A stretch of 64,000 bases of DNA from Comamonas resistens (lineage in GTDB: Bacteria > Pseudomonadota > Gammaproteobacteria > Burkholderiales > Burkholderiaceae_C), in NCBI RefSeq assembly GCF_030064165.1, contig NZ_CP125947.1, positions 2,852,001 to 2,916,000 on the forward strand, written 5' to 3'. The translations under genes were made by a program, and so were the position numbers. Below are positions 1 to 64,000 of the stretch, one piece after another (position 1 is the stretch's first letter; each line of letters begins with the position of its first letter). The notes under the pieces are model-generated. The model made no database searches and was not told the origin of the DNA. It saw nothing but the letters and a program-made list of their open reading frames with translations.

Positions 1-1361
1 CCGTCTTTGGCGGGCAGGTCAAGGTGGGCGACACGCTGATCCACTCCGCCAGCGGCCAAAGCGTGCGGGTGCGAAGCATCCATGCGCAGAATCAGGCCAG
101 TGAATCCGGCGTGGCCGGCCAGCGCTGCGCTCTCAACCTCGCAGGCATCGCCAAGGACGAAATCGAGCGCGGCGACTGGATGGCCGATGCACGCGTGCTG
201 CAGGCCACTCAGCGTATCGATCTTCATCTGCATCTGCTGACCGAGGCACCACCCATGCAGCAGTGGACACCGGTTCATGTCCATCTGGGCACGCGCCGCA
301 CCACGGGCCATATCGCCCTGCTGCAGGACAGCGCCATCGACCCGGGCACCGAAGCACGGGTGCAACTGGTGCTGGACACCCCTGTCTTCACCGTGCCCGG
401 CGACCGTCTGATCCTGCGCAACGCCCAGGCCAGCCGCACCATTGCCGGCGGCATGGTTCTGGACCCCTACGCACCTGCCCGCAAGCGCCGCAGCGCAGAG
501 CGCATGGCCTATCTTGACGCGATGGAGCAGCTTGCGACCCATGGCGACTTTGCCGCGCTGATTGTGCAAGCCCCGCACGGCGTTGCCCTGTCCCAGCTCA
601 TGCGCCTGAGCGGCCATGCGCTTGATGCAGCAGCGCCGCTGCCCGGTACGGTAGCCCTGCCCATCGGCAGCGGTGTCGCTGGCGATGCCCTGGTGCTGGA
701 CGAACAGCGCTGGCTGGCGCTGCAGCAGCAGATGCTGCAAACCCTGTCCCGCTTTCACGAAAAATCGCCCGACGAACCTGGTGTCAACGCCGCGCGCCTG
801 CGCCGCATGGCTCTGCCCGGCTTGCAGCAGGCCGCCCATGATGTGCTGTATCAGGCGCTGATCGATACGCTGCTGACGCAAAAGCGCCTGGCCAGCAGCG
901 GCGCCTGGCTGCACCTGCCCGAGCACCGCGTGCAACTTTCCAAGGCTGAGCAAGCGCTTGCGCAAAAGCTGCTGCCAGCCATTGATGCGGGTCGCTTCGA
1001 TCCCCCCTGGGTGCGCGATCTGGCCCGCGATCATGGCGCGGGCGAGGAAGTGGTGAGGCAGTTGCTCAAGAAACTCTCGCGCCAGGGTCTATTGTTCCAG
1101 GTGGTCAAGGACTTGTTCTATGCACCCGCGCGCATGGATGAGCTGGCTGCGCTGATCGCGGAGCTGGCTCAAGCCAGCAACAACGGTGAAGTCGAAGCGC
1201 GAGCCTTTCGCGACGCTACCGACCTAGGACGCAAGCGAGCCATCCAGATCCTTGAATTCTTCGACCGCATCGGCTACACCCGCCGCGTGCGCGACGCACA
1301 TATGTTGCGCCCGGACGTGAAATGGCAGATCTCACAGGCTTCAAACACTTCAGGCCTGTAG
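1..1361 (+). CDS. selB: Selenocysteine-specific elongation factor SelB, C-terminal part (cut by left edge)
   Basis: SelB is the EF-Tu-like GTPase that carries selenocysteyl-tRNA(Sec) to in-frame UGA codons by binding the mRNA SECIS hairpin. The frame is open to the window edge (it reads VFGGQVKVGD from base 3), so the GTPase domain lies outside. What remains is about 450 residues. First come beta-barrel domains with the SelB-like motif GDRLILRNAQASRTIAGG followed by VLDPYAPARKRR; then a helical winged-helix region ends in the SECIS-binding part (DLGRKRAIQILEFFDRIGYTRR). The tRNA-Sec gene lies 147 bases downstream on the same strand and selD is nearby, which supports the call. A GTG at 24 is internal and not a plausible start. 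Confidence 0.95.
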   Translation, partial: VFGGQVKVGDTLIHSASGQSVRVRSIHAQNQASESGVAGQRCALNLAGIAKDEIERGDWMADARVLQATQRIDLHLHLLTEAPPMQQWTPVHVHLGTRRTTGHIALLQDSAIDPGTEARVQLVLDTPVFTVPGDRLILRNAQASRTIAGGMVLDPYAPARKRRSAERMAYLDAMEQLATHGDFAALIVQAPHGVALSQLMRLSGHALDAAAPLPGTVALPIGSGVAGDALVLDEQRWLALQQQMLQTLSRFHEKSPDEPGVNAARLRRMALPGLQQAAHDVLYQALIDTLLTQKRLASSGAWLHLPEHRVQLSKAEQALAQKLLPAIDAGRFDPPWVRDLARDHGAGEEVVRQLLKKLSRQGLLFQVVKDLFYAPARMDELAALIAELAQASNNGEVEARAFRDATDLGRKRAIQILEFFDRIGYTRRVRDAHMLRPDVKWQISQASNTSGL

Positions 1362-1508
1362 CCCATGACCCAGCTGCGCTAGCAGCTATGAGATTGATAG
1401 AAGACTATTCTGCAGGCCATAGCGCTGCCAGCTCTGATTGCCACTCAATGCTGGCTACAATCCTCTATCTTCTACAAGAGTGAGGCCAAGCCTTCGCTGC
1501 TTGCTCAA

Positions 1509-1604
1509 GGAAGGCAATCGTGCCCGGTGGCGCGGCCGGGCTTCAAACCCGGTGGGGGGCGTCAGCCGCTCCCGGGTTGGTTCGACTCCAGCTGCTTTCC
1601 GCCA
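1509..1604 (+). tRNA. selC: tRNA-Sec (anticodon UCA)
   Basis: This is a 96-nt tRNA including an encoded CCA (1602-1604). The acceptor stem has 8 bp (GGAAGGCA at 1509-1516 pairs with TGCTTTCC at 1593-1600, one G-T pair), a hallmark of bacterial tRNA-Sec. The anticodon TCA is at 1543-1545 in the loop CTTCAAA. A long variable arm and the T-loop GGTTCGACTCC follow. It decodes UGA as selenocysteine together with SelB just upstream and SelD downstream. Confidence 0.96.
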
Positions 1605-1612
1605 CCCCGCCT

Positions 1613-2128
1613 TCAGAGCAGCGGCACCACGATGGCCACGCGCCGGTTCTCTGCGGCATTGCCCGAAACCACTGGCGAGGCGCTGCCCAGGCCCTTGACC
1701 TCCACGTTCTGCCTGGGCAAGCCGGCCTCCATCAGCACATCGGCCACGGCCTGCGCCCGGCGCAGCGACAGCCTCAGGTTGTAGGCATCACTGCCGCGGT
1801 CGTCGGTGTACCCCTCCACGCGCAACCGGTCTATGCCCTCCTTCATCAGCGCCCGGGCAAGCTCAGTGACCTTGGTACGCGCCGATTCCCCCAGTACGGA
1901 GGAGTCGAACTCGAACAGCAGCTTGCCCGGCATCTGCAGCTCCCAGCCCTGCTCCGCCGGCTCAAAGCCCTGTGCGCGCAGCACCTGTTGCTGATGGGGT
2001 GTCAGCCCCTTGGGCTGCGGGGTCTGACATGCGGCCAGCATCAAGGCCAGCGCCGTGGCCGTACACCAACGCCCCCAGACACCCAAGCGTCCACCATTCC
2101 TGACTTTCATCATCCATCCCATATTCAT
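1613..2128 (-). CDS. yfiB: OmpA-domain outer-membrane lipoprotein, YfiB-like
   Basis: 171-residue lipoprotein with a signal peptide and lipobox LMLAAC, followed by a compact OmpA/MotB peptidoglycan-binding domain (LLFEFDSSVL, then VEGYTDDRGSDAYNLRLSLRRA). In the Pseudomonas YfiBNR system, YfiB sits in the outer membrane and sequesters periplasmic YfiR, which releases the diguanylate cyclase YfiN. Here its ATG overlaps the yfiN stop as ATGA, and yfiR-yfiN-yfiB run in one operon, so the assignment rests on context as well as domain. Met7 (2110) is an alternative start. The gene ends 8 bases from the selC CCA on the opposite strand, so the two units converge. Confidence 0.85.
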   Translation of the reverse strand: MNMGWMMKVRNGGRLGVWGRWCTATALALMLAACQTPQPKGLTPHQQQVLRAQGFEPAEQGWELQMPGKLLFEFDSSVLGESARTKVTELARALMKEGIDRLRVEGYTDDRGSDAYNLRLSLRRAQAVADVLMEAGLPRQNVEVKGLGSASPVVSGNAAENRRVAIVVPLL

Positions 2129-3342
2129 TCCTTGAGTTCTGCCCGTTCTGCACGGCGTGCGAGCTTGGCTTCATACATGGCCTGATCCGCGTAATCCATC
2201 AACGCTTCCATCTCCTGTCCGTGCTGGGGAAAGACGGCGATACCGGCACTGACAGAAGGGCTCAGCACCACGCCATTGCCAGTGATCACCGGCTCCAGCA
2301 TGGCGTCCTGTATCTTGTTCGCCACCACCTGGGCATCGGCCGCATCGCCCACCGGATACAGCAGGATGGCAAACTCGTCTCCACCCAGGCGTGCCACCAG
2401 GTCGGTTTCACGCACCAGCGACTGCAGGCGGTCCCCCACGGCCCTGAGCAGGGCATCGCCCGCAGCATGACCGTGAACATCGTTGACCTGCTTGAAGCGA
2501 TCATTGTCGAGAAACAGCACAGCCAGCTTGCGGCCGCTCTCTTCGGCATCGACCAAGGCCTGCTGAAGGCGTTGTTCGAAATGGGAGCGATTCGCCAGCC
2601 CCGTCAGACCATCGCGTGAAGCCTGTAGTTCCAGCGCCGAATTCTGCTGCTTCAGCCTCTCGTGACGCACCTGCAGCTCAGACAGCAGCGCGTTGAAGTC
2701 ATCCCCCAGTTCATGCAACTCCGCAATGCGAGCCGGGGGCACGCGCTGGTCCATGGAGCGGTCATGCCGCACAGCCCTCGCCACCCTGGCCAATTGTTCC
2801 AGCGGCTCGCCGATATCGGCCAGCATGCGGCGCGACTGGCGCATGCCCAGGTAGCCGCTGATGCCCACGCACAAGGCCAGTACCGCAAGGCCGGCGCAAA
2901 GAAAGCGCACAAACCCGGCGCCATCGCTGTAAAGCAGCACACGCCCGACCGGCTTGCTGTCCTGGCTGACCACGGCCTCACCGGGCCGCATGCCAATGAC
3001 GGCGGCCAGCACCTCCCCAACGCCACCCGTTGCGGATTTACCGGAGGACCAGCGCACAAAAACCTGCCCCTGAGCATCGAACACCAATGCTCTGGCCACG
3101 TCCTCGCCACGCAGCAGTTGCTCCAGCATCCGGCCCGCCTCGTCGCGATCGTTGAAGACCAGCGAAGCCTCGGCCGTATAGGCCAGGGAACGTGCCATCA
3201 ACTGCAGGTTGTTGAGCAGATACAAACGCAGCACCACCAACCCGACCAGAAGCAGCAGCACGCCGGCCAGTGAAATGGCCATGCCTGCCATGCGCAAATG
3301 GGCGCGGCGGATCACCGCATGCAATGAGGCGTTGCTGCTCAT
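2125..3342 (-). CDS. yfiN: Membrane diguanylate cyclase YfiN/TpbB-like
   Basis: 405-residue inner-membrane enzyme that makes cyclic di-GMP from two GTP. Transmembrane helices at about 20-41 and 146-165 flank a periplasmic sensor of about 100 residues. A HAMP-like linker (about 166-218) and a GGDEF domain (about 240-400) follow. The active-site motif is an intact GGDEF (320-324), and the product-inhibition I-site RETD lies at 311-314, exactly five residues upstream. Cyclase activity and feedback control are therefore both expected. Its start overlaps the yfiR stop and its stop overlaps the yfiB start (ATGA at both joints), implying translational coupling. By analogy with Pseudomonas, the periplasmic YfiR would hold it inactive until YfiB removes the repressor. 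Confidence 0.9.
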   Translation of the reverse strand: MSSNASLHAVIRRAHLRMAGMAISLAGVLLLLVGLVVLRLYLLNNLQLMARSLAYTAEASLVFNDRDEAGRMLEQLLRGEDVARALVFDAQGQVFVRWSSGKSATGGVGEVLAAVIGMRPGEAVVSQDSKPVGRVLLYSDGAGFVRFLCAGLAVLALCVGISGYLGMRQSRRMLADIGEPLEQLARVARAVRHDRSMDQRVPPARIAELHELGDDFNALLSELQVRHERLKQQNSALELQASRDGLTGLANRSHFEQRLQQALVDAEESGRKLAVLFLDNDRFKQVNDVHGHAAGDALLRAVGDRLQSLVRETDLVARLGGDEFAILLYPVGDAADAQVVANKIQDAMLEPVITGNGVVLSPSVSAGIAVFPQHGQEMEALMDYADQAMYEAKLARRAERAELKE

Positions 3343-3926
3343 GGCGCCGCCTTGGTTCGGGCCAGCTGCAGCACCTTGGGGCTGATGCGCAGGCTGCTGC
3401 GGGCCACCGAATCCAGATTGACCTCAAAGCCCGGCCCTTCCCCCTGGCGCCGCAGGCAGAACATCGCACCGATGCGGCACAGCGCACTGCGTTCGCTGAT
3501 CGTCAACAAAGTGCGGCTGGCCTCCTGCTTCATCAGGTTGCGCCACTGCTGCTCGTCCACTTCGCCGGCATAAATGCCATCGCAGTCGGAGGTCTTCAGA
3601 CGCTCGAAGTCCACCTTTCTGACATCGAGGCGCTGGCCGCCAACGGCCTGCCCGGAGCCCTGAATCAATCCGGCCGCATATTCCGTGGCTCCAACCACGC
3701 ATAGATGCAGCACAGCGCTTTCAGCCGGCCACCGCGTATAGCCCAGAATGCCGATCACGGTGCGCGTCACGGCCTGCACATGCTCATCGCCTGCCGCATC
3801 CGCACGGGCCGTCGCGGACGTCCAGGCCAGGCTCGCAGCTAGCAGCCAGGCCCATACACCTATGCGGCGGGCGGGCAGTATTTCTTTGTCTTGACCGGGC
3901 TTGCAATCCGACAACATCGACTCCAT
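3339..3926 (-). CDS. yfiR: YfiR-family (DUF4154) periplasmic repressor
   Basis: First gene of the yfiR-yfiN-yfiB operon. The protein has a signal peptide (hydrophobic WAWLLAASLAW, cleavage near TARA) and a YfiR/DUF4154 domain starting VTRTVIGILGYTRWP. It ends with the Cys pair in SALCRIGAMFC; the seven-residue spacing matches the stabilising disulfide known in Pseudomonas YfiR. Two further Cys are present (LHLC, TSDC). The family binds YfiN in the periplasm and blocks cyclase activity in a redox- and envelope-stress-dependent way. The start is uncertain: the frame extends to 4043, and 3926 (ATG) was chosen to give a reasonable signal peptide; 3917 is another option. No strong ribosome site decides it. 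Confidence 0.82.
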   Translation of the reverse strand: MESMLSDCKPGQDKEILPARRIGVWAWLLAASLAWTSATARADAAGDEHVQAVTRTVIGILGYTRWPAESAVLHLCVVGATEYAAGLIQGSGQAVGGQRLDVRKVDFERLKTSDCDGIYAGEVDEQQWRNLMKQEASRTLLTISERSALCRIGAMFCLRRQGEGPGFEVNLDSVARSSLRISPKVLQLARTKAAP

Positions 3927-4212
3927 GAACACAGCGGACTCTGGGCAGGAGGAGTAATACATGTCGGCATGTATTCTCACACTTTGAATTTCGTACATTT
4001 TTTCACATTTTTGAGGTGCGCCATGTAAGTCGTTCCCCTGCACTTGGCGCCTTGGCGCACCGCCTGCGGGATACTTGCTGGCTCTCTAGCCCTCTGCCGC
4101 GCAGAGAATGCACGGCCTGCCGATAATAGAACCACTTTCGACCGGCCTGCATACCGAACCCCGTTCAAGATCCGCAGACCGGCACGCTAACGCCGTCAGC
4201 CAGATTGCATCC
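3927..4212. other. Divergent intergenic region between yfiR and selD
   Basis: About 286 bases between two divergent start codons hold the promoters of the yfi operon and selD. The stretch near 3960-4020 is AT-richer than its surroundings. No operator or RNA gene is recognisable. Open frames extending both genes into this spacer (yfiR to 4043, selD to 4108) look like unselected extensions. Confidence 0.5.
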
Positions 4213-5271
4213 ATGACCACAGACATCTCTCAAGCTCCCCGACTCACTTCCCTGTCCCATGGCGGCGGCTGCGGCTGCAAGATCGCGCCCGGCGTGCTGT
4301 CCGAGCTGCTGGCCAAAAGCAATCTGCCCAAGCAGTTCTTTCCCCATCTGCTGGTGGGCACCGAGACGGCTGACGATGCGGCCGTCTACCAGATCAACGA
4401 CGAGCAAGCCATCGTCGCCACGACGGATTTCTTCATGCCCATCGTGGACGATCCATATGACTTCGGCCGTATCGCCGCGACCAATGCGCTGTCCGACATC
4501 TACGCCATGGGCGGCACGCCGCTGATGGCACTGGCCATTGTGGGCATGCCCATCAATGTGCTGCCCCATGACGTGATCGCCAAGATCCTGGAAGGCGGCG
4601 AATCGGTCTGCCGCGATGCCGGCATTCCTCTGGCCGGTGGTCACTCGATTGACTCGGTCGAGCCTATCTACGGCCTGGTCGGTATCGGCATCGTCAATCC
4701 CAAGCAGATGAAGCGCAACGCCGATGCCAAGGCCGGCGACGTGCTGATTCTGGGCAAGCCTCTGGGCGTGGGCATTCTGTCGGCCGCGCTCAAGAAGAAT
4801 CTGCTGGACGACGCAGGCTACCGCGCCATGGTCGATGCCACGACCAAACTCAACCGCCCTGGCATGGAGCTGTCCAAGCTGGCCGGCGTGCATGCGCTGA
4901 CCGATGTGACCGGCTTTGGCCTGCTGGGCCACGGCCTGGAGCTGGCTCGCGGCGCGGGGCTGACGGCCCGTATCGACAGCGCCAGGCTGCCCGTGCTGCC
5001 CGGCGTGCAGGCGCTGGCCGAGCAAGGTATTTTCACCGGCGCATCGGGCCGCAACTGGGCCTCGTATGGCGCGCATATCGAGCTGGGGGCCACTGTCGGA
5101 GATGCGCAGAAGGCCCTGCTGACCGACCCGCAAACCTCAGGCGGTCTGCTCGTGTCCTGCGCACCCGATGCTGTAGCGCAGGTGCTCAAGGTCTTCGCCG
5201 ACGCAGGTTTTGCCGAGGCAGCCATCGTGGGCCAGATGGAGTCCGGCGAAGCCAAGGTTGTTGTCGACTGA
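4213..5271 (+). CDS. selD: Selenide, water dikinase (selenophosphate synthase)
   Basis: 352-residue SelD, which makes selenophosphate from selenide and ATP, the selenium donor for tRNA-Sec and for 2-selenouridine. The N-terminal glycine-rich active-site loop GGGCGCK has Cys at the catalytic position (not Sec) and the essential Lys. AIR-synthase-like motifs follow: [29 protein letters not shown] and [13 protein letters not shown], ending in [11 protein letters not shown]. The start at 4213 (MTTDISQ) gives the usual family length; an in-frame ATG at 4108 would add 35 residues with no homology-like features. It serves selB/selC upstream and probably mnmH at 36 kb. A strong terminator follows. 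Confidence 0.96.
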
Positions 5272-5286
5272 TCGTCAGCGGCTGCA

Positions 5287-5313
5287 AAAAAAGGAGCTTT
5301 CAGCTCCTTTTTT
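5287..5313 (+). terminator. Rho-independent terminator after selD
   Basis: Perfect 12-bp inverted repeat: AAAAAAGGAGCT at 5287-5298 and AGCTCCTTTTTT at 5302-5313, with a TTC loop. It lies 15 bases after the selD stop and ends in a T run. Confidence 0.9.
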
Positions 5314-5488
5314 AATGTCACAACGAGCCACTGCCCTCAAGCAATCTGAGCGCCCAGGCCGCAACCAGACCTCCAATTTCGGCAGCCAGGACTACGTCCC
5401 GCAATCGGACTGAGCAATCGAGCCGACAATAGGGTCCGCATTTTTGGACTCTCACCGTGGCAACGCGACCGCCGCGCCACGCCCTCTC

Positions 5489-6751
5489 ATGACAGACAAC
5501 ACAGTGGCCGTTCTGGGCGCCGGCATGGTCGGCGTCACAACGGCCTTGGAATTGCAGCGCCGCGGCATGCGCGTCACGCTGATGGACCGGCGTGCGCCAG
5601 GGCTGGAAACTTCGTATGGCAATGCCGGCGTGATCGCACGCAGCTCGCTCATGCCCTTCAACCACCCCAAGCTATGGGGCACTTTGCCCAGCCTGCTCAG
5701 GAACCAGAGCACAGGCTTTCGCTACAGCCCGTCCTTTGTCGCCAGCAACCTGGGCTGGGCTCTGGGCTTTGTGGGCCGGGCGCGCCAAAGCGTGTTTGAG
5801 GAAACCACGGCCGCGCTCGACGACCTGATTCGTCTGTCAACTGCCGAACACCGGCGACTGCTGGGCGAAGTCAACGCCCTGCACCGTCTGCGCGACAACG
5901 GCTGGCTGTTTCTCTACCGTAGCGCCCAGGCTTTTGATGCTCCCGGCGCCCAGCTGGGCCGTGAAACCATGGCCCGCTTCGGCATAGCCACCCAGGCCCT
6001 CAACGCCGGCGAGCTGCGCGACCTTGAGCCCGTGCTGCAACCGGTGTTTGCCAAGGCGCTGTGGATTCGGGATAGCTGTTCCGTCAACAGCCCTGGCGCG
6101 GTCGTCAAAGCCTATGCCGATGCCTTTGTGGCCCGCGGCGGCCAGTTGCAAACCTGCGAATTACGCACCCTGCGCAGCTCGGGCGAAGGCCGCTGGCAGA
6201 TCGTGGATGGCCACGGCAATGCGCAGGAGTTTGGCCGTGTCGTGATCGCTCTTGGTCCATGGAGCCAGAAGTTCATGGCCGAGCTGGGCGTGGACATTCC
6301 CATGGGCTTTGAGCGTGGCTATCACATGCACTACGCGCCCGGCAGTGCGGAAAATTCGCTGCAGCGCCCCATTTATGACACGGCGGGCGGCTATGTGCTC
6401 TCGCCCATGGAGCAAGGCCTGCGCCTTTCCACCGGTGTGGAGCTCAATCGCTGCGACGCGCCCATGAAGCCTGTGCAACTGGACATCACCGAAGCCGCCG
6501 CCCGCCAGGCTCTGCCTCTGGGCCAGCGCCTGGAGCACCCGCTATGGATGGGCCGCCGCCCCACCCTGCCCGACAGCCGCCCCGTCATCGACGAAATGCC
6601 CGGCCGGCCTGGCCTGTGGCTGGCATTTGGTCACCAGCACATCGGCTTCAGCACCGGCCCCGGCACGGCAGCACTGCTGGCAGCCATGATGCTGGGCGAC
6701 AAACAGTTGCCCATGAACCCCCATCCATTTCGCGCCAGCCGCTTTCTATGA
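5489..6751 (+). CDS. FAD-dependent oxidoreductase, D-amino-acid dehydrogenase (DadA)-like
   Basis: 420-residue flavoprotein of the DAO family. It starts with a Rossmann FAD-binding motif (VAVLGAGMVGVTTALELQRRG), then SYGNAGVIA, typical of DadA-like enzymes, and ends with a second FAD motif (LWLAFGHQHIGFSTGPGTAAL). Enzymes of this group oxidise D-amino acids or related amines and pass electrons to the respiratory chain. The substrate cannot be read from sequence. The start at 5489 (MTDNTVAVL) places the FAD motif at the usual distance from the N terminus; the frame is open back to 5444. The gene stands alone between the selD terminator and a repeat element. Confidence 0.85.
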   Translation: MTDNTVAVLGAGMVGVTTALELQRRGMRVTLMDRRAPGLETSYGNAGVIARSSLMPFNHPKLWGTLPSLLRNQSTGFRYSPSFVASNLGWALGFVGRARQSVFEETTAALDDLIRLSTAEHRRLLGEVNALHRLRDNGWLFLYRSAQAFDAPGAQLGRETMARFGIATQALNAGELRDLEPVLQPVFAKALWIRDSCSVNSPGAVVKAYADAFVARGGQLQTCELRTLRSSGEGRWQIVDGHGNAQEFGRVVIALGPWSQKFMAELGVDIPMGFERGYHMHYAPGSAENSLQRPIYDTAGGYVLSPMEQGLRLSTGVELNRCDAPMKPVQLDITEAAARQALPLGQRLEHPLWMGRRPTLPDSRPVIDEMPGRPGLWLAFGHQHIGFSTGPGTAALLAAMMLGDKQLPMNPHPFRASRFL

Positions 6752-6763
6752 ATATGGTCAAAA

Positions 6764-6811
6764 CAGGCTCCAGCGCTTACCCAGAAAGCGCTGGCAGCTC
6801 CTTTTTTAGGA
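6764..6811. repeat. Intergenic palindromic element (CCAGCGCTT family), terminator-like
   Basis: 9-bp inverted repeat CCAGCGCTT (6770-6778) / AAGCGCTGG (6786-6794), followed by CAGCTCC and a T6 run. It sits right after the DadA-like gene and can act as its terminator. Related sequences recur in other spacers of the window (12.3, 25.3, 28.8, 37.5, 58.0 and 63.7 kb). Confidence 0.75.
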
Positions 6812-6929
6812 GCATGACAGAGCGGAGACCTCCTATGCACACATCGCCTTAGAATTGCGGCTTCCGAGAAAGAACCGTCATGGCCGTGGCCATGAAGGGC
6901 TTTCATTCTTGCAACCAAATGTGGTGAAG

Positions 6930-7841
6930 ATGAGCAAGCCTTTCATTTCGCTATGCCCGGAAATCACTCGGGCAAACGCACTCAATGTGATGGACTGGTT
7001 GGAAGACGAGAGCGTGACCCGCTACCTCAGCGATTCCCGCCATGTCTCCCGGTTTATCGAGCAGGTCCTGGACCGGGTCCAGCTGCCCATACTGACCCAT
7101 CTGTTCAATCAGGGCGGCCGTTTCTTCATGGCCTGCGACCGGCATGACGCTCCGGTAGGCTTTGTCCGTCTCGTCAAGACAGGCCCCGATTGCGAAATGG
7201 TGCTGGTTATCGGCGACCGCGAACAATGGGGCCGCAAGCTGGGTGCCAGCGCCATCCGCGAAGGCATGAAACTGGCCTTCTTCGATATGCGGGCCGAAAA
7301 GCTCATTGCCAGGATCCACGTCGAGAATGCCCGCTCCCTCAACGCCTTTGTGCGCTGCGGCTTTGTGCTGGAAAACGAAACCTCATCGCTGAAGTCCTTT
7401 TCCATGACATCGGAGCACTATCTTCGGTGCCTGCGTGAAAGTGCGATCGACGACCCCACGGGCATCCATATCACCGAGATCGACGAGGCCAGACTCAGAA
7501 GCGTCGTGGCGCTGGAGTGCGGCTCGGACATGGTCGAGCTGGAGCACGAGATCGAGCGCGCCATCGTCGTCGATGCCAGGCAGGTCGCTCCCGATATCGT
7601 CACCATGAACTCCAGAGCCTTGCTGCGGCTGGACGACGAGGAAATGGAGGTTGCCCTGGTCTACCCGCAGGAAGCAGACCATCGCGCCGGAAATCTATCG
7701 GTTTGCTCCGATATAGGCACGGCCATTCTCGGTTACAAGGAAGGGGACGCCATCGACTGGCGCATGCCGGACCGCACCTGCCATATCTGGATCGAGAAGC
7801 TGCTCTACCAGCCTGAGGCAGAAGGCGATTTTCATTTGTAG
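6930..7841 (+). CDS. GNAT acetyltransferase fused to a Rnk/GreA-C-type domain
   Basis: 303 residues from ATG 6930, preceded by GGTGAAG. Residues about 1-165 resemble a GNAT N-acetyltransferase: a RimJ-like core with REQWGRKLGASAIREGMKLA as acetyl-CoA loop and HVENARSLNAFVRCGFVLE near the end of the fold. Residues about 175-300 resemble Rnk, the nucleoside diphosphate kinase regulator: VTMNSRALLRL, VALVYPQEAD, LSVCSDIGTAILGYKEGDAIDW and LLYQPEAEGDF are diagnostic of the GreA/B C-terminal FKBP-like fold. The Rnk part would bind RNA polymerase or NDK; the GNAT target is unknown. It stands alone in its transcription unit. Joining of the two domains is seen directly; a joint function is inference. 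Confidence 0.85.
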   Translation: MSKPFISLCPEITRANALNVMDWLEDESVTRYLSDSRHVSRFIEQVLDRVQLPILTHLFNQGGRFFMACDRHDAPVGFVRLVKTGPDCEMVLVIGDREQWGRKLGASAIREGMKLAFFDMRAEKLIARIHVENARSLNAFVRCGFVLENETSSLKSFSMTSEHYLRCLRESAIDDPTGIHITEIDEARLRSVVALECGSDMVELEHEIERAIVVDARQVAPDIVTMNSRALLRLDDEEMEVALVYPQEADHRAGNLSVCSDIGTAILGYKEGDAIDWRMPDRTCHIWIEKLLYQPEAEGDFHL

Positions 7842-7854
7842 ACCCGGTGCCCTC

Positions 7855-8076
7855 TCAAAACCAGGTGCTGGATTGCGCCCTGTGGTAGGCCACCAGGGCG
7901 TTCGCATGCCCATGACCCAGGCCATGTTCAAGCTTGAGGTGCGCGACCTGCTCCATATGTTTTTTATCGCGCAGTCCGTCGAGGACCGCTATCCAGTGCG
8001 CAATCGGCTTGCCGTAAGTCTTCTCGATAGACGGGAAGTAAGACGCGGGACCTTTGATCTTTGCTTCATCTGCCAT
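7855..8076 (-). CDS. DUF4287 domain small protein
   Basis: 73-residue cytoplasmic protein of the DUF4287 family, with the family core SIEKTYGKPIAHWIAVLD and the highly conserved end KLEHGLGHGHANALVAYHR. No function is established; similar domains occur alone or joined to DUF5655. It converges with the GNAT-Rnk gene, leaving 13 bases between the stops. A short inverted repeat AGCTCC/GGAGCT lies just upstream of its start, near 8080-8100. Confidence 0.85.
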   Translation of the reverse strand: MADEAKIKGPASYFPSIEKTYGKPIAHWIAVLDGLRDKKHMEQVAHLKLEHGLGHGHANALVAYHRAQSSTWF

Positions 8077-8368
8077 GGACAGCTCCGGTGACTGGAGCTC
8101 AACCTTACCGCATACATCGCCTAGATCGCAGCTCTTCGATCAATCCGCAACAAGCTGCGCCATTGCGCTTTACAGCAAATCCGCAGCAGCTTTGATTTCT
8201 GCCCGATGTTGCCCTAGCCCTTTATGCGATGGACTCTGGCAGAAGCACAAGCCAGCAGCGCAAGGTAGATGAGAATGGCCGGACCACTCCGTTTCATCCG
8301 CCTCACCGATCATCTGCGCCGGTTTGGTCCATGCTCAATGCTCTCGCAACCAGTCAGACCCCAAAGGG
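8077..8368. other. Spacer between DUF4287 gene and Lrp-type regulator
   Basis: About 290 bases without a convincing gene. It holds the short AGCTCC/GGAGCT inverted repeat near 8080-8100 and a small GACCC/GGGTC hairpin near 8356-8370, at the 3' end of the minus-strand regulator gene. Reading frames crossing it show no family features. Confidence 0.4.
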
Positions 8369-8842
8369 TCAGGATAGCGGCTGGTTCACCACTTCTGCCG
8401 TGGTGCGGCGGTCGATCTTGCGGCTCAGCACCACCGAGGTATAGGTCTGCTGGATGCCGTCGATGAGGCCGATGCGGTCCAGCAGCGCATCGAGTTTTTC
8501 ATTGCTTTCGCAGCGTACAAACACCATGTAGTCATACTGGCCGCTGACGGCAGATACCTCCTCCACCTCGGTAAAGCGGTTGAGCGCCTGCATGACGGAA
8601 GTCGCCGTCTTGGGCAGAACCCGGATGCCGCAGTAGGCGCGCACGGCAGATTGCTCCATGCGCGAGCCCAGCCTCACACCGTAGCCGGCAATCACGCCCT
8701 CTTGCTCCAGCTTCGCGATACGTGCCACCACCGTGGTCCGTGCCAGATTCATCTGCCGCGCCAGATGCGCGGTGGAAGCACGCGCGTTGGTCTGCAGCAG
8801 GCGCAGCAATTGGCGATCGGTTTCGTCGAGTCGATATTCCAT
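8369..8842 (-). CDS. Lrp/AsnC family transcriptional regulator
   Basis: 157 residues: N-terminal winged helix-turn-helix (LDETDRQLLRLLQTNARAS, then RQMNLARTTVVARIAKLEQEGVI) and a C-terminal RAM ligand-binding domain (EEVSAVSGQYDYMVFVRCES). Lrp/AsnC proteins sense amino acids and form higher oligomers. It is the last gene of a minus-strand run after an amino-acid ABC transporter, 26 bases from the ATPase gene. It therefore probably controls that transporter in response to the imported amino acid. Confidence 0.93.
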   Translation of the reverse strand: MEYRLDETDRQLLRLLQTNARASTAHLARQMNLARTTVVARIAKLEQEGVIAGYGVRLGSRMEQSAVRAYCGIRVLPKTATSVMQALNRFTEVEEVSAVSGQYDYMVFVRCESNEKLDALLDRIGLIDGIQQTYTSVVLSRKIDRRTTAEVVNQPLS

Positions 8843-8868
8843 AAATGGTCCGTTTCTTGTTCTGACAC

Positions 8869-9654
8869 TCAGACTTGGGTCGCCGCAGGGCTGCGGCCCA
8901 GAATCCGCCCTAGAAAACTGCGAGTGGCCTCTTGCTGCGGGTTGTCTATGACTTGCGCGGGTGGCCCGGCCTCCACCACCACGCCGTCGCGCATGAAGAC
9001 CACCTGGTCTGCCACCTCGCGGGCAAATGCGATTTCGTGCGTGACCAGAATCATGGTCATGCCCTCTCGCGCCAGCGCTTGAATCACGCCCAGCACCTCG
9101 GCCACCAGTTCGGGGTCCAGCGCCGAGGTTGCCTCGTCAAACAGCATGACCGATGGCTCCATGGCCAGCGCACGCGCGATGGCCACGCGCTGCTTTTGGC
9201 CGCCGGACATTTTGTCAGGGAACATATCGGCACGCTCCGCCAACCCCACCTTGGTCAGCAGCTCACGCGCCTTGGCCTCGGCCTCGCGCTTGCTTTTCTT
9301 GAGCACGGTGACCGGGCCCTCCATCACGTTCTGCAGCACCGTCATGTGCGGGAACAGATTGAAGTGCTGGAACACCATGCCGGTGCGCGCCCGAAAGCCC
9401 GCCAAGACCTTGTCGCCAGGCAGCTCGGTAGCCTTGCCGCTGAAGCTTAAAGACTGCTCGCCCACGCGAATTTCCCCGCCATCGGGCACCGTGAGCAAAT
9501 TCACGCAGCGCAGCAGCGTGGACTTGCCCGACCCTGAGGGGCCTATCAGCGCAACCACGGTGCCACGCTCCACGGACAGCGAGATGTTTTTCAGGACGGC
9601 CAGATCAGCAAAGGATTTCCTGAGGTTCCTGATCTCAATAACAGGAGCATTCAT
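8869..9654 (-). CDS. Polar amino acid ABC transporter, ATP-binding protein
   Basis: 261 residues of the GlnQ/HisP type, which energises amino acid import. Walker A is GPSGSGKST (38-46), the signature is MSGGQKQRVAIARAL, Walker B is VMLFDEATSALDPE, and the switch His is in ILVTHEIAFAREV. Its start lies 3 bases after the permease stop, so the three transporter genes form one operon. Confidence 0.95.
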   Translation of the reverse strand: MNAPVIEIRNLRKSFADLAVLKNISLSVERGTVVALIGPSGSGKSTLLRCVNLLTVPDGGEIRVGEQSLSFSGKATELPGDKVLAGFRARTGMVFQHFNLFPHMTVLQNVMEGPVTVLKKSKREAEAKARELLTKVGLAERADMFPDKMSGGQKQRVAIARALAMEPSVMLFDEATSALDPELVAEVLGVIQALAREGMTMILVTHEIAFAREVADQVVFMRDGVVVEAGPPAQVIDNPQQEATRSFLGRILGRSPAATQV

Positions 9655-9657
9655 CGC

Positions 9658-10326
9658 TTACGCCTCCTTGGCTTGAGTGTGATTCTGCTCAATCCGCTTG
9701 GCCCACATGGTGGCAGGCAGCAGAATGATGAAATAGGCCACGGCGATAAAGGTATAGACCTCCAGCGGGCGATAGGTTTCATGTGCAATCACCTGACCCT
9801 GATACAGCAGATCGGGCACGGCCAGCACCGACAGCAGCGAAGTGTTCTTGAGCTGCATGATGGACTGGCTCATCAGCGGCGGCACCATGCGCTTGAAAGC
9901 CTGGGGAAGGATGATGCGGCGCATGACCTGAAAGCGCGTCATGCCGATGGCCTGACCCGCCTCGGTCTGGCCGGGGTCAATGGAGATGATGCCGCCGCGA
10001 ATGATCTCGGAATAGAAAGCACCGCCGTACAGCGACAGGCAGATGCCTGCAGCCATGGGGGCCGACATTTCGATGCCCGTGAGCACCGGCAACGCGTAAT
10101 AGAACCACACCAGTTGCACCAGCACGGGCGTGCAACGGAACACTTCGACAAAAGCGCGCAGCGGTGCGGTAACCCATGGATTGCCGGACAGACGGCCCAG
10201 ACCCACAACCAGGCCCACGGCCAGACCGCCCGCCACACAGATCGCCGTGAACAGCAGCGTATAGCCGATGCCTAGCAGCAGCACCGATTTGTAAGTCCAC
10301 AGCAGGGAAAAATCCCACTCGTACAT
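9658..10326 (-). CDS. Polar amino acid ABC transporter, permease
   Basis: 222-residue HisM/GlnP-type inner-membrane permease with about five transmembrane helices. The EVFRCTPVLVQLVWFYYALP region and the cytoplasmic EAA loop (GQAIGMTRFQVMRRIILPQA) are diagnostic. Only one permease gene is present, so the channel is probably a homodimer. It lies between the binding-protein and ATPase genes. Confidence 0.94.
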   Translation of the reverse strand: MYEWDFSLLWTYKSVLLLGIGYTLLFTAICVAGGLAVGLVVGLGRLSGNPWVTAPLRAFVEVFRCTPVLVQLVWFYYALPVLTGIEMSAPMAAGICLSLYGGAFYSEIIRGGIISIDPGQTEAGQAIGMTRFQVMRRIILPQAFKRMVPPLMSQSIMQLKNTSLLSVLAVPDLLYQGQVIAHETYRPLEVYTFIAVAYFIILLPATMWAKRIEQNHTQAKEA

Positions 10327-10455
10327 CTATCAACTCCCCAGGCTACGCGCTTTGGCAAAGTCGCGGCCCCTATCAAACGAGCAACGGCCACCGCGATCCG
10401 GTGGCCGCCATGCTCCTGCACCCGCGCCCGGCCCATGCCCTGCGCGGGCTGTCGC

Positions 10456-11286
10456 TTAGAACTTCACCTGTGTGGGGAAGCTCTCAGGCTTCACGCCCGC
10501 CAGTTTTTCCATGTTCTTGACGATGACAGACTGCACCTCGCCCTTGGCGCGCGCTTCCTTGAGCCAGGCGTTGACGGCGTTCTCCAGGTCCTTGTTGGCG
10601 CTCTTTGGCAGACCGATATGGGTGGGCGAAGTGGTCACTGGCTCGGGCACGAACATGCTGCCCACATCGGGGCGCTTGGCCAACAGCGGCTGGGCCAGCA
10701 GCACCATCAGAATCTGGCAGTCCGCACGGCCCGTCTGCACGGCCATGGAAGCAGCGCCTGAGCTGTCCAGGCGCGAAATCGTCGCCTTGGGCAGCATCTT
10801 GGTTGCGTACTGGTCCTGGTTGGAACCCACATCCACCACGATCTTCACCTTGGGGTCGTTGAGCTGCTCCCAGGTCTTGACCGGACCAAAGCCTTTTTTG
10901 CACACGGCAGTCAGCGTGTTGTTGAACAGCATGTCCGAGAAATCGACCATCTCGCGACGCGCCGGTGTAGGGCCCATGCCGAACATCACATCGATCTTGT
11001 TGGCCTGCAGATCCATCACCGAGTTGCCCCAGGTGGTTTCCACCAGCTCGACCTTGGTGCCCAGTTTCTGCGCCAGGCTGGCCGCGAAGTCAGGACCAAA
11101 GCCCTGCCACTTCTGGCTGACCAGATCTTTGTGGAAATATGGCGTGGCCCCGGAGATCACGCCCACGCGCAATGTCTTGGTGCGCTCCACACGCTGCATG
11201 GAAGTCTCTTGCGCCATGGCGGCCGTGCCCACGCACAGGCTCGTGGCCAGGGCCACGGATTTGAGAATTGAAAACTTGCTGACCAT
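10456..11286 (-). CDS. Polar amino acid ABC transporter, periplasmic binding protein
   Basis: 276 residues from ATG 11286, preceded by the ribosome site GAGGGG. A signal peptide (ILKSVALATSLCVGTAAMA) is followed by an SBP family-3 domain: LRVGVISGATPYFHKD, GFGPDFAASLAQKLG, then DVMFGMGPTPARREMVDFSD. The last part fits the family's aspartate/arginine ligand motif, so an amino acid ligand is likely but not identified. It is the first gene of the operon with permease, ATPase and Lrp-type regulator. An upstream frame extension to 11364 has no signal-peptide logic. Confidence 0.92.
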   Translation of the reverse strand: MVSKFSILKSVALATSLCVGTAAMAQETSMQRVERTKTLRVGVISGATPYFHKDLVSQKWQGFGPDFAASLAQKLGTKVELVETTWGNSVMDLQANKIDVMFGMGPTPARREMVDFSDMLFNNTLTAVCKKGFGPVKTWEQLNDPKVKIVVDVGSNQDQYATKMLPKATISRLDSSGAASMAVQTGRADCQILMVLLAQPLLAKRPDVGSMFVPEPVTTSPTHIGLPKSANKDLENAVNAWLKEARAKGEVQSVIVKNMEKLAGVKPESFPTQVKF

Positions 11287-11718
11287 ACGCCCCTCAGGAA
11301 TTGAAGAATCAACTTCGATCTGATCCGAAAAAATATCGAACACATCTCGAACCAAAGTGCGCAAAGTCTAAAAGCATTTTTTGATTCTCATGTGAAAGAA
11401 GCGACGATATGACGAAAGCATGTCGCCGATATGCATGGAATCAACTAATGTTTATCGACATATAGGTAATATCACTGATGTTTTTGAACCTAGATGATGT
11501 GGCTCCACGGCTTGCCATAGCTGCTGATTCGTCACTTGGGACAGGCAAATCGTTGAACATGGTCGACGAGGCTTGCAGACAGGGCTGACAATCTGTTCTC
11601 ACCCATCGGCGTCCTGGCACAAGATCAAAAAGTGGCGGGAGCGCAGACTGGCTTTGCGCAGGCCGCTATCTTTTTTTGATTTTCCGCACGCAAAGTGCCG
11701 GAAAAATCAAAACGACAA
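11287..11718. other. Gene-free stretch upstream of the amino acid ABC operon
   Basis: About 430 bases without a convincing gene; it must hold the ABC operon promoter. The part near 11365-11480 is AT-rich and contains two copies of CGATATG (about 11407 and 11430) that might belong to an Lrp-type site. At about 11674-11713 a near-perfect inverted repeat (TTTTGATTTTCCG / CGGAAAAATCAAAA, one-base bulge) forms a strong hairpin next to the tRNA terminator. Confidence 0.45.
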
Positions 11719-11750
11719 AAAACCCCGTTCATTTCCATGAACGGGGTTTT
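11719..11750 (-). terminator. Terminator of tRNA-Gln
   Basis: Perfect 14-bp inverted repeat AAAACCCCGTTCAT (11719-11732) / ATGAACGGGGTTTT (11737-11750) with a 4-base loop, 6 bases past the tRNA 3' end. On the minus strand it is followed by a T run. Confidence 0.9.
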
Positions 11751-11756
11751 CAATTT

Positions 11757-11833
11757 TGGCAGGGGAAGAAGGATTCGAACCTTCGCATGCTGGAATCAAA
11801 ATCCAGTGCCTTAACCAGCTTGGCGACTCCCCT
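11757..11833 (-). tRNA. tRNA-Gln (anticodon UUG)
   Basis: 77-nt tRNA including an encoded CCA (complement of 11757-11759). The acceptor stem AGGGGAG pairs over 7 bp with the 3' side, with one G-T pair. The anticodon loop is TTTTGAT with anticodon TTG (complement of 11797-11799) on a CTGGA/TCCAG stem, and the T-loop is GGTTCGAATCC. It is a single tRNA with its own terminator. Confidence 0.96.
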
Positions 11834-11930
11834 ACGATGGACGCAATTGTACAACGACTTTCAGCTACCAATTTCGAAGTAGCCAAAAAATGTGCGCTTG
11901 CACAAAAATCGGCGTTTGGAGGCCTCCGCC

Positions 11931-12251
11931 TTACTCCACCACCACGGCCGTGCCGCTGGCAGACACCATCAGCATGCCATTGCCCTGGCCCAGCACCTCA
12001 AAGTCCAGATCCACACCGACCACGGCATTGGCACCCGCTTCGCTTGCGCGCTGTTCCAGCTCTCTGAGCGCGATTTCGCGCGCACGCTGCAACTCCTTTT
12101 CGTAGGTACCGGAGCGCCCGCCCACGATATCGCGGATGCCGGCAAAGAAATCCTTGACCACGTTGGCGCCCAGAATCGCCTCGCCAGCGACCACGCCGCA
12201 GTAACGGATGATGCGCTTGCCTTCAATGCTGGGAGTGGTTGTCACGATCAT
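11931..12251 (-). CDS. YbjQ/UPF0145 family protein
   Basis: 106-residue protein of the YbjQ (UPF0145) family, sometimes called heavy-metal-binding by structure. Family features are [59 protein letters not shown] and [13 protein letters not shown]. Its cellular role is unknown; the fold forms a pentameric ring. The start at 12251 (MIVTTTPS) matches the family; an extension to 12284 does not. Confidence 0.9.
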
Positions 12252-12317
12252 GATCTGTCCTGAAGATTGAGATAAGTGCCGCACATGCTACGCCATCTTC
12301 ATATCCGAAGCAGACAT

Positions 12318-12361
12318 GAAAACAGGCTCTAGCCCATATATTGCATACGCTTGCAGCTACG
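12318..12361. repeat. Intergenic palindromic element, degenerate copy
   Basis: AAACAGGCTCTAGCCC...ACGCTTGCAGCTAC resembles the 6.76-kb element (AAACAGGCTCCAGCGC...AGCGCTGGCAGCTCC) with a degraded central palindrome. It lies between the LysR and YbjQ genes. Confidence 0.5.
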
Positions 12362-12379
12362 AAAGATGCACTATGCCCG

Positions 12380-13282
12380 CTACTGCGCAGGGCATAGCTG
12401 AGCACGCATGGACTGCACCGCATCGCGCAGGAAACTCCAGGTCGTGGCGATACGGGGAATCTGGCGTGATTCCGCAGGCATGCTCATCCAGAAGGTGCGG
12501 GTAAAACAGGCTTGCTCGGGCAGGACCCGGCTGAGGATCGGATCCTTGTCGGCCACAAACGCTGGCAGCACGGCCAGCCCGGCCCCGGCACGCACGGCTT
12601 CGTACTGGGCAGTAATGCTGGTGCTGCGCAGGGCAAAGCGCTCGGGCCGATGCAGGGTGTCTAGCAGTTGCAGCTCACGCGTGAACAGCAGATCGTCCAC
12701 ATAGTGCACAAAACTGTGGTGGCGCAAATCCTCCGTGCGAGCCACCAGCGGCTTGCGCGCCAGGTATTCACGCTGGCCGTAGAGATAGAGACGGTAGTCG
12801 GCCAGCTTGGTCACGATGATGGAGCCGCGCCTGGGCCGCTCCAGCGAGATCACGATATCGGCCTCGCGACTCGACAGATGCAGCATGCGCGGCAGCGCCA
12901 GCAGATCCACGCTGAGCAAGGGGTAGCGCTGAGTGAGCCGCGCCAGCTCCCCCGCCAGCATCTGCGTGCCAAACCCCTCTGTCGCGCCTACACGCACCAG
13001 ACCCGCCGGGCCTTCGCTGGCGGAGGACTGTGCCAGCGGACCGCGCTCCAGCCCATCAACCGCGCTTTGCATGGCGTCGGTCACCGTCAGCAACTGGCGC
13101 CCGGCTTCGGTCAACCGCCATTGCCCGGACTCCCGCGCAAACAGCACCGCGCCTAGCTGCTTTTCCAACGCCTGTATGCGGCGCGACACCGTGGTGTGCT
13201 CCACGCCCAGGCGCCGGGCGGCTGCGGCCATGCTGCCGTTGCGCGCCAGCTCGCCAAAGAAACGCAGATGGTCCCAGTCCAT
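12380..13282 (-). CDS. LysR family transcriptional regulator
   Basis: 300 residues. The N-terminal winged helix is MDWDHLRFFGELARNGSMAAAARRLGVEHTTVSRRIQALE; the rest is a periplasmic-binding-protein-like effector domain. The DWD...HTTVSRR form is typical of the subgroup that acts as a local repressor or activator. No divergent partner is adjacent: the neighbour upstream is a MarR gene on the same strand, 15 bases away. It may therefore be co-transcribed with the MarR regulator. Its target is not readable here. Confidence 0.92.
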   Translation of the reverse strand: MDWDHLRFFGELARNGSMAAAARRLGVEHTTVSRRIQALEKQLGAVLFARESGQWRLTEAGRQLLTVTDAMQSAVDGLERGPLAQSSASEGPAGLVRVGATEGFGTQMLAGELARLTQRYPLLSVDLLALPRMLHLSSREADIVISLERPRRGSIIVTKLADYRLYLYGQREYLARKPLVARTEDLRHHSFVHYVDDLLFTRELQLLDTLHRPERFALRSTSITAQYEAVRAGAGLAVLPAFVADKDPILSRVLPEQACFTRTFWMSMPAESRQIPRIATTWSFLRDAVQSMRAQLCPAQ

Positions 13283-13297
13283 GGCCCTGCCCGCAGC

Positions 13298-13843
13298 TTA
13301 TTCGGCCGCAGCCTTGTTCTTGCCGGCCAGCGCCTTGACGGCCTTCACGGCCGCCGTGCGCTTGCGCTCCGCGCTGCGCTCGGCCACGGCGCTGGGCGCC
13401 CGCGCGAATTCGTCGTTCTCGTGGATCAGCAGCGAAATCATTTCCATGAACTGGGCTCGCTTGTCGTCAGGCAGGGGATCAAGCATGCGGCGCTGGGCGC
13501 GCAGCACCGCCGGCTCGGCCTGCTGCAGCAGCTGGCGGCCTGCATCGGTGAGCGTCAGCAGGCGCACGCGGCGATCTGCCGGGCTGGCGTTGCGCACCAT
13601 CAGGCCACGCGCTTCCAGCCGGTCGATCACGCTGCCGATGGTCGAGGTGTCGAAGCCGATGGAACGGGCCAGCGTGCGCTGGTCAATGCCGGGCTGGCGC
13701 AGTACAGCCGACAAGGAAGCGTACTGCACGGGCGTGACGCCAAAGGCATCCACCTCTTCCATGAACACGGCCACAGCGATCTGCTGCAGGCGCCGGATGT
13801 GGTAGCCGGGATAGTTTTCCAGTTCTGCGGGTTGGTATTGCAT
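13298..13843 (-). CDS. MarR family transcriptional regulator, likely of the gentisate cluster
   Basis: 181 residues from ATG 13843 (preceded by AGGAC). The winged helix-turn-helix core is VTPVQYASLSAVLRQPGIDQRTLARSIGFDTSTIGSVIDRLEARGLM with the wing RRVRLLTLTDAGRQLL; the C-terminal tail is Lys/Ala-rich. MarR repressors commonly respond to aromatic acids. The gene is divergent from the 3-hydroxybenzoate hydroxylase gene across a 318-base spacer, so it is the best candidate regulator of the operon. The frame continues to 13999, but that extension lacks family features. Confidence 0.9.
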   Translation of the reverse strand: MQYQPAELENYPGYHIRRLQQIAVAVFMEEVDAFGVTPVQYASLSAVLRQPGIDQRTLARSIGFDTSTIGSVIDRLEARGLMVRNASPADRRVRLLTLTDAGRQLLQQAEPAVLRAQRRMLDPLPDDKRAQFMEMISLLIHENDEFARAPSAVAERSAERKRTAAVKAVKALAGKNKAAAE

Positions 13844-14161
13844 GTTGTCCTGAGAAATGCCCTGAGTCGCTTCGCGCCCTCTCCTCCAGGCGCGCTTGCG
13901 TGCCGCGTCAGAGCCCTGGATCGCGGGCGATATGTAGCGGCCCAGCGATGTTCTCACGTTCGGACGCTGTTCCGGACAAAACCCGTCATCCAGAGCCATA
14001 TGCAGAAAACCTAGGGTTTACCCAATGTCTTTTTGAATTAAATCAAAACCACACTGATCATCAGCACACTGTTTATTTGCTTTCGGAAAAAGCGGCTGAA
14101 AACAGGACGCGATAGGCACCTGGCATCAACCGCTCCGCAAGCCCCCGAGAAAGTGACCCGT
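13844..14161. promoter_or_regulatory. Divergent promoter region of MarR regulator and gentisate operon
   Basis: 318 bases without a gene. The AT-rich part (14000-14110) contrasts with GC-rich flanks and holds two small dyads: AAACC-TAG-GGTTT at 14007-14019 and CTGAT-C-ATCAG near 14055. Either could be a MarR operator; neither is proven. GAGAAAG just before 14153-14162 is the likely ribosome site of the hydroxylase. Confidence 0.5.
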
Positions 14162-15370
14162 ATGACCATCAACCCCAGTTCTTCGACTCTTCCCGTTCTG
14201 ATCGCCGGCGGCGGCATCGGCGGCGTGGCGGCAGCCCTGTCGCTGGCCCGCCAGGGCTATGCGGTCAAGGTGCTGGAGCAGGCACCGCAGCTGGGCGAGA
14301 TCGGTGCCGGCATCCAGCTCGGGCCCAATGCGTTTGCAGCCTTCGACGCGCTGGGCATCGGCGAGCTGGCCCGGGACCGCGCCGTCTATACCGACGAGAT
14401 GGTCATGCACGATGCGCTGGACGAGCGCCTGTTGGGCCGCATCCCCACGGGTCAGGGCTTTCGCGAGCGCTTCGGCAATCCCTATGCGGTCATCCACCGC
14501 GCAGACATCCACACCTCGCTGCTCGAAGGCGCCCGGGCGTTGGGCAATATCGAGACCCTGACCGGCACGCGCATCGAGCGCGTGGAGCAGGACGGCGAGA
14601 CCGTCACGGTTTACGACCAGCATGGCAGGGCCCATCGGGGCCAGGCCCTGATCGGCGCCGACGGCGTGAAGTCGGTGGTGCGCCAGCAATATGTGGGCGA
14701 TCCGGCCCGCGTCTCGGGCCATGTGGTCTACCGCGCCGTAGTCGAAAAGAACGACTTCCCCGAGAACCTGCGCTGGAATGCGGCCAGCATCTGGGTCGGC
14801 CCCAACTACCACCTCGTGCACTACCCGCTGCGTGGCGGCGAGCAGTACAACGTGGTCGTCACCTTCCACAGCCGCGAGCAGGAGGAATGGGGCGTGCGCG
14901 AAGGCAGCCGCGAAGAGGTGCAGAGCTACTACCGCGACTGCTGCCCGCGCGCCCACCAGCTCATTGACATGCCCAAGAGCTGGAAGCGCTGGGCCACGGC
15001 CGACCGCGACCCCATAGGCCAATGGAGCTTCGGCCGCGCCACGCTGCTGGGCGATGCCGCCCACCCCACGCTGCAATACATCGCGCAAGGCGCCTGCATG
15101 GCGCTCGAAGACGCCGTGACGCTGGGCGAGGCCCTCAAGCGCTGCGATCACGACTGGCCCCGGGCCCTGCAGCTGTATGAGCGCTCGCGCATCGCCCGCA
15201 CGGCGCGCGTGGTGCTGTCGGCGCGCGAGATGGGCCGCATCTTCCACGCCAAAGGCGTGGAGCGCCTGGTGCGCAACGACCTGTGGAAGGGCCGCACGCC
15301 CGAGCGCTTCTACGACGCCATGGAATGGCTCTACGGCTGGACGGTCGACAAGTGCCTGGCCGAAGACTGA
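14162..15370 (+). CDS. FAD monooxygenase, 3-hydroxybenzoate 6-hydroxylase
   Basis: 402-residue group-A flavin hydroxylase expected to turn 3-hydroxybenzoate into gentisate with NAD(P)H and O2. FAD-binding GxGxxG is in VLIAGGGIGGVAAALSLARQG, the DG motif is LIGADGVKSVVR, and the GD motif is TLLGDAAHPTLQYIAQGACM. The gene is followed by gentisate dioxygenase, fumarylpyruvate hydrolase and maleylpyruvate isomerase genes, which fixes the product as gentisate. Salicylate 5-hydroxylase is normally a multicomponent enzyme, so 3-hydroxybenzoate is the better substrate guess. GTG 14153, in frame, is an alternative start. Confidence 0.88.
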   Translation: MTINPSSSTLPVLIAGGGIGGVAAALSLARQGYAVKVLEQAPQLGEIGAGIQLGPNAFAAFDALGIGELARDRAVYTDEMVMHDALDERLLGRIPTGQGFRERFGNPYAVIHRADIHTSLLEGARALGNIETLTGTRIERVEQDGETVTVYDQHGRAHRGQALIGADGVKSVVRQQYVGDPARVSGHVVYRAVVEKNDFPENLRWNAASIWVGPNYHLVHYPLRGGEQYNVVVTFHSREQEEWGVREGSREEVQSYYRDCCPRAHQLIDMPKSWKRWATADRDPIGQWSFGRATLLGDAAHPTLQYIAQGACMALEDAVTLGEALKRCDHDWPRALQLYERSRIARTARVVLSAREMGRIFHAKGVERLVRNDLWKGRTPERFYDAMEWLYGWTVDKCLAED

Positions 15371-15413
15371 GAGAAGCGGCCCCCATGCAGGAACAGACAA
15401 GAAAGAAACCGAA

Positions 15414-16541
15414 ATGAGCATGACCGAAGCCATTCCCTCTCCCGTCAAACTTTCGGCCGTGGCCGCCCCCGGCCAGCCCGAGCCCACGCCGGCGCTGGAA
15501 CAGCTGTATCGCGGCTTCGAGCAGGAGATGCTGGTGCCACTGTGGACGCAGATCGGCGACCTCATGCCCGCCCATCCCAGCAGCAAGGCCGCCGACCACC
15601 TGTGGCGCTGGGACCACCTGCTCAAGCTGGCGGACGAAGCCGGCCGCATCGTGCCCGTGGGCCGCGGGGGCGAGCGCCGCGCCATCGCGCTGGCCAACCC
15701 GGCGCTGGGCGGCCGTCCGTTTGCCACGCCCACGCTGTGGGCCGCCATCCAGTACCTGATGCCCGGCGAGGATGCTCCCGAGCACCGCCACACCCAGCAC
15801 GCCTTCCGCTTCGTGGTCGAAGGCGAAGGGGTGTGGACCGTGGTCAACGGCGACTCGGTGCGCATGTCGCGCGGCGACTTCCTGCCCCAGGGCGGCTGGA
15901 ACTGGCATGCCCACCACAACGCGGCCAGCGAACCCATGGCCTGGATAGACGGCCTGGACATTCCGTTTGCCTACTACGGCGAGTCGCAGTTCTTCGAGCA
16001 CGGACGCCTGCACCTGGACCCGCACGAGCGCGCCACGCCACGGCATTCGCGCTCCGAACGCCTGTGGGCCCATCCCGGCCTGCGCCCGGTGGCCCACCTT
16101 GAAGAGGCCCCGGTCACCCCGCTGCTGGCCTACCGCTGGGTGGATACGGACCGGGCCCTGAACGAGCAGCTGGCGCTGGAAGCCGAAGGGTACGCCGCCA
16201 CCGTCAGCCCCGGCCACGCCGCCGTGCGCTACACCAATCCCACGAACGGCCGCGACGTGCTGCCCACCATCCGCTGCGAGATGCACCGCGTGAAAAGCGG
16301 CGCCAGCACCCGGCCCAAGCGCGAAGTGGGCTCTGCCGTGTTCCAGGTCTTCGATGGCCAGGGCACGGTCGCCGTGGGCGAGAAGCAATGGCAGGTGCGA
16401 CGGGGCGACCTGTTCGTCGTGCCCTCGTGGCAGAGCTTCACCGCGCGCTGCGATGCCGGCCAGGTTCCCCTGGACCTATTCCGCTTTGCCGACACCCCGA
16501 TCTTCGAGGCCGTGCACGCCTACCGCTGCCAGCCCGGCTGA
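15414..16541 (+). CDS. gtdA: Gentisate 1,2-dioxygenase
   Basis: 375-residue bicupin Fe(II) ring-cleavage dioxygenase; it opens gentisate to maleylpyruvate. The first cupin carries the metal motif PEHRHTQHAFRFVVEGEG and then the third His region in PQGGWNWHAHHN. The second cupin (about 270-360, FQVFDGQGTVAVGEKQWQV) is degenerate, as is usual. It starts at ATG 15414, 43 bases after the hydroxylase stop. It is the second gene of the operon. Confidence 0.94.
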   Translation: MSMTEAIPSPVKLSAVAAPGQPEPTPALEQLYRGFEQEMLVPLWTQIGDLMPAHPSSKAADHLWRWDHLLKLADEAGRIVPVGRGGERRAIALANPALGGRPFATPTLWAAIQYLMPGEDAPEHRHTQHAFRFVVEGEGVWTVVNGDSVRMSRGDFLPQGGWNWHAHHNAASEPMAWIDGLDIPFAYYGESQFFEHGRLHLDPHERATPRHSRSERLWAHPGLRPVAHLEEAPVTPLLAYRWVDTDRALNEQLALEAEGYAATVSPGHAAVRYTNPTNGRDVLPTIRCEMHRVKSGASTRPKREVGSAVFQVFDGQGTVAVGEKQWQVRRGDLFVVPSWQSFTARCDAGQVPLDLFRFADTPIFEAVHAYRCQPG

Positions 16542-16573
16542 TCCATCCATCCCACCGCTGAAAGGAATTTCCC

Positions 16574-17281
16574 ATGTCCCAAGCCAACTACCTGTGGGCT
16601 CCCGCCCCTGTCCAGTCCCTGCCCGTGCGCGGCAGCGATCAGCGCCTGCCCATCAACCGCCTGTTCTTCGTGGGCCGCAACTACCATGCCCATGCCGTGG
16701 AGATGGGCCGTCCCGTGGACAAGAGCGTGGAGCGTCCCTTCTACTTCACCAAGTCGCCGCAGACGCTGACGCCTTCAGGCGCCACCGTGGCCTACCCGCC
16801 CGAAACCCAGAACTACCACTTCGAGATGGAACTGGTCGTGGCCATCGGCAAGCCGGGCTTCCGCATTCCGGCCGAACAGGCCCATGAATACATCTACGGC
16901 TACGCCTGCGGCCTGGACATGACCCGCCGCGACCTGCAACTGGTGGCGCGCGACAAGGGCCGCCCCTGGGACCTGGGCAAGGACGTGGAGCAGTCCTCCA
17001 TCGCCACCGAAGTGGTCCCCATGCCCGGCAAGGTCATCGAATCCGGCGCGATCGAGCTGTCGGTCAACGGCGAAGTCAAGCAGCAGTCCGATGTGGACAA
17101 GCTGATCTGGAACATCCGCGAAATCATTGCCGACCTGTCCCTTTTCTACCACCTGCAGCCCGGCGACCTGATCTACACGGGCACGCCCGAAGGCGTGGGT
17201 GCCGTGCTGCCCGGCGACAAGATCACGGGCCGCGTGGAAGGCGTGGGCGAGATCGCCCTGACCGTGGGCCAACCTGAATAA
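16574..17281 (+). CDS. nagK: Fumarylpyruvate hydrolase (FAH family)
   Basis: 235 residues of the fumarylacetoacetase fold: [40 protein letters not shown] and the signature [17 protein letters not shown]. In gentisate clusters this protein splits fumarylpyruvate into fumarate and pyruvate using a divalent metal. The start is preceded by AAAGGAA. It is followed by the isomerase that makes its substrate. Confidence 0.92.
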
Positions 17282-17287
17282 GACACG

Positions 17288-17361
17288 ACTTATGCAAATC
17301 AGGTTCAGGCATGAGCTTCACCTCAAGAAAGCAGCCTTGGCGAATCCTTGTTTGCGTAAGT
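17288..17361. repeat. ~75-bp long-palindrome element, copy 1
   Basis: Begins ACTTATGCAAA and ends TTTGCGTAAGT, an imperfect inverted repeat. The interior (CAGG..GAGCTTC.CCTCA, then CCTTGGCG.ATCCT) matches the element at 39863-39937. It lies inside the operon, 18 bases before the isomerase start, so a transcript would carry it as a hairpin between two coding regions. Confidence 0.75.
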
Positions 17362-17379
17362 CCTATTAAGAGATACACC

Positions 17380-18024
17380 ATGAAGCTCTACAGCTTTTTC
17401 CGCAGCGGCACCTCGCACCGGTTGCGCATCGCGCTCAACCTCAAGGGCCTCACGCCCGAGTATGTCCCCGTGGACCTGCGCGTGGACGAGCAGGCCGAGG
17501 CGCCCTACAAGGCCGTGAACCCGCAAGGCCTGGTGCCGGCCCTCACGCTGGACAGCGGCGAGACGCTGATCCAGTCGCCCGCCATCATCGAATGGCTGGA
17601 AGAGCGCCATCCCACTCCGCCCCTGCTGCCCGCAGAGCCCGAGGCCCGCGCCCACGTGCGCGCCCTGGCGGCCATCGTGGGCTGCGATGTGCATCCCATC
17701 AACAACCGCCGCATCCTGCAGACCCTGCGCCGGCAGTTCGGCGCCGACGAGGCCGCCGTCAACGCCTGGTGCGCCACCTGGATCACGGCAGGCTTCGATG
17801 CCATTGAAGCCCTGCTGGCCCAGGACAAGGCACGCGGCGTCTTCTGCTGGGGCAACGCACCGACCCTGGCCGATGTCTACCTGATTCCCCAGGTGGAAAG
17901 CGCGCGCCGCTTCGGCGTGGACCTGACCCGATGGCCGCTGATCGGCGCCGTGGACCAGGCCTGCGCCGCCCTGCCGGCCTTTGCCCGGGCCGCGCCCCTG
18001 GCCCAGCCCGACGCGGCCCGATAA
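17380..18024 (+). CDS. Maleylpyruvate/maleylacetoacetate isomerase (zeta-class GST)
   Basis: 214-residue glutathione S-transferase-fold isomerase: the active-site loop YSFFRSGTSHRLRIALNLKG corresponds to the zeta SSxS motif region, with NPQGLVPAL and QSPAIIEWLEE for glutathione binding. It converts maleylpyruvate to fumarylpyruvate, the step between GtdA and the FAH hydrolase. The start at 17380 is set by homology; an upstream extension runs through the repeat element. The 98-base gap to the previous stop is mostly that element. Confidence 0.92.
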   Translation: MKLYSFFRSGTSHRLRIALNLKGLTPEYVPVDLRVDEQAEAPYKAVNPQGLVPALTLDSGETLIQSPAIIEWLEERHPTPPLLPAEPEARAHVRALAAIVGCDVHPINNRRILQTLRRQFGADEAAVNAWCATWITAGFDAIEALLAQDKARGVFCWGNAPTLADVYLIPQVESARRFGVDLTRWPLIGAVDQACAALPAFARAAPLAQPDAAR

Positions 18025-18173
18025 GCACCGTCACCCCATGAATCGGGGAATCCGTAGCGCAAGTCAGCCATGCACGCGGCTGGAAACAGGCCATGTTGGC
18101 CTGTTGCGCCACGGCCACCTGCGCCAGCAGCTACCAAAAATGCAGCAAACGCGGGATGCAAGGAGATAAGCAA

Positions 18174-18419
18174 ATGACAGCAGCGAACGCAATCGACGTT
18201 CAGCAATTCATCAACCAGCACAAGTTCTCGCGCACGCAAATCGTCACGTTGCTGCTGTGCTTTCTGATTGTTGCAGTGGACGGCTTCGACACCGCCTCCA
18301 TCGGTTTCATCGCGCCGGCCATAGGCAAGCAGTGGGCGCTGGACCCGGCCCATATGGCGCCCGTACCCGCAGCGGTTGCCTCGGTGTGCGTGCTGTTCAT
18401 GCAAAAGCGCAAGGACTGA
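18174..18419 (+). pseudogene. MFS aromatic-acid transporter with large internal deletion
   Basis: An 81-codon frame with good start signals (AAGGAGATAAGCAA before ATG 18174). The first ~60 residues are the N terminus of an AAHS-family (PcaK/BenK-like) aromatic acid:H+ symporter: IDVQQFINQHKFSRTQ, then TLLLCFLIVAVDGFDTAS with the family DGFD motif and GFIAPAIGKQW. The last ~16 residues (AAVASVCVLFMQKRK) look like the end of such a protein. The family is normally about 450 residues, so nearly all transmembrane helices are missing, apparently by an in-frame deletion near 18360-18372. Its place after the gentisate genes fits a lost 3-hydroxybenzoate or gentisate transporter. Confidence 0.75.
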
Positions 18420-18566
18420 GCCACGACAAACACCCCTCGCCTCTTGCCAAGCCCTGGCGTAGCCCCTTCATATGCCAGGTCTTTTCCCCCAGGTGACCCG
18501 CCACACCGGCAGGTCGCCGTTTGGCCCATCCGCAGTACCGAAAAACTTTCAACCAGGAGACAAGCT

Positions 18567-19610
18567 GTGAAAAACGACCAAACCCTTACCTTTTCTGCGC
18601 CAGCCGCTATCAAATCCGGCATTCCATCCGGAAGGCGCACCCTGCTGGCGGCAGCCGCCCTGCTCTCGCTAGGCGGCCCGGCACTGGCGCAGAACGATCC
18701 GGCGGCCGGCTTCCCCAGCCATCCGGTCACCGTGATCACGGCCTTTGCCGTGGGCAGCGGGCCCGACGCGGTGCTGCGCATCGTGGGCGAGAAGCTGGCC
18801 GCACGCTGGAAGCAGAGCGTGACCGTGGACAACCGTCCCGGCGGCGGCGGCTTTGTAGCCATCGAGGCGGCGCGCCGCGCCAAGCCCGACGGCTATACGC
18901 TGCTGCAACTGGACAGCGAACATGTCTCGGCCCTGCCCTATCTCTACAAGAAGCGCAATTTCGTTCCGCTGGAGCACTTCGACCCCGTGGCCCCGTTATT
19001 CCTCACGCCGTTCTTCGTGGCCGTGCCCACGAATTCGCCATGGAAGAACATGGGCGACCTGATCAAGGCCGCCAAGGCCGAGCCCGGCAAGGTCAGCTAT
19101 GGCTCCTGGGGTGTGGGCAGCCCCGGCCATCTGGGGGGCGAATGGCTGGATTACCTGACGGGCAGCAAGATGACGCACGTGCCCTACCGCGAGGTCAGCC
19201 AGCTCTTTACCTCGGTGGCCAACGGAGACCCCGCCTGGAGCTTTGCCAGCCTGCCTTCCAGCCAGGGCATCTACAAGTCAGGCAAGATCCGCTACATCGC
19301 GGTGGCTGCACCCAAGCGCATTGCCCAGATGCCCGACGTGCCCACCGTGGCCGAAGCCGGCGGGCCCGCCGAGCTGGATGTGAACTCGTTCGTCTCCCTG
19401 CTCTCGCCCAAGGGAGTCGACCTCAATGTGCGCAACAAAATCCGCAGCGATGTAGTGGCCGTATTGCAAGACCCTCAGGTCAAAGAAAAGTTCTCTACCT
19501 TCGCTTTCCAGCCCATGATCTTCACAGTGCCCGAGATGCAGCAATTCGCCAGGAAAAAGTCCGAGCAATACAAGCTGCTGATTGACAAAGCGCAGATCAG
19601 TCTCGATTGA
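18567..19610 (+). CDS. Bug/TctC-family tripartite tricarboxylate-type solute-binding protein
   Basis: 347 residues from GTG 18567, selected by the ribosome site AGGAGA. A signal peptide (RRTLLAAAALLSLGGPALAQ) precedes a TctC domain: FPSHPVTVITAFAVGSGPDAVLRIVGEKL, VDNRPGGGGFVAIEAARRAKPDGYT and VPTVAEAGGP. Bug proteins bind carboxylates, including aromatic acids, in the periplasm; membrane partners (TctA/B) are often encoded elsewhere, as here. It follows the broken MFS transporter, so it may serve uptake for the gentisate pathway; that is inference. Confidence 0.9.
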   Translation: MKNDQTLTFSAPAAIKSGIPSGRRTLLAAAALLSLGGPALAQNDPAAGFPSHPVTVITAFAVGSGPDAVLRIVGEKLAARWKQSVTVDNRPGGGGFVAIEAARRAKPDGYTLLQLDSEHVSALPYLYKKRNFVPLEHFDPVAPLFLTPFFVAVPTNSPWKNMGDLIKAAKAEPGKVSYGSWGVGSPGHLGGEWLDYLTGSKMTHVPYREVSQLFTSVANGDPAWSFASLPSSQGIYKSGKIRYIAVAAPKRIAQMPDVPTVAEAGGPAELDVNSFVSLLSPKGVDLNVRNKIRSDVVAVLQDPQVKEKFSTFAFQPMIFTVPEMQQFARKKSEQYKLLIDKAQISLD

Positions 19611-19666
19611 GAACTGCTTGCGGCCATCGGGCCAAGCACCGCCCGGACATATGCTCGCAGCCAGCA

Positions 19667-19700
19667 AAGCCCCGTCAGCGCCAACTGCGCGGGGCTTTTT
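19667..19700 (+). terminator. Terminator of the gentisate/Bug operon
   Basis: AAGCCCCG (19667-19674) pairs with CGGGGCTT (19690-19697), followed by a T run, 57 bases after the Bug gene stop. Confidence 0.85.
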
Positions 19701-20132
19701 TCATTGCAGCGCTTCAGCGGATTTCCGTTCGGCCTATCGAGTGCCCTCAAGGCTGCCGATCAGGACTTCTCCAGCGAAGTCGCCAATCTGGTTCTACCCC
19801 TGTTCCCCGAAGCCCAGTTCAATAATCTCGAGGCTCCGATGGAAGCTCTGAAGTGCACCGTTCAGCAGGCTCACCAGAAATCCGAATGCAAGGCCACAGC
19901 GTAGCCTGACCTTGAACTCCTGCTGCTGCAGATGCGAATACCGGCCGCCGCATATAGGCGCGATATTTGCCTATTCCCGGCAAAAGTTGCAGCGCCCAAA
20001 ACGGCTCGTGCACCGCGCTGCAGCTTCCAACTGCGCTCAGGGAACCAGGGCCTTAGTGGCCTGCTTAACCTGATCGGATGCGGATTCAAGCCATACCGGC
20101 CCGTCCCATTTCGAGCGGCATGAGTGGAAAAG
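19701..20132. other. Gene-poor stretch
   Basis: About 430 bases with no recognisable gene. A 66-codon plus-strand frame (19704-19904, TTG start) reads DQDFSSEVANLVLPLFPEAQF..., which is protein-like, but it starts inside the terminator and has no ribosome site. It could be a decayed gene end. Nothing else stands out. Confidence 0.4.
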
Positions 20133-20351
20133 CTATTCTCCGGAGGAAATCATGCGACGGATCTTTGCCGCTTTTTCAAAGTGATCAAGCTTGTGCCGCT
20201 TGATCCACCATTCAGCCGCCTCCATCAGCAGGTCTGGATCATCATTTTTATTGGCGAAGAAAGCGTAAAACGAAAGACCTACGGTCTCCCCTTTCTTCAA
20301 GATTTTCTCATCGCAGATGGCAATAGCCTTGGCTCTTAAGCTCGATCTCAT
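20133..20351 (-). CDS. Small conserved protein, DUF6500-like
   Basis: 72 residues from ATG 20351. The sequence is compact and soluble: SLRAKAIAICDEKILKKGETVGLSFYAFFANKND, then LLMEAAEWWIKRHKLDHFEKAAKI. I recall this pattern as DUF6500, whose function is unknown. The start overlaps the preceding small gene's stop (ATGA), so it is the third cistron of the HxlR operon. Confidence 0.65.
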   Translation of the reverse strand: MRSSLRAKAIAICDEKILKKGETVGLSFYAFFANKNDDPDLLMEAAEWWIKRHKLDHFEKAAKIRRMISSGE

Positions 20352-20551
20352 ACTATTTTTGATCCTGAACCGTTCACAAAACAACTGTCATACAGGCCAG
20401 CGACTCCGGCAGCAATTCGCCAGCCTTTCTTATTGGCGGCCAGCATTGCCTCAATACACAGGAGCTGATGCTCAGCGGGTTTATCTGCCCCGATGGTGGC
20501 CACAACCACCACCCGCAAGGCGGCTGCCTCTTCCGGCCGAGCCGGTGTCAT
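20348..20551 (-). CDS. Small uncharacterised protein between HxlR regulator and DUF6500-like gene
   Basis: 67 residues, family not recognised: an Ala-rich start (TPARPEEAAALRVVVVATIG), then ADKPAEHQLLCIEAMLAANKKGWRIAAGVAGLYDS. Support for a real gene is positional: its ATG overlaps the HxlR stop (ATGA at 20548-20551) and its stop overlaps the next start (ATGA at 20348-20351). Such double coupling is unlikely by chance. It has no signal peptide or clear membrane helix. Confidence 0.55.
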   Translation of the reverse strand: MTPARPEEAAALRVVVVATIGADKPAEHQLLCIEAMLAANKKGWRIAAGVAGLYDSCFVNGSGSKIV

Positions 20552-21006
20552 TCATCTGTCCGCTCCAGCTTGCGCACCTCGGACTGCTCAGGCAACAACT
20601 CGGCCCCCTGCGCATCCAGCACCCGCATGATGGGCACGGGCTGGCCCGTTCGACGGTCCAGCAACTGTGAATGCGCCTCGCCCGGCGCAAACAAATGGGT
20701 TTCTCCCCATTGGCGCAGGGCCAGCACCAGAGGGAACAGGCTTTGGCCACGCGGCGTCAGCACATAGGCCTGATAGGCCGAGCCTTCGGCAGCGGCCTGC
20801 GTTTCCAGAATTCCGGCCTCGACCAGCTTGCGCAGCCGGTCGGAGAGGATGTTGCGGGCCACACCCAGGCTGCGCTGGAAATCGCCGAAGCGGCGCATGC
20901 CATCAAATGCGTCGCGCACGATCAGCAGAGACCAGCGGTCGCCTATCAGCTCCACGGAGCGCGCAACGGGACAGGGTTCGGGATTCCCGGATTGGCGGCT
21001 GGACAT
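20548..21006 (-). CDS. HxlR family transcriptional regulator
   Basis: 152 residues from ATG 21006, with a strong ribosome site AGGAGG. The HxlR winged-helix core is CPVARSVELIGDRWSLLIVRDAFDGMRRFGDFQRSLGVARNILSDRLRKLVEAGIL with wing YQAYVLTPRGQSL. The Cys near the N terminus is typical of redox- or electrophile-sensing members. It is divergent from an MFS exporter, with a 12-bp inverted repeat between them (21057-21120), so it probably represses that exporter and itself. Confidence 0.93.
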   Translation of the reverse strand: MSSRQSGNPEPCPVARSVELIGDRWSLLIVRDAFDGMRRFGDFQRSLGVARNILSDRLRKLVEAGILETQAAAEGSAYQAYVLTPRGQSLFPLVLALRQWGETHLFAPGEAHSQLLDRRTGQPVPIMRVLDAQGAELLPEQSEVRKLERTDE

Positions 21007-21056
21007 GGAACCTCCTGAATATGCCGATGCGAGCGGACGCATCGCTTGTTGAACGA

Positions 21057-21120
21057 ATTTTGGTTGCATTTTAAAACTACATCGCATAGCATGCAATTGG
21101 TTTTAATTTGCAACCAAAAT
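21057..21120. promoter_or_regulatory. Probable HxlR operator between regulator and exporter
   Basis: Perfect 12-bp inverted repeat ATTTTGGTTGCA (21057-21068) / TGCAACCAAAAT (21109-21120). The arms extend inward imperfectly (GGTTGCATTTTAAAAC against GTTTTAATTTGCAACC). The arms sit 51 bases before the HxlR start and 7 bases before the MFS start. The region is AT-rich compared with its surroundings. Confidence 0.7.
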
Positions 21121-21126
21121 CGCACC

Positions 21127-22383
21127 ATGTCGCTCCTCCATCCAGACTCGGCCCTTCAGACTCAAGCAACTGCGCACATGCGCGCCAGCCTGGTGCTGCT
21201 GCTCGCCGCAGTCTGTGGGCTGAGCGTGGCCAATGTCTATTACGCCCAACCGCTGCTGGAGACTCTGGCCAGCGACTTTCAAATCCCGCTGGCCGCCGTG
21301 GGAGGCGTGATCACGGCCACCCAGGCCGGCTGCGCTCTGGCCTTGCTTCTGCTGGTACCACTGGGAGACCTGCTGAACCGGCGCCGCCTGATGCTGGCCC
21401 AGTTGCTGGCTCTGGTGGCTGCGCTGGCGCTGGTGGGACTGGCCTCGTCCCGGCCTGTGTTGCTGGCAGGCATGCTGCTGGTGGGCCTGCTGGGCACGGC
21501 CATGACTCAGGGACTGGTTGCCTATGCCGCCAGTGCAGCCAGTCCGCATGAACAGGGCCGCGTGGTGGGCTATGCGCAAAGCGGCGTCTTTATCGGCCTG
21601 CTGCTGGCACGAGTCTTTGCAGGTGCAGTCAGCGACCTGGCCGGCTGGCGCAGCGTTTATCTGCTCGCCGGACTGCTGATGCTTGGCATGGCGCCGCTGC
21701 TCTGGAAGCAACTGCCATCGCTCCCGCGTTCTGAGGCGGCCATCGGCGGACTGCGCTATCGCGATCTGCTCGCCTCCATGTTCACACTGCTGCGGCAGGA
21801 AAAAGTGCTACAGGTGCGCGGTCTGCTGGCGCTGCTGATGTTTGCGGCTTTCAATATCTTCTGGAGCGCGCTGGTTCTGCCGCTGAGTGGCGCTCCCTAT
21901 CATTTCTCGCGCACCGCGATTGGCGCTTTCGGACTGGCCGGCGTGCTTGGTGCGCTGATGGCAGCCCGCGCAGGCCGCTGGGCCGACTGCGGCCATGCAC
22001 AGCGCACGACTGCCGCGGCCTTGCTCACCCTGCTGCTGGCCTGGTGGCCGCTTTCACTGCTGCAGTCGTCACTATGGGCCTTGCTTATAGGCATTGTGCT
22101 GCTGGACCTTGGTGGCCAGGCTCTGCATGTGACCAATCAGAGCCTGATTCTGCGCTCACGCCCCGAGGCGCAAGGCAGACTGGTCGGCCTGTATATGCTG
22201 TTTTATGCCGTGGGCAGCGGGCTCGGAGCCCTCTCCAGCACCATGGCCTATGCCCGGACAGGCTGGCAGGGCGTATGCCTGCTGGGCGCGGCGGTCAGCC
22301 TGCTCGCGCTATGGGTCTGGTGGCTGACAAGGCAGATGGTGCAGCCAGCCTCTGTCTCGCTTTGCAGGCCTGGCCCGCGATGA
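21127..22383 (+). CDS. MFS transporter, drug/metabolite efflux type
   Basis: 418 residues, 12 predicted transmembrane helices. The N terminus is VLLLAAVCGLSVANVYYAQPLLETLA, a pattern of the YfcJ/YgaY-like MFS exporters; the loop 2-3 motif is PLGDLLNRRRLM and the helix-5 region GYAQSGVFIGLLLARVFAG. It is divergent from and probably repressed by the HxlR regulator, which suggests inducible export of a toxic compound. The start at 21127 is the first ATG after the operator arm; an extension to 21046 would run through it. Confidence 0.88.
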   Translation: MSLLHPDSALQTQATAHMRASLVLLLAAVCGLSVANVYYAQPLLETLASDFQIPLAAVGGVITATQAGCALALLLLVPLGDLLNRRRLMLAQLLALVAALALVGLASSRPVLLAGMLLVGLLGTAMTQGLVAYAASAASPHEQGRVVGYAQSGVFIGLLLARVFAGAVSDLAGWRSVYLLAGLLMLGMAPLLWKQLPSLPRSEAAIGGLRYRDLLASMFTLLRQEKVLQVRGLLALLMFAAFNIFWSALVLPLSGAPYHFSRTAIGAFGLAGVLGALMAARAGRWADCGHAQRTTAAALLTLLLAWWPLSLLQSSLWALLIGIVLLDLGGQALHVTNQSLILRSRPEAQGRLVGLYMLFYAVGSGLGALSSTMAYARTGWQGVCLLGAAVSLLALWVWWLTRQMVQPASVSLCRPGPR

Positions 22384-22481
22384 ACGAGGTCGGCCCCGGA
22401 GTTGGGACAGGCAGGCCGAGTTGACTACCGCATGGCAGAAAAATTCTATGGACCCAAGAATGGCGGTCTTCCCCTCTATTC

Positions 22482-22495
22482 GTGCAAATTTGCAC
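22482..22495. promoter_or_regulatory. Perfect 14-bp palindrome upstream of mmsA
   Basis: GTGCAAATTTGCAC, 82 bases before the mmsA start, with a related half site GTGCAT a few bases downstream. It is a likely operator of the valine/isobutyrate catabolic unit. The core GCAAATTTGC is reminiscent of TTTGCAAA sites of short-chain fatty acyl-CoA regulators, but the half-site order differs, so the regulator is not assigned. Confidence 0.6.
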
Positions 22496-22576
22496 ACCCT
22501 ATGTGCATCAAAGAATATTGCATGAGCAAAAGCGCACACATACCATGGGGTACAAATTCACCAACGGAGACACGTC

Positions 22577-24100
22577 ATGAACGCACCTACTTCCGCCAAG
22601 GTCCTGGCGCCCACGGTCAAGCTGCTCATCAACGGGCAGATGGTCGAATCCCAAACCACACAGTGGCGCGACCTGATCAACCCCGCCACGCAGGAAGTGC
22701 TGGCGCGCGTGCCCTTTGCCACGCCCGCCGAGGTCAATGCTGCCGTGGCCAACGCCAAGGAAGCCTTCAAGACCTGGAAGAAGACTCCCATCGGCGCCCG
22801 CGCCCGCATCTTCCTGAAGCTGCAGCAGCTGATTCGTGAAAACATGAAGGAGCTGGCAGCGCTGCTGACGGCCGAACAGGGCAAGACCCTGCCCGACGCC
22901 GAGGGCGATGTCTTCCGCGGCCTGGAAGTGGTGGAGCATGCGGCCAATATCGGTACGCTGCAGCTGGGCGAGCTGGCCAACAACGTGGCCAACGGCGTGG
23001 ACACCTATTCGCTGCTGCAGCCGCTGGGCGTCTGTGCGGGCATCACCCCGTTCAACTTCCCGGCCATGATTCCGCTGTGGATGTTCCCCATGGCGATTGC
23101 CACGGGCAACACCTTTGTCCTGAAGCCTTCGGAGCAGGACCCCATGGTCACCATGCGCCTGTGCGAGCTGGCACTGGAAGCCGGTGTGCCGCCCGGTGTG
23201 CTCAACGTCATCCATGGCGGTGAGGATGTGGTCAACGCCATCTGCGATCACCCCGATATCAAGGCCATCAGCTTCGTGGGCTCGACCAAGGTCGGCACCC
23301 ATGTCTACAACCGCGCCTCGCTGGCCGGCAAGCGCGTGCAATGCATGATGGGCGCCAAGAACCACGCCATCATCATGCCCGACGCCAACAAGGAGCAATC
23401 GCTCAATGCCTTGCTGGGTGCGGCTTTCGGCGCGGCGGGCCAGCGCTGCATGGCGGTCTCCGTGGCCGTGCTGGTCGGCGATGCGCAGAAATGGATTCCC
23501 GATCTAGTGGCCAAATCCAAGACCCTCAAGGTCAGTGGCGGCACCGAGCCCGGCACCGATGTCGGCCCCCTGGTCTCCTGCGCGGCGCTGTCGCGCGTGG
23601 AAGGTCTGATCGAGCGCGGCATTGCCGAAGGTGCGGTGCTGGAGCTCGATGGCCGCAGGCCTGCCGTGACAGGCTATGAAAAGGGCAATTTTGTCGCTCC
23701 CACCATCTTCAGCGGCGTCAAGCCCGGCATGAGCATCTACGAGCAGGAAATCTTTGGCCCGGTACTGGCCATCGTAGGAGCAGATACGCTGGATGAAGCC
23801 ATTGCCCTCATCAATGCCAACCCCAATGGCAACGGTACGGCCATCTTCACCCAGTCGGGCGCGGCCGCACGCAAGTTCGAGGAAGAGATCGACGTGGGCC
23901 AGGTCGGCATCAACGTGCCGATTCCCGTACCCGTGCCCCTGTTCTCCTTTACCGGCAGCCGTGCTTCCAAGCTCGGCGACCTGGGCCCCTACGGCAAGCA
24001 GGTTGTGCTGTTCTACACTCAGACCAAGACCGTAACGGCCCGCTGGTTTGACGATTCCACCACCAGCCAGGGCGTGAACACCACCATCAGCCTGAAGTAA
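22577..24100 (+). CDS. mmsA: CoA-acylating methylmalonate-semialdehyde dehydrogenase
   Basis: 507-residue ALDH6-type enzyme: methylmalonate semialdehyde (or malonate semialdehyde) plus CoA and NAD+ gives propionyl-CoA (acetyl-CoA) and CO2. Diagnostic parts are [23 protein letters not shown], the NAD loop [13 protein letters not shown], and the catalytic Cys291 in [10 protein letters not shown]. It lacks the usual active-site Glu of hydrolytic ALDHs ([12 protein letters not shown]), as expected for this CoA-dependent family. Together with the acyl-CoA dehydrogenase and mmsB downstream it forms the distal part of valine catabolism. Ribosome site GGAGACAC. Confidence 0.95.
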
Positions 24101-24109
24101 GAACAAGAC

Positions 24110-24850
24110 ATGCGACTGCGCCAGCCTCCCGACCTCAAACTATCACCATGGTTTCGCAGCAGGAGGATTGGCGCGGTTCTGCTTTGTCTGGCAGCCGCCG
24201 GTGTCGCAGCACAGGACAAGGCGGTTCAGACTGCCAGCGCAGCATGCGATCCAGCCCAGGCCCATCTGCTGTGCCTGAATGAGAAAGCCGCCGCTGCCGA
24301 GACTGCGCTGGAGCACAGCCTGAAACAGCTCAACGACCTGATGCCTCCCGAACGAAGCGAGCAACTGCAGGCCCGGCAGCGTGATTGGGCCCAGCGTCGC
24401 GACAGGGAATGCACGCCCATGGGCAAATCCGCATCCGACGGCAATGCCCTGGCCCAGGCCGCACTGTGCCGCAGCAAGATGGCCATACAACGCACCGAGT
24501 TGCTAGAAAGCCTTCTGCCGTCCACCCAGCAACCGCCAAAGGACGGCCTGGACTGCGCTGACGCGCAAAAAGGCACTCTGGCCTGCCTGAAACAGCAACA
24601 GGCCACCATCGAATACGGTGTACATATGCTCTATATCTCCATGGCGCTGGACATGCCCGAGTTCCAGGCCCAGAGATTCCATGCCGAGCAAAAGCGCTGG
24701 CTTGAGGAACGCGAACAAAGCTGCAAGCTCAACGGCTACGTGCATGAAAAGGAAGACCAGGTCATCTGCCAGTTCCGCATGGGGCTGGAACGTGTAAAGG
24801 CATATCGGCAAGACTGGCAACCTCTGATCAAAGCCGGGGCAAAGCCATGA
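24110..24850 (+). CDS. Secreted DUF1311/LprI-like protein with two Cys-rich repeats
   Basis: 246 residues with a signal peptide (IGAVLLCLAAAGVAAQ). Two DUF1311-like units follow: CDPAQAHLLCLNEKAAAAETALEHSLKQL with RQRDWAQRRDREC, then CADAQKGTLACLKQQQATIEYG with EQKRWLEEREQSCK. Paired Cys suggest periplasmic disulfides. LprI relatives inhibit lysozyme in mycobacteria, but most DUF1311 proteins have no known role. It lies 9 bases after mmsA and overlaps the next gene by ATGA; no catabolic role is evident. Confidence 0.8.
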   Translation: MRLRQPPDLKLSPWFRSRRIGAVLLCLAAAGVAAQDKAVQTASAACDPAQAHLLCLNEKAAAAETALEHSLKQLNDLMPPERSEQLQARQRDWAQRRDRECTPMGKSASDGNALAQAALCRSKMAIQRTELLESLLPSTQQPPKDGLDCADAQKGTLACLKQQQATIEYGVHMLYISMALDMPEFQAQRFHAEQKRWLEEREQSCKLNGYVHEKEDQVICQFRMGLERVKAYRQDWQPLIKAGAKP

Positions 24851-25287
24851 GTCACAAGCCTCGTTCCACCCAGCTCTGCTCGCCCGGCCTCCCTCTTTCA
24901 GCTCGTTCTGCAAATGCGCTGGCAACCATGCTTTTGGCAGCAGCTTTCAGCACCTATGCACATGCCCAGGCCGGCGCCGACTGCGTGCCCGGTGGCACGG
25001 TGCAGCAGACCAATGCCTGCGCCATCAAGGATTTTCAGCAGGCGGATACCGACCACCAGATTCTCTATGGCGATGTGATGCGCGCCCTCTCGGCCCATGA
25101 GCGCCCGCTCCTGCGCAAGGAGCAAAGCGAGTGGACACGCCACCGCAACACTCTGTGCAAGCAATCGCAGGCTCCATTCGAGGCCCAAGCCGACTGGCCG
25201 CGCCGCTATCACCAATGCTTGATCCAGCAGATCAGAGCCCGCGACGATGTACTCAAGCAGTGGCTGCACCAGGGCCCGCCACCATAA
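24847..25287 (+). CDS. Secreted DUF1311/LprI-like protein, single repeat
   Basis: 146 residues, signal peptide (NALATMLLAAAFSTYAHAQ) and one DUF1311-like unit: CVPGGTVQQTNACAIKDFQQADTDHQILYGDVM, then KEQSEWTRHRNTLCKQ. It is translationally coupled to the two-repeat paralogue before it. The pair looks like duplication products secreted together; partner and function are unknown. Confidence 0.8.
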   Translation: MSHKPRSTQLCSPGLPLSARSANALATMLLAAAFSTYAHAQAGADCVPGGTVQQTNACAIKDFQQADTDHQILYGDVMRALSAHERPLLRKEQSEWTRHRNTLCKQSQAPFEAQADWPRRYHQCLIQQIRARDDVLKQWLHQGPPP

Positions 25288-25296
25288 CTATGAATT

Positions 25297-25337
25297 CAAT
25301 AGCTGCCGACGCTTTCCCAATAAGCCCTGCAGCCTCA
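25297..25337. repeat. Intergenic palindromic element, inverted degenerate copy
   Basis: CAATAGCTGCCGACGCTTTCCCAATAAGCCCTGCAGCCTC: the AGCT...GCTT / AAGC...GCAGC layout of the window's recurring element, here in the opposite orientation and inside the mmsA unit, just before the acyl-CoA dehydrogenase. Confidence 0.5.
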
Positions 25338-25359
25338 TAAAACAATAAAGGAGACAGAG

Positions 25360-26526
25360 ATGGACTTTGAACTGACAGAAGATCAGCATGCCTTTGCCGA
25401 CACGGCCCGCGCCTTCGCCCAGGCAGAGCTGGCACCGCATGCGGCCGAATGGGACCGCGAGCATATTTTTCCGCGTGAGGCCATTGCCAAGGCCGGTGAA
25501 CTGGGCTTTTGCGGCCTGTATGCGCCCGAAAGCGCCGGTGGCCTGGCCCTGCCACGCCTGGATGCGACCCTGGTCTTCGAGGAGCTGGCCGCCGTCGACC
25601 CCTCCACCACGGCCTTCATCACCATCCACAATATGGCGACCTGGATGCTGGGCACCTGGGCCACCGACGAGGTCCGCGCCGAATGGGGCGAGCTGCTGAC
25701 CAGCGGACAAAAGCTCGCCAGCTACTGCCTGACCGAGCCCGGCGCGGGCTCGGACGCCGCTTCGCTCAAAACCCGGGCCGAACTGGTGGGCAACGAATAT
25801 GTGATCAACGGCGCCAAGGCCTTTATCAGCGGCGCCGGATCGACGGACATGCTGGTGCTGATGGCGCGCACGGGCGATGCACAGTCTGGCGCCAGCGGCA
25901 TCTCGGCCTTTGCCGTGCCGGCCGACCTGCCTGGCATCAGCTATGGCAAAAAGGAGGAAAAGATGGGCTGGAACAGCCAGCCCACGCGCGTGATCAGCTT
26001 CGACAACGTGCGCATTCCCGCCCGCAACTTGCTGGGCCGCGAGGGCGAGGGCTTCAAGATCGCCATGAAGGGGCTGGACGGCGGGCGCATCAACATCGCC
26101 ACCTGCTCGGTGGGCGCGGCCCAGGGCGCCCTGACCCAGGCGCAAAGCTATATGCAGGAGCGCAAGCAGTTCGGCAAGCCCATCGCCAGCTTCCAGGCCC
26201 TGCAGTTCAAGCTGGCCGACATGGCGACCGAACTGGTGGCCGCACGCCAGATGGTGCGCCTGGCCGCCAGCAAGCTCGACGCCGGCGCGCGCGACGCATC
26301 CACCTATTGCGCCATGGCCAAGCGCTTTGCCACCGACGCCGGCTTCATGGTCTGCAACGAGGCGCTGCAGTTGCACGGCGGCTACGGCTACATCCGCGAA
26401 TATCCGCTGGAGCGACTGATGCGCGACGCCCGCGTGCACCAGATCCTCGAAGGCACGAACGAGATCATGCGCGTCATCATTGCGCGGCGTATGCTGGAAG
26501 GCGACGCCCCCGAGGCCATCCGCTGA
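25360..26526 (+). CDS. Acyl-CoA dehydrogenase, probably isobutyryl-CoA dehydrogenase
   Basis: 388-residue flavoenzyme. It has the ACAD signature ASYCLTEPGAGSDAASLKT, the FAD/substrate segment KMGWNSQPTRVISFDNVRIPARNLLG, and the catalytic-base region HQILEGTNEIMRVIIARRML near the C terminus (Glu placed as in medium-chain ACAD). The isobutyryl assignment rests on its position between mmsA and mmsB, the classic valine-pathway arrangement. Short-branched-chain ACADs are hard to tell apart by eye. Ribosome site AAGGAGACAGAG. Confidence 0.9.
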   Translation: MDFELTEDQHAFADTARAFAQAELAPHAAEWDREHIFPREAIAKAGELGFCGLYAPESAGGLALPRLDATLVFEELAAVDPSTTAFITIHNMATWMLGTWATDEVRAEWGELLTSGQKLASYCLTEPGAGSDAASLKTRAELVGNEYVINGAKAFISGAGSTDMLVLMARTGDAQSGASGISAFAVPADLPGISYGKKEEKMGWNSQPTRVISFDNVRIPARNLLGREGEGFKIAMKGLDGGRINIATCSVGAAQGALTQAQSYMQERKQFGKPIASFQALQFKLADMATELVAARQMVRLAASKLDAGARDASTYCAMAKRFATDAGFMVCNEALQLHGGYGYIREYPLERLMRDARVHQILEGTNEIMRVIIARRMLEGDAPEAIR

Positions 26527-26532
26527 CCGTCC

Positions 26533-26958
26533 ATGCCCGCCAAGCCCCTCTCCCCCGAAACCCTGGTGCTGATCGACGCGTTGCGCGAGGCGCTAGGGCA
26601 TCGAAACGACGTAGAAGAACGCATGCTGTTCGGCAGCTACTGCTTCTTCGTGGACAGCAAGCTGTGCCTGGGCGTGAAGCACGGCGAACTGCTGGTGCGC
26701 CTGCCGCCCGAGCGGCATGCCGAATTCATGGAAATGCAGAACACCCGCGAACTGTCACCCGGCGGCGGCATGCAGGGCTACTTCTGGGTGGAGCCCAATG
26801 GCTTTGCCACACGCGAGCACTGGCAGTTCTGGCTTGACGAAGCACTGGCCTATAACCCGCGCGCCAAGGCATCGCCGCGGCGCAAGACAGCGGTAAAAAC
26901 CACACCCCAAACCACCACCGGCCGCAAGCGCCACAGCGTGTTCGACAGCGATCTGTAG
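26533..26958 (+). CDS. TfoX/Sxy N-terminal-domain protein
   Basis: 141 residues. The first ~100 carry the TfoX/Sxy N-terminal fold: ERMLFGSYCFFVDSKLCLGVKHGELLVRLP. The C-terminal third is a basic, Thr-rich tail (SPRRKTAVKTTPQTTTGRKRH). Full TfoX regulates competence, but single-domain relatives are mostly uncharacterised. It sits 6 bases after the acyl-CoA dehydrogenase stop, so it is co-transcribed with the valine genes without an obvious reason. Confidence 0.8.
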   Translation: MPAKPLSPETLVLIDALREALGHRNDVEERMLFGSYCFFVDSKLCLGVKHGELLVRLPPERHAEFMEMQNTRELSPGGGMQGYFWVEPNGFATREHWQFWLDEALAYNPRAKASPRRKTAVKTTPQTTTGRKRHSVFDSDL

Positions 26959-26969
26959 GAGACCCCACC

Positions 26970-27389
26970 ATGCCCATCCGCATCGTCCGACTCGGCACAC
27001 CGCGCACGTCCGGAGAAGGCCTGCGCATAGGCACGGTGCGCCGCCCACCGCGCGGCGTGCCCAAGGCCGAATTCGCCAGCCGCGATTTCTACGATGTGTG
27101 GTATCCCGAACTCTCGCCCGAACCCGAGACCATGCAGATCGCGCTGCAGTCGCACCACCAGCAGGACCAGGGCCAGACCGCCGAGGCCGACAAGCTGTGG
27201 AAGCAGTTCGACAAGCTGTTCCGCAGACAACTGGCCGAGGCGCCCGCCAGCCGCACGCTTGATGTGCTGGCCGCGCTGTCGCACCACGCCGCGTTCTCGA
27301 TGGGCTGCTATTGCGAGAACGAGGCGCGCTGCCACCGCAGCATTCTGCGCAGCCTGCTCCAGGACAAAGGGGCGGACATCGTTAGTTAA
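26970..27389 (+). CDS. DUF488 family protein
   Basis: 139 residues of the DUF488 family: IRIVRLGTPRTSGEGLRIGTVRRPPRGVP, SRDFYDVWYPELSPEP and a Cys-containing end SMGCYCENEARCHRSILRSLL that matches the family's C...E...CHR motif. The function is unknown; a nuclease or metal-binding role has been suggested for relatives. It starts 11 bases after the TfoX-like gene (GGAGACC ribosome site). Confidence 0.82.
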   Translation: MPIRIVRLGTPRTSGEGLRIGTVRRPPRGVPKAEFASRDFYDVWYPELSPEPETMQIALQSHHQQDQGQTAEADKLWKQFDKLFRRQLAEAPASRTLDVLAALSHHAAFSMGCYCENEARCHRSILRSLLQDKGADIVS

Positions 27390-27464
27390 CGAGAAACTCG
27401 CCTCAAACGCATTCATACAAAGCGCCAAAAGCTACATATTCAATAGCAAACAAAGGAGACAAAT

Positions 27465-28361
27465 ATGCAGATCGCTTTCATCGGCCTGGGCAATATGGGC
27501 GCCCCCATGGCCATCAACCTTGCCAAGGCCGGCCACAGTGTCAAGGCCTTTGACCTCAGCGCCGATGCGCTGGCCAAAGTCAAGGCCGAAGGCAGCCAGA
27601 CCGCAGCCAGCGCCCAGGACGCAGTGCAAGGCGCCGAGGTGGTGATTTCCATGCTGCCCGCCAGCCAGCATGTGGAAGGGCTGTATCTGGGTAGGGACGG
27701 CGCACCCGGTCTGCTGGCCAGCATTGCCAAAGGTGCACTCATCATCGACAGCTCCACCATTGCTGCAGCCACCAGCCAGAAGGTGGCGCAGGCGGCTGCT
27801 GCTGCGGGCCTGGGCTTTATCGATGCGCCGGTTTCGGGTGGCACGGGCGGCGCCATTGCAGGCACGCTGACCTTCATGGTGGGCGGCACCGACGCCGACC
27901 TGGAGCGCGCACGGCCGCTGCTCGAAAAAATGGGCAAGAACATCTTCCACGCCGGCGCCGTGGGCGCAGGCCAGACCGCCAAGATCTGCAACAACATGCT
28001 GCTGGGCATTCTGATGATAGGCACCAGCGAGGCCATCGCCCTGGGCGTGGCCAACGGGCTGGATCCCAAGGTCCTGTCCGAGATCATGCGCCGCAGCTCG
28101 GGTGGCAACTGGGCACTCGAGGTCTACAACCCCTACCCCGGCGTGCAGGAGGCCAGCGCCGCCACGCGCGGCTACACCGGCGGCTTTGGTACGGATCTGA
28201 TGCTCAAGGATCTGGGCCTGGCCCAGGAAAGCGCCATGTCCGTCAAGGCCAGCACGCCGCTGGGCGGCATGGCCCGCCAGATCTATGCTGCGCACAGCAT
28301 TGCGGGCCACGGCCCCGAGGATTTCTCCAGCGTCATCAAGATGCTGCAGAAAAAGGGCTGA
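27465..28361 (+). CDS. mmsB: 3-Hydroxyisobutyrate dehydrogenase
   Basis: 298 residues of the beta-hydroxyacid dehydrogenase family; it oxidises 3-hydroxyisobutyrate to methylmalonate semialdehyde, the substrate of MmsA. NAD-binding motif IAFIGLGNMGAPMAINLAKAG at the N terminus, substrate loop DAPVSGGTGGA (120-130), catalytic Lys173 in GQTAKICNN. The ribosome site AAGGAGAC is strong. Enoyl-CoA hydratase and 3-hydroxyisobutyryl-CoA hydrolase, the two steps between the acyl-CoA dehydrogenase and MmsB, are not in this window. Confidence 0.95.
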   Translation: MQIAFIGLGNMGAPMAINLAKAGHSVKAFDLSADALAKVKAEGSQTAASAQDAVQGAEVVISMLPASQHVEGLYLGRDGAPGLLASIAKGALIIDSSTIAAATSQKVAQAAAAAGLGFIDAPVSGGTGGAIAGTLTFMVGGTDADLERARPLLEKMGKNIFHAGAVGAGQTAKICNNMLLGILMIGTSEAIALGVANGLDPKVLSEIMRRSSGGNWALEVYNPYPGVQEASAATRGYTGGFGTDLMLKDLGLAQESAMSVKASTPLGGMARQIYAAHSIAGHGPEDFSSVIKMLQKKG

Positions 28362-28365
28362 AGCC

Positions 28366-28704
28366 ATGGCCCTGCACCATGCCCAACCCGGTGTTCCTGT
28401 CCCGGTGCAGCCCTTTGGTGCTTCGCTGCAGGGTCAGAAAACCAGCGCGCTTTTCAAGTCGGAAACCCTGGAGGTGATTCGCCTGGTGCTGATGGCGGGC
28501 AAGCGCCTGCCTGTGCACCAGGTTCCCGGCGAGATGACGCTTCAGTGCCTGGAAGGCCAGCTCACCCTCAGCCAGAACGGGAACCACCAGACACTGAGTG
28601 CGGGACAGCTGCTGTTTCTGCCAGCCCAGACTCCGCATGAGGTCGAGGCCGTGCAGGACTCGTCGGCCCTGATCACCATCGTGTTGCAAGGCCACGACCG
28701 TTAG
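28366..28704 (+). CDS. Small single-domain cupin, paralogue of the 32.06-kb gene
   Basis: 112 residues. The cupin barrel is visible in SALFKSETLEVIRLVLMAGKRLPVHQVPGEMTLQCLEGQLTL followed by LSAGQLLFLPAQTPHEVEAVQDSSALITIVL. The His residues VH..P and PHEVEAV are the likely metal or ligand side. It starts 4 bases after mmsB, so it is the last gene of that unit. It is clearly related to the cupin at 32057-32392 (LFK.E.LEVIR.VL..G..LP.H.VPG...L.CLEG.L). The ligand is unknown. Confidence 0.8.
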   Translation: MALHHAQPGVPVPVQPFGASLQGQKTSALFKSETLEVIRLVLMAGKRLPVHQVPGEMTLQCLEGQLTLSQNGNHQTLSAGQLLFLPAQTPHEVEAVQDSSALITIVLQGHDR

Positions 28705-28747
28705 CCGCCCAGACACATCACTTCGTTAGTGCCGATTTTCGGACTTT

Positions 28748-28793
28748 TATGCTTCCAGCCCTTGTCCATCAAGCGCTGGAAGCTATTTTTTTT
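28748..28793. repeat. Intergenic palindromic element, good copy with T run
   Basis: GCTTCCAGC (28751-28759) / GCTGGAAGC (28775-28783), with CCTTGTCCATCAAGC between them and a T-rich end (ATTTTTTTT). It can serve as terminator of the mmsA-cupin unit and is the clearest copy of the family. Confidence 0.8.
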
Positions 28794-28925
28794 GAGGACA
28801 TCAACGCCGCCTATCTTCTGGCCTACATCCGCAAGCCGGCATCTGCAGCGTGGCACAAACCGCGGACCTGCGTTTAAGATGCCCCCAGAGGACATGACAG
28901 TTACGTTGCTCTCAAGGAGTTATCC

Positions 28926-30017
28926 ATGATGAAGCTGACTGGACAAAGCATTCTCATCCTCGGCGCAGGCAAGATAGGCTCCACCATCGCCGACATGCTG
29001 GCCGAGCTGCATTCCGCCACCGTCACGCTGGCCGATATGCAGCCCCCCTCCGCCGGTGGCGATCCCCAGATCCGCACGGTACAGCTGGACATACAGGACG
29101 ATGCAGCACTGGCCGGCGTTCTGCAGCAGCACTCTCTGGTCATCAACGCCCTGCCGTTTTTCTGCGCCGCACGCGTGGCCCAGGCCGCAGCACAGCATGG
29201 CGTGCACTATTTCGACCTGACCGAAGACGTGGCCGCCATGCGTGCCATTCAGTCCATGGCGCCGCAGGCGCGCTCGGTGCTGATGCCGCAGTGCGGGCTG
29301 GCACCGGGGCTGATCAGCATTCTGGGCAGCCATCTGGCCCAGCAGTTTGACGAGCCTTTCGACCTGCAGCTGCGCGTGGGCGCACTCTCACGCCACGCCA
29401 CGAATGCATTGCGCTACCACTTCACCTGGAGCGTGGATGGCGTCATCAACGAATACTGCAAGCCCTGCAACACCATCGCCAACGGCCAGCCTGTCCTGGT
29501 ACCGCCGCTAGAAGGCATGGAAACACTGGTTCTGGACGGCGAGACCTTCGAGGCGTTCAACACTTCGGGAGGCCTGGGCACGCTGTGCGAGACGCTGCAG
29601 GGTCGCGTGCGCAATCTGAACTACAAGACCATACGCCACCCCGGCCACCGTGACGCCATGCATCTGCTGCTGCACGGCCTGCGCCTGATCGAGCGGCGTG
29701 ATCTGCTGCGTCAGGTACTCGAAGGTGCCATACCCCACAGCCGCGACGATATGGTGGTGATTGCAGCCATGGCCAGCGGCATGCACGGCGGCAGGCTGGA
29801 ACAGATCACGCGCACGGCCCGCATCTTCGGCGCACCGCTGCGCGGCAAGCAGCGCACAGCCATAGAGCTGATCACCGCCGCCGGCATGCTTGGCGCTGTG
29901 GAGCTGTTTGCCACGGGCCAGTTGCCGCAGCAAGGCTTTGTACGTCAGGAGCAATGCACGCTGACGGCCTTGCTGGGTACCTGCGTAGGCTCCTATTTCC
30001 AAAGCCTGGCGAGCTGA
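28926..30017 (+). CDS. Saccharopine-dehydrogenase-family enzyme, probably L-lysine 6-dehydrogenase
   Basis: 363 residues. An N-terminal Rossmann fold (SILILGAGKIGSTIADMLAEL, then VINALPFF) is followed by LMPQCGLAPGLISILG and a saccharopine-dehydrogenase C-terminal domain. Length and domain make-up match lysine 6-dehydrogenase / single-domain saccharopine reductases. It is followed 32 bases later by an ALDH7 gene whose relatives oxidise alpha-aminoadipate semialdehyde, the product of lysine 6-dehydrogenase. Lysine catabolism to 2-aminoadipate is therefore the best reading; saccharopine dehydrogenase proper is the alternative. Ribosome site AAGGAG. Confidence 0.8.
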   Translation: MMKLTGQSILILGAGKIGSTIADMLAELHSATVTLADMQPPSAGGDPQIRTVQLDIQDDAALAGVLQQHSLVINALPFFCAARVAQAAAQHGVHYFDLTEDVAAMRAIQSMAPQARSVLMPQCGLAPGLISILGSHLAQQFDEPFDLQLRVGALSRHATNALRYHFTWSVDGVINEYCKPCNTIANGQPVLVPPLEGMETLVLDGETFEAFNTSGGLGTLCETLQGRVRNLNYKTIRHPGHRDAMHLLLHGLRLIERRDLLRQVLEGAIPHSRDDMVVIAAMASGMHGGRLEQITRTARIFGAPLRGKQRTAIELITAAGMLGAVELFATGQLPQQGFVRQEQCTLTALLGTCVGSYFQSLAS

Positions 30018-30049
30018 ACTCCCGCGCTTGACCCGCACCACGACCACTC

Positions 30050-31588
30050 ATGCCCATGACCGACACTCTTTCCACCCAGTTTCAGGCCGCACTGACACGC
30101 TGCGGCATCGATTTGCAGGCCCTTCAAGGCACGGATATCACCGTGCGCTCGCCTATCGACGGCTCGCAACTGGCGCAACTGGCCGCCCTGCCTGCGGCCC
30201 AGATGCCCGAGCTCATGGAGCGCGCCACGCAGGCTTTCAAGCAATGGCGGCTGGTGCCGGCACCGCTGCGCGGCGAGCTGGTGCGCCTCTGGGGCGAGGA
30301 GCTGCGCCGCACCAAGGCAGATATCGGCCATATCGTCTCGTGCGAGGTCGGCAAGATCGTGCAGGAAGGCCTGGGAGAGGTACAGGAAGCCGTGGACATC
30401 TGCGAATTTGCGCTGGGCCTGTCGCGCCAGCTCTATGGCAAGACCATGGTGTCCGAGCGCCCCGGCCACCGCATCATGGAACAGTACCATCCACTGGGTC
30501 TCGTAGCCGTCATCACGGCCTTCAACTTTCCCAGCGCCGTGTTTGCCTGGAATGCGGCGATTGCACTGGTTTGCGGCAACCCCGTGATCTTCAAGCCCTC
30601 GGAGAAAGCACCGCTGTCGGGCCTTGCCACCTTCAAGGCGCTGGAGCGCGCCATCGCTCGATTCACGGCTCAGCTCGGCAAACAGGCACCGGCGGGCCTG
30701 GCCCAGATTGTTCTGGGCCGCAGCGATGTGGCCGAAGCCTTGGTGGACAGCCCGCAGATCGCCCTGGTATCCGCCACCGGCTCCAGCCGCATGGGCCGTA
30801 CCGTGGGGCCCAAGGTGGCTGCGCGCTTTGGCAAACGCATTCTGGAGCTGGGCGGCAACAATGCCATGGTGGTCACGCCGGCGGCCGATCTGGACATGGC
30901 CGTGCGCGCCATTGTGTTCAGTGCCGTGGGCACGGCCGGCCAGCGCTGCACCACACTGCGTCGGCTGATCGTGCATCGCGAGGTCAAGCAAGCCTTGCTG
31001 GACAAGCTGCTGCCCACCTATCGCAGCCTGCCCATAGGCAACCCCTTGCAGTCAGGCACGCTGGTGGGCCCGCTGATCGACAAAGCGTCATTCGATGCCA
31101 TGCAAAACTCGCTGGCGCAAGCTCTGCAGGATGGCGGCCAACTGCTGACCGGCGGCCAGCGCCAGCTGCAGCAAGAGTTTCCCAAAGGCTTTTATGTGAC
31201 GCCGGCCATCGTGGACATGCCTGCGCAGACCGCTATCGTTCGGCACGAAACCTTTGCGCCCCTGCTCTATATGCTGACCTATGAGGAACTGGAGCAGGCC
31301 ATTGCGCTCAACAACGATGTGCCCCAGGGCCTGTCGTCCTGCATCTTCTCCAATGATCTGCGCGAGGTGGAGGCCTTTCTCGGGGCCGCCGGATCGGACT
31401 GCGGCATGGCCAATGTGAACATCGGCCCCAGTGGCGCAGAGATAGGCGGAGCCTTTGGCGGCGAGAAGGAAACCGGCGGCGATCGAGAAAGCGGCTCGGA
31501 TGCCTGGAAGCAATATATGCGCCGCACAACCAATACCATCAACTTCTCGCGCGAGCTGCCACTGGCCCAGGGCATTCAATTCGGCTAG
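30050..31588 (+). CDS. ALDH7-family aldehyde dehydrogenase, probable alpha-aminoadipate semialdehyde dehydrogenase
   Basis: 512 residues of the antiquitin (ALDH7) family: VAVITAFNFPSAVFAWNAAIAL, Glu267 in RILELGGNNAM, catalytic Cys300 in TAGQRCTTLRRL, and the C-terminal MANVNIGPSGAEIGGAFGG. ALDH7 members oxidise alpha-aminoadipate semialdehyde (piperideine-6-carboxylate) to 2-aminoadipate. Pairing with the lysine-dehydrogenase-like gene supports this substrate. ATG 30056 is an alternative start two codons in. Confidence 0.9.
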   Translation: MPMTDTLSTQFQAALTRCGIDLQALQGTDITVRSPIDGSQLAQLAALPAAQMPELMERATQAFKQWRLVPAPLRGELVRLWGEELRRTKADIGHIVSCEVGKIVQEGLGEVQEAVDICEFALGLSRQLYGKTMVSERPGHRIMEQYHPLGLVAVITAFNFPSAVFAWNAAIALVCGNPVIFKPSEKAPLSGLATFKALERAIARFTAQLGKQAPAGLAQIVLGRSDVAEALVDSPQIALVSATGSSRMGRTVGPKVAARFGKRILELGGNNAMVVTPAADLDMAVRAIVFSAVGTAGQRCTTLRRLIVHREVKQALLDKLLPTYRSLPIGNPLQSGTLVGPLIDKASFDAMQNSLAQALQDGGQLLTGGQRQLQQEFPKGFYVTPAIVDMPAQTAIVRHETFAPLLYMLTYEELEQAIALNNDVPQGLSSCIFSNDLREVEAFLGAAGSDCGMANVNIGPSGAEIGGAFGGEKETGGDRESGSDAWKQYMRRTTNTINFSRELPLAQGIQFG

Positions 31589-31656
31589 AGGCTAGATCCA
31601 GCCAAGCCTTTGCCCCTCAGCGAGAAAACGGATGCGCGTGCCAAGGCATGGGGATA

Positions 31657-31935
31657 ATGAACAGGTTCCGCAGCAATCCGCATTCTGACTGCATGTTTCT
31701 GACCTCGATACTTCTGTCCCTATTGTCTCTGCCGCTGCTGTGGCTGGTGCTGCCCATTTTTGTCATGCCACCTCTGGCGTTCTAGCTGGGCTGGATCGGC
31801 TTCAAACGCGCAGTGCTGCAAGCCCCGGAACCCGTCGGAACCTTCATGACGGTGCTATATGCCCTGCCCATGGCGCTGGCTATCGCCGTGCTGGTGACAG
31901 AACTGTGGATCATGAATACGGGCTACAAAGCCTGA
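31657..31935 (+). pseudogene. Small two-helix membrane protein interrupted by an in-frame TAG
   Basis: A 92-codon frame from ATG 31657 to TGA 31933 is broken only by TAG at codon 43 (31783-31785). The first half reads MFLTSILLSLLSLPLLWLVL with PIFVMPPLAF before the stop. The second half reads LGWIGFKRAVLQAPEP, then VGTFMTVLYALPMALAIAV and LVTELWIMNTGYKA. Both halves form hydrophobic helices in the same frame, which suggests a formerly intact small inner-membrane protein. Possible causes are a recent nonsense mutation, amber readthrough or a sequencing error. The family is not recognised. Confidence 0.6.
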
Positions 31936-32056
31936 GAAATCACCGAAAAACCGATCCGGAATCTCGCCATTTTCCGCACTGTCATCCAGCAGCGATTGAT
32001 GCCAGCGCCCAAGCGCGTGACAATGGCTTGTTGTCGCTTGTGCAAGAGGTGTCGTC

Positions 32057-32392
32057 ATGGACCATATTCTCTCCATGCCTGCTCAACCGCTGGATGTCGC
32101 GCCGTTTGGCGCCAGGCTCACGAGCGCGCGCTCTGCGGTACTGTTCAAGGCCGAAGATTTGGAGGTTATACGCGTGGTGCTTCGCAAGGGTCAGTCCCTG
32201 CCACCGCATCGCGTACCTGGCAGCGTCAGCCTGCACTGCCTGGAAGGCAGGCTTGAGGTGATGCTGGGCCAGAGCATTTATGAACTCCAGCGCGACCAGC
32301 TTATCCATCTGCCCCCGGGTCTGCCCCACGCGGTGCGAGCGCTGGACGATTCGTCCGCCATCGCCACCATCGTGCTGTGCAGCAGCGAGTGA
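32057..32392 (+). CDS. Small single-domain cupin, paralogue of the 28.37-kb gene
   Basis: 111 residues: SAVLFKAEDLEVIRVVLRKGQSLPPHRVPGSVSLHCLEGRLEV, then LQRDQLIHLPPGLPHAVRALDDSSAIATIVL. The alignment with the cupin at 28366-28704 is obvious over the full length, with the His pairs (PPH.VPG and PHAVRA) conserved. It stands alone on this strand, just after the amber-interrupted gene. Function unknown. Confidence 0.8.
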   Translation: MDHILSMPAQPLDVAPFGARLTSARSAVLFKAEDLEVIRVVLRKGQSLPPHRVPGSVSLHCLEGRLEVMLGQSIYELQRDQLIHLPPGLPHAVRALDDSSAIATIVLCSSE

Positions 32393-32406
32393 GCCGCTGA
32401 GCGAAA

Positions 32407-33171
32407 TCAGCGAACCGGCAGAAACTGCATGAATGGCCCGGCCAGCAGCCCCTGGCCGTAGCCGATCACCGCCCGGCGATAGCGCTCCGTGGTGTAGCTT
32501 GCGATCAGGTCTAGCCGGCCGATGATCTTGCCCATCTCACGCTCGAAACTCAGGTTTCGGCCGTCGTCTCCCAGCTGGTTGGAGAGCAGCAGGGGCTTGC
32601 CGTCCTGTGCACGGCGTGAATTGAGGATCCAGTTGGCAATCTCCAGATTGCGCGCTGCGTTGAAGACATGCTGCGGATCCAGCCCGTCAACCAAGGTGAA
32701 CGAGGTACGGCCGCCGTGCGAGGTAATCATCATGTCGGCCGCCGCATAGATGAAAGCCGCGACGCGGTCGCCCTCAAAGTCGGGCTGCAGCGCCAGCGAC
32801 AGGGCTGCGACATCGCGCTTATCCTGCAGCTCATGCCAGGGCTGACGCTCCATGACGGCAATACGCACATAGGCAATGGCCGCCTCGCGGCTCTCGGCAG
32901 TCTTTCGCCATTGGGCAGGATTGCGGCGGTACAGCTTGTCCATGATGATAAACAGGCTGTCCAGGTTTTCCTTCATGGCGATGGTCGCCATGCGATTGCT
33001 GTCCGACTGCACCAACTCACTGCCGCGAAAGCTCTCCCCTTCGACCTTGCCATGGTTGGTCGGCACGCTGGAGCAGCCTGCCAGCAGCAGCAGGCACGGC
33101 AAAGCCAGTGCCGGCCTGAATGGCGAGCCTATCAATGCGGTCTCATGGCAATGGGCATGGGCTGCAGTCAT
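32407..33171 (-). CDS. Uncharacterised lipoprotein
   Basis: 254 residues with a lipobox (LPCLLLLAGC, Cys33), so probably membrane-anchored by lipid. The mature part is mostly helical: SNRMATIAMKENLDSLFIIMDKLYRRNPAQWRKTAESREAA, then GDRVAAFIYAAADMMITSHGGRTSFTLVDGLDPQHVFNAARNLEIA and KIIGRLDLIASYTTERYRR. I do not recognise a named family. It converges with the cupin gene (14 bases between stops) and has no operon partner. Confidence 0.75.
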   Translation of the reverse strand: MTAAHAHCHETALIGSPFRPALALPCLLLLAGCSSVPTNHGKVEGESFRGSELVQSDSNRMATIAMKENLDSLFIIMDKLYRRNPAQWRKTAESREAAIAYVRIAVMERQPWHELQDKRDVAALSLALQPDFEGDRVAAFIYAAADMMITSHGGRTSFTLVDGLDPQHVFNAARNLEIANWILNSRRAQDGKPLLLSNQLGDDGRNLSFEREMGKIIGRLDLIASYTTERYRRAVIGYGQGLLAGPFMQFLPVR

Positions 33172-33268
33172 GCAGCAAACATAGCAGCAGAAATGGCGCA
33201 GTTGCTGGGTTTTGCGCTACTGCTTTGTTATCAATCGTGAATCCAGCACCCAAGCCCAGGCGATGCGA

Positions 33269-34765
33269 CTATCGACGCAGCTGGCCCAATATCTGCTCCA
33301 GCAACTTCCAGGGTGCGATATGGTCGGCCATGGCCACCGGCACACGCAGCATGCTGCTGGTGGCTTGCCTGGGGGAAAACAGCACACCAGGTGCCAGCAG
33401 CAACTGGCTGGCTGCCGCCTGCCGGGCCAGCACCTCGGTATCCACGCCGCAGTCCACCCAGGCAAAAGTTCCAGCCACCGGCTCATGCTCGGCATGGCAG
33501 CCCAGCGCCTCAAGCTTGCGCAGACAGCGGTTGCGCGCACGGTCCACGCGCTCGCGCAGACGGTCCACATGCTTGCGAAAAGAGCCATCGGCCAGGATAT
33601 GGTGCACCACCTGCTCCGCAGGCAAGGACGATGTCAGCCCTGCCAGCAGCTTCATGTCGGTAAGTCGGTGCACATACTCGGGCTTTGCCGCCAGGTAACC
33701 GACTCGCAGCCCGCCGGACAGGGTCTTGGAATAGCCGCCCACCAGAATGACGCGTTGCAGCCTGTCCATGGCCGCCAGCCGCAAGGGCATGGCGCCCAGA
33801 AAATCGGCATAGGTGTCATCCTCGACCAGCAGAAAGTCATGCCGCTCGGCAATGCGCAGCACCTCGTGAGCCACGCCCGCCGACAGGCTCAGCCCCGTAG
33901 GGTTGTGCACCGCCGTGTTGAGAATGAAAAGCCTGGGCTTGTGCGCCTGGGCCAATGATTCCAGCGCCACGACATCGGGGCCGCCGGGCAGGCGCGGCAC
34001 ACCGACCACATTGACCCCCATGTACTTCAGCCGTCCGAAGATCAAAAACCAGGCCGGGTCTTCGACCAGCACGGTATCGCCAGGCTTGAGAAAACAGCGC
34101 ACGATCAGATCCAGACCCTGGGTCACGCCGCCCACGGTCATCAGATTGGCTTCGGGGTGCGCCGGCACTTCCTGCGCCTGCAGGTTGGATGCGATCTGCT
34201 GACGCAGCGGCAAAAAACCCTGAGGATGGCCATAGCTGAGAAAGCCCAGCTCCGCACGTGCCCCCTGGCGGCTGATGGCACGCATGGCGCCGGTGATCAG
34301 GCCCTGGTCCATCCAGCTGGGCGGCAGACAGCCCGCACCGCCCGTGTTTTCGCCATCATCACGAAAAATGCCGCGCAGCAGATAGGCGGTATCGAACTCC
34401 ACGACTTCTGCCGGGGCCACGGCCACCGCGGCAGGCTCCATGACGCGGCGCTGTGCCGCCACATAAAAACCGCTGCCGCGGCGCGACTGCAGCAGCCCCT
34501 GGGCTGCCAGCTTGTCATAGGCCTGCACCACCGTATCGCGGCTGACGCCAGCGCTCTGTGCCAGTGCCCGCACCGAGGGCAGACGCATGCCCACCCGCAG
34601 ACCGTGATTGCGGATCAAGCCTGCGAAATGCTCGACCAGTTGCTCGACCAAAGCGGTGCCGCTGGAGCGCATGGGCTGCCAGCCCATGGAGGCGGCAGCC
34701 GAATGTGCCGTGGGCTGCACAGGGGCCGCCAGAAGGGGCTCCGCCACTGCGGTGTCAAATTGCAT
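33269..34765 (-). CDS. MocR-type regulator (GntR helix-turn-helix fused to aminotransferase-like domain)
   Basis: 498 residues. The GntR winged helix lies near residues 35-100 (HFAGLIRNHGLRVGMRLPSVRALAQSAGVSRDTVVQAYDKLAAQGLL). A fold-type-I PLP domain follows, with LSYGHPQGFLPLRQQIA, FILNTAVHNPTGLSL, the Asp region LLVEDDTYADF and the PLP-lysine motif GGYSKTLSGGLRVGY. MocR proteins use PLP or an amino acid-PLP adduct as signal. It is divergent from a LysE-type exporter and probably activates it. Start 34765 was chosen by domain position; the frame is open to 35047 through the intergenic region and the exporter. Confidence 0.92.
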   Translation of the reverse strand: MQFDTAVAEPLLAAPVQPTAHSAAASMGWQPMRSSGTALVEQLVEHFAGLIRNHGLRVGMRLPSVRALAQSAGVSRDTVVQAYDKLAAQGLLQSRRGSGFYVAAQRRVMEPAAVAVAPAEVVEFDTAYLLRGIFRDDGENTGGAGCLPPSWMDQGLITGAMRAISRQGARAELGFLSYGHPQGFLPLRQQIASNLQAQEVPAHPEANLMTVGGVTQGLDLIVRCFLKPGDTVLVEDPAWFLIFGRLKYMGVNVVGVPRLPGGPDVVALESLAQAHKPRLFILNTAVHNPTGLSLSAGVAHEVLRIAERHDFLLVEDDTYADFLGAMPLRLAAMDRLQRVILVGGYSKTLSGGLRVGYLAAKPEYVHRLTDMKLLAGLTSSLPAEQVVHHILADGSFRKHVDRLRERVDRARNRCLRKLEALGCHAEHEPVAGTFAWVDCGVDTEVLARQAAASQLLLAPGVLFSPRQATSSMLRVPVAMADHIAPWKLLEQILGQLRR

Positions 34766-34906
34766 GTGTTGCACGAAAGCTCGCTTCAAAGTGTCATGCT
34801 GATGAAAGCAGGCCAGCTCATCAACTGGCCTGCACAAGTGTACCGGCACTGTACTGATTTTAGCAATTAGCATGAGATCCACAAAACGTAACGCTTCAAG
34901 GCCCTC
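34766..34906. promoter_or_regulatory. MocR/LysE divergent promoter with inverted and direct repeats
   Basis: 8-bp inverted repeat CAGGCCAG (34809-34816) / CTGGCCTG (34825-34832), followed by a TGTAC direct repeat with 11-base period (34839-34843 and 34850-34854). MocR regulators often bind direct repeats next to a dyad, so this is the likely operator. Confidence 0.6.
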
Positions 34907-35524
34907 ATGTCTTACCTGCCTGATTCCGCTGCCTTCATCCTGCCATTGGCCATGTTTGCCTTTGTCAGCTCCGTCACACCCGGCCCCAACAATGTGATGC
35001 TCACAGCCTCCGGGGCCACCTTCGGCTATCGACGCAGCATTCCCCACATGCTGGGCATCTGCCTGGGCGTGGTGGTGATGGTGTTGCTGATCGGCGCCGG
35101 CCTGGGCAAGCTGTTCGAGGCCGAGCCGCGCATCTACACCCTGCTCAAATATGTGGGTGCGGCCTATCTGATCTGGCTGGCCTGGAAGATTGCCAAGGCT
35201 GGCGGCGTCGACCAGGGCCAGTCAGGCAACCGTCCGTTCAGCTTCTGGCAGGCCGCCGCTTTCCAGTGGGTCAACCCCAAGGCCTGGATCATGGCCGTGG
35301 GCGTGGTCGCCACCTATACCCCCCGCGAGGGCTTCTTCATGAACCTGCTGCTGTCCGCCCTGGTGCTGGGTCTGGTCAACTATCCCAGCATCAGTGTCTG
35401 GACCCTGTTTGGCAGCACCGTGGGCCGCGCACTGCGCACGCCCCAGGCCTTGCGCACCTTCAATGGCGTCATGGCTGCCCTGCTTCTGCTGTCGCTGGCG
35501 CCGATCTTCATGGAGCATGTCTAA
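34907..35524 (+). CDS. LysE/RhtB family amino acid exporter
   Basis: 205 residues with about six transmembrane helices. The family signature is FVSSVTPGPNNVMLTASGATFGYRRSIPHMLGI, and the helix-4 segment is FQWVNPKAWIMAVGVV. LysE/RhtB proteins export lysine, homoserine, threonine or related compounds. The divergent MocR regulator suggests induction by an amino acid or a PLP-related signal. The substrate is not determinable. Confidence 0.92.
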   Translation: MSYLPDSAAFILPLAMFAFVSSVTPGPNNVMLTASGATFGYRRSIPHMLGICLGVVVMVLLIGAGLGKLFEAEPRIYTLLKYVGAAYLIWLAWKIAKAGGVDQGQSGNRPFSFWQAAAFQWVNPKAWIMAVGVVATYTPREGFFMNLLLSALVLGLVNYPSISVWTLFGSTVGRALRTPQALRTFNGVMAALLLLSLAPIFMEHV

Positions 35525-35533
35525 ACTCGGGCC

Positions 35534-36043
35534 ATGCAGCACGCCATACGCCCACTGACCGAATCCGACCTTTGCAGCTATCGCGCCCTGCGCCTGCAGG
35601 CACTGAGGGAATGCCCCGCAGCCTTCGGTGCCTCGCCCGCCAGCGAACAGGCACTCAGCGATGCACAGATACTGGGCCGCTTTGCAGGCGCTGCCGGACA
35701 GATCATGTGGGGTAGTTTCGACGATATTGGCAGGCTCTGCGCCACCCTGGGCCTGTACCGCGATCTGGGAGAAAAGACGGCGCACAAAGGCCATCTCTTT
35801 GCCATGTATGTGGCGGAGCAGGCCCGCGGCCAAGGCCTGGCCCGTCGCCTGCTGGAGGCGGCCATCGAGCATGGCCGATCGCTGAACTTGCGGCAATTGA
35901 TGCTGGGCTGCAATGCCAGCAATACTGGCGCGCTACGCCTGTATGAGCAAGCCGGCTTTCGCCCATATGGGCTGGAGCCCGCCGCTCTGCATGTGGACGG
36001 TCGGTTTTTCGACGAGGTGTTGATGGTGCTTGAGCTGGGCTAG
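35534..36043 (+). CDS. GNAT family N-acetyltransferase
   Basis: 169 residues with the full GNAT core: IRPLTESDLCSYRALRLQAL, the central strand KGHLFAMYVAEQARGQGLARRLLEAAIEHG (acetyl-CoA loop ARGQGLA) and the terminal NTGALRLYEQAGFRPYG. Its target is unknown. It starts 10 bases after the LysE-type gene and is probably co-transcribed, so modification of an amino acid or analogue exported by that protein is conceivable. Confidence 0.9.
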   Translation: MQHAIRPLTESDLCSYRALRLQALRECPAAFGASPASEQALSDAQILGRFAGAAGQIMWGSFDDIGRLCATLGLYRDLGEKTAHKGHLFAMYVAEQARGQGLARRLLEAAIEHGRSLNLRQLMLGCNASNTGALRLYEQAGFRPYGLEPAALHVDGRFFDEVLMVLELG

Positions 36044-36094
36044 CCCCGGCTCCGCTTCACACCATTCAGCGGCCCACGCCAAGACGCTCCTGGC

Positions 36095-37150
36095 TCAACC
36101 TGCCTGCAGCGCAATGACTTGCTCGGCCAGCCGGGCAATGGCCTCGTCCGAAAGATCATCGGCTTCCAGCACCTGGCGCTGCGGCCACTGCACAAAATGG
36201 TTGGACTGCGAGCGCTCGTAATGTGGGTCGTAATGGCGCAGCATCAGCTCCTCAAATAGCGGGGAAAGCTCCCTGGCTCTCGCCCATTGCTGCCAGCGGC
36301 CTATGGTTTCCTTGCCTTGCAGCTCCTTGAGCCAGCCCAGCTTGGTGGCCAGCGCTTCGGGGTCATCGCCCAGATAGGCATAGTCGCGCAGAAGATAGGA
36401 CAGGCGTGCGGCCGTGGTCGCACGTACCTCGATGACAGGGGCCTTGTGCAGATGCTGCACCAGTACCAGCGGCAGGCCCACGCGGCCGATCTTGGCGCTC
36501 TCTCCTTCCAGATAGACGGGCTGCGATAGGTCGAATTTTTCCAGCTGGTCGGCCAGCAATGTCTCGAAACGCTTCTGACTGGGCTGCTCAATGCCTGGCA
36601 AGCCGCCCAGCAAAGAGCCTTTGTGGTTGGCATAGCCCTCCAGGTCCAGCACCTGCTCGCCGCGTTCGGCCAGCGCGTGCAGCACGCGGGTCTTGGCCGA
36701 ACCTGTGGCACCGCAGAGCACGCGCATCTGCAGCTGAGGCACCAGGGTTTCCAGCTTTTCGATCACATGGCCGCGAAAGGCCTTGTAACCGCCAGCCAGC
36801 TGCTGCGCGTCCCAGCCCACCAGGCGCAGCCAGGTCACCATGGAGCCGCTGCGCAGGCCGCCGCGCCAGCAGTAAACCAAGGGCTTCCAGTTGGCGGGCT
36901 TGTCGGCAAAGGTTTCGCGCAGATGGCGCGCCAGATTGGCCGAGACATAGGCCGCGCCCAGGCGCTTGGCCTCGAAAGGACTGACCTGCTTGTAGATGGT
37001 GCCGATCTCGGCCCGCTCTTCGTTGCTGAGCACCGGGCAATTGATGGCACCGGGAATATGGTCGAGTTCGAACTCGGCGGGCGAGCGGGCATCGATCAGG
37101 GCATCGAACTGGTGACGTTCAGGAACACGAACGGGCTGGCGGTGGGACAC
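36095..37150 (-). CDS. mnmH: tRNA 2-selenouridine synthase (MnmH/SelU)
   Basis: 351 residues. The N-terminal rhodanese domain (DARSPAEFELDHIPGAINCPV) has catalytic Cys94 in LVYCWRGGLRSGSM. A P-loop domain follows (GATGSAKT, 147-154), then LEGESAKIGRVGLP. The enzyme replaces sulfur by selenium in mnm5s2U34 of tRNA-Lys, -Glu and -Gln via a geranylated intermediate, using selenophosphate from SelD at 4.2 kb. Its tRNA-Gln(UUG) substrate class is encoded in this window at 11.8 kb. The gene stands alone, 31 kb from the selBCD genes. Confidence 0.95.
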   Translation of the reverse strand: MSHRQPVRVPERHQFDALIDARSPAEFELDHIPGAINCPVLSNEERAEIGTIYKQVSPFEAKRLGAAYVSANLARHLRETFADKPANWKPLVYCWRGGLRSGSMVTWLRLVGWDAQQLAGGYKAFRGHVIEKLETLVPQLQMRVLCGATGSAKTRVLHALAERGEQVLDLEGYANHKGSLLGGLPGIEQPSQKRFETLLADQLEKFDLSQPVYLEGESAKIGRVGLPLVLVQHLHKAPVIEVRATTAARLSYLLRDYAYLGDDPEALATKLGWLKELQGKETIGRWQQWARARELSPLFEELMLRHYDPHYERSQSNHFVQWPQRQVLEADDLSDEAIARLAEQVIALQAG

Positions 37151-37544
37151 GGCAAACTATCCATGGCTGCGCCCATGGCCGCCTCGCAATCGTTGGCAGC
37201 CGGGCGATGACAGACGGTCGGGCGCAAGCAATGATCTCTGGCGATCTGGCTCGAAGCTCGGCGACATGAAAAACCCGCCACCCCATCAAAACAAGAGCGC
37301 AGCGGGCCACGAAGCAAGGGCGTGGATCGAGCCTCGATACGCACAACGGCCGCGCAATCTGCGCAGATTCGTCATTCCTTGAAAGTCGGTATTTTCGCAG
37401 ATAGTGCCGAGTCCATCGGCCTCGCCCCCCAAAACCGCACAGGGCGCAGCTGCTTGCACAACTGCGCCCTGTTAGTTCAGAGAAATTTGCCTCCAGCCCT
37501 TGTGTATCAAGCGCGGCAAGCTATCAAATCAGAGATTCTCGGCT
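37151..37544. other. Gene-free spacer with terminator hairpin and palindromic repeat
   Basis: About 390 bases without a gene. It contains a perfect 11-bp hairpin ACAGGGCGCAG (37439-37449) / CTGCGCCCTGT (37462-37472), a plausible terminator for the symporter gene on the minus strand. A copy of the CTCCAGC...CAAGCGC...AGCTATC element lies at about 37490-37527. The mnmH promoter must lie near 37160-37260. Confidence 0.55.
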
Positions 37545-38900
37545 CTAGCGATCTTGCTCCTTGCGGGCAAAGTATTCTCGCGTGAGCTTCACGATCACGG
37601 GCGAGAGCAGCAGCAGCGAGATCAAATTGGGAATCGCCATCAGCGCGTTCAGCGTATCGGCGACCAGCCAGGCAAAGTCCAGCGTGGCCACGGCACCTAC
37701 AAAGGCGCTGATGGTCCAGAAGATACGAAAAGGCTTTTCGCAGACCGTGCCGACCAGATAGGTCCAACACTTTTCGCCGTAATAGGCCCAGCCCAGGATG
37801 GTGGTGAAGGCAAACACGGACAGCGAGACGGCCAGCACATATTTGCCCACGCCGGGCATGGCGGCTTCAAAGCTCTGAGTGGACAACACGGCACCCGTGG
37901 CACCCGAGCTCCAGACACCGCTGACCACAATGGCCAAGCCTGTCATGGTGCAGACGATGATGGTGTCGATGAAAGTGCCCATCATGCCCACCAGACCCGA
38001 GAACACGGGGTCGCGCGTGGCGCCTGCAGCCTGGGCAATACCGGCTGTTCCCAGCCCGGCTTCGTTCGAGAAGATGCCACGCGCCACGCCCATGCGGATG
38101 GCCATCAGCACCGTGGAGCCCAGGAAACCGCCTGTCGCTGCCGTGGGGTTGAAGGCCTGCTCGAAGATCAGCGCAAACGCCGCTGGTATGCGGTCGAAGT
38201 ACACGCCCAGCACATAAAGCACGCAGATCACATAGGTCACGCACATGGCGGGCACCAGCTTTTCCGCCACGGCGCCGATGCGGGTGATACCACCCAGCAC
38301 CACGGCACCGGTCAGCACGGCCAGACCTACGCCTGTCACCCAGTTTTCCAGGCCGAAAGCCGTGTGCAACGCCGAAGCAATACCATTGGACTGCACCATG
38401 GAGCCGATGCCGAAACCGGCCAGGCCGCCAAACAGCGCAAACAGCGTACCCAGCCATTTCCACTTGCTGCCCAGACCGTTCTTGATGGCGTACATGGGGC
38501 CGCCGACCCATTGGCCGTGGTCGTTCTTTTCACGGTACCTCACTGCCAGCACCACTTCACCGTACTTGGTGGCCATGCCCAGCAGCGCCGTCATCCACAT
38601 CCAGAACAGCGCGCCCGGGCCGCCCACGGCAATGGCCGTGGCCACACCGGCGATATTGCCCGTACCCACGGTGGCCGACAGCGCCGTCATCAGCGCTGCA
38701 TAGGGCGTGATGTCGCCATCAGCCTTGTCGCCAGGGCGGCGACTGCGCCAGATCATGCGAAAGCCATGCACGATATTGCGCAGCGGCATGAAGCCCAGGC
38801 GAATCTGCAGATAAAAACCCGTGCCGAGAATCAGCACGATCATGGGAACGCCCCAAACAATGTCGTTGAGGGTTTTGAAGAGTTGGGTTAACCAGTCCAT
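37545..38900 (-). CDS. Sodium:alanine symporter (AGCS family)
   Basis: 451 residues with about 10-11 transmembrane helices. AGCS signatures are [65 protein letters not shown] and the central [20 protein letters not shown]. It imports alanine or glycine with Na+. It is a single gene with its own promoter region upstream (38901-39199). Confidence 0.95.
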
Positions 38901-39199
38901 CGAATGTCGTCAGCCGCCTCCCGTCCGGGCCTGCGGTCCCTTGAATGGCAACAGTCCAGAACATGTCTTTCACCCATGAGCTTGGCCAGCACGGCCGCCG
39001 AGATAGACCGGGTAAGTCTGTGGCGCGCCGCACATTTCCTGTTTACCTGTTGGTAAAGCGCCTAACTTTAATGCAGCCAGCAGCCGCTTTCAGGCTTCAG
39101 AGGCCTGTTCTTGCAATTCCCCCGTGAATTCCCCAAGCCGGCAAGCGGCCAGAGTCAGGACAGGCGTGACGGCAGTGCCCATGCCCTGCCCAGAAAGCT
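38901..39199. other. Promoter region of the alanine symporter
   Basis: 299 bases without a gene between the symporter start and the protease stop. A 6-bp dyad TTTACC (39042-39047) / GGTAAA (39052-39057) lies about 145 bases upstream of the symporter start and could be an operator. Nothing else is recognisable. Confidence 0.4.
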
Positions 39200-39739
39200 C
39201 TATTTGCGTGAACGCAGCAGCATTTCATCGCCGCTCATCTGCACATCGAAGTGACGCAGAAAATTCTGTCCCAGCAGCGCATCGTCGCTGTCATCGCCGG
39301 TATAGCCCGTGCCCACTCGCACATCGCGTACCACCAGGCTGGCCACGCGCACCTCATCGGCCACCACGATGCGACCATCGCGCTCGCCATTGGCCGTACG
39401 AAAGCGGGTTTTCTCGCCCCCCTCCAGCCCTGCCTTGGCCGCCAGTTCATCGGTCACGCTGACGGACGAGGCCCCGGTATCGACCAGAAAAGTCACTGCC
39501 TGACCATTGACATAGCCTTTCGCGCGAAAGTGGCCATCCACGCCGCGCTCTATGCGTACGCTGCCATCGGCCTGCACCTTGGCCTGGGCAGGCTTGAGGA
39601 AATGCTGCATAGCCAGATACATCAGCCCCATCACCACCAGCCAGAACAGCAAAAACATCATGGTGCTGCGCCGCGCCACCGATTGCGGTGTGGGTTCGGA
39701 AGAGGAAGTCTTGGGTGGAGGCGTGGCGTTCAGGCGCAT
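39200..39739 (-). CDS. Membrane-anchored retropepsin-like aspartic protease (TIGR02281-like)
   Basis: About 179 residues from ATG 39739. A cytoplasmic Pro/Ser-rich N terminus leads to one transmembrane helix (MMFLLFWLVVMGLMYLAM). Outside is a single-domain clan-AA aspartic protease: GHFRAKGYVNGQAVTFLVDTGASSVSV with the catalytic DTGA, and ALLGQNFLRHFDVQM as the family's second signature. Retropepsin-type enzymes act as dimers; the substrate is unknown. The start is unsure: in-frame ATGs at 39799 and 39796 would add a Leu-rich stretch, and no ribosome site decides. Confidence 0.85.
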   Translation of the reverse strand: MRLNATPPPKTSSSEPTPQSVARRSTMMFLLFWLVVMGLMYLAMQHFLKPAQAKVQADGSVRIERGVDGHFRAKGYVNGQAVTFLVDTGASSVSVTDELAAKAGLEGGEKTRFRTANGERDGRIVVADEVRVASLVVRDVRVGTGYTGDDSDDALLGQNFLRHFDVQMSGDEMLLRSRK

Positions 39740-39862
39740 GGGCAGATCAGGCAAAGAGTGACCGGAGCATTTTGCCAAGTTCAGGGCCAGGGTCATCATC
39801 AATCTGCACCCAGCCTTCTTTGCATCTGCGCGTACATTGCAGGCTGTCTGCATTTATCCACG

Positions 39863-39937
39863 GCTTGCGCAAACTAGATTCAGGCCAGAGCTTCGCCTCA
39901 GAGCAGCAATCCTTGGCGCATCCTAGTTTGCGCAAGC
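39863..39937. repeat. ~75-bp long-palindrome element, copy 2
   Basis: Ends are a perfect 15-bp inverted repeat: GCTTGCGCAAACTAG (39863-39877) and CTAGTTTGCGCAAGC (39923-39937). The interior (TTCAGG..GAGCTTCGCCTCA, then CCTTGGCG.ATCCT) matches copy 1 at 17288-17361. It lies 24 bases before the DsbA-like gene start. Confidence 0.8.
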
Positions 39938-39961
39938 CCTATCCCATATCTTTAGCGCACC

Positions 39962-40744
39962 ATGAACAACAACGCCCTCCCTCCACTGGTTCTGCACTAT
40001 GTCTTCGACCCCTTGTGCGGCTGGTGCTATGCCGCTGCGCCCTTGGTCAAGGCAGCGCGCAGCGTGCCCGGTGTCACCGTGCAGTGGCACGCGGGCGGCA
40101 TGCTCACAGGCCCTCACACCCGCACCATCACCGCCGACTGGCGTGAAAAAGTCATGGCCAGCGACCAGCGCATTGCGGAGATGACGGGCCAGCCCTTTGG
40201 CGACGCCTACTTCAACGGCCTGCTGAACGACATCGGTGCCCCGCTAGACTCCGAGCCTCCCACCACTGCTCTGTTGGCTGCCGAGGCGCTGAACGGCCAG
40301 GGCCTGGAAATGCTGGCTGCCGAGCAAAAAGCCCATTACGTCGCTGGCCGTCGCATCAGCGATCCCGCCGTACTGCGCGAACTGGCTGTCAGCATCGGCC
40401 TGGACGCTGCGGCCTACGACACCGCCTACGCAGAGCAAAGCGGCGCGGCAACCCAGAAACATATCGCCGAAAGCCGTCAGTGGCTGAACATGCTGCAGGG
40501 CCAGGGCTTCCCCACCCTGGGCCTGGAGTTCGACCACCCCGAGCAGCCCGGCCAGCGCGCCATCCAGCGTATCGATCTTGGCGAATGGCTGGGCGACGTG
40601 GATGGCTGGCAGCAGCAGTTGGCCGACTGGGCCGAGCAGGTAGCCGACCTCAAGCAGCAAGTGAGCGCCGATAGCGCACCTGATAGCGCACCCAATGGCG
40701 ACCCAAGCTGCGGCCCCGACGGCTGCGAACTGCCCCAGCGCTAA
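39962..40744 (+). CDS. DsbA-family thioredoxin-fold protein with CGWC motif
   Basis: 260 residues and no signal peptide, so cytoplasmic. VFDPLCGWCYAAAPLV places the active-site CGWC at 19-22, near the N terminus as in the DsbA/FrnE-like group; the helical insertion and cis-Pro region GFPTLGLEF follow. The C-terminal tail carries an extra Cys pair (SCGPDGCELPQR) after an Asp/Ala/Ser-rich linker, which might interact with the active site. The redox partner is unknown. It is a single gene, preceded by the long-palindrome element and followed by a hairpin. Confidence 0.85.
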   Translation: MNNNALPPLVLHYVFDPLCGWCYAAAPLVKAARSVPGVTVQWHAGGMLTGPHTRTITADWREKVMASDQRIAEMTGQPFGDAYFNGLLNDIGAPLDSEPPTTALLAAEALNGQGLEMLAAEQKAHYVAGRRISDPAVLRELAVSIGLDAAAYDTAYAEQSGAATQKHIAESRQWLNMLQGQGFPTLGLEFDHPEQPGQRAIQRIDLGEWLGDVDGWQQQLADWAEQVADLKQQVSADSAPDSAPNGDPSCGPDGCELPQR

Positions 40745-40762
40745 GACGCGACGACTCCAAAA

Positions 40763-40794
40763 ACAAGAACAGCCCTGGTAAGGGCTGTTCTTGT
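40763..40794. terminator. Hairpin terminator between DsbA-like gene and icd
   Basis: Perfect 14-bp inverted repeat ACAAGAACAGCCCT (40763-40776) / AGGGCTGTTCTTGT (40781-40794) with loop GGTA. It is placed 18 bases after the DsbA-like stop; the T run is short. Confidence 0.75.
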
Positions 40795-40797
40795 CGA

Positions 40798-40925
40798 GCG
40801 AGTCCCAAGCCAGAGACACCAGGCAAGCGCCGCCTCGCGGTGGGGGCGCCTAGCCGAGGGTGTCGTCCCCCTTAGGGGCGCCCGGCCAGGGGAAGGCGCA
40901 GGGCCGCCTAGGCAAGCGCCTCGGG
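40798..40925. repeat. GC-rich intergenic repeat-like block
   Basis: Very GC-rich, partly self-complementary block (TAGCCGAGGG, CCCCCTTAGGGGCGCCCGG, CCTAGGCAAGCGCCTCGGGGG) between convergent genes. It shares word content with the block at 43383-43447. It looks like a dispersed element of the genome rather than coding sequence. Confidence 0.5.
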
Positions 40926-40935
40926 GGTAGACAAA

Positions 40936-42198
<1,263 letters not shown>

Positions 42199-42415
42199 GT
42201 ATACGAATCTCCTGAATCATGAATTTGTATGCAGCGGCATGACCGCCTGCGCTGCGTCCATTCTGTCACCAATGGGTACAGAATTTTTCCGGGAAAGCGG
42301 CAAAAGTCGGTCAACGGGGCGACAGGCCCGCCGTTAGATAAGCGTGATGCGGAAGGTCTGCATCGCATTTCAACCTGACCACTGGCTTTACCGCTTTTTT
42401 AGGAAATTGGCACAC

Positions 42416-42685
42416 ATGAAAAAACTACTCGCTGTCCTGATTGCTGGTTCCTTCGCTGCGGGCGCTTTCGCCCAGGCAGCTTCCACCCCCGCGCCTGCAA
42501 CTCCTGCGGCGCCTGCCGCCACCGCTCCTGCAGCAACTGCCCCGGCAGCACCAGCAGCCGCTGCAGCAGCTCCCGCCGCCAAGGAGACCAAGGCCAAGCA
42601 CCACACCGCCAAGAAGCACACCAAGCATTCCGCCAAGAAAGCGGAAAAGGCCGAGAAGCCCGCCGCAGAAAAGCCTGCCATGTAA
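42416..42685 (+). CDS. Small exported Ala/Pro-rich protein with Lys/His-rich tail
   Basis: 89 residues from ATG 42416 (AGGAAA ribosome site). A signal peptide (KKLLAVLIAGSFAAGAFAQ) is followed by an Ala/Pro low-complexity region (about 22-58) and a strongly basic end (KETKAKHHTAKKHTKHSAKKAEKAEKP). This resembles acid-shock (Asr-like) or histone-H1-like tails. No folded domain is expected. It is followed by a terminator, so monocistronic. Function unknown. Confidence 0.75.
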   Translation: MKKLLAVLIAGSFAAGAFAQAASTPAPATPAAPAATAPAATAPAAPAAAAAAPAAKETKAKHHTAKKHTKHSAKKAEKAEKPAAEKPAM

Positions 42686-42728
42686 TTTGCAGCGCCTGCA
42701 CTTCGGTGCGGGCCTGTGAACCATCTGA

Positions 42729-42762
42729 AAAACCCGCAGCGGCTTGGCCCTGCGGGTTTTTT
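42729..42762 (+). terminator. Terminator after the Ala/Pro-rich gene
   Basis: AAAACCCGCA (42729-42738) pairs with TGCGGGTTTT (42751-42760), with T6 at the end, 44 bases after the stop codon. Confidence 0.88.
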
Positions 42763-42878
42763 GATGCCTGACAATGAGGGCGACTCTACCCGATTCAGCC
42801 GTTGTTCAGTTATCTGCATTAGGCTTGCAGCTTTCCCCTTTCTCTTCTTTTTGCCCAGCACTTCCCTTCGCCACGCTT

Positions 42879-43382
42879 ATGAAGTCTTTCGCTCTGTTCG
42901 CCGCCCCGGGGCGCGCCATTTTCTCCATGCGCTCGCTGCTGCTGGCCGCCGCCGTGGCCGCCGGACTTGCGCAAGTGCCGGCCATGGCGCAAGGTGCCGC
43001 GCCGCAGATGAACCTGTCCCGCACCGACCTGACGGCAGGCATGTTCCGCCTTGATGTCCAACTGGCCCAGACGCCGCAACAGCGCGAGATCGGCCTGATG
43101 TTCCGCAAGGAAATGCCCCAGCAGGAAGGCATGCTCTTTGTCTTTGAGACACCAGGTGTGCAGTGCTTCTGGATGCGCAACACCTTGCTGCCGCTGACCG
43201 CAGCCTTTGTGGCCGACGACGGCACCATCGTGAATCTGGCGGACATGAAACCCCAGTCCGATGACTCGCACTGCTCGGCCAGGCCCGTGCGCTATGTGCT
43301 GGAGATGAACCAGGGCTGGTTTGCCAAGCGCGGCATCAAGGCCGGGGCCAAGCTGGGCGGAAAGATTTTTAGTACCCCCTGA
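42879..43382 (+). CDS. Exported DUF192 family protein
   Basis: 167 residues from ATG 42879. A signal peptide (SLLLAAAVAAGLAQVPAMAQ) precedes a DUF192 domain: VQLAQTPQQREIGLMFRKEMPQQEGMLFVFETPG, CFWMRNTLLPLTAAFVADDGTIVNLADM and YVLEMNQGWFAKRGIKAGAKL. The family is widespread in bacteria and archaea and its role is unknown. A monocistronic unit. Confidence 0.9.
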   Translation: MKSFALFAAPGRAIFSMRSLLLAAAVAAGLAQVPAMAQGAAPQMNLSRTDLTAGMFRLDVQLAQTPQQREIGLMFRKEMPQQEGMLFVFETPGVQCFWMRNTLLPLTAAFVADDGTIVNLADMKPQSDDSHCSARPVRYVLEMNQGWFAKRGIKAGAKLGGKIFSTP

Positions 43383-43447
43383 GCCGCTGCGCGGCTTCCC
43401 CCACGGGGGACGGGGGCGGCCCTTGCTGGCCGTCCCTAGCCTAGGCC
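43383..43447. repeat. GC-rich intergenic repeat-like block
   Basis: Starts with GAGCCGCTGCGCGGCTTCCC, including the palindrome AGCCGC...GCGGCT, then CCCCCACGGGGG, and ends CCTAGCCTAGGCC. It follows the DUF192 stop directly and may act as a transcript-end hairpin. Related in style to 40798-40925. Confidence 0.5.
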
Positions 43448-43512
43448 ACGCCCATTTCATGCGCTCTGGATGACTCCTGCATCCAGGCAACTTGCTGCCA
43501 TAATCGGCGCCC

Positions 43513-43887
43513 ATGCATATGCTTCGCTCATCGTTTTGGCTCTCCAGGCTGGTTCTCGCCTGGTTTGTCTTGACCATGGGCGTATCCATTGCCGCACCTT
43601 TCGTGCAGCCTCAGTCGCTGGAGCTGGTCTGCTCGGCCAGCGGTGAAATCAAATGGGTGCAGGTCGGCGCCGATACGGATAGCAGCCCAGATGCGATGGG
43701 CACATCCCATCACCACATCGATTGCGCGCTATGCCTTTCGGTCACTGCGCCGCCGCCTTTGTTCCTGCTGGACCTGAACAGCTCCCAGCAATCGCTTTCC
43801 TATGCGCTACGGCCCGTGCCAGCCGCGCATATCGCCTCCGTCACGCGGGCGCCGCTGCCGGCGCGCGGGCCACCTTTCTTCTCCTGA
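43513..43887 (+). CDS. DUF2946 family small secreted or membrane protein
   Basis: 124 residues. A hydrophobic N terminus (WLSRLVLAWFVLTMGVSIAAP) precedes LELVCSASGEIKWVQV and the family motif HHHIDCALCLSVTAPP, then ALRPVPAAHIAS and an ending ARGPPFFS typical of DUF2946. His/Cys spacing suggests metal contact, and the family is often found beside TonB-dependent metal receptors, as here. It is probably the first gene of the receptor-PepSY group, 103 bases before the receptor start. Confidence 0.82.
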   Translation: MHMLRSSFWLSRLVLAWFVLTMGVSIAAPFVQPQSLELVCSASGEIKWVQVGADTDSSPDAMGTSHHHIDCALCLSVTAPPPLFLLDLNSSQQSLSYALRPVPAAHIASVTRAPLPARGPPFFS

Positions 43888-43990
43888 TCGTTTTCTCTTA
43901 AGCATCGGTCCGGCGATCCGCTGGATGCTGACTGCTGCCCATTCCCGGCGCTGTGTTCCAAAGCAGCCTGCGCCCGCTCAGGAGTTTTCC

Positions 43991-46234
43991 GTGATTCGTT
44001 CTTCCGTCCCCGCGGGGATTGCGGCCAGGCCACGTCTGCGCTTTGCCTCGTCTTTTTCCCATTCACCTCGACTGCTGGCCGTTGCGCTGAGCTCGCTGGG
44101 CTCGCTTGCGCCTCTTTATGCCGGCGCCGCCCCCCCAGAGGCCGAACTGGCCACCGTCCAGGTCACCGGGAGCAGCACCCCCATGCCGCTGGGGCCACTG
44201 CCGCTGCACCAGAGCGCCGGCACCGGCAGCCGCCTGGGCCTGAGCATTCTTGAAACACCGGCCAGCGTGCAGGTGGTCGACCGCGCCACCATCGAAGCCA
44301 CGGGCGCGCAGGACACCCAGGAGATGCTGCGCGCCGTGCCGGGCGTGACCGCCTACAGCCCGCCCGGCAATCCGGGCGTGAGCTGGCGCGGCTTCAGCGG
44401 AGCCTCTGTCAGCCAGCTGTTCAACGGCATCAATGTGCAATATTCGATTGCCGCGCGCCCGGTGGACAGCTGGATCTACGACCGCGTCGAGGCCATAGGC
44501 GGTGCATCGAGCTTTCTCTACGGCGCCGGCGGCGTGGGCGGCACGCTCAACTACATCACCAAGCTGGCCGAGCCCGGCGATTTTTCCGAAGGCCAGCTCA
44601 CATTGGGCAGCCACGGCCGCAAGCAGGCCAGCCTGGGGCTGAACCGCCGCCTGAGCAATCCGGATGCCGCCAACCGCCACGATCTGCGCCTGGATCTGAG
44701 CCACAGCGAGGGCGGCAGCGCCGTGGACGGCGTGCGGCGCCATGCCACGCAGCTCGCAGCTTCGCTGCGCTCGGAGCTGGGCTCCGGCCTCACGCACACG
44801 CTGGCTTATGAATGGCAGCGCGAGCGTGTGGACCGGCCCTACTGGGGCACGCCGCTGCGCAATCCCATCGCTGGCGCGGGCACCGGCGCCGTGTCCATAG
44901 ACCCGGCCACGCGTGAGAAGAACTACAACGCCACGGATGGACTCTATGCCCAGCAGGTGCAGTGGCTGCGCTCCATCACCGAATGGCGTGCCAGCGACCG
45001 CCTGCAGTGGAGCAATACCTTCTATGCCTATAGCGCGCTGCGCGACTACCGCAACGTGGAAAACTACCGCTTCAACGCGGACAACAGCGCCGTCATCCGC
45101 TCCAGCGCCCTGCTGCAGCGCCACGACCAGCACCTGGTGGGCGACCGCGTGGAAGGCCGCTACCGGGGCGAGCTGGCCGGCCACCGCAGCGACTGGGCCT
45201 TCGGCTTCGATGCCAGCGTGAACCGGCAGACGCGCTACCCCAACAGTACCTCGGCCACGATCAGCACGGTCAACCCCTACGACTTCAGCGTGGGCGACTT
45301 CTATGCCAGTTCGGGCCTGCAGCCGGGCTTTAACGCCGACCGGGAAAACCGCATCCGCAACCTGGCCCTGTACCTGGAAAACCGCACGGCGCTGACTCAT
45401 GCCTTGAGCCTGGTGACGGCCCTGAGGCATGAGCGCATCGACCTGGACCTGACCAACCGGCGCAGCGTGACGCCCAGCATGCCCGCCAGCTTCTCGCGCA
45501 GCTACCAGCCCACCACCGGGCGCGTGGGGCTGGTGTGGCAGCCTTCGCCCGAAGCCATGCTCTACGGCCAGTTCGCCACGGCGGCCGATCCACCCTCGGG
45601 CATGCTGGCCACGGCCTCGTTTGCCGATGCCATGAACAACACCGGCCTGACCACGGGGCGCCAGTGGGAGCTGGGCGCCAAACAGCAGTTCTGGCAGGGC
45701 AAGGGCACGGCCACGCTCGCCGCCTACGACATCCGCCGCCGCAATATCGCCACCCAGGACCCGCTGGACTCCACGCGCACCCTGCTGGTTGGCCAGCAAT
45801 CCTCGCGCGGGCTGGAGGCCGCCGTGGGCCTGGCCATCACGCCGCGCTGGAACCTGCGCGCCGACTGGAGCGTAAACCGCGCCCGCTATGACGACTACCA
45901 GCAAGCCGGTGTTTCCATGGCCGGCAAGCGCCCCGTCAACACACCGGCCACGGTAGCCAATCTCTGGACCAGCTACCGGTTCACCCCGGCGCTGCAGCTG
46001 GGCGCCGGCCTGCGCCATGTCGGCCGCATCTACGGCGACGCGGCCAACACCCAGTACTGGCCAGCCTATACCTTGCTGGACCTGGGCCTGGCCTGGCGCA
46101 TCGATCCGCGCATGACGCTGCAAGCCCGATTGCGCAATGCCACGAACAAGGTCTACGCGGCCAGCCTGTCCGGCACCATGGTCTATCTGGGCACGGCGCG
46201 CGCGGCGGAGCTGAGCCTGCACGTCGCCTTCTGA
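43991..46234 (+). CDS. TonB-dependent siderophore receptor
   Basis: 747 residues from GTG 43991 (ribosome site AGGAG). A long signal peptide ends near LYAGAAPPE; the TonB box region is ELATVQVTG. The plug domain (ETPASVQVVDRATIEATGAQDTQEMLRAVPGV, then GFSGASVSQLFNGINVQY) is followed by a 22-strand barrel ending in a terminal Phe (ELSLHVAF). It resembles FpvA/FoxA-type ferric siderophore receptors. The neighbouring PepSY protein often reduces the imported ferric siderophore. The ligand is unknown. Confidence 0.92.
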   Translation: MIRSSVPAGIAARPRLRFASSFSHSPRLLAVALSSLGSLAPLYAGAAPPEAELATVQVTGSSTPMPLGPLPLHQSAGTGSRLGLSILETPASVQVVDRATIEATGAQDTQEMLRAVPGVTAYSPPGNPGVSWRGFSGASVSQLFNGINVQYSIAARPVDSWIYDRVEAIGGASSFLYGAGGVGGTLNYITKLAEPGDFSEGQLTLGSHGRKQASLGLNRRLSNPDAANRHDLRLDLSHSEGGSAVDGVRRHATQLAASLRSELGSGLTHTLAYEWQRERVDRPYWGTPLRNPIAGAGTGAVSIDPATREKNYNATDGLYAQQVQWLRSITEWRASDRLQWSNTFYAYSALRDYRNVENYRFNADNSAVIRSSALLQRHDQHLVGDRVEGRYRGELAGHRSDWAFGFDASVNRQTRYPNSTSATISTVNPYDFSVGDFYASSGLQPGFNADRENRIRNLALYLENRTALTHALSLVTALRHERIDLDLTNRRSVTPSMPASFSRSYQPTTGRVGLVWQPSPEAMLYGQFATAADPPSGMLATASFADAMNNTGLTTGRQWELGAKQQFWQGKGTATLAAYDIRRRNIATQDPLDSTRTLLVGQQSSRGLEAAVGLAITPRWNLRADWSVNRARYDDYQQAGVSMAGKRPVNTPATVANLWTSYRFTPALQLGAGLRHVGRIYGDAANTQYWPAYTLLDLGLAWRIDPRMTLQARLRNATNKVYAASLSGTMVYLGTARAAELSLHVAF

Positions 46235-46243
46235 GGAGCGGCC

Positions 46244-47779
46244 ATGCAAGCTTCCTTGAAGCGCTGGCTGTTTCTGCTGCACCGCTGGCTGGGTGTGGCG
46301 CTGTGCCTGCTGTTCGCCCTGTGGTTCGTCTCGGGCGTGGTGATGATGTATGTGGGCTACCCCAAGCTCACCGAGGCCGAGCGGCTCGCTCATCTGCCCG
46401 CGCTGGACCCGGCCTCCACGCTGCTGGCCCCGCAAGAGGCCTTGCGCAAGGCCGGCGTAACGCAACCGCTGGCCGAGCTGCGCCTGAACATGGGCAGCGC
46501 CGGCCGCGCCACCTATCTGGCCACGCCCCAGGGTGCGGGCACAGGCAAGACCATCGCCATCGATGCCGCCACCGGCCAGCCGCTGGGGCCGGCCAGCGCG
46601 CAAGCGGCCCTGGCCAGCGCGCGCAGCTATATGGCAGGCAACGCAGCGGCAGAGCCCAGCTATGCCGGCACCGTCACGGAAGACGCTTTTACCCATTCGC
46701 GCAATCTCGACGCGCACCGGCCTTTGCATGTGGTGGAGCTGGGGGATGCGGCCGGCACGCGCCTGTATGTCTCGGGCAGCACCGCCCAGGTGGTGCGCGA
46801 TGCCTCGCGCTCCGAGCGCGGCTGGAACTATGTGGGCGCCTGGCTGCACTGGCTGTATCCGCTGCGCGGCGGCCTTTGGGACCGCTACTGGGCCGATACC
46901 GTGAACGGGCTATCGCTGGCCGGCATCGCGCTCGCGCTCAGCGGCACCGTGGTCGGCATCTGGCGCTGGCGCTTTGCCACGCGCTACCGCAGCGGCCGGC
47001 GCACGCCCTATCCGGGCCGCATGATGCGCTGGCACCATGTCTCGGGCCTGCTGTTTGCGGCCGTCACACTGACCTGGATTTTCAGCGGGCTGATGTCCAT
47101 GAACCCGTGGAAGGTCTTCGACAGCCCGCGCCGCGCCGTGGATATGAAACTCTGGCAGCCAGAAGGCCTGACGCTGTCGAACGCAGTGCCACCAGCCATG
47201 CTGCTGGCTTCTGGGGAGCTGAAACAGCAAACTGTGCGGGAGCTGCGCTGGAGCCAGGCTCCGGGTTCCAGGCTTCAGGTTGTCGCCCATTCGGCTAATG
47301 GCAGTCGGCAAGTGCTCGATGCCGCAACCGGCCAAGCCTTGTCATATGACAAGGAGCAACTGCTGGCCGCTGCGGCACGGCTGTCGCAGGCACCCGTGGT
47401 GGATAGTCAGTGGCTGACTGGCTATGACTTCTACTACTACGCACGCGCCGACCACACCATGATGGGCGGCAGCGGCAAGCCTTTGCCCGTGCTGCGCGTG
47501 ATATACGGGGATGAGCGCCGCACCTGGCTGCATATCGACGCACAGACCGGGCAGCTGCTGGGTCAGCTGGACCAGCGCCAGCGCCTCAAGCGCTGGTTGT
47601 TTGCGCTGTTGCACAGCTGGGACTGGCTACCTCTGCTGGAGCGCCGCCCCTTGTGGGACGGCGTCTTGATCGTGCTGAGTCTGGGCGGGCTGCTGCTCAG
47701 CGGCACCGGTGTGGTGGTGGGCTGGCGTCGATTGCGCAGAAAAGCTGCCTTCTCCAAAAAGAGAGCTGCCAGCGCCTGA
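46244..47779 (+). CDS. PepSY-domain inner-membrane protein, probable ferric-siderophore reductase
   Basis: 511 residues: LFLLHRWLGVALCLLFALWFVSGVVMMY at the N terminus, further helices near 220-250, 275-300 and 475-495, and large periplasmic PepSY loops. Conserved His residues lie in helices (LHRWLG, WLHWLYPLR, RWHHVSGLL, LLHSWDWLPLL), fitting haem-linked electron transfer. PepSY_TM proteins paired with siderophore receptors reduce Fe(III)-siderophores in the periplasm. It starts 10 bases after the receptor stop (GAGGAG ribosome site). Confidence 0.9.
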   Translation: MQASLKRWLFLLHRWLGVALCLLFALWFVSGVVMMYVGYPKLTEAERLAHLPALDPASTLLAPQEALRKAGVTQPLAELRLNMGSAGRATYLATPQGAGTGKTIAIDAATGQPLGPASAQAALASARSYMAGNAAAEPSYAGTVTEDAFTHSRNLDAHRPLHVVELGDAAGTRLYVSGSTAQVVRDASRSERGWNYVGAWLHWLYPLRGGLWDRYWADTVNGLSLAGIALALSGTVVGIWRWRFATRYRSGRRTPYPGRMMRWHHVSGLLFAAVTLTWIFSGLMSMNPWKVFDSPRRAVDMKLWQPEGLTLSNAVPPAMLLASGELKQQTVRELRWSQAPGSRLQVVAHSANGSRQVLDAATGQALSYDKEQLLAAAARLSQAPVVDSQWLTGYDFYYYARADHTMMGGSGKPLPVLRVIYGDERRTWLHIDAQTGQLLGQLDQRQRLKRWLFALLHSWDWLPLLERRPLWDGVLIVLSLGGLLLSGTGVVVGWRRLRRKAAFSKKRAASA

Positions 47780-47865
47780 CACTGAATGATTTCAGAGGCC
47801 TTTTCATCTGAAATATATGTCTATTCAGCGCATGCAGCTCCCTTATCGATAGTACCCAGACGCAA

Positions 47866-47893
47866 AAAAGCCGGCAGCAAGCTGCCGGCTTTT
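47866..47893. terminator. Bidirectional terminator between PepSY gene and monomeric icd
   Basis: AAAGCCGGCAGC (47867-47878) pairs with GCTGCCGGCTTT (47881-47892), flanked by A and T runs, so it can stop transcripts from both convergent genes. Confidence 0.88.
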
Positions 47894-47907
47894 GGCTAGT
47901 CAACGAC

Positions 47908-50142
<2,235 letters not shown>

Positions 50143-50295
50143 CTCTTGTCTCAGGTAATGAAAAGGTGGGGCGTGCCTTGGGCCTTCATCCCGAGCTTGC
50201 GCAATGGGGCCTGACACAGCAGGAAGCATTGCTATTTTTTTGCAATGCGTTCCCACGATACAAAATTCTAAGCGCAACCGGTGCAAATTTTTTAA

Positions 50296-50309
50296 GTCTT
50301 GTACAAGAC
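50296..50309. promoter_or_regulatory. Perfect 14-bp palindrome in icd/B12-operon divergent region
   Basis: GTCTTGTACAAGAC, about 155 bases upstream of the monomeric icd start and 200 bases before the riboswitch. Its form (TTGTACAA core) suits a GntR- or TetR-type dimer. The regulator is unknown. Confidence 0.6.
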
Positions 50310-50433
50310 CTAGGGTTTTACATTCACTTTGCCACCCGGTTTTCATTGGGAAATCGGCCAATATCCTTCATTTTCCAACATGTAAAAAATACCGCACTTG
50401 ATTTGCAAGCAGCTTCACGCTTGCGCACTGCAA

Positions 50434-50439
50434 TATAAT
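50434..50439 (+). promoter_or_regulatory. Probable -10 element of the B12 operon
   Basis: An exact TATAAT at 50434-50439, about 55 bases before the riboswitch. No good -35 hexamer is seen 16-18 bases upstream, so this is a weak call. Confidence 0.4.
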
Positions 50440-50493
50440 TTCGCAATTCGAAAAGCAGGTCTTTGCGTCTTCTGGCAAGACTTGCGTTTCGAA

Positions 50494-50717
50494 AGCAACA
50501 GGTGCCCGAATTCCATTCGGGTTAAACGGGAACAGGGTGCAAAGCCCTGGCTGCCCCCGCAACGGTAAGCAGATCAAACTGTTTCAAGGCTCGCGTCTGA
50601 CGCGCGGGCCAGTCACTGGTGTTCTACGTGGCCTCATCGACGAGGTGCGCGGCAGCACCGGGAAGGCGAAACAGCATGCCTCGCGCAATCTGCCAGCCCG
50701 GATACCGGCCTGTTGAG
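50494..50717 (+). promoter_or_regulatory. Cobalamin (adenosylcobalamin) riboswitch
   Basis: Closing stem CAACAGG (50496-50502) / CCTGTTG (50709-50715). Conserved internal parts are TTAAACGGGAA, GGTGCAAAGCCCTGGCTGCCCCCGCAACGGTAA (the invariant core near 50537-50568), the B12-box region GCCAGTCACTGG, GGGAAGGCG, and GCCAGCCCGGATACCGGCC before the closing stem. It lies upstream of the TonB receptor and is expected to lower expression of the operon when cobalamin is plentiful. Confidence 0.95.
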
Positions 50718-50877
50718 CGCTGCGCCGCGCGGGCCTTGGCCCAAGGGCCAGCATGTGCAACGACCGCCTGCGGGGTGCAGCGTGATGGCAACAAGCTGAT
50801 CGCAGGCGCTTTGCAGCGCGGTGCGCCCCAGCATGAAATCGTCACAAGCAAGCAGGCCGGTCAGCTCTCGCTGAACC

Positions 50878-52989
50878 ATGAAATATCTTGTCCTGCCTGC
50901 CGTGATGATCGGCCTGGCACCTGCAGCACTGGCTATTGCCGCAGAAACCCGCGCCGAAGAACGAACCGGCCTTCCCCCGGCGCAGCTGCCCACAGTACAG
51001 GTCACCGATACCGCCGAAGGTGGCCTCGGTCTGTCTCTGCCCAGCACCTCGGGCAGCCGTACCGGCATTGCCACCCGTGACCTGCCAGCCAGCCTGGAGC
51101 ATGTGAGCGAGCAGACCTGGCAGGAGCGCGGTGACAGCCGCATGGCCGACATCATCGGGCGTACCGTGGGCATGACACCTTTGTCCCCCACCAGCTACAG
51201 CAGCCTGTCCTTTGGTTCGCGCGGCTTCACCGGCACCAACTCGGTCGGCATTGCCGAAGACGGCGTACGCCTGGGCGTGGCGTCCAGCACCACCCCCTAC
51301 CCTGCCAACAGCTGGGGCTACGAGCGCGTGGAAGTGCTGCGCGGCCCTGCCTCCATCGTCTACGGCACGGGCACCGTGGGCGCGACCGCCAATATCGTGC
51401 GCAAACAGCCCACGCGTGAGAGCGTGCGTGAAGTTCTGCTCGGTACCGGATCGCACGGCAGCGCCAAGCTGGGTCTGGGCGCAGGCGGCGCCCTGAGCGA
51501 CACGCTGAGCTACCGCCTCGATGCCTACGGCCACTACACCCGGGGTGAACATGACATGGCGCGCGCCAGCGGCGGCAAGCTGATGAGCACGCTGCGCTGG
51601 CAGCCCACGGCGGCCCTGCGCATGGAGCTGCTGGCCGATGTCAGTGACGAAAAACCTGCACACTACTTCGGCACGCCCACCGTGAACGGCGCCATCGTGC
51701 CCGAGCTTCTGGGGCGCAACTTCAACACCGCCGACAGCGATATCCGCATCAAGGACAAGCGTGTCCGTGCCCGCGCCCAGTACCAGATCAATGACTGGGT
51801 CAGCGTGAGCAACGAGCTCTATCGCTTCAAGGCCGACCGCTACTGGCGCAATATTGAGGCGTACCAATATCTGCCAGCAACGCAGCAGCTGAGGCTGGGC
51901 GATTACCTGGAGCTCTCACATGACCTGGAGCAGACCGGCAACCGCCTGGAAACCGCCGTCAACGCAGGCGCTCACAAGCTGGTTTTGGGATGGGAGGTCA
52001 ACAGGGCCAAATTCAACTTTGCCCGCAACGACTATGCCGGCAGCGACCTCATCGGCGTGAACAGCCCTTCGCTCACCTACTGGCCTAATTCATCGCCCTT
52101 GCTGCCCAGCTTCACCACGGCGGCCACTACCCACGACTTCTACGCCGAAGACGCATGGTCGCTCGGCGATCGCTGGCTGCTGCTGGCCGGCATTCGCCGC
52201 GACATGACGGACTTTGACCGCAAGGATCTGACAGGGCCTAATTCTTTCGGCAAAAACCTGGGCGGCACGGCATGGCGTCTGGGCCTGACGCACAGGCTCA
52301 ACGCGCAAACCAGCCTCTACGGCCAGATCTCGCAAGGCCATGACCCCGTCACCAATGTGCTGACGCTGAATCTCGCCAACAAAGACTTCAAGCTGACCAC
52401 CGCCCGCCAGGTGGAAGTGGGGCTGAAACAGCAGTTTGCCCAGGGTCAGGGCGAGTGGACGGTCGCTGCCTACCGCATTGAGAAAGATGACATTGTCACC
52501 ACCGACCTCATCACCAAGCTGCAGTATCAAGGTGGCAGGCAGCACTCTCAGGGTCTGGAGCTGAGCGGCGTTCTTCGCCTTTCCCCCAACTGGCGTCTGG
52601 AGGGCAACTACGCCTTGGTCAGTGCCCAATACGATGAACTCGTCAAGAGCGGTGTCGATCTCAGCGGCAAACGCCCGTCGAACGTGCCGCGCCAGACCGC
52701 CAACCTCTGGGCTCACTACACCGCCGCAAGCGCCATCGGACGCTGGCAGGCATCGCTAGGCGCTCGCACCGTCAGTCAACGCTTTGCAGATGATGCCAAT
52801 ACCGCCAGTTCTGGTGGCTACACCGTCTGGGACGCAGCGCTGAGCTGGAAGCCTCAGCCGCGTGCGACTTATCGCCTGTCGCTGCGCAATCTGAGCGACA
52901 AGCTTTACACCTATTCAGCGATCTCCGGCACTCAAGCCTACCCAGGCGAAGGTCGCCGCGTGGATCTGACTGCAGAGTTCACGTTCTGA
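50878..52989 (+). CDS. TonB-dependent receptor for cobalamin/corrinoid
   Basis: 703 residues: signal peptide (LVLPAVMIGLAPAALAIAAE), TonB box LPTVQVTD, plug domain (SRMADIIGRTVGMTP, SFGSRGFTGTNSVGIAEDGVRL, ERVEVLRGPASIVYGTGTVGATANIV) and a barrel ending LTAEFTF. By eye it looks more like ferric-siderophore receptors than E. coli BtuB. The riboswitch in its leader and btuFCD downstream make corrinoid uptake across the outer membrane the likely role. It is the first gene of the operon, about 160 bases after the riboswitch. Confidence 0.88.
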   Translation: MKYLVLPAVMIGLAPAALAIAAETRAEERTGLPPAQLPTVQVTDTAEGGLGLSLPSTSGSRTGIATRDLPASLEHVSEQTWQERGDSRMADIIGRTVGMTPLSPTSYSSLSFGSRGFTGTNSVGIAEDGVRLGVASSTTPYPANSWGYERVEVLRGPASIVYGTGTVGATANIVRKQPTRESVREVLLGTGSHGSAKLGLGAGGALSDTLSYRLDAYGHYTRGEHDMARASGGKLMSTLRWQPTAALRMELLADVSDEKPAHYFGTPTVNGAIVPELLGRNFNTADSDIRIKDKRVRARAQYQINDWVSVSNELYRFKADRYWRNIEAYQYLPATQQLRLGDYLELSHDLEQTGNRLETAVNAGAHKLVLGWEVNRAKFNFARNDYAGSDLIGVNSPSLTYWPNSSPLLPSFTTAATTHDFYAEDAWSLGDRWLLLAGIRRDMTDFDRKDLTGPNSFGKNLGGTAWRLGLTHRLNAQTSLYGQISQGHDPVTNVLTLNLANKDFKLTTARQVEVGLKQQFAQGQGEWTVAAYRIEKDDIVTTDLITKLQYQGGRQHSQGLELSGVLRLSPNWRLEGNYALVSAQYDELVKSGVDLSGKRPSNVPRQTANLWAHYTAASAIGRWQASLGARTVSQRFADDANTASSGGYTVWDAALSWKPQPRATYRLSLRNLSDKLYTYSAISGTQAYPGEGRRVDLTAEFTF

Positions 52990-53069
52990 CCGCGGCTGTC
53001 GCAACCATAGCGATTTGATATCAGGAGCTGCTACCGCATGTTGTTCCTTGCATTGACCCTTGTTTAACA

Positions 53070-54104
53070 ATGAAAAACTGTTGCTGCAAGCGTAGAACGC
53101 TCTCCTATCTGAAGCACTCCACGGTTGCAGTGCTGGCATGTCTGGCACTGCAGGCCTGCACCGACCATCAAAGCCCGACAGCAAGCCCATCTGCAGGCGG
53201 CATGGCCAGAGCGCCCATCACGGTGGAGGTCTGCGGCCAGAGCGTGGTCTATGACAAGGTACCGCAGCGCGCCGTCACCCATGGCATCAACATCACCGAG
53301 ATGTTTCTGGCCCTGGGCCTGCAGGACCGCTGGGCGGGCTACGGAGGCCTGCGCGACATCAAGCGTCTGCCCGCAGAAATGCGACCGCTGCTGGCCCATG
53401 TGCCCGACCTGTCCAACCAGGGCATGAACCTGGAGACGCTGCTCAATGTTCAGCCCGACTTTGTCTTCAGCGGCTGGGCCTATGGCTTTCGCCCCGGGCA
53501 GATCACGCCCGCCAGTCTCAAGGAGATGGGCATTGCCAGCTATGTGCTCACAGAATCCTGCATACGCCAGGTTCAGCGCGAAAAGGTATCGCTGGAAGAC
53601 ACCTTCAACGACCTGCTCAACCTGGGCCGCATCTTCGATATCGAAGCCAGGGCAGAAAAGCTGGTGCAGACCCAGCGCCAGCAGCTGCAGCAGATTCAGG
53701 ATGCGCTCAAAGACGTTGACTACAGGCCCAAGGTGTTTGTCTTCGACAGCGGCACCGACATCCCCGTGACCACGGGCCGCTTCGCCATGCCGCAGGCCAT
53801 GATAGAGGCCGCTGGCGGGCGCAATATTTTTGATGATCTGGACAGCAGCTGGATGCGCGGCAACTGGGAAGACGTGATTGCACGCGACCCGGACTGGATT
53901 GTGATCGTCGATGACGACAGGCCCACACCCAGCGGTAAAACCCAGTTTTTGCTGAGCAAGCCCGAGCTGGCCCAGGTCAAGGCCATACGAGAGAAAAAGC
54001 TGCTGCGCCTGGAATTTGCCGAGGCCACGCCCGGCCCGCGCAATGTCGCCGCCGTGCAGCGTCTGGCCCATGCGCTGCATCCCGAGAAAGTGGCGCTGCC
54101 ATGA
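53070..54104 (+). CDS. btuF: Corrinoid ABC transporter, substrate-binding lipoprotein (BtuF-like)
   Basis: 344 residues with a lipobox (LACLALQAC, Cys30) and a type-III periplasmic-binding fold: QRAVTHGINITEMFLALGLQDRWAGY, LETLLNVQPDFVFSGWAYGF and the helical backbone. The FecB/BtuF-type family cannot separate B12 from siderophore by sequence alone; the riboswitch-led operon decides for corrinoid. Its stop overlaps the permease start (ATGA). Confidence 0.88.
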   Translation: MKNCCCKRRTLSYLKHSTVAVLACLALQACTDHQSPTASPSAGGMARAPITVEVCGQSVVYDKVPQRAVTHGINITEMFLALGLQDRWAGYGGLRDIKRLPAEMRPLLAHVPDLSNQGMNLETLLNVQPDFVFSGWAYGFRPGQITPASLKEMGIASYVLTESCIRQVQREKVSLEDTFNDLLNLGRIFDIEARAEKLVQTQRQQLQQIQDALKDVDYRPKVFVFDSGTDIPVTTGRFAMPQAMIEAAGGRNIFDDLDSSWMRGNWEDVIARDPDWIVIVDDDRPTPSGKTQFLLSKPELAQVKAIREKKLLRLEFAEATPGPRNVAAVQRLAHALHPEKVALP

Positions 54105-55201
54105 ATGTCCTGCCCGGGATCGCCGCCCCTTCGGCATTTTTTGCACGGCAGCGCCAGCAGCTGGCGCTATGGATACTGGCCTTGGGCGCCGCTTTGCTGA
54201 TCTCGCTGACGCTGGCCATCACCCTGGGGCCGGTACGCATTGCGCCGCTGCAAGCCTGGCAGATCACCGCGCATGAGCTGGGCCTGCATCTGGGGCTGGA
54301 TTGGCAGCCCGGTCAATGGAGCATTGCCCAGCACCAGATCGTCTGGCGCGTGCGCCTGCCCCGCGTGCTGCTGGCGGCCCTGGCGGGCTCCGGGTTGGCA
54401 CTGGTCGGCGTCGCCATGCAGGCCATGGTGCGCAACCCCCTGGCCGACCCTTATCTGCTGGGCGTGTCCTCGGGCGCATCGGTAGGCGCCGTCAGTGTAC
54501 TGGCCTTTGGCGCCCTGGCTTTTGCGGGCGAGCTGGCCCTGCCCCTGGGCGCTTTTGGCGGTGCCTTGGCCGCCTGCACCGCCGTCTATTTTCTGGCGCT
54601 GGCCAATGGCCGGCTGATGGCAACGCGTCTGATTCTGGGCGGCGTGGCCATTGCCTACTGTCTGGGTGGCATCACCAGCCTGATCGTGCTCACGGCCGAT
54701 CAGCGCGAGCTGGCCAACTCCGTGCTGAGCTGGACGCTGGGCAGTCTGGCCGGCACCCGCTGGGACGAGCTGGGCCTGCCCGCGGCCCTGCTGCTGGCAG
54801 GCATCGTCCTGCTGCTGGCCCAGGCCCGCTCGCTCAATGCCCTGCTGTCTGGCGAAGAAACCGCCGCAACGCTGGGCGTGGACACCACCAACACGCGGCG
54901 CTGGCTGTTTGTGCTGGTCTCTTTGGTCACCGGCGTGCTGGTGGCACTGACCGGCCCCATCGGTTTTGTGGGCCTGATCGTGCCGCATATCACCCGCATG
55001 CTGGTGGGTTCGGAGCACCGCCGGGTGCTGCCCGTCGCGGCACTGATAGGAGCCATCTTTCTGGTCTGGGTCGATGTGTTTTCCCGCATCAGCTTTGCCC
55101 CGGCAGAAGTGCCCGTGGGCGTCATCACCTCGCTATTGGGTGGCCCGTTTTTCATCTGGATGCTGATGCGCAAAAGTGCGCGAGAAAGGCTGAACGCATG
55201 A
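54101..55201 (+). CDS. btuC: Corrinoid ABC transporter, FecCD-type permease (BtuC-like)
   Basis: 366 residues with about ten transmembrane helices: VWRVRLPRVLLAALAGSGLALVGVAMQAMVRNPLADPYLLGVSSGASVGAV is the family hallmark, with GPIGFVGLIVPHITRMLVG and the end EVPVGVITSLLGGPFFIWMLMR. It forms a dimer with BtuD. It overlaps genes on both sides by ATGA, so it is tightly coupled in translation. Confidence 0.93.
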   Translation: MNVLPGIAAPSAFFARQRQQLALWILALGAALLISLTLAITLGPVRIAPLQAWQITAHELGLHLGLDWQPGQWSIAQHQIVWRVRLPRVLLAALAGSGLALVGVAMQAMVRNPLADPYLLGVSSGASVGAVSVLAFGALAFAGELALPLGAFGGALAACTAVYFLALANGRLMATRLILGGVAIAYCLGGITSLIVLTADQRELANSVLSWTLGSLAGTRWDELGLPAALLLAGIVLLLAQARSLNALLSGEETAATLGVDTTNTRRWLFVLVSLVTGVLVALTGPIGFVGLIVPHITRMLVGSEHRRVLPVAALIGAIFLVWVDVFSRISFAPAEVPVGVITSLLGGPFFIWMLMRKSARERLNA

Positions 55202-56055
55202 GCCGCCCGGCCGTTCCGAAGGCTCATAGCACCGCAGCGCATCAGCGCGAAGGTACCCCAGTGAGCGAGCCTTCGGTCTCCCCTCTTCTTCAGGCCCAGG
55301 CATTGCACTGGAAGGCCGCCGCCGCGCATATCGTGCGCGACATCAGCCTGCAGGTGAGCCGTGGCGAATTCGTGGGTTTGCTGGGCCCCAACGGCAGTGG
55401 CAAGTCCACGCTGCTGCGCATGATCTACCGCATCCTCAGACCCGCCAGCGGCACGGTCTGTATGCAGGAGCGCGACGTCTGGCGGCACAGTGCCCGCGAC
55501 AACGCCCGTGCCATGGCCGTGCTGGCACAGGAAAATGCCAACGAGTTCGATCTGCGCGTGCGCGATGTGGTGCTGATGGGACGCACGCCGCACCAAAGCG
55601 CCTTTGACAAAGACAGCGCGCAAGACTTTGCCATCGTCGCCCAGTCGCTGGCGCGAGTGCAGGCCCAGCCACTGGCCGAGCGCATGTTTTCCACCCTCTC
55701 GGGCGGTGAAAAGCAGCGCGTGCTCATGGCCCGCGCACTGGCCCAGCAGGCACCGCTGCTGGTGCTGGATGAGCCCACCAACCACCTCGACGTGCGCCAC
55801 CAGTTCGAGCTGATGAATCTGATTCGCGGCCTGAGCCTGACCACTTTGGCCGCTCTGCACGAGCTGCCGCTGGCCGCGCATTACTGCGACCGCATCTACC
55901 TATTGCAGCACGGTGCACTGGTGGCGCAAGGCACTCCGACCGAGGTGCTGACGCCCGAGACCATTGCCCGTGTCTACGGCGTGCGCGCCCAGGTGCACAC
56001 CAGCGCACGCACGGGCAAGCCCGTGATCGAATTCATGCCGGATGAGCTGCTATGA
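55198..56055 (+). CDS. btuD: Corrinoid ABC transporter, ATP-binding protein (BtuD-like)
   Basis: 285 residues. Walker A GPNGSGKST in GEFVGLLGPNGSGKSTLLRMIYR, signature FSTLSGGEKQRVLMARALAQ, Walker B LLVLDEPTNHLDV and the switch His in LAALHELPLAAHYCD. Start ATG 55198 overlaps the permease stop; GTG 55261 is a possible shorter start closer to the domain. The stop overlaps the next gene (ATGA). Confidence 0.93.
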   Translation: MSRPAVPKAHSTAAHQREGTPVSEPSVSPLLQAQALHWKAAAAHIVRDISLQVSRGEFVGLLGPNGSGKSTLLRMIYRILRPASGTVCMQERDVWRHSARDNARAMAVLAQENANEFDLRVRDVVLMGRTPHQSAFDKDSAQDFAIVAQSLARVQAQPLAERMFSTLSGGEKQRVLMARALAQQAPLLVLDEPTNHLDVRHQFELMNLIRGLSLTTLAALHELPLAAHYCDRIYLLQHGALVAQGTPTEVLTPETIARVYGVRAQVHTSARTGKPVIEFMPDELL

Positions 56056-56882
56056 CCCAGACCTGCACTGAGCCCACGCCCTCTTTACCTGCAGCCAACG
56101 CCTGCCTGGCCATCGTGGTGCTCAGCCGCGGTGCGGCCTATGCGGGCGGCCTGACGGAACTGAGCGACCTGGCAACACAGCTTGAGGCGCGGCTGGCCGC
56201 TGCACAAACGCCCGTGCTGCGTGTGCAACCCGCCTTTGTGGACCGAGCACAGCCTGCCCTGCCCGAAGCGCTGGACCTGTGCGCCGATGCCGATCAGATA
56301 TTGATCCTGCCCGTCATGGTGCCCGACGAGCCTTCGCTGCGCCGCTGGCTGCACAAGCTCATCATGCGCTGGCGCGCCAAGCAACAGGCTGGAGGGCAAA
56401 CCGGCAAACACGCCCCTCGCATCGTGTTTGCTCAACCCCTGCTGCAGTTGCCGGCGTTGGCCGAGCTGCTGGCCGCCACCATTCCCAGCGCGCTGCAGCA
56501 GCCCGATGTGCCGCAATTGCTGGCCGATGAAGACTGGGAGCGCGACCCCAAAGCCTGGTCCCAAGTGCCGGAGCACCAGCACCATGTGCTGTGGTGCGTG
56601 GGCCCGCGCTGCGCGGCCAAGGGAGCCGTCGCGCTGTGGCCGCAACTGGCACGCACCGTGCAGCAAACCCCGCTGCTCAAAAAGCAGGTGATGCTGCTGC
56701 AAACCAGCTGCCAGTACCCGTGCAACCACGGCCCGCTGATGATCGCCTACCCCGAAGGCGTGTGGTACGGCCCCATGGATGCCGCGACGATCGAGCCCGT
56801 GCTGACAGCCCATGTCCAGCAGCAGGACTGCCCTCACGAACACCTGCGCGTGCATGGACCACAGCCCGCACTGCACGAATAA
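56052..56882 (+). CDS. CbiX-like chelatase fused to a (2Fe-2S) thioredoxin-like ferredoxin domain
   Basis: 276 residues. The N-terminal ~140 resemble a CbiX/CbiK-type sirohydrochlorin cobaltochelatase half (LAIVVLSRGAAYAGGLTELSDLA, VQPAFVDRAQPALPEAL, ADQILILPVMVPDEPSL). The C-terminal ~100 are a thioredoxin-like [2Fe-2S] ferredoxin: VLWCVGPRCAAKGA, then LLQTSCQYPCNHGPLMIAYPEGVWYGPM, giving four cluster Cys. Similar fusions are known in cobalamin loci. The protein may insert or handle Co2+ with a redox centre. It lies between btuD (ATGA overlap) and cobW. Confidence 0.8.
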   Translation: MTQTCTEPTPSLPAANACLAIVVLSRGAAYAGGLTELSDLATQLEARLAAAQTPVLRVQPAFVDRAQPALPEALDLCADADQILILPVMVPDEPSLRRWLHKLIMRWRAKQQAGGQTGKHAPRIVFAQPLLQLPALAELLAATIPSALQQPDVPQLLADEDWERDPKAWSQVPEHQHHVLWCVGPRCAAKGAVALWPQLARTVQQTPLLKKQVMLLQTSCQYPCNHGPLMIAYPEGVWYGPMDAATIEPVLTAHVQQQDCPHEHLRVHGPQPALHE

Positions 56883-56930
56883 TTTTTCCCTGTCGAATTT
56901 CCCTGTTGATCCCCATCCGGAGAGTGATCC

Positions 56931-57986
56931 ATGCAAACCACCAAAATTCCCGCCACCATCGTCACCGGCTTTCTCGGCAGCGGCAAGACCACCTTGATGC
57001 GCCATATTCTCGAGCAGGCCAAGGGCCTGCGCGTGGCGGTCATCGTCAACGAGTTCGGCGAACTGGGCATTGACGGCGAAATCCTCAAGACCTGTGCCAT
57101 AGGCTGCAAGGAAGAAGGCGGCGCGGATACACAGTCGGGCCAGATCTACGAGCTGGCCAACGGCTGCATGTGCTGCACCGTGCAAGAAGAGTTCTTCCCC
57201 GTCATGAAAGCCCTGGCCGAGCGCCGCGCCGACATCGATGTGCTGCTGATCGAGACCAGCGGCCTGGCCCTGCCCAAGCCCCTGGTCCAGGCCTTCCAGT
57301 GGCCCGACATCGCCAATGTCTTCACTGTCGATTCGGTAGTCACCGTGGTCGATACGCCCGCTGCGGCTGCCGGCCAGTTTGCCCATGACCCCCATGCCGT
57401 CGATGAACAGCGCCAGGCCGACCCCAATCTGGACCATGACGCCAGCCTGCATGAGCTGTTCGAGGATCAGCTCTCGGCCGCCGATCTGGTGGTGCTGTCC
57501 AAGGCCGATCTGGTCACGCCCGAGCAGCTCGGCCAGGTGCGCGCCATGGTGGCCGAAGAAGTACCGGCCAGCGTGAAGATGATCGAAGCCGTGCAGGGCC
57601 AGGTGCCGCTGAACGTGCTGCTGGGCCAGCATCGCGCCGCCGAGCTGTCGATCGACGACAAGCACAGCCACCATGACCATGACGAAGACCATGACCACGA
57701 TGCCTTCGACTCCCTGCACCTGGACCTGGGTGCCGTGGACCGTGAGCGCCTGATGCTAGCGTTGCAAGCCATCGTGGAGCAACATGGCGTGCTGCGCGTC
57801 AAGGGCTTTGCCGCTCTGCCTGGCAAGAAGATGCGTCTGCTGGTGCAAGGCGTGGGCCGCCGCTTTGATGCCTATTTCGACCGTGCCTGGGCCGACGGCG
57901 AAGCTACGGCCACGCGTCTGGTGTTTATCGGCAAGCAGCTGGACGCCGCCGTGCTGCGCCAGGCCTTGCTGGGCGCCCAGGCATAA
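56931..57986 (+). CDS. cobW: Cobalamin-biosynthesis GTPase CobW (metallochaperone)
   Basis: 351 residues of the COG0523 G3E GTPases. P-loop TGFLGSGKT (12-20), metal motif GCMCC (Cys79, 81, 82), GTP motifs LLIETSGLALP and SKADL, a His/Asp-rich loop HSHHDHDEDHDHD, and the CobW C-terminal domain (VLRVKGFAALPGKKMRLLVQGVGRRFDAYFDRAW). CobW loads Co2+ for CobN-type chelation, and cobN follows 63 bases downstream. Ribosome site GGAGAG. Confidence 0.95.
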   Translation: MQTTKIPATIVTGFLGSGKTTLMRHILEQAKGLRVAVIVNEFGELGIDGEILKTCAIGCKEEGGADTQSGQIYELANGCMCCTVQEEFFPVMKALAERRADIDVLLIETSGLALPKPLVQAFQWPDIANVFTVDSVVTVVDTPAAAAGQFAHDPHAVDEQRQADPNLDHDASLHELFEDQLSAADLVVLSKADLVTPEQLGQVRAMVAEEVPASVKMIEAVQGQVPLNVLLGQHRAAELSIDDKHSHHDHDEDHDHDAFDSLHLDLGAVDRERLMLALQAIVEQHGVLRVKGFAALPGKKMRLLVQGVGRRFDAYFDRAWADGEATATRLVFIGKQLDAAVLRQALLGAQA

Positions 57987-58002
57987 AATCCCAGCAAAAT
58001 CA

Positions 58003-58043
58003 GCCTCTATCGCTTTACTGGCAAGCGGATAAAGCTATCTTTT
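58003..58043. repeat. Intergenic palindromic element between cobW and cobN
   Basis: GCCTCTATCGCTTTACTGGC then AAGCGGATAAAGCTATCTTTTT: a diverged copy of the recurring element. It ends 6 bases before the cobN start, inside the operon, so it could tune cobN translation or partial termination. Confidence 0.55.
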
Positions 58044-58049
58044 TGAATC

Positions 58050-61000
58050 ATGCACCTGCTCAGCTCCCGCCCCGGCGGCTTTGTCGAAGACGACAGCATC
58101 ATCACCCGTCTGGACCAGACGCCTGCCGACATGGTGGTGCTCAGTTCCGCCGACACCACGCTGTCGCTACTGGCCGATGCCTACCGGATGTGGCTGCAGG
58201 CCGAGCCCCGGGCCGCTGGGTCCACGCCCACGCTGCGCCTGGCCAACCTGCTGCATCTGCGCCAGAGCGCCTCGCTCGATCTGTATATCGACGAGGTGCT
58301 GCAGCATGCCAGGCTGGTCATCGTCGATCATCTGGGAGCCGAGTCCACCTGGCCCTACGGCATAGAGCAGCTGCAAAAGCTGGCGCGCCGCAAGGGCCAG
58401 AAGCTGGCCATGTTCTCTGGCGACAACCAGGAAGATCCCGAGCTGCTGGCCAAGGGCACGCTTGAGCCCGAGCAAAGCCGTGCGCTGTGGCAATACCTGC
58501 GCGCCGGCGGCCTGGGCAATGCACGCGAGTTCCTGCGCATGGCTGCGGCCTGGGGCCTGAACCTGGGCCGCGAGGGCGCGCCCGTGCGGGTGCTGCCCCC
58601 CGTGGCCGTGCATGTGCCGCAAAGCTGGCTGGATGACGCTGCAGGACATCTTCCGGGCCTCGACGACCTGCAGGCCCGCTGGACGCCCGGCGCCCCCGTG
58701 GCCATGCTGGTCTTCTACCGCTCGCATCTGCTGGCGGCCAATACCGAGGCCTTCGATGCCATGGCCGACGCCCTGCTCGCACGTGGCCTGAACCCGCTTC
58801 CGCTGGCCCTGGAGTCGCTCAAGGACGGGCTGTGCCTGCAGACGCTGCGCTCACTGTGCATCACCCACCAGGTGCAGATCATTCTCAACACCACGGCGTT
58901 TGCGGCTCTCGGAGAACATGCGCGCACCGGCGAGGCGTCCGACGCGCTGGCGGGCGACATTCCCGTGCTGCAGGTGATTGCCAGCGGCAGCAACCGCGAG
59001 GACTGGCTGGCCGACAGCCAGGGCCTGCGCCCGCGCGACATTGCCATGCAGGTGGTGCTGCCCGAGATGGATGGCCGCATCATGACGCGCGCCATGAGCT
59101 TCAAGGGCCTGGCCCATCGCTGCGAGCTGACGCAGACCGATGTGATCAGCTACCAGGCCGAGCCCGACCGCATCACCTGGATTGCCGAGCTGGCCTGGCG
59201 CTGGTGCCGGCTGCGCAGCAAGCCTGCGGCGCAGAAGAAGGCCGCGCTGATACTGGCCAACTACCCGGGCAGCGAAGCACGGATGGGCAGCGGCGTGGGC
59301 CTCGATACACCCGAGTCCGTCATGGCCCTGCTGGAACAGCTGGCGCGCGATGGCTGGAACCTGGGGGATGCCTCCGCCCTGCCGGCATCGGGTCTGGCGC
59401 TGATGAAGCAGTTGCAGCAAGGCATTGCCAATGACCCCAAGAAATGGCCGCAGCGCCCTGCAAGCCAGGGCTATTCGCTGCAGGCCTATCAACAGCGCCT
59501 GGCACAGCTGCCCGGCGATATGGCCCAGACCATCGCCGAGCGCTGGGGGACGCCCGAGCAAGACCCCATGCTGCGCGATGGCTGGTTCATGATTGCGGGT
59601 CTGCAGCTGGGCCATGTCTTCGTGGGCATACAGCCTGCGCGCGCTCTCGATGGACGCAATGACTACGCCAGTTACCACGACGCCGAGCTGGTGCCGCCCC
59701 ATCACTATCTGGCGTTCTACTTCTGGCTGCGCGATGTATTCGGCGTGGACGCCATGGTCCATGTGGGCAAGCATGGCAATCTGGAATGGCTGCCGGGCAA
59801 GAGCCTGGCGCTGTCGCAGCAATGCTGGCCCGATGCCATTCTCGGCCCGCTGCCGCATGTCTATCCCTTCATCGTCAACGACCCCGGCGAAGGGGCGCAG
59901 GCCAAGCGCCGCAGCCAGGCCGTAATCATCGACCATCTGATGCCGCCGCTCACGCGCGCCGAAAACCACGGCCCCATGCAGGAGCTGGAACGTCTGGTGG
60001 ACGAATACTACGAAGCCCTGCTGGTCGACCTGCGCCGCTCCAGCCTGCTGCGCAAGCAGATTCTGGACTGCGCCAGACAGCAGGATCTGCTGCGCGAGCT
60101 AGGCCTTGAAGCTGCGGGCGCGCAACCCGATGCCGACGAGCAGTTGCTGGAACGCATCGATGCCTATCTGTGCGAACTCAAGGAAACCCAGATTCGCGAT
60201 GGCCTGCATATCTTTGGCCATTCGCCCGAAGGCGCTCTGCGCGACTCCACGCTGCTCTCGCTGGCGCGCTATCCGGGCAGTGGTGGCAACGAGCAGGGCC
60301 TGCTCAACGCACTGGCCGCCGACCTGCTGCCGGCCATGGACTGGAACCCGCTGGACATGGATGCCGCCGCGCCCTGGAACGGCCAGCGTCCGGCCGTGCT
60401 GCAGCAGCAGGACGCCGGCACCTGGCGCCACGGCGGCGACACGCGCGAGCGGCTCGAGCTGCTGGCCCTGCAGGTCATAGCCCGGCCCGGACTAGCCCGC
60501 AGCTGGCCGCACACACTACAAGTGCTGACGCGCATAGAGCAGCAGATTGCACCGTCACTGGACGCCTGCGGCCCGCAGGAGCTGCTGCAGTTCTCGCGCG
60601 CACTGCAAGGGCTCTTTGTGCCGCCCGGGCCCAGCGGCTCACCCTCGCGCGGGCGCTGCGACACCTTGCCCACGGGGCGCAACTTCTACACCGTGGACAC
60701 CCGCGCCATACCCACCCAGACCGCCTGGGCGCTGGGGCAGCAGTCCGCACAGCGCCTGCTGGAGCGCTATCTGCAGGAGCATGGCGAATATCCTCAGGCC
60801 ATCGGTCTTTCCGTCTGGGGCACGGCCACCATGCGTACCGGCGGTGACGATATCGCCCAGGCATTTGCCCTGATCGGGGTGCGTCCCAAATGGGCCGCCG
60901 GCAGCCAGCGCGTGACCGACTTTGAAGTCATTCCCGCCGTGGGCCTGCGCCGCCCGCGCATCGATGTGACGCTGCGTATCAGCGGCTTCTTCCGCGATGC

Positions 61001-61886
61001 CTTTCCCAACGTGGTGCAGATGTTCGATGCTGCGGTACGTGCTGTGGCCGAGCTGGATGAGGACGCCGAGGACAATCCCATCCGCGCGCGCGTGCTGCGG
61101 GATACGCAGGCTGCCGTGGATCAAGGCCTGAGCGCCGACGCGGCTCGCGAACAGGCGCTGTGGCGCGTATTCGGATCGCCCACCGGCAGCTATGGTGCCA
61201 GCATGCATGAGCTGCTGCGTACCGGCCAGTGGACCGATGCGGGCGACTTTGCACGCCACTATCTGGACTGGGGCGCCTATGCCTACGGCCAGCAGGCCGA
61301 TGGCGTGCCGGCCCGCGCCGCGCTGGAGCGGCGTCTGCAGGCACTCGATGTGGTGCTGCAGAACCAGGACAGCCGCGAGCATGACCTGCTGGACTCCAGC
61401 GAGTACTACCAGCATCAGGGCGGCATGGTGGCGGCCGTGCGGTACCTGGGCGGAGCCGAGCCTGCCGTCTATCACGGCGACCATGGCAATCCTCAGTCGG
61501 CCAGAATTCGCTCCCTGGCCGAGGAGATCGGCCGCGTGGTACGCGCCCGCGTCACCAACCCCAAGTGGATTGCCGGCGCCATGCGCCACGGCTACAAGGG
61601 CGCCTTCGAGATGGCGGCGACGGTGGACTATCTGTTCGGCTTCGATGCCACCACCGCGCTGGTCTCGGACCAGCATTACGCCATGGTCACCCAGGCCTAT
61701 GTCGAAGACGAGAACGTGCGCCAGTTTCTGCGCCAGCAAAATCCTCAGGCGCTTGGCGATATCGTCTCGCGCCTGCTGGAAGCCATAGACCGTGGCCTGT
61801 GGGAGCAGCCCGGCGAGCATCGCCAGAGCCTGCTGGCCCAGATGCTGGAGCACGAAGAATTCATGGAAGGACAGGTTTCCCAATGA
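58050..61886 (+). CDS. cobN: Cobaltochelatase large subunit CobN
   Basis: 1278 residues, the usual size of CobN. It holds the porphyrin/corrin substrate and metal in aerobic cobalt insertion. Recognisable parts: VHVGKHGNLEWLPGKSLALSQQCWPD, FIVNDPGEGAQAKRRSQAVIIDHLMPPLTRAE, TLPTGRNFYTVDTRAIPTQTAWALG, GVRPKWAAGSQRVTDFEVIP and the C-terminal ITTALVSDQHYAMV-like region. It works with AAA+ and VWA subunits, here encoded by the overlapping next gene (ATGA at 61883) with a frameshift. No dedicated cobS or cobT is present in the window. Confidence 0.96.
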   Translation: MHLLSSRPGGFVEDDSIITRLDQTPADMVVLSSADTTLSLLADAYRMWLQAEPRAAGSTPTLRLANLLHLRQSASLDLYIDEVLQHARLVIVDHLGAESTWPYGIEQLQKLARRKGQKLAMFSGDNQEDPELLAKGTLEPEQSRALWQYLRAGGLGNAREFLRMAAAWGLNLGREGAPVRVLPPVAVHVPQSWLDDAAGHLPGLDDLQARWTPGAPVAMLVFYRSHLLAANTEAFDAMADALLARGLNPLPLALESLKDGLCLQTLRSLCITHQVQIILNTTAFAALGEHARTGEASDALAGDIPVLQVIASGSNREDWLADSQGLRPRDIAMQVVLPEMDGRIMTRAMSFKGLAHRCELTQTDVISYQAEPDRITWIAELAWRWCRLRSKPAAQKKAALILANYPGSEARMGSGVGLDTPESVMALLEQLARDGWNLGDASALPASGLALMKQLQQGIANDPKKWPQRPASQGYSLQAYQQRLAQLPGDMAQTIAERWGTPEQDPMLRDGWFMIAGLQLGHVFVGIQPARALDGRNDYASYHDAELVPPHHYLAFYFWLRDVFGVDAMVHVGKHGNLEWLPGKSLALSQQCWPDAILGPLPHVYPFIVNDPGEGAQAKRRSQAVIIDHLMPPLTRAENHGPMQELERLVDEYYEALLVDLRRSSLLRKQILDCARQQDLLRELGLEAAGAQPDADEQLLERIDAYLCELKETQIRDGLHIFGHSPEGALRDSTLLSLARYPGSGGNEQGLLNALAADLLPAMDWNPLDMDAAAPWNGQRPAVLQQQDAGTWRHGGDTRERLELLALQVIARPGLARSWPHTLQVLTRIEQQIAPSLDACGPQELLQFSRALQGLFVPPGPSGSPSRGRCDTLPTGRNFYTVDTRAIPTQTAWALGQQSAQRLLERYLQEHGEYPQAIGLSVWGTATMRTGGDDIAQAFALIGVRPKWAAGSQRVTDFEVIPAVGLRRPRIDVTLRISGFFRDAFPNVVQMFDAAVRAVAELDEDAEDNPIRARVLRDTQAAVDQGLSADAAREQALWRVFGSPTGSYGASMHELLRTGQWTDAGDFARHYLDWGAYAYGQQADGVPARAALERRLQALDVVLQNQDSREHDLLDSSEYYQHQGGMVAAVRYLGGAEPAVYHGDHGNPQSARIRSLAEEIGRVVRARVTNPKWIAGAMRHGYKGAFEMAATVDYLFGFDATTALVSDQHYAMVTQAYVEDENVRQFLRQQNPQALGDIVSRLLEAIDRGLWEQPGEHRQSLLAQMLEHEEFMEGQVSQ

Positions 61887-63055
61887 GCACCAACCACGAT
61901 CCGGCACCCGTATTTCCACTCTCGGCCATACAAGGCCAGCCCGCGCTGGTGCAGGCCTTGCTGCTGGCTGCGATAGAGCCGCAGCTGGGAGGCGTGCTGA
62001 TCCAGGGCCCGCGCGGCACGGCCAAGTCCACGGCGGCCCGTGCGCTGGCAGATTTGCTGACGCCAGCGCCCTTCGTCACCCTGCCGCTAGGTGCCTCCAT
62101 CGAGCATGTGACCGGCAGCCTGGACCTGTCCAAAGCTCTGGCGGGCCATGAAGTGGCTTTTGCGCCGGGCCTGATCGCCAAGGCGCACGAAGGGGTTCTC
62201 TATGTCGATGAGATCAATCTGCTGCCCGATGCCATCGTCGATGTGCTGCTCGATGTGGCAGCCTCCGGCATCAATCGCATAGAGCGCGACGGGATCTCGC
62301 ACAGCCATGCGGCGCGCTTTGTGCTGGTCGGCACCATGAACCCCGAGGAAGGCATGCTGCGCCCCCAGTTACTGGACCGGCTGGGCCTGTGCGTGCAGCT
62401 GGACAATGCCCAGGATCCGCAGCTGCGCAGCAGCATTGTCAAGGCCAGGCTGCGCTTTGACCTGGACCCCCAGGGCTTTGCCCAGGCCCATGCCGCGCAG
62501 CAGCAGGAAATACGCACACGCTTGCAGCAGGCCCGCGCCCGCAGTCAAGATGCGACGCAACTGCCCTGGAGCGATGCCGTGCACGAAGCCGTGGCCCGGC
62601 AATGCATTGCGGCCCAGGTCGACGGCATGCGCGCCGACCTGGTCATGTTGCGTGCCGCCCGTGCTCTGGCAGCCTGGCAGGGCAGCTCGGCCATTACAGC
62701 CGAGCATGTAAGCGAGGTTGCGCCGCTGGTGCTGCAGCACCGCGCGGCCGAGTCCCGACAATCCGTTGCCAGCCAGGCTCCCCAGCCAGTGCCGCCCGCC
62801 GAGCCGCCAAATCCAGCTACAAGCCCTGCCACAAGCCCGACCAACCAAGGCCCTCGCACGGAATCGGCAGCAGACCGCTCATCGCCATCCCCTGCCCCCG
62901 CGCAGCAGGACATGAACCAGCCGCCTCCCGGCTGGGGCCGACCACTGCCGGTTGCCACCGTCTCTTTTGACAGCAGCCAGGCCGATGCCATGGCCCAGGC
63001 TGCCATGGAGGCCCTGGCCGCAAAAAAAGCCCGCGCCCCCGGCCAAAGCATTTAG
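61883..63055 (+). CDS. Chelatase AAA+ subunit (ChlI/ChlD N-terminal part), short zero-frame product
   Basis: 390 residues in the zero frame. AAA+ motifs: Walker A GPRGTAKS (42-49), Walker B GVLYVDE (104-110), FVLVGTMNPEEGMLRPQLLDRLGLCV (arginine region) and a C-terminal lid, then a Pro/Ser-rich linker (about 320-355). It resembles the ChlI/BchI small subunit and the N-terminal half of ChlD. The zero frame ends at TAG 63053-63055 shortly after an A7 run, while the expected VWA half continues in the -1 frame. So this frame alone would give the small chelatase subunit, and frameshifted ribosomes give the medium one. It starts inside the cobN stop (ATGA). Confidence 0.92.
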   Translation: MSTNHDPAPVFPLSAIQGQPALVQALLLAAIEPQLGGVLIQGPRGTAKSTAARALADLLTPAPFVTLPLGASIEHVTGSLDLSKALAGHEVAFAPGLIAKAHEGVLYVDEINLLPDAIVDVLLDVAASGINRIERDGISHSHAARFVLVGTMNPEEGMLRPQLLDRLGLCVQLDNAQDPQLRSSIVKARLRFDLDPQGFAQAHAAQQQEIRTRLQQARARSQDATQLPWSDAVHEAVARQCIAAQVDGMRADLVMLRAARALAAWQGSSAITAEHVSEVAPLVLQHRAAESRQSVASQAPQPVPPAEPPNPATSPATSPTNQGPRTESAADRSSPSPAPAQQDMNQPPPGWGRPLPVATVSFDSSQADAMAQAAMEALAAKKARAPGQSI

Positions 63056-63085
63056 TCGCTGCAGCGCAGCGCAGCAGCCGGGGGC
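63007..63085 (+). promoter_or_regulatory. Programmed -1 frameshift signal in the ChlD-type gene
   Basis: Internal GGAGG (63007-63011), 10 nt before the slippery heptamer A AAA AAA (63022-63028, zero-frame codons GCA AAA AAA). A 6-nt spacer follows, then a perfect 9-bp stem GCCCCCGGC (63035-63043) / GCCGGGGGC (63077-63085). The zero-frame TAG (63053-63055) is in the loop. The -1 frame is open from before this point to 63714. Each element matches the known bacterial design (as in dnaX). Confidence 0.88.
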
Positions 63086-63714
63086 CAAGCACGGCAGCGC
63101 CGCATGGCCTGGCCACCACCAGCCTTGCCGCAAGATCAGGTGGCGCCCAGATCGACTGGCCGGCCAGCTTGCGCGCGCGCCAAGCCCTGCCGCTGGCGGC
63201 CGAGCATCTGCGCTGGCGCCAGCCCCAAGGCCGCAGCAGCAGCCAGCACCTGTTCCTGCTGGACTGCTCGGCTTCCATGGTCGAGAGCTGCGCCTTTGCC
63301 CGGGCCAAGGGACTGCTGCTGCAATGGCTGCGCTGGGCTTATCTGCGGCGCGAATGCGTGGCCCTGCTCTGTTTTGGTGCAGGTCAGACCCATTGGCTGC
63401 TGCAGCCCACCCGCGCGCCGCGCTGGAATGCCGAGCTGATCGAGCCCCTGCCGGGCGGTGGCGGCACCCCTCTGGCCGCCGCGCTGCGGACAGGCTGGGA
63501 CATGGCCGCCCGGCACGGGCAGCGACCGTCCTGCCTGTGGGTCATCAGCGACTTTCGCAGTCCCGATGTGCTGCAGCTGGAACGTCAAGCCGACCCAGGA
63601 CTGTCCCAGATCTGGGTGGATTGCGAATCGGTATCCGCAAACTCCTTGAAGCCGTTCGAGGGCGCAGAGCGTTTGAGCCAAGCCTGGCCTGCGTCCTTCA
63701 GGCTCACGCTTTGA
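63028..63714 (+). CDS. VWA-domain half of the ChlD-type chelatase subunit, reached by -1 frameshift
   Basis: 228 codons read after slippage at 63028; the full product, join(61883..63028,63028..63714), is 610 residues. It starts with a basic Pro/Arg/Ala linker (SPRPRPKHLVAAAAQRSSSRG), then GAQIDWPASLRARQAL, conserved before the VWA fold in this family. The VWA domain has the MIDAS signature LFLLDCSASM (DxSxS), the Thr in LPGGGGTPLAAAL and Asp in LWVISDFRSPD. No ATG or GTG exists in this frame before the IDWP motif; the only start-like codon, TTG 63169, would cut it off and has no ribosome site. The VWA half therefore depends on frameshifting. It bridges the AAA+ ring and CobN. Confidence 0.85.
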   Translation, partial: SPRPRPKHLVAAAQRSSRGPSTAAPHGLATTSLAARSGGAQIDWPASLRARQALPLAAEHLRWRQPQGRSSSQHLFLLDCSASMVESCAFARAKGLLLQWLRWAYLRRECVALLCFGAGQTHWLLQPTRAPRWNAELIEPLPGGGGTPLAAALRTGWDMAARHGQRPSCLWVISDFRSPDVLQLERQADPGLSQIWVDCESVSANSLKPFEGAERLSQAWPASFRLTL

Positions 63715-63738
63715 AATTTAAGAGAAATCTCACGCAAA

Positions 63739-63776
63739 CCCTTAGCTATCAAGCGCAAGCAGCTCTTGTTTTTGCA
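63739..63776. repeat. Intergenic palindromic element after the chelatase gene
   Basis: CCCTTAGCTATCAAGCGCAAGCAGCTCTTGTTTTT: a copy of the recurring element with a T run, placed 24 bases after the chelatase stop and usable as operon terminator. Confidence 0.6.
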
Positions 63777-63788
63777 GTCGTCCATGCA

Positions 63789-63813
63789 AAACAGGCCGCA
63801 GTTGCGGCCTGTT
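63789..63813 (-). terminator. Terminator of the NCS1 permease gene
   Basis: AACAGGCCGCA (63790-63800) pairs with TGCGGCCTGTT (63803-63813). On the minus strand it is followed by TTTT, 22 bases after the permease stop. Confidence 0.8.
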
Positions 63814-63835
63814 GGAGACAGTGGTGAGCCTGGCT

Positions 63836-64000
63836 TCAGTGCTTTGCGGCGGCCACGGCTATGGCCTCGCCATCCTGATCTACATAGTGCATGCCCTTGG
63901 GCGAAATCGCCCAGTAGATCACCGCACCCAGACCGGCGGCGATGAACCAGGAGAAGGCCGAGACCGACTCCAGCGCAGGCACGAAGGCAAACGCCAGGGA
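63836..64000 (-). CDS. NCS1-family nucleobase permease, C-terminal end (cut by right edge)
   Basis: The last 54 codons read SLAFAFVPALESVSAFSWFI, then AAGLGAVIYWAISPKGMHYVDQDGEAIAVAAAKH and stop (complement of 63836-63838). A final transmembrane helix followed by a short tail of the form SPKGM.Y.D.DGE is typical of NCS1 cytosine/uracil/allantoin:cation symporters. The rest lies outside, so the substrate is unknown. It converges with the cobalt operon. Confidence 0.75.
   Translation of the reverse strand, partial: SLAFAFVPALESVSAFSWFIAAGLGAVIYWAISPKGMHYVDQDGEAIAVAAAKH

Follow-up and report, generated by a model that had tools for sequence, protein, structure and literature searches.

The E. 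coli dnaX gene carries an A_AAA_AAG slip site preceded by an SD-like element and followed by a stem, and encodes both the short and the long subunit of a single AAA+ complex, the shifted product being the short one. For chelatases, Antonov is said to have reported in 2020 that programmed frameshifting in chlD genes near cobN gives small and medium cobalt chelatase subunits. Antonov 2013 (PMC3711429) groups 23 magnesium-chelatase frameshift genes, one from Delftia among them, into one cluster, notes that such genes have been annotated as two neighbours, and describes E. coli reporters that frameshifted at 63, 40, and 10%, the 10% with A_AAA_AAA. According to Atkins 2016 (PMC5009743), purifying selection acts on A_AAA_AAR, and the stems vary and show a purine/pyrimidine bias; the triplex idea also comes from that paper. 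Kuznetsov 2022 (PMC9227772), which cites Antonov 2020, gives a CobNST interpretation. The frameshift mechanism is prior art for the fs-chlD family, and since it is already published, the gene described here is a sound, well-conserved member of a known family. No frameshift case from Comamonas appeared among the titles and abstract openings listed for this gene; the Chelatase DB or supplements may hold one.

We analyzed a stretch of 64,000 nt from Comamonas resistens (contig NZ_CP125947.1, positions 2,852,001 to 2,916,000), here called the window and numbered from its first letter. Toward its end, the gene order is a TonB-type receptor, a periplasmic binding protein, ABC permease and ATPase genes (assigned by eye), a gene weakly matching ferredoxin-like proteins, cobW, cobN, and fs-chlD. 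Directly before cobW, positions 56052–56882 encode a protein whose C-terminal ferredoxin-like region scored 43 bits against NF041612, below the cut-off of 150, and a Pfam scan of this protein gave no match. The genes and motifs of the locus are as follows.

56931..57986, forward strand: cobW (TIGR02475, 483.1 bits; cut-off 332.1)
58050..61886, forward strand: cobN, large chelatase subunit, 1278 aa (TIGR02257, 1510.8 bits; cut-off 822.05)
61883..63055, forward strand: zero-frame ORF, ChlI-like AAA+ ATPase, 390 aa, the predicted short product
62006..62032, forward strand: residues GPRGTAKST in the zero-frame ATPase, read from the translation
63028..63714, forward strand: −1 frame extension of 228 residues, linker and VWA domain (PF05762, PF13519)
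63262..63276, forward strand: residues DCSAS of the VWA domain, read from the translation

The window shows the fs-chlD layout, in which the frame of a ChlI-like ATPase is continued by a −1 frame encoding a VWA domain. The zero-frame ORF starts at ATG 61883, overlapping the cobN stop in an ATGA (61883–61886), and ends at TAG 63053–63055. It contains PF17863, PF01078, and PF07728, matches BchI among PDB sequences (1g8p, E 2.9e-74), and carries the Walker A (P-loop) residues GPRGTAKST. The −1 frame is closed by TGA 63712–63714; its VWA half matches BchD (2x31_A, E 6.5e-9) and has DCSAS as its MIDAS-type motif. Residues 1–382 joined to the −1 extension would give a predicted long product of about 610 aa. 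Because the two halves match successive parts of a single NCBI model, the putative cobaltochelatase TIGR02442 (profile positions 86–367 for the ATPase half and 441–583 for the VWA half), we regard them as two halves of one ChlD-type protein; scanned separately, they scored 379.4 and 68.5, respectively, the curated cut-off for the fused form being 779.45. The junction between the frames holds the following elements.

63007..63011, forward strand: SD-like GGAGG, 10 nt before the A7 run
63022..63028, forward strand: slippery heptamer A_AAA_AAA, in frame as GCA AAA AAA GCC
63029..63034, forward strand: 6-nt spacer GCCCGC
63035..63043, forward strand: 5′ arm of the stem, GCCCCCGGC, a putative stimulator (covariation among relatives)
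63053..63055, forward strand: zero-frame stop TAG in the stem loop
63077..63085, forward strand: 3′ arm of the stem, GCCGGGGGC, a putative stimulator (covariation among relatives)

Rereading by script confirmed the two frames as the earlier note had drawn them, with the ATPase frame running from 61883 to TAG 63053 and the VWA half in −1 to 63714, and every junction element (GGAGG, the 10-nt distance, A7, the 6-nt spacer, the 9-bp stem, and the TAG in its loop) was found at its claimed position. The stem arms are exact reverse complements of 9 bp, 33 nt apart. With the fs-chlD family the gene shares the −1 ATPase/VWA overlap, the A_AAA_AAR site, and a downstream stem with a pyrimidine-rich 5′ arm. 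It resembles dnaX in site, SD-like element, and stem, but the shifted product is the short one in dnaX and the long one, as predicted, in fs-chlD.

The window by itself did not suffice to reject a chance origin. A7 occurs six times on its two strands against 1.82 expected (4 of 100 shuffles had as many), and the single-sequence fold of the junction is only mildly special (z = −1.41). Chance was rejected by the comparative tests: A7 alone is not rare enough, and we place the junction beyond chance because it is conserved among relatives.

Relatives were collected by a search of genome contigs with the ATPase half, from which we took the best 80 of 499 loci. Among these best 80, the C half lay in the −1 frame in 67, in frame in 6, and in +1 in 2 (L027, with A6, and L075, with Ns), and was not found in 5. 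An in-frame A_AAA_AAR was present in 65 of the 67 −1 loci; the exceptions were L030, with A_AAA_AAC, and L081, which really consists of two separate genes. Within the window's genus, the C half was found at E 1e-10 in 40 of 53 genomes, and the 39 readable junctions (L116 by eye; L124, from genome G014, was unreadable) were all −1 with an exact A7. For the tests below we used 96 distinct junctions, the window's own included, obtained from 106 by removing L061, L081, and 8 duplicates. Two loci stood apart. In L027, from Variovorax sp. E3, the junction has A6 and its frame is broken, through faulty assembly or a genuine loss. In L014, from Acidovorax sp. SUPP3334, the halves are fused in frame and the A run is absent, while its Paracidovorax sister L032 has A7 and the −1 layout; the fused gene is likely a recent escape from frameshifting.

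A_AAA_AAN was found in all 96 junctions, as AAAAAAA in 90, AAAAAAG in 5, and AAAAAAC in 1. The run had exactly seven A in 83, nine in 6, and eight in 1, and six followed by G or C in 6. Because the best-matching 3′ arm is picked row by row, shuffles and swapped arms served as controls for the stem scores. Averaged over the junctions, the score of the best 8-bp stem was highest at a spacer of 6 (7.46 vs. 5.88, sd 0.08, in 60 shuffles), and 82 of the 96 junctions, whose related rows are not independent, scored at least 7 there (shuffle mean 13.3, maximum 21). The 14 junctions below 7 at this spacer include stemless, AT-rich A9 rows (L058, L062, L067, L069, L074, and L078). When each of the 36 distinct 5′ arms was represented once, its own pairing reached at least 7 in 67%, compared with 10% of 1074 swapped pairings. 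Stem pair 4 occurs as CG, UG, UA, GC, and AU, that is, as five standard types, indicating compensatory change. The purine/pyrimidine bias of the arms is broken in Burkholderia-type arms (GCCATCGA).

The position of the zero-frame stop divides the family. It follows the heptamer by 3 nt in 79 of the 96 junctions, by 24 nt in 16, and by 15 nt in one (L045), and the 16 junctions with the 24-nt stop form a single clade in the tree (support 100/100), which contains the window. In this Comamonas clade the stop sits at the same position in 16 of 16 junctions (TGA in 11, TAA in 3, and TAG in 2), inside the loop of the stem, and the spacer reads GCC CGN in all 16, whereas 54 of the 79 other junctions have GCC TGA. 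The clade also differs from the family in its SD-like GGAGG, which stands at a spacing of 10 in 15 of 16 junctions (L082 has GGAAG). Those 15 are modest evidence, because Glu is encoded by GAG in 180 of 264 codons elsewhere in the clade. GGAGG as a family-wide stimulator is unsupported, since an SD-like four-mer at a spacing of 10 or 11 occurs in just 20 of the 79 other junctions. Of the two stimulators originally proposed, then, the stem is widespread and the SD-like element characterizes the Comamonas clade. One small new detail is that a Comamonas clade has its stop displaced by 21 nt into the hairpin loop; this looks like a single relocation of the stop together with the gain of the SD-like element.

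Synonymous sites were compared in the same 16 junctions. Synonymous difference at the junction was 0.057 compared with 0.356 over the whole gene (610 codons), the lowest value for any 11-codon window that had more than 300 comparisons. The slip-site Lys codons are AAA in 32 of 32 cases, compared with 18 of 75 elsewhere in the zero-frame part, and the codons GCA AAA AAA are retained in 16 of 16. Conservation in relatives, which the earlier note had put forward as its test, was strong for heptamer and stem, with covariation in the stem and a synonymous minimum at the junction.

We then considered the partner of the two products. Among the 53 genus genomes, cobN (above cut-off) and fs-chlD occur together in 39 and are both missing from 13; the remaining genome, G014, gave a weak partial hit only. 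Downstream of cobN, the VWA half follows within 2 kb in 38 of the 39; in the other, the contigs are split. In the 76 loci with a C half (from the best 80 of 499, window included), cobN was upstream in 64, within 150 nt in 62; it was not found near fs-chlD in 8, and 4 had too little flanking DNA. Five aerobic corrin genes of the window's own genome (cobF, cobM, cobJ, cobI, and cobH) scored above their cut-offs; for cobL the CbiT part was above and the CbiE part just below, cobG was below, and cobK was read by eye only. Cobalt chelation is plausible because the genome carries these genes, and the idea that the B12 route is absent, which would make the chelatase odd, was rejected for this genome on the same grounds. 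Four genus genomes (G005, G017, G018, and G038) keep cobN and fs-chlD while neither CobH nor CobJ was found in them. A search of the own genome for a second close ChlI-like gene found none (next match E 6e-6, 26 bits); PF01078 also hit six weaker places and one 316-bit, YifB-looking place. Each of the 14 other frameshift genomes examined likewise had its ChlI-like gene at one place. The co-occurrence and adjacency of cobN, the corrin genes, and the lack of another close ChlI-like gene in this search make a cobaltochelatase role most likely for fs-chlD.

Taken together, we assign a probability of about 0.9 to programmed −1 ribosomal frameshifting in fs-chlD that gives CobN partners of ~390 and ~610 residues. 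This was the reading of the earlier note, and it is borne out by the heptamer, the covarying stem, the synonymous minimum, and the co-occurrence with cobN. Ribosomes would translate the ATPase half, possibly by translational coupling to cobN at the ATGA overlap, and at A_AAA_AAA some would shift into the −1 frame, stimulated by the stem that begins after the 6-nt spacer and, in the Comamonas clade, by pairing of the upstream GGAGG with 16S rRNA. Nonslipping ribosomes would end at TAG 63053 and release a ChlI/CobS-like ATPase of ~390 residues; slipping ribosomes would make the ATPase–VWA protein of ~610 residues (ChlD/CobT-like). Both products would join CobN as an aerobic cobaltochelatase. The analysis shows the junction elements with their conservation and covariation, the domain identities, the link to cobN, and the corrin genes of the genome; we infer that slippage occurs and at what efficiency, that both products are stable, and that cobalt is the metal. 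The roles proposed here, small (ATPase) and medium (ATPase–VWA) beside CobN, are those of CobS and CobT in the aerobic cobaltochelatase, but CobS and CobT are two genes, whereas fs-chlD is one gene with sequences of the ChlI/ChlD type, as the BchI and BchD matches indicate.

The alternative that survives best, though we consider it unlikely, accepts the frameshift and holds that the enzyme is not, or not only, a cobaltochelatase, CobN being served by a distant CobS/CobT-like pair. The claim that there is no separate cobS/cobT is true of the stretch that was read, but the genome has such a pair elsewhere (L112:6442-9377, own genome C1 about 3.990–3.993 Mb, minus strand). Its CobT-like gene exceeds the PF06213 cut-off (57 vs. 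26.1 bits), and the four genus genomes that have cobN and fs-chlD and lack CobH and CobJ also speak for this alternative. Against it, both genes score below their curated NCBIfam cut-offs (CobS-like, 492 bits vs. 558.55; CobT-like, 283 bits vs. 759.05), and the pair adjoins xsc, a pta-like gene, an IclR-like regulator, and taurine ABC genes. CobS-like genes occur in 18 of the 53 genus genomes, 16 with cobN and 2 without; because they are missing from 23 of the 39 cobN genomes and present in two that lack cobN, they do not track cobN, whereas fs-chlD is present in 39 of 39. The pair is possibly an AAA+/VWA activator unrelated to B12. The genome also encodes another CobN-like protein, divergent and 1594 aa long (L125:7038-11822, C1 about 4.111–4.116 Mb, minus strand), whose neighbours (ZnuA, ABC-3, ExbB-like, a TonB receptor, FUR-family, and CobW) indicate a zinc-uptake setting.

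Fused in-frame homologues bear on whether CobN needs two products. They make up 6 of the best 80 of 499 loci and imply at least four changes on the tree, in which some branches are long, so that fusion may be ancient in parts of it. A second ChlI-like or CobS-like gene was not found in four of the six fused genomes, several of which are drafts or MAGs. A single fused protein may be sufficient in some lineages, or the assemblies may be incomplete; if the former, two products may not be strictly needed.

A less probable explanation places the slip in transcription, with RNA polymerase slipping on the A run so that a share of the mRNAs carries the other frame. The site is a homopolymer, and A9 (6/96) and A8 (1/96) rows occur. 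However, 83 of 96 junctions have exactly seven A, and the six whose six-A run ends in G or C can still serve as ribosomal slip sites but are poor polymerase slip sites, for which the threshold is about 8–9 A. The covarying stem at a fixed 6-nt spacing also fits mRNA on the ribosome.

We give marginally less credence still to two separate proteins, the VWA half having its own start or being reached by ribosomes that reinitiate past the TAG. Some −1-frame ATG or GTG lies within −60 to +90 of the slip in 26 of 96 junctions, and L081 has truly separate genes. The VWA half of the window had been described as lacking a usable start; within −60 to +90 of the slip this holds for ATG, GTG, and TTG, but the first such codon of the open −1 frame, TTG 63169, exists 31 codons before DCSAS. 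Across the 96 junctions, only 9 have within that interval a start with an SD-like sequence in front, and separate starts leave the heptamer, the stem, and the synonymous minimum unexplained. That a single chlD gene was split by an error in sequencing or by a genuine inactivating indel has next to no probability: the A run does differ by one base in places (L027, with A6 and a broken frame), but the same −1 layout and the same A7 are found in 16 of 16 distinct clade junctions.

With the stop in the loop, each nonshifting ribosome of the Comamonas clade would melt the hairpin on its way to termination, and the proportion of short and long product may then depend on hairpin refolding and the SD-like element. 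We suggest, tentatively and with more doubt than belief, that the cassette of this clade was rebuilt once, the old stop being lost, the loop stop fixed, and the SD-like element gained, and that hairpin refolding and the SD-like element may set the subunit ratio there, unlike in the rest of the family. The clade, with its changed stop and SD-like element, is a natural variant for studying how the termination site and hairpin melting affect the frameshift ratio. More generally, cobS/cobT homologues in a genome need not serve CobN, and fs-chlD of C. resistens is a clear and well-conserved example in which a single gene is expected to yield two metal-chelatase subunits.
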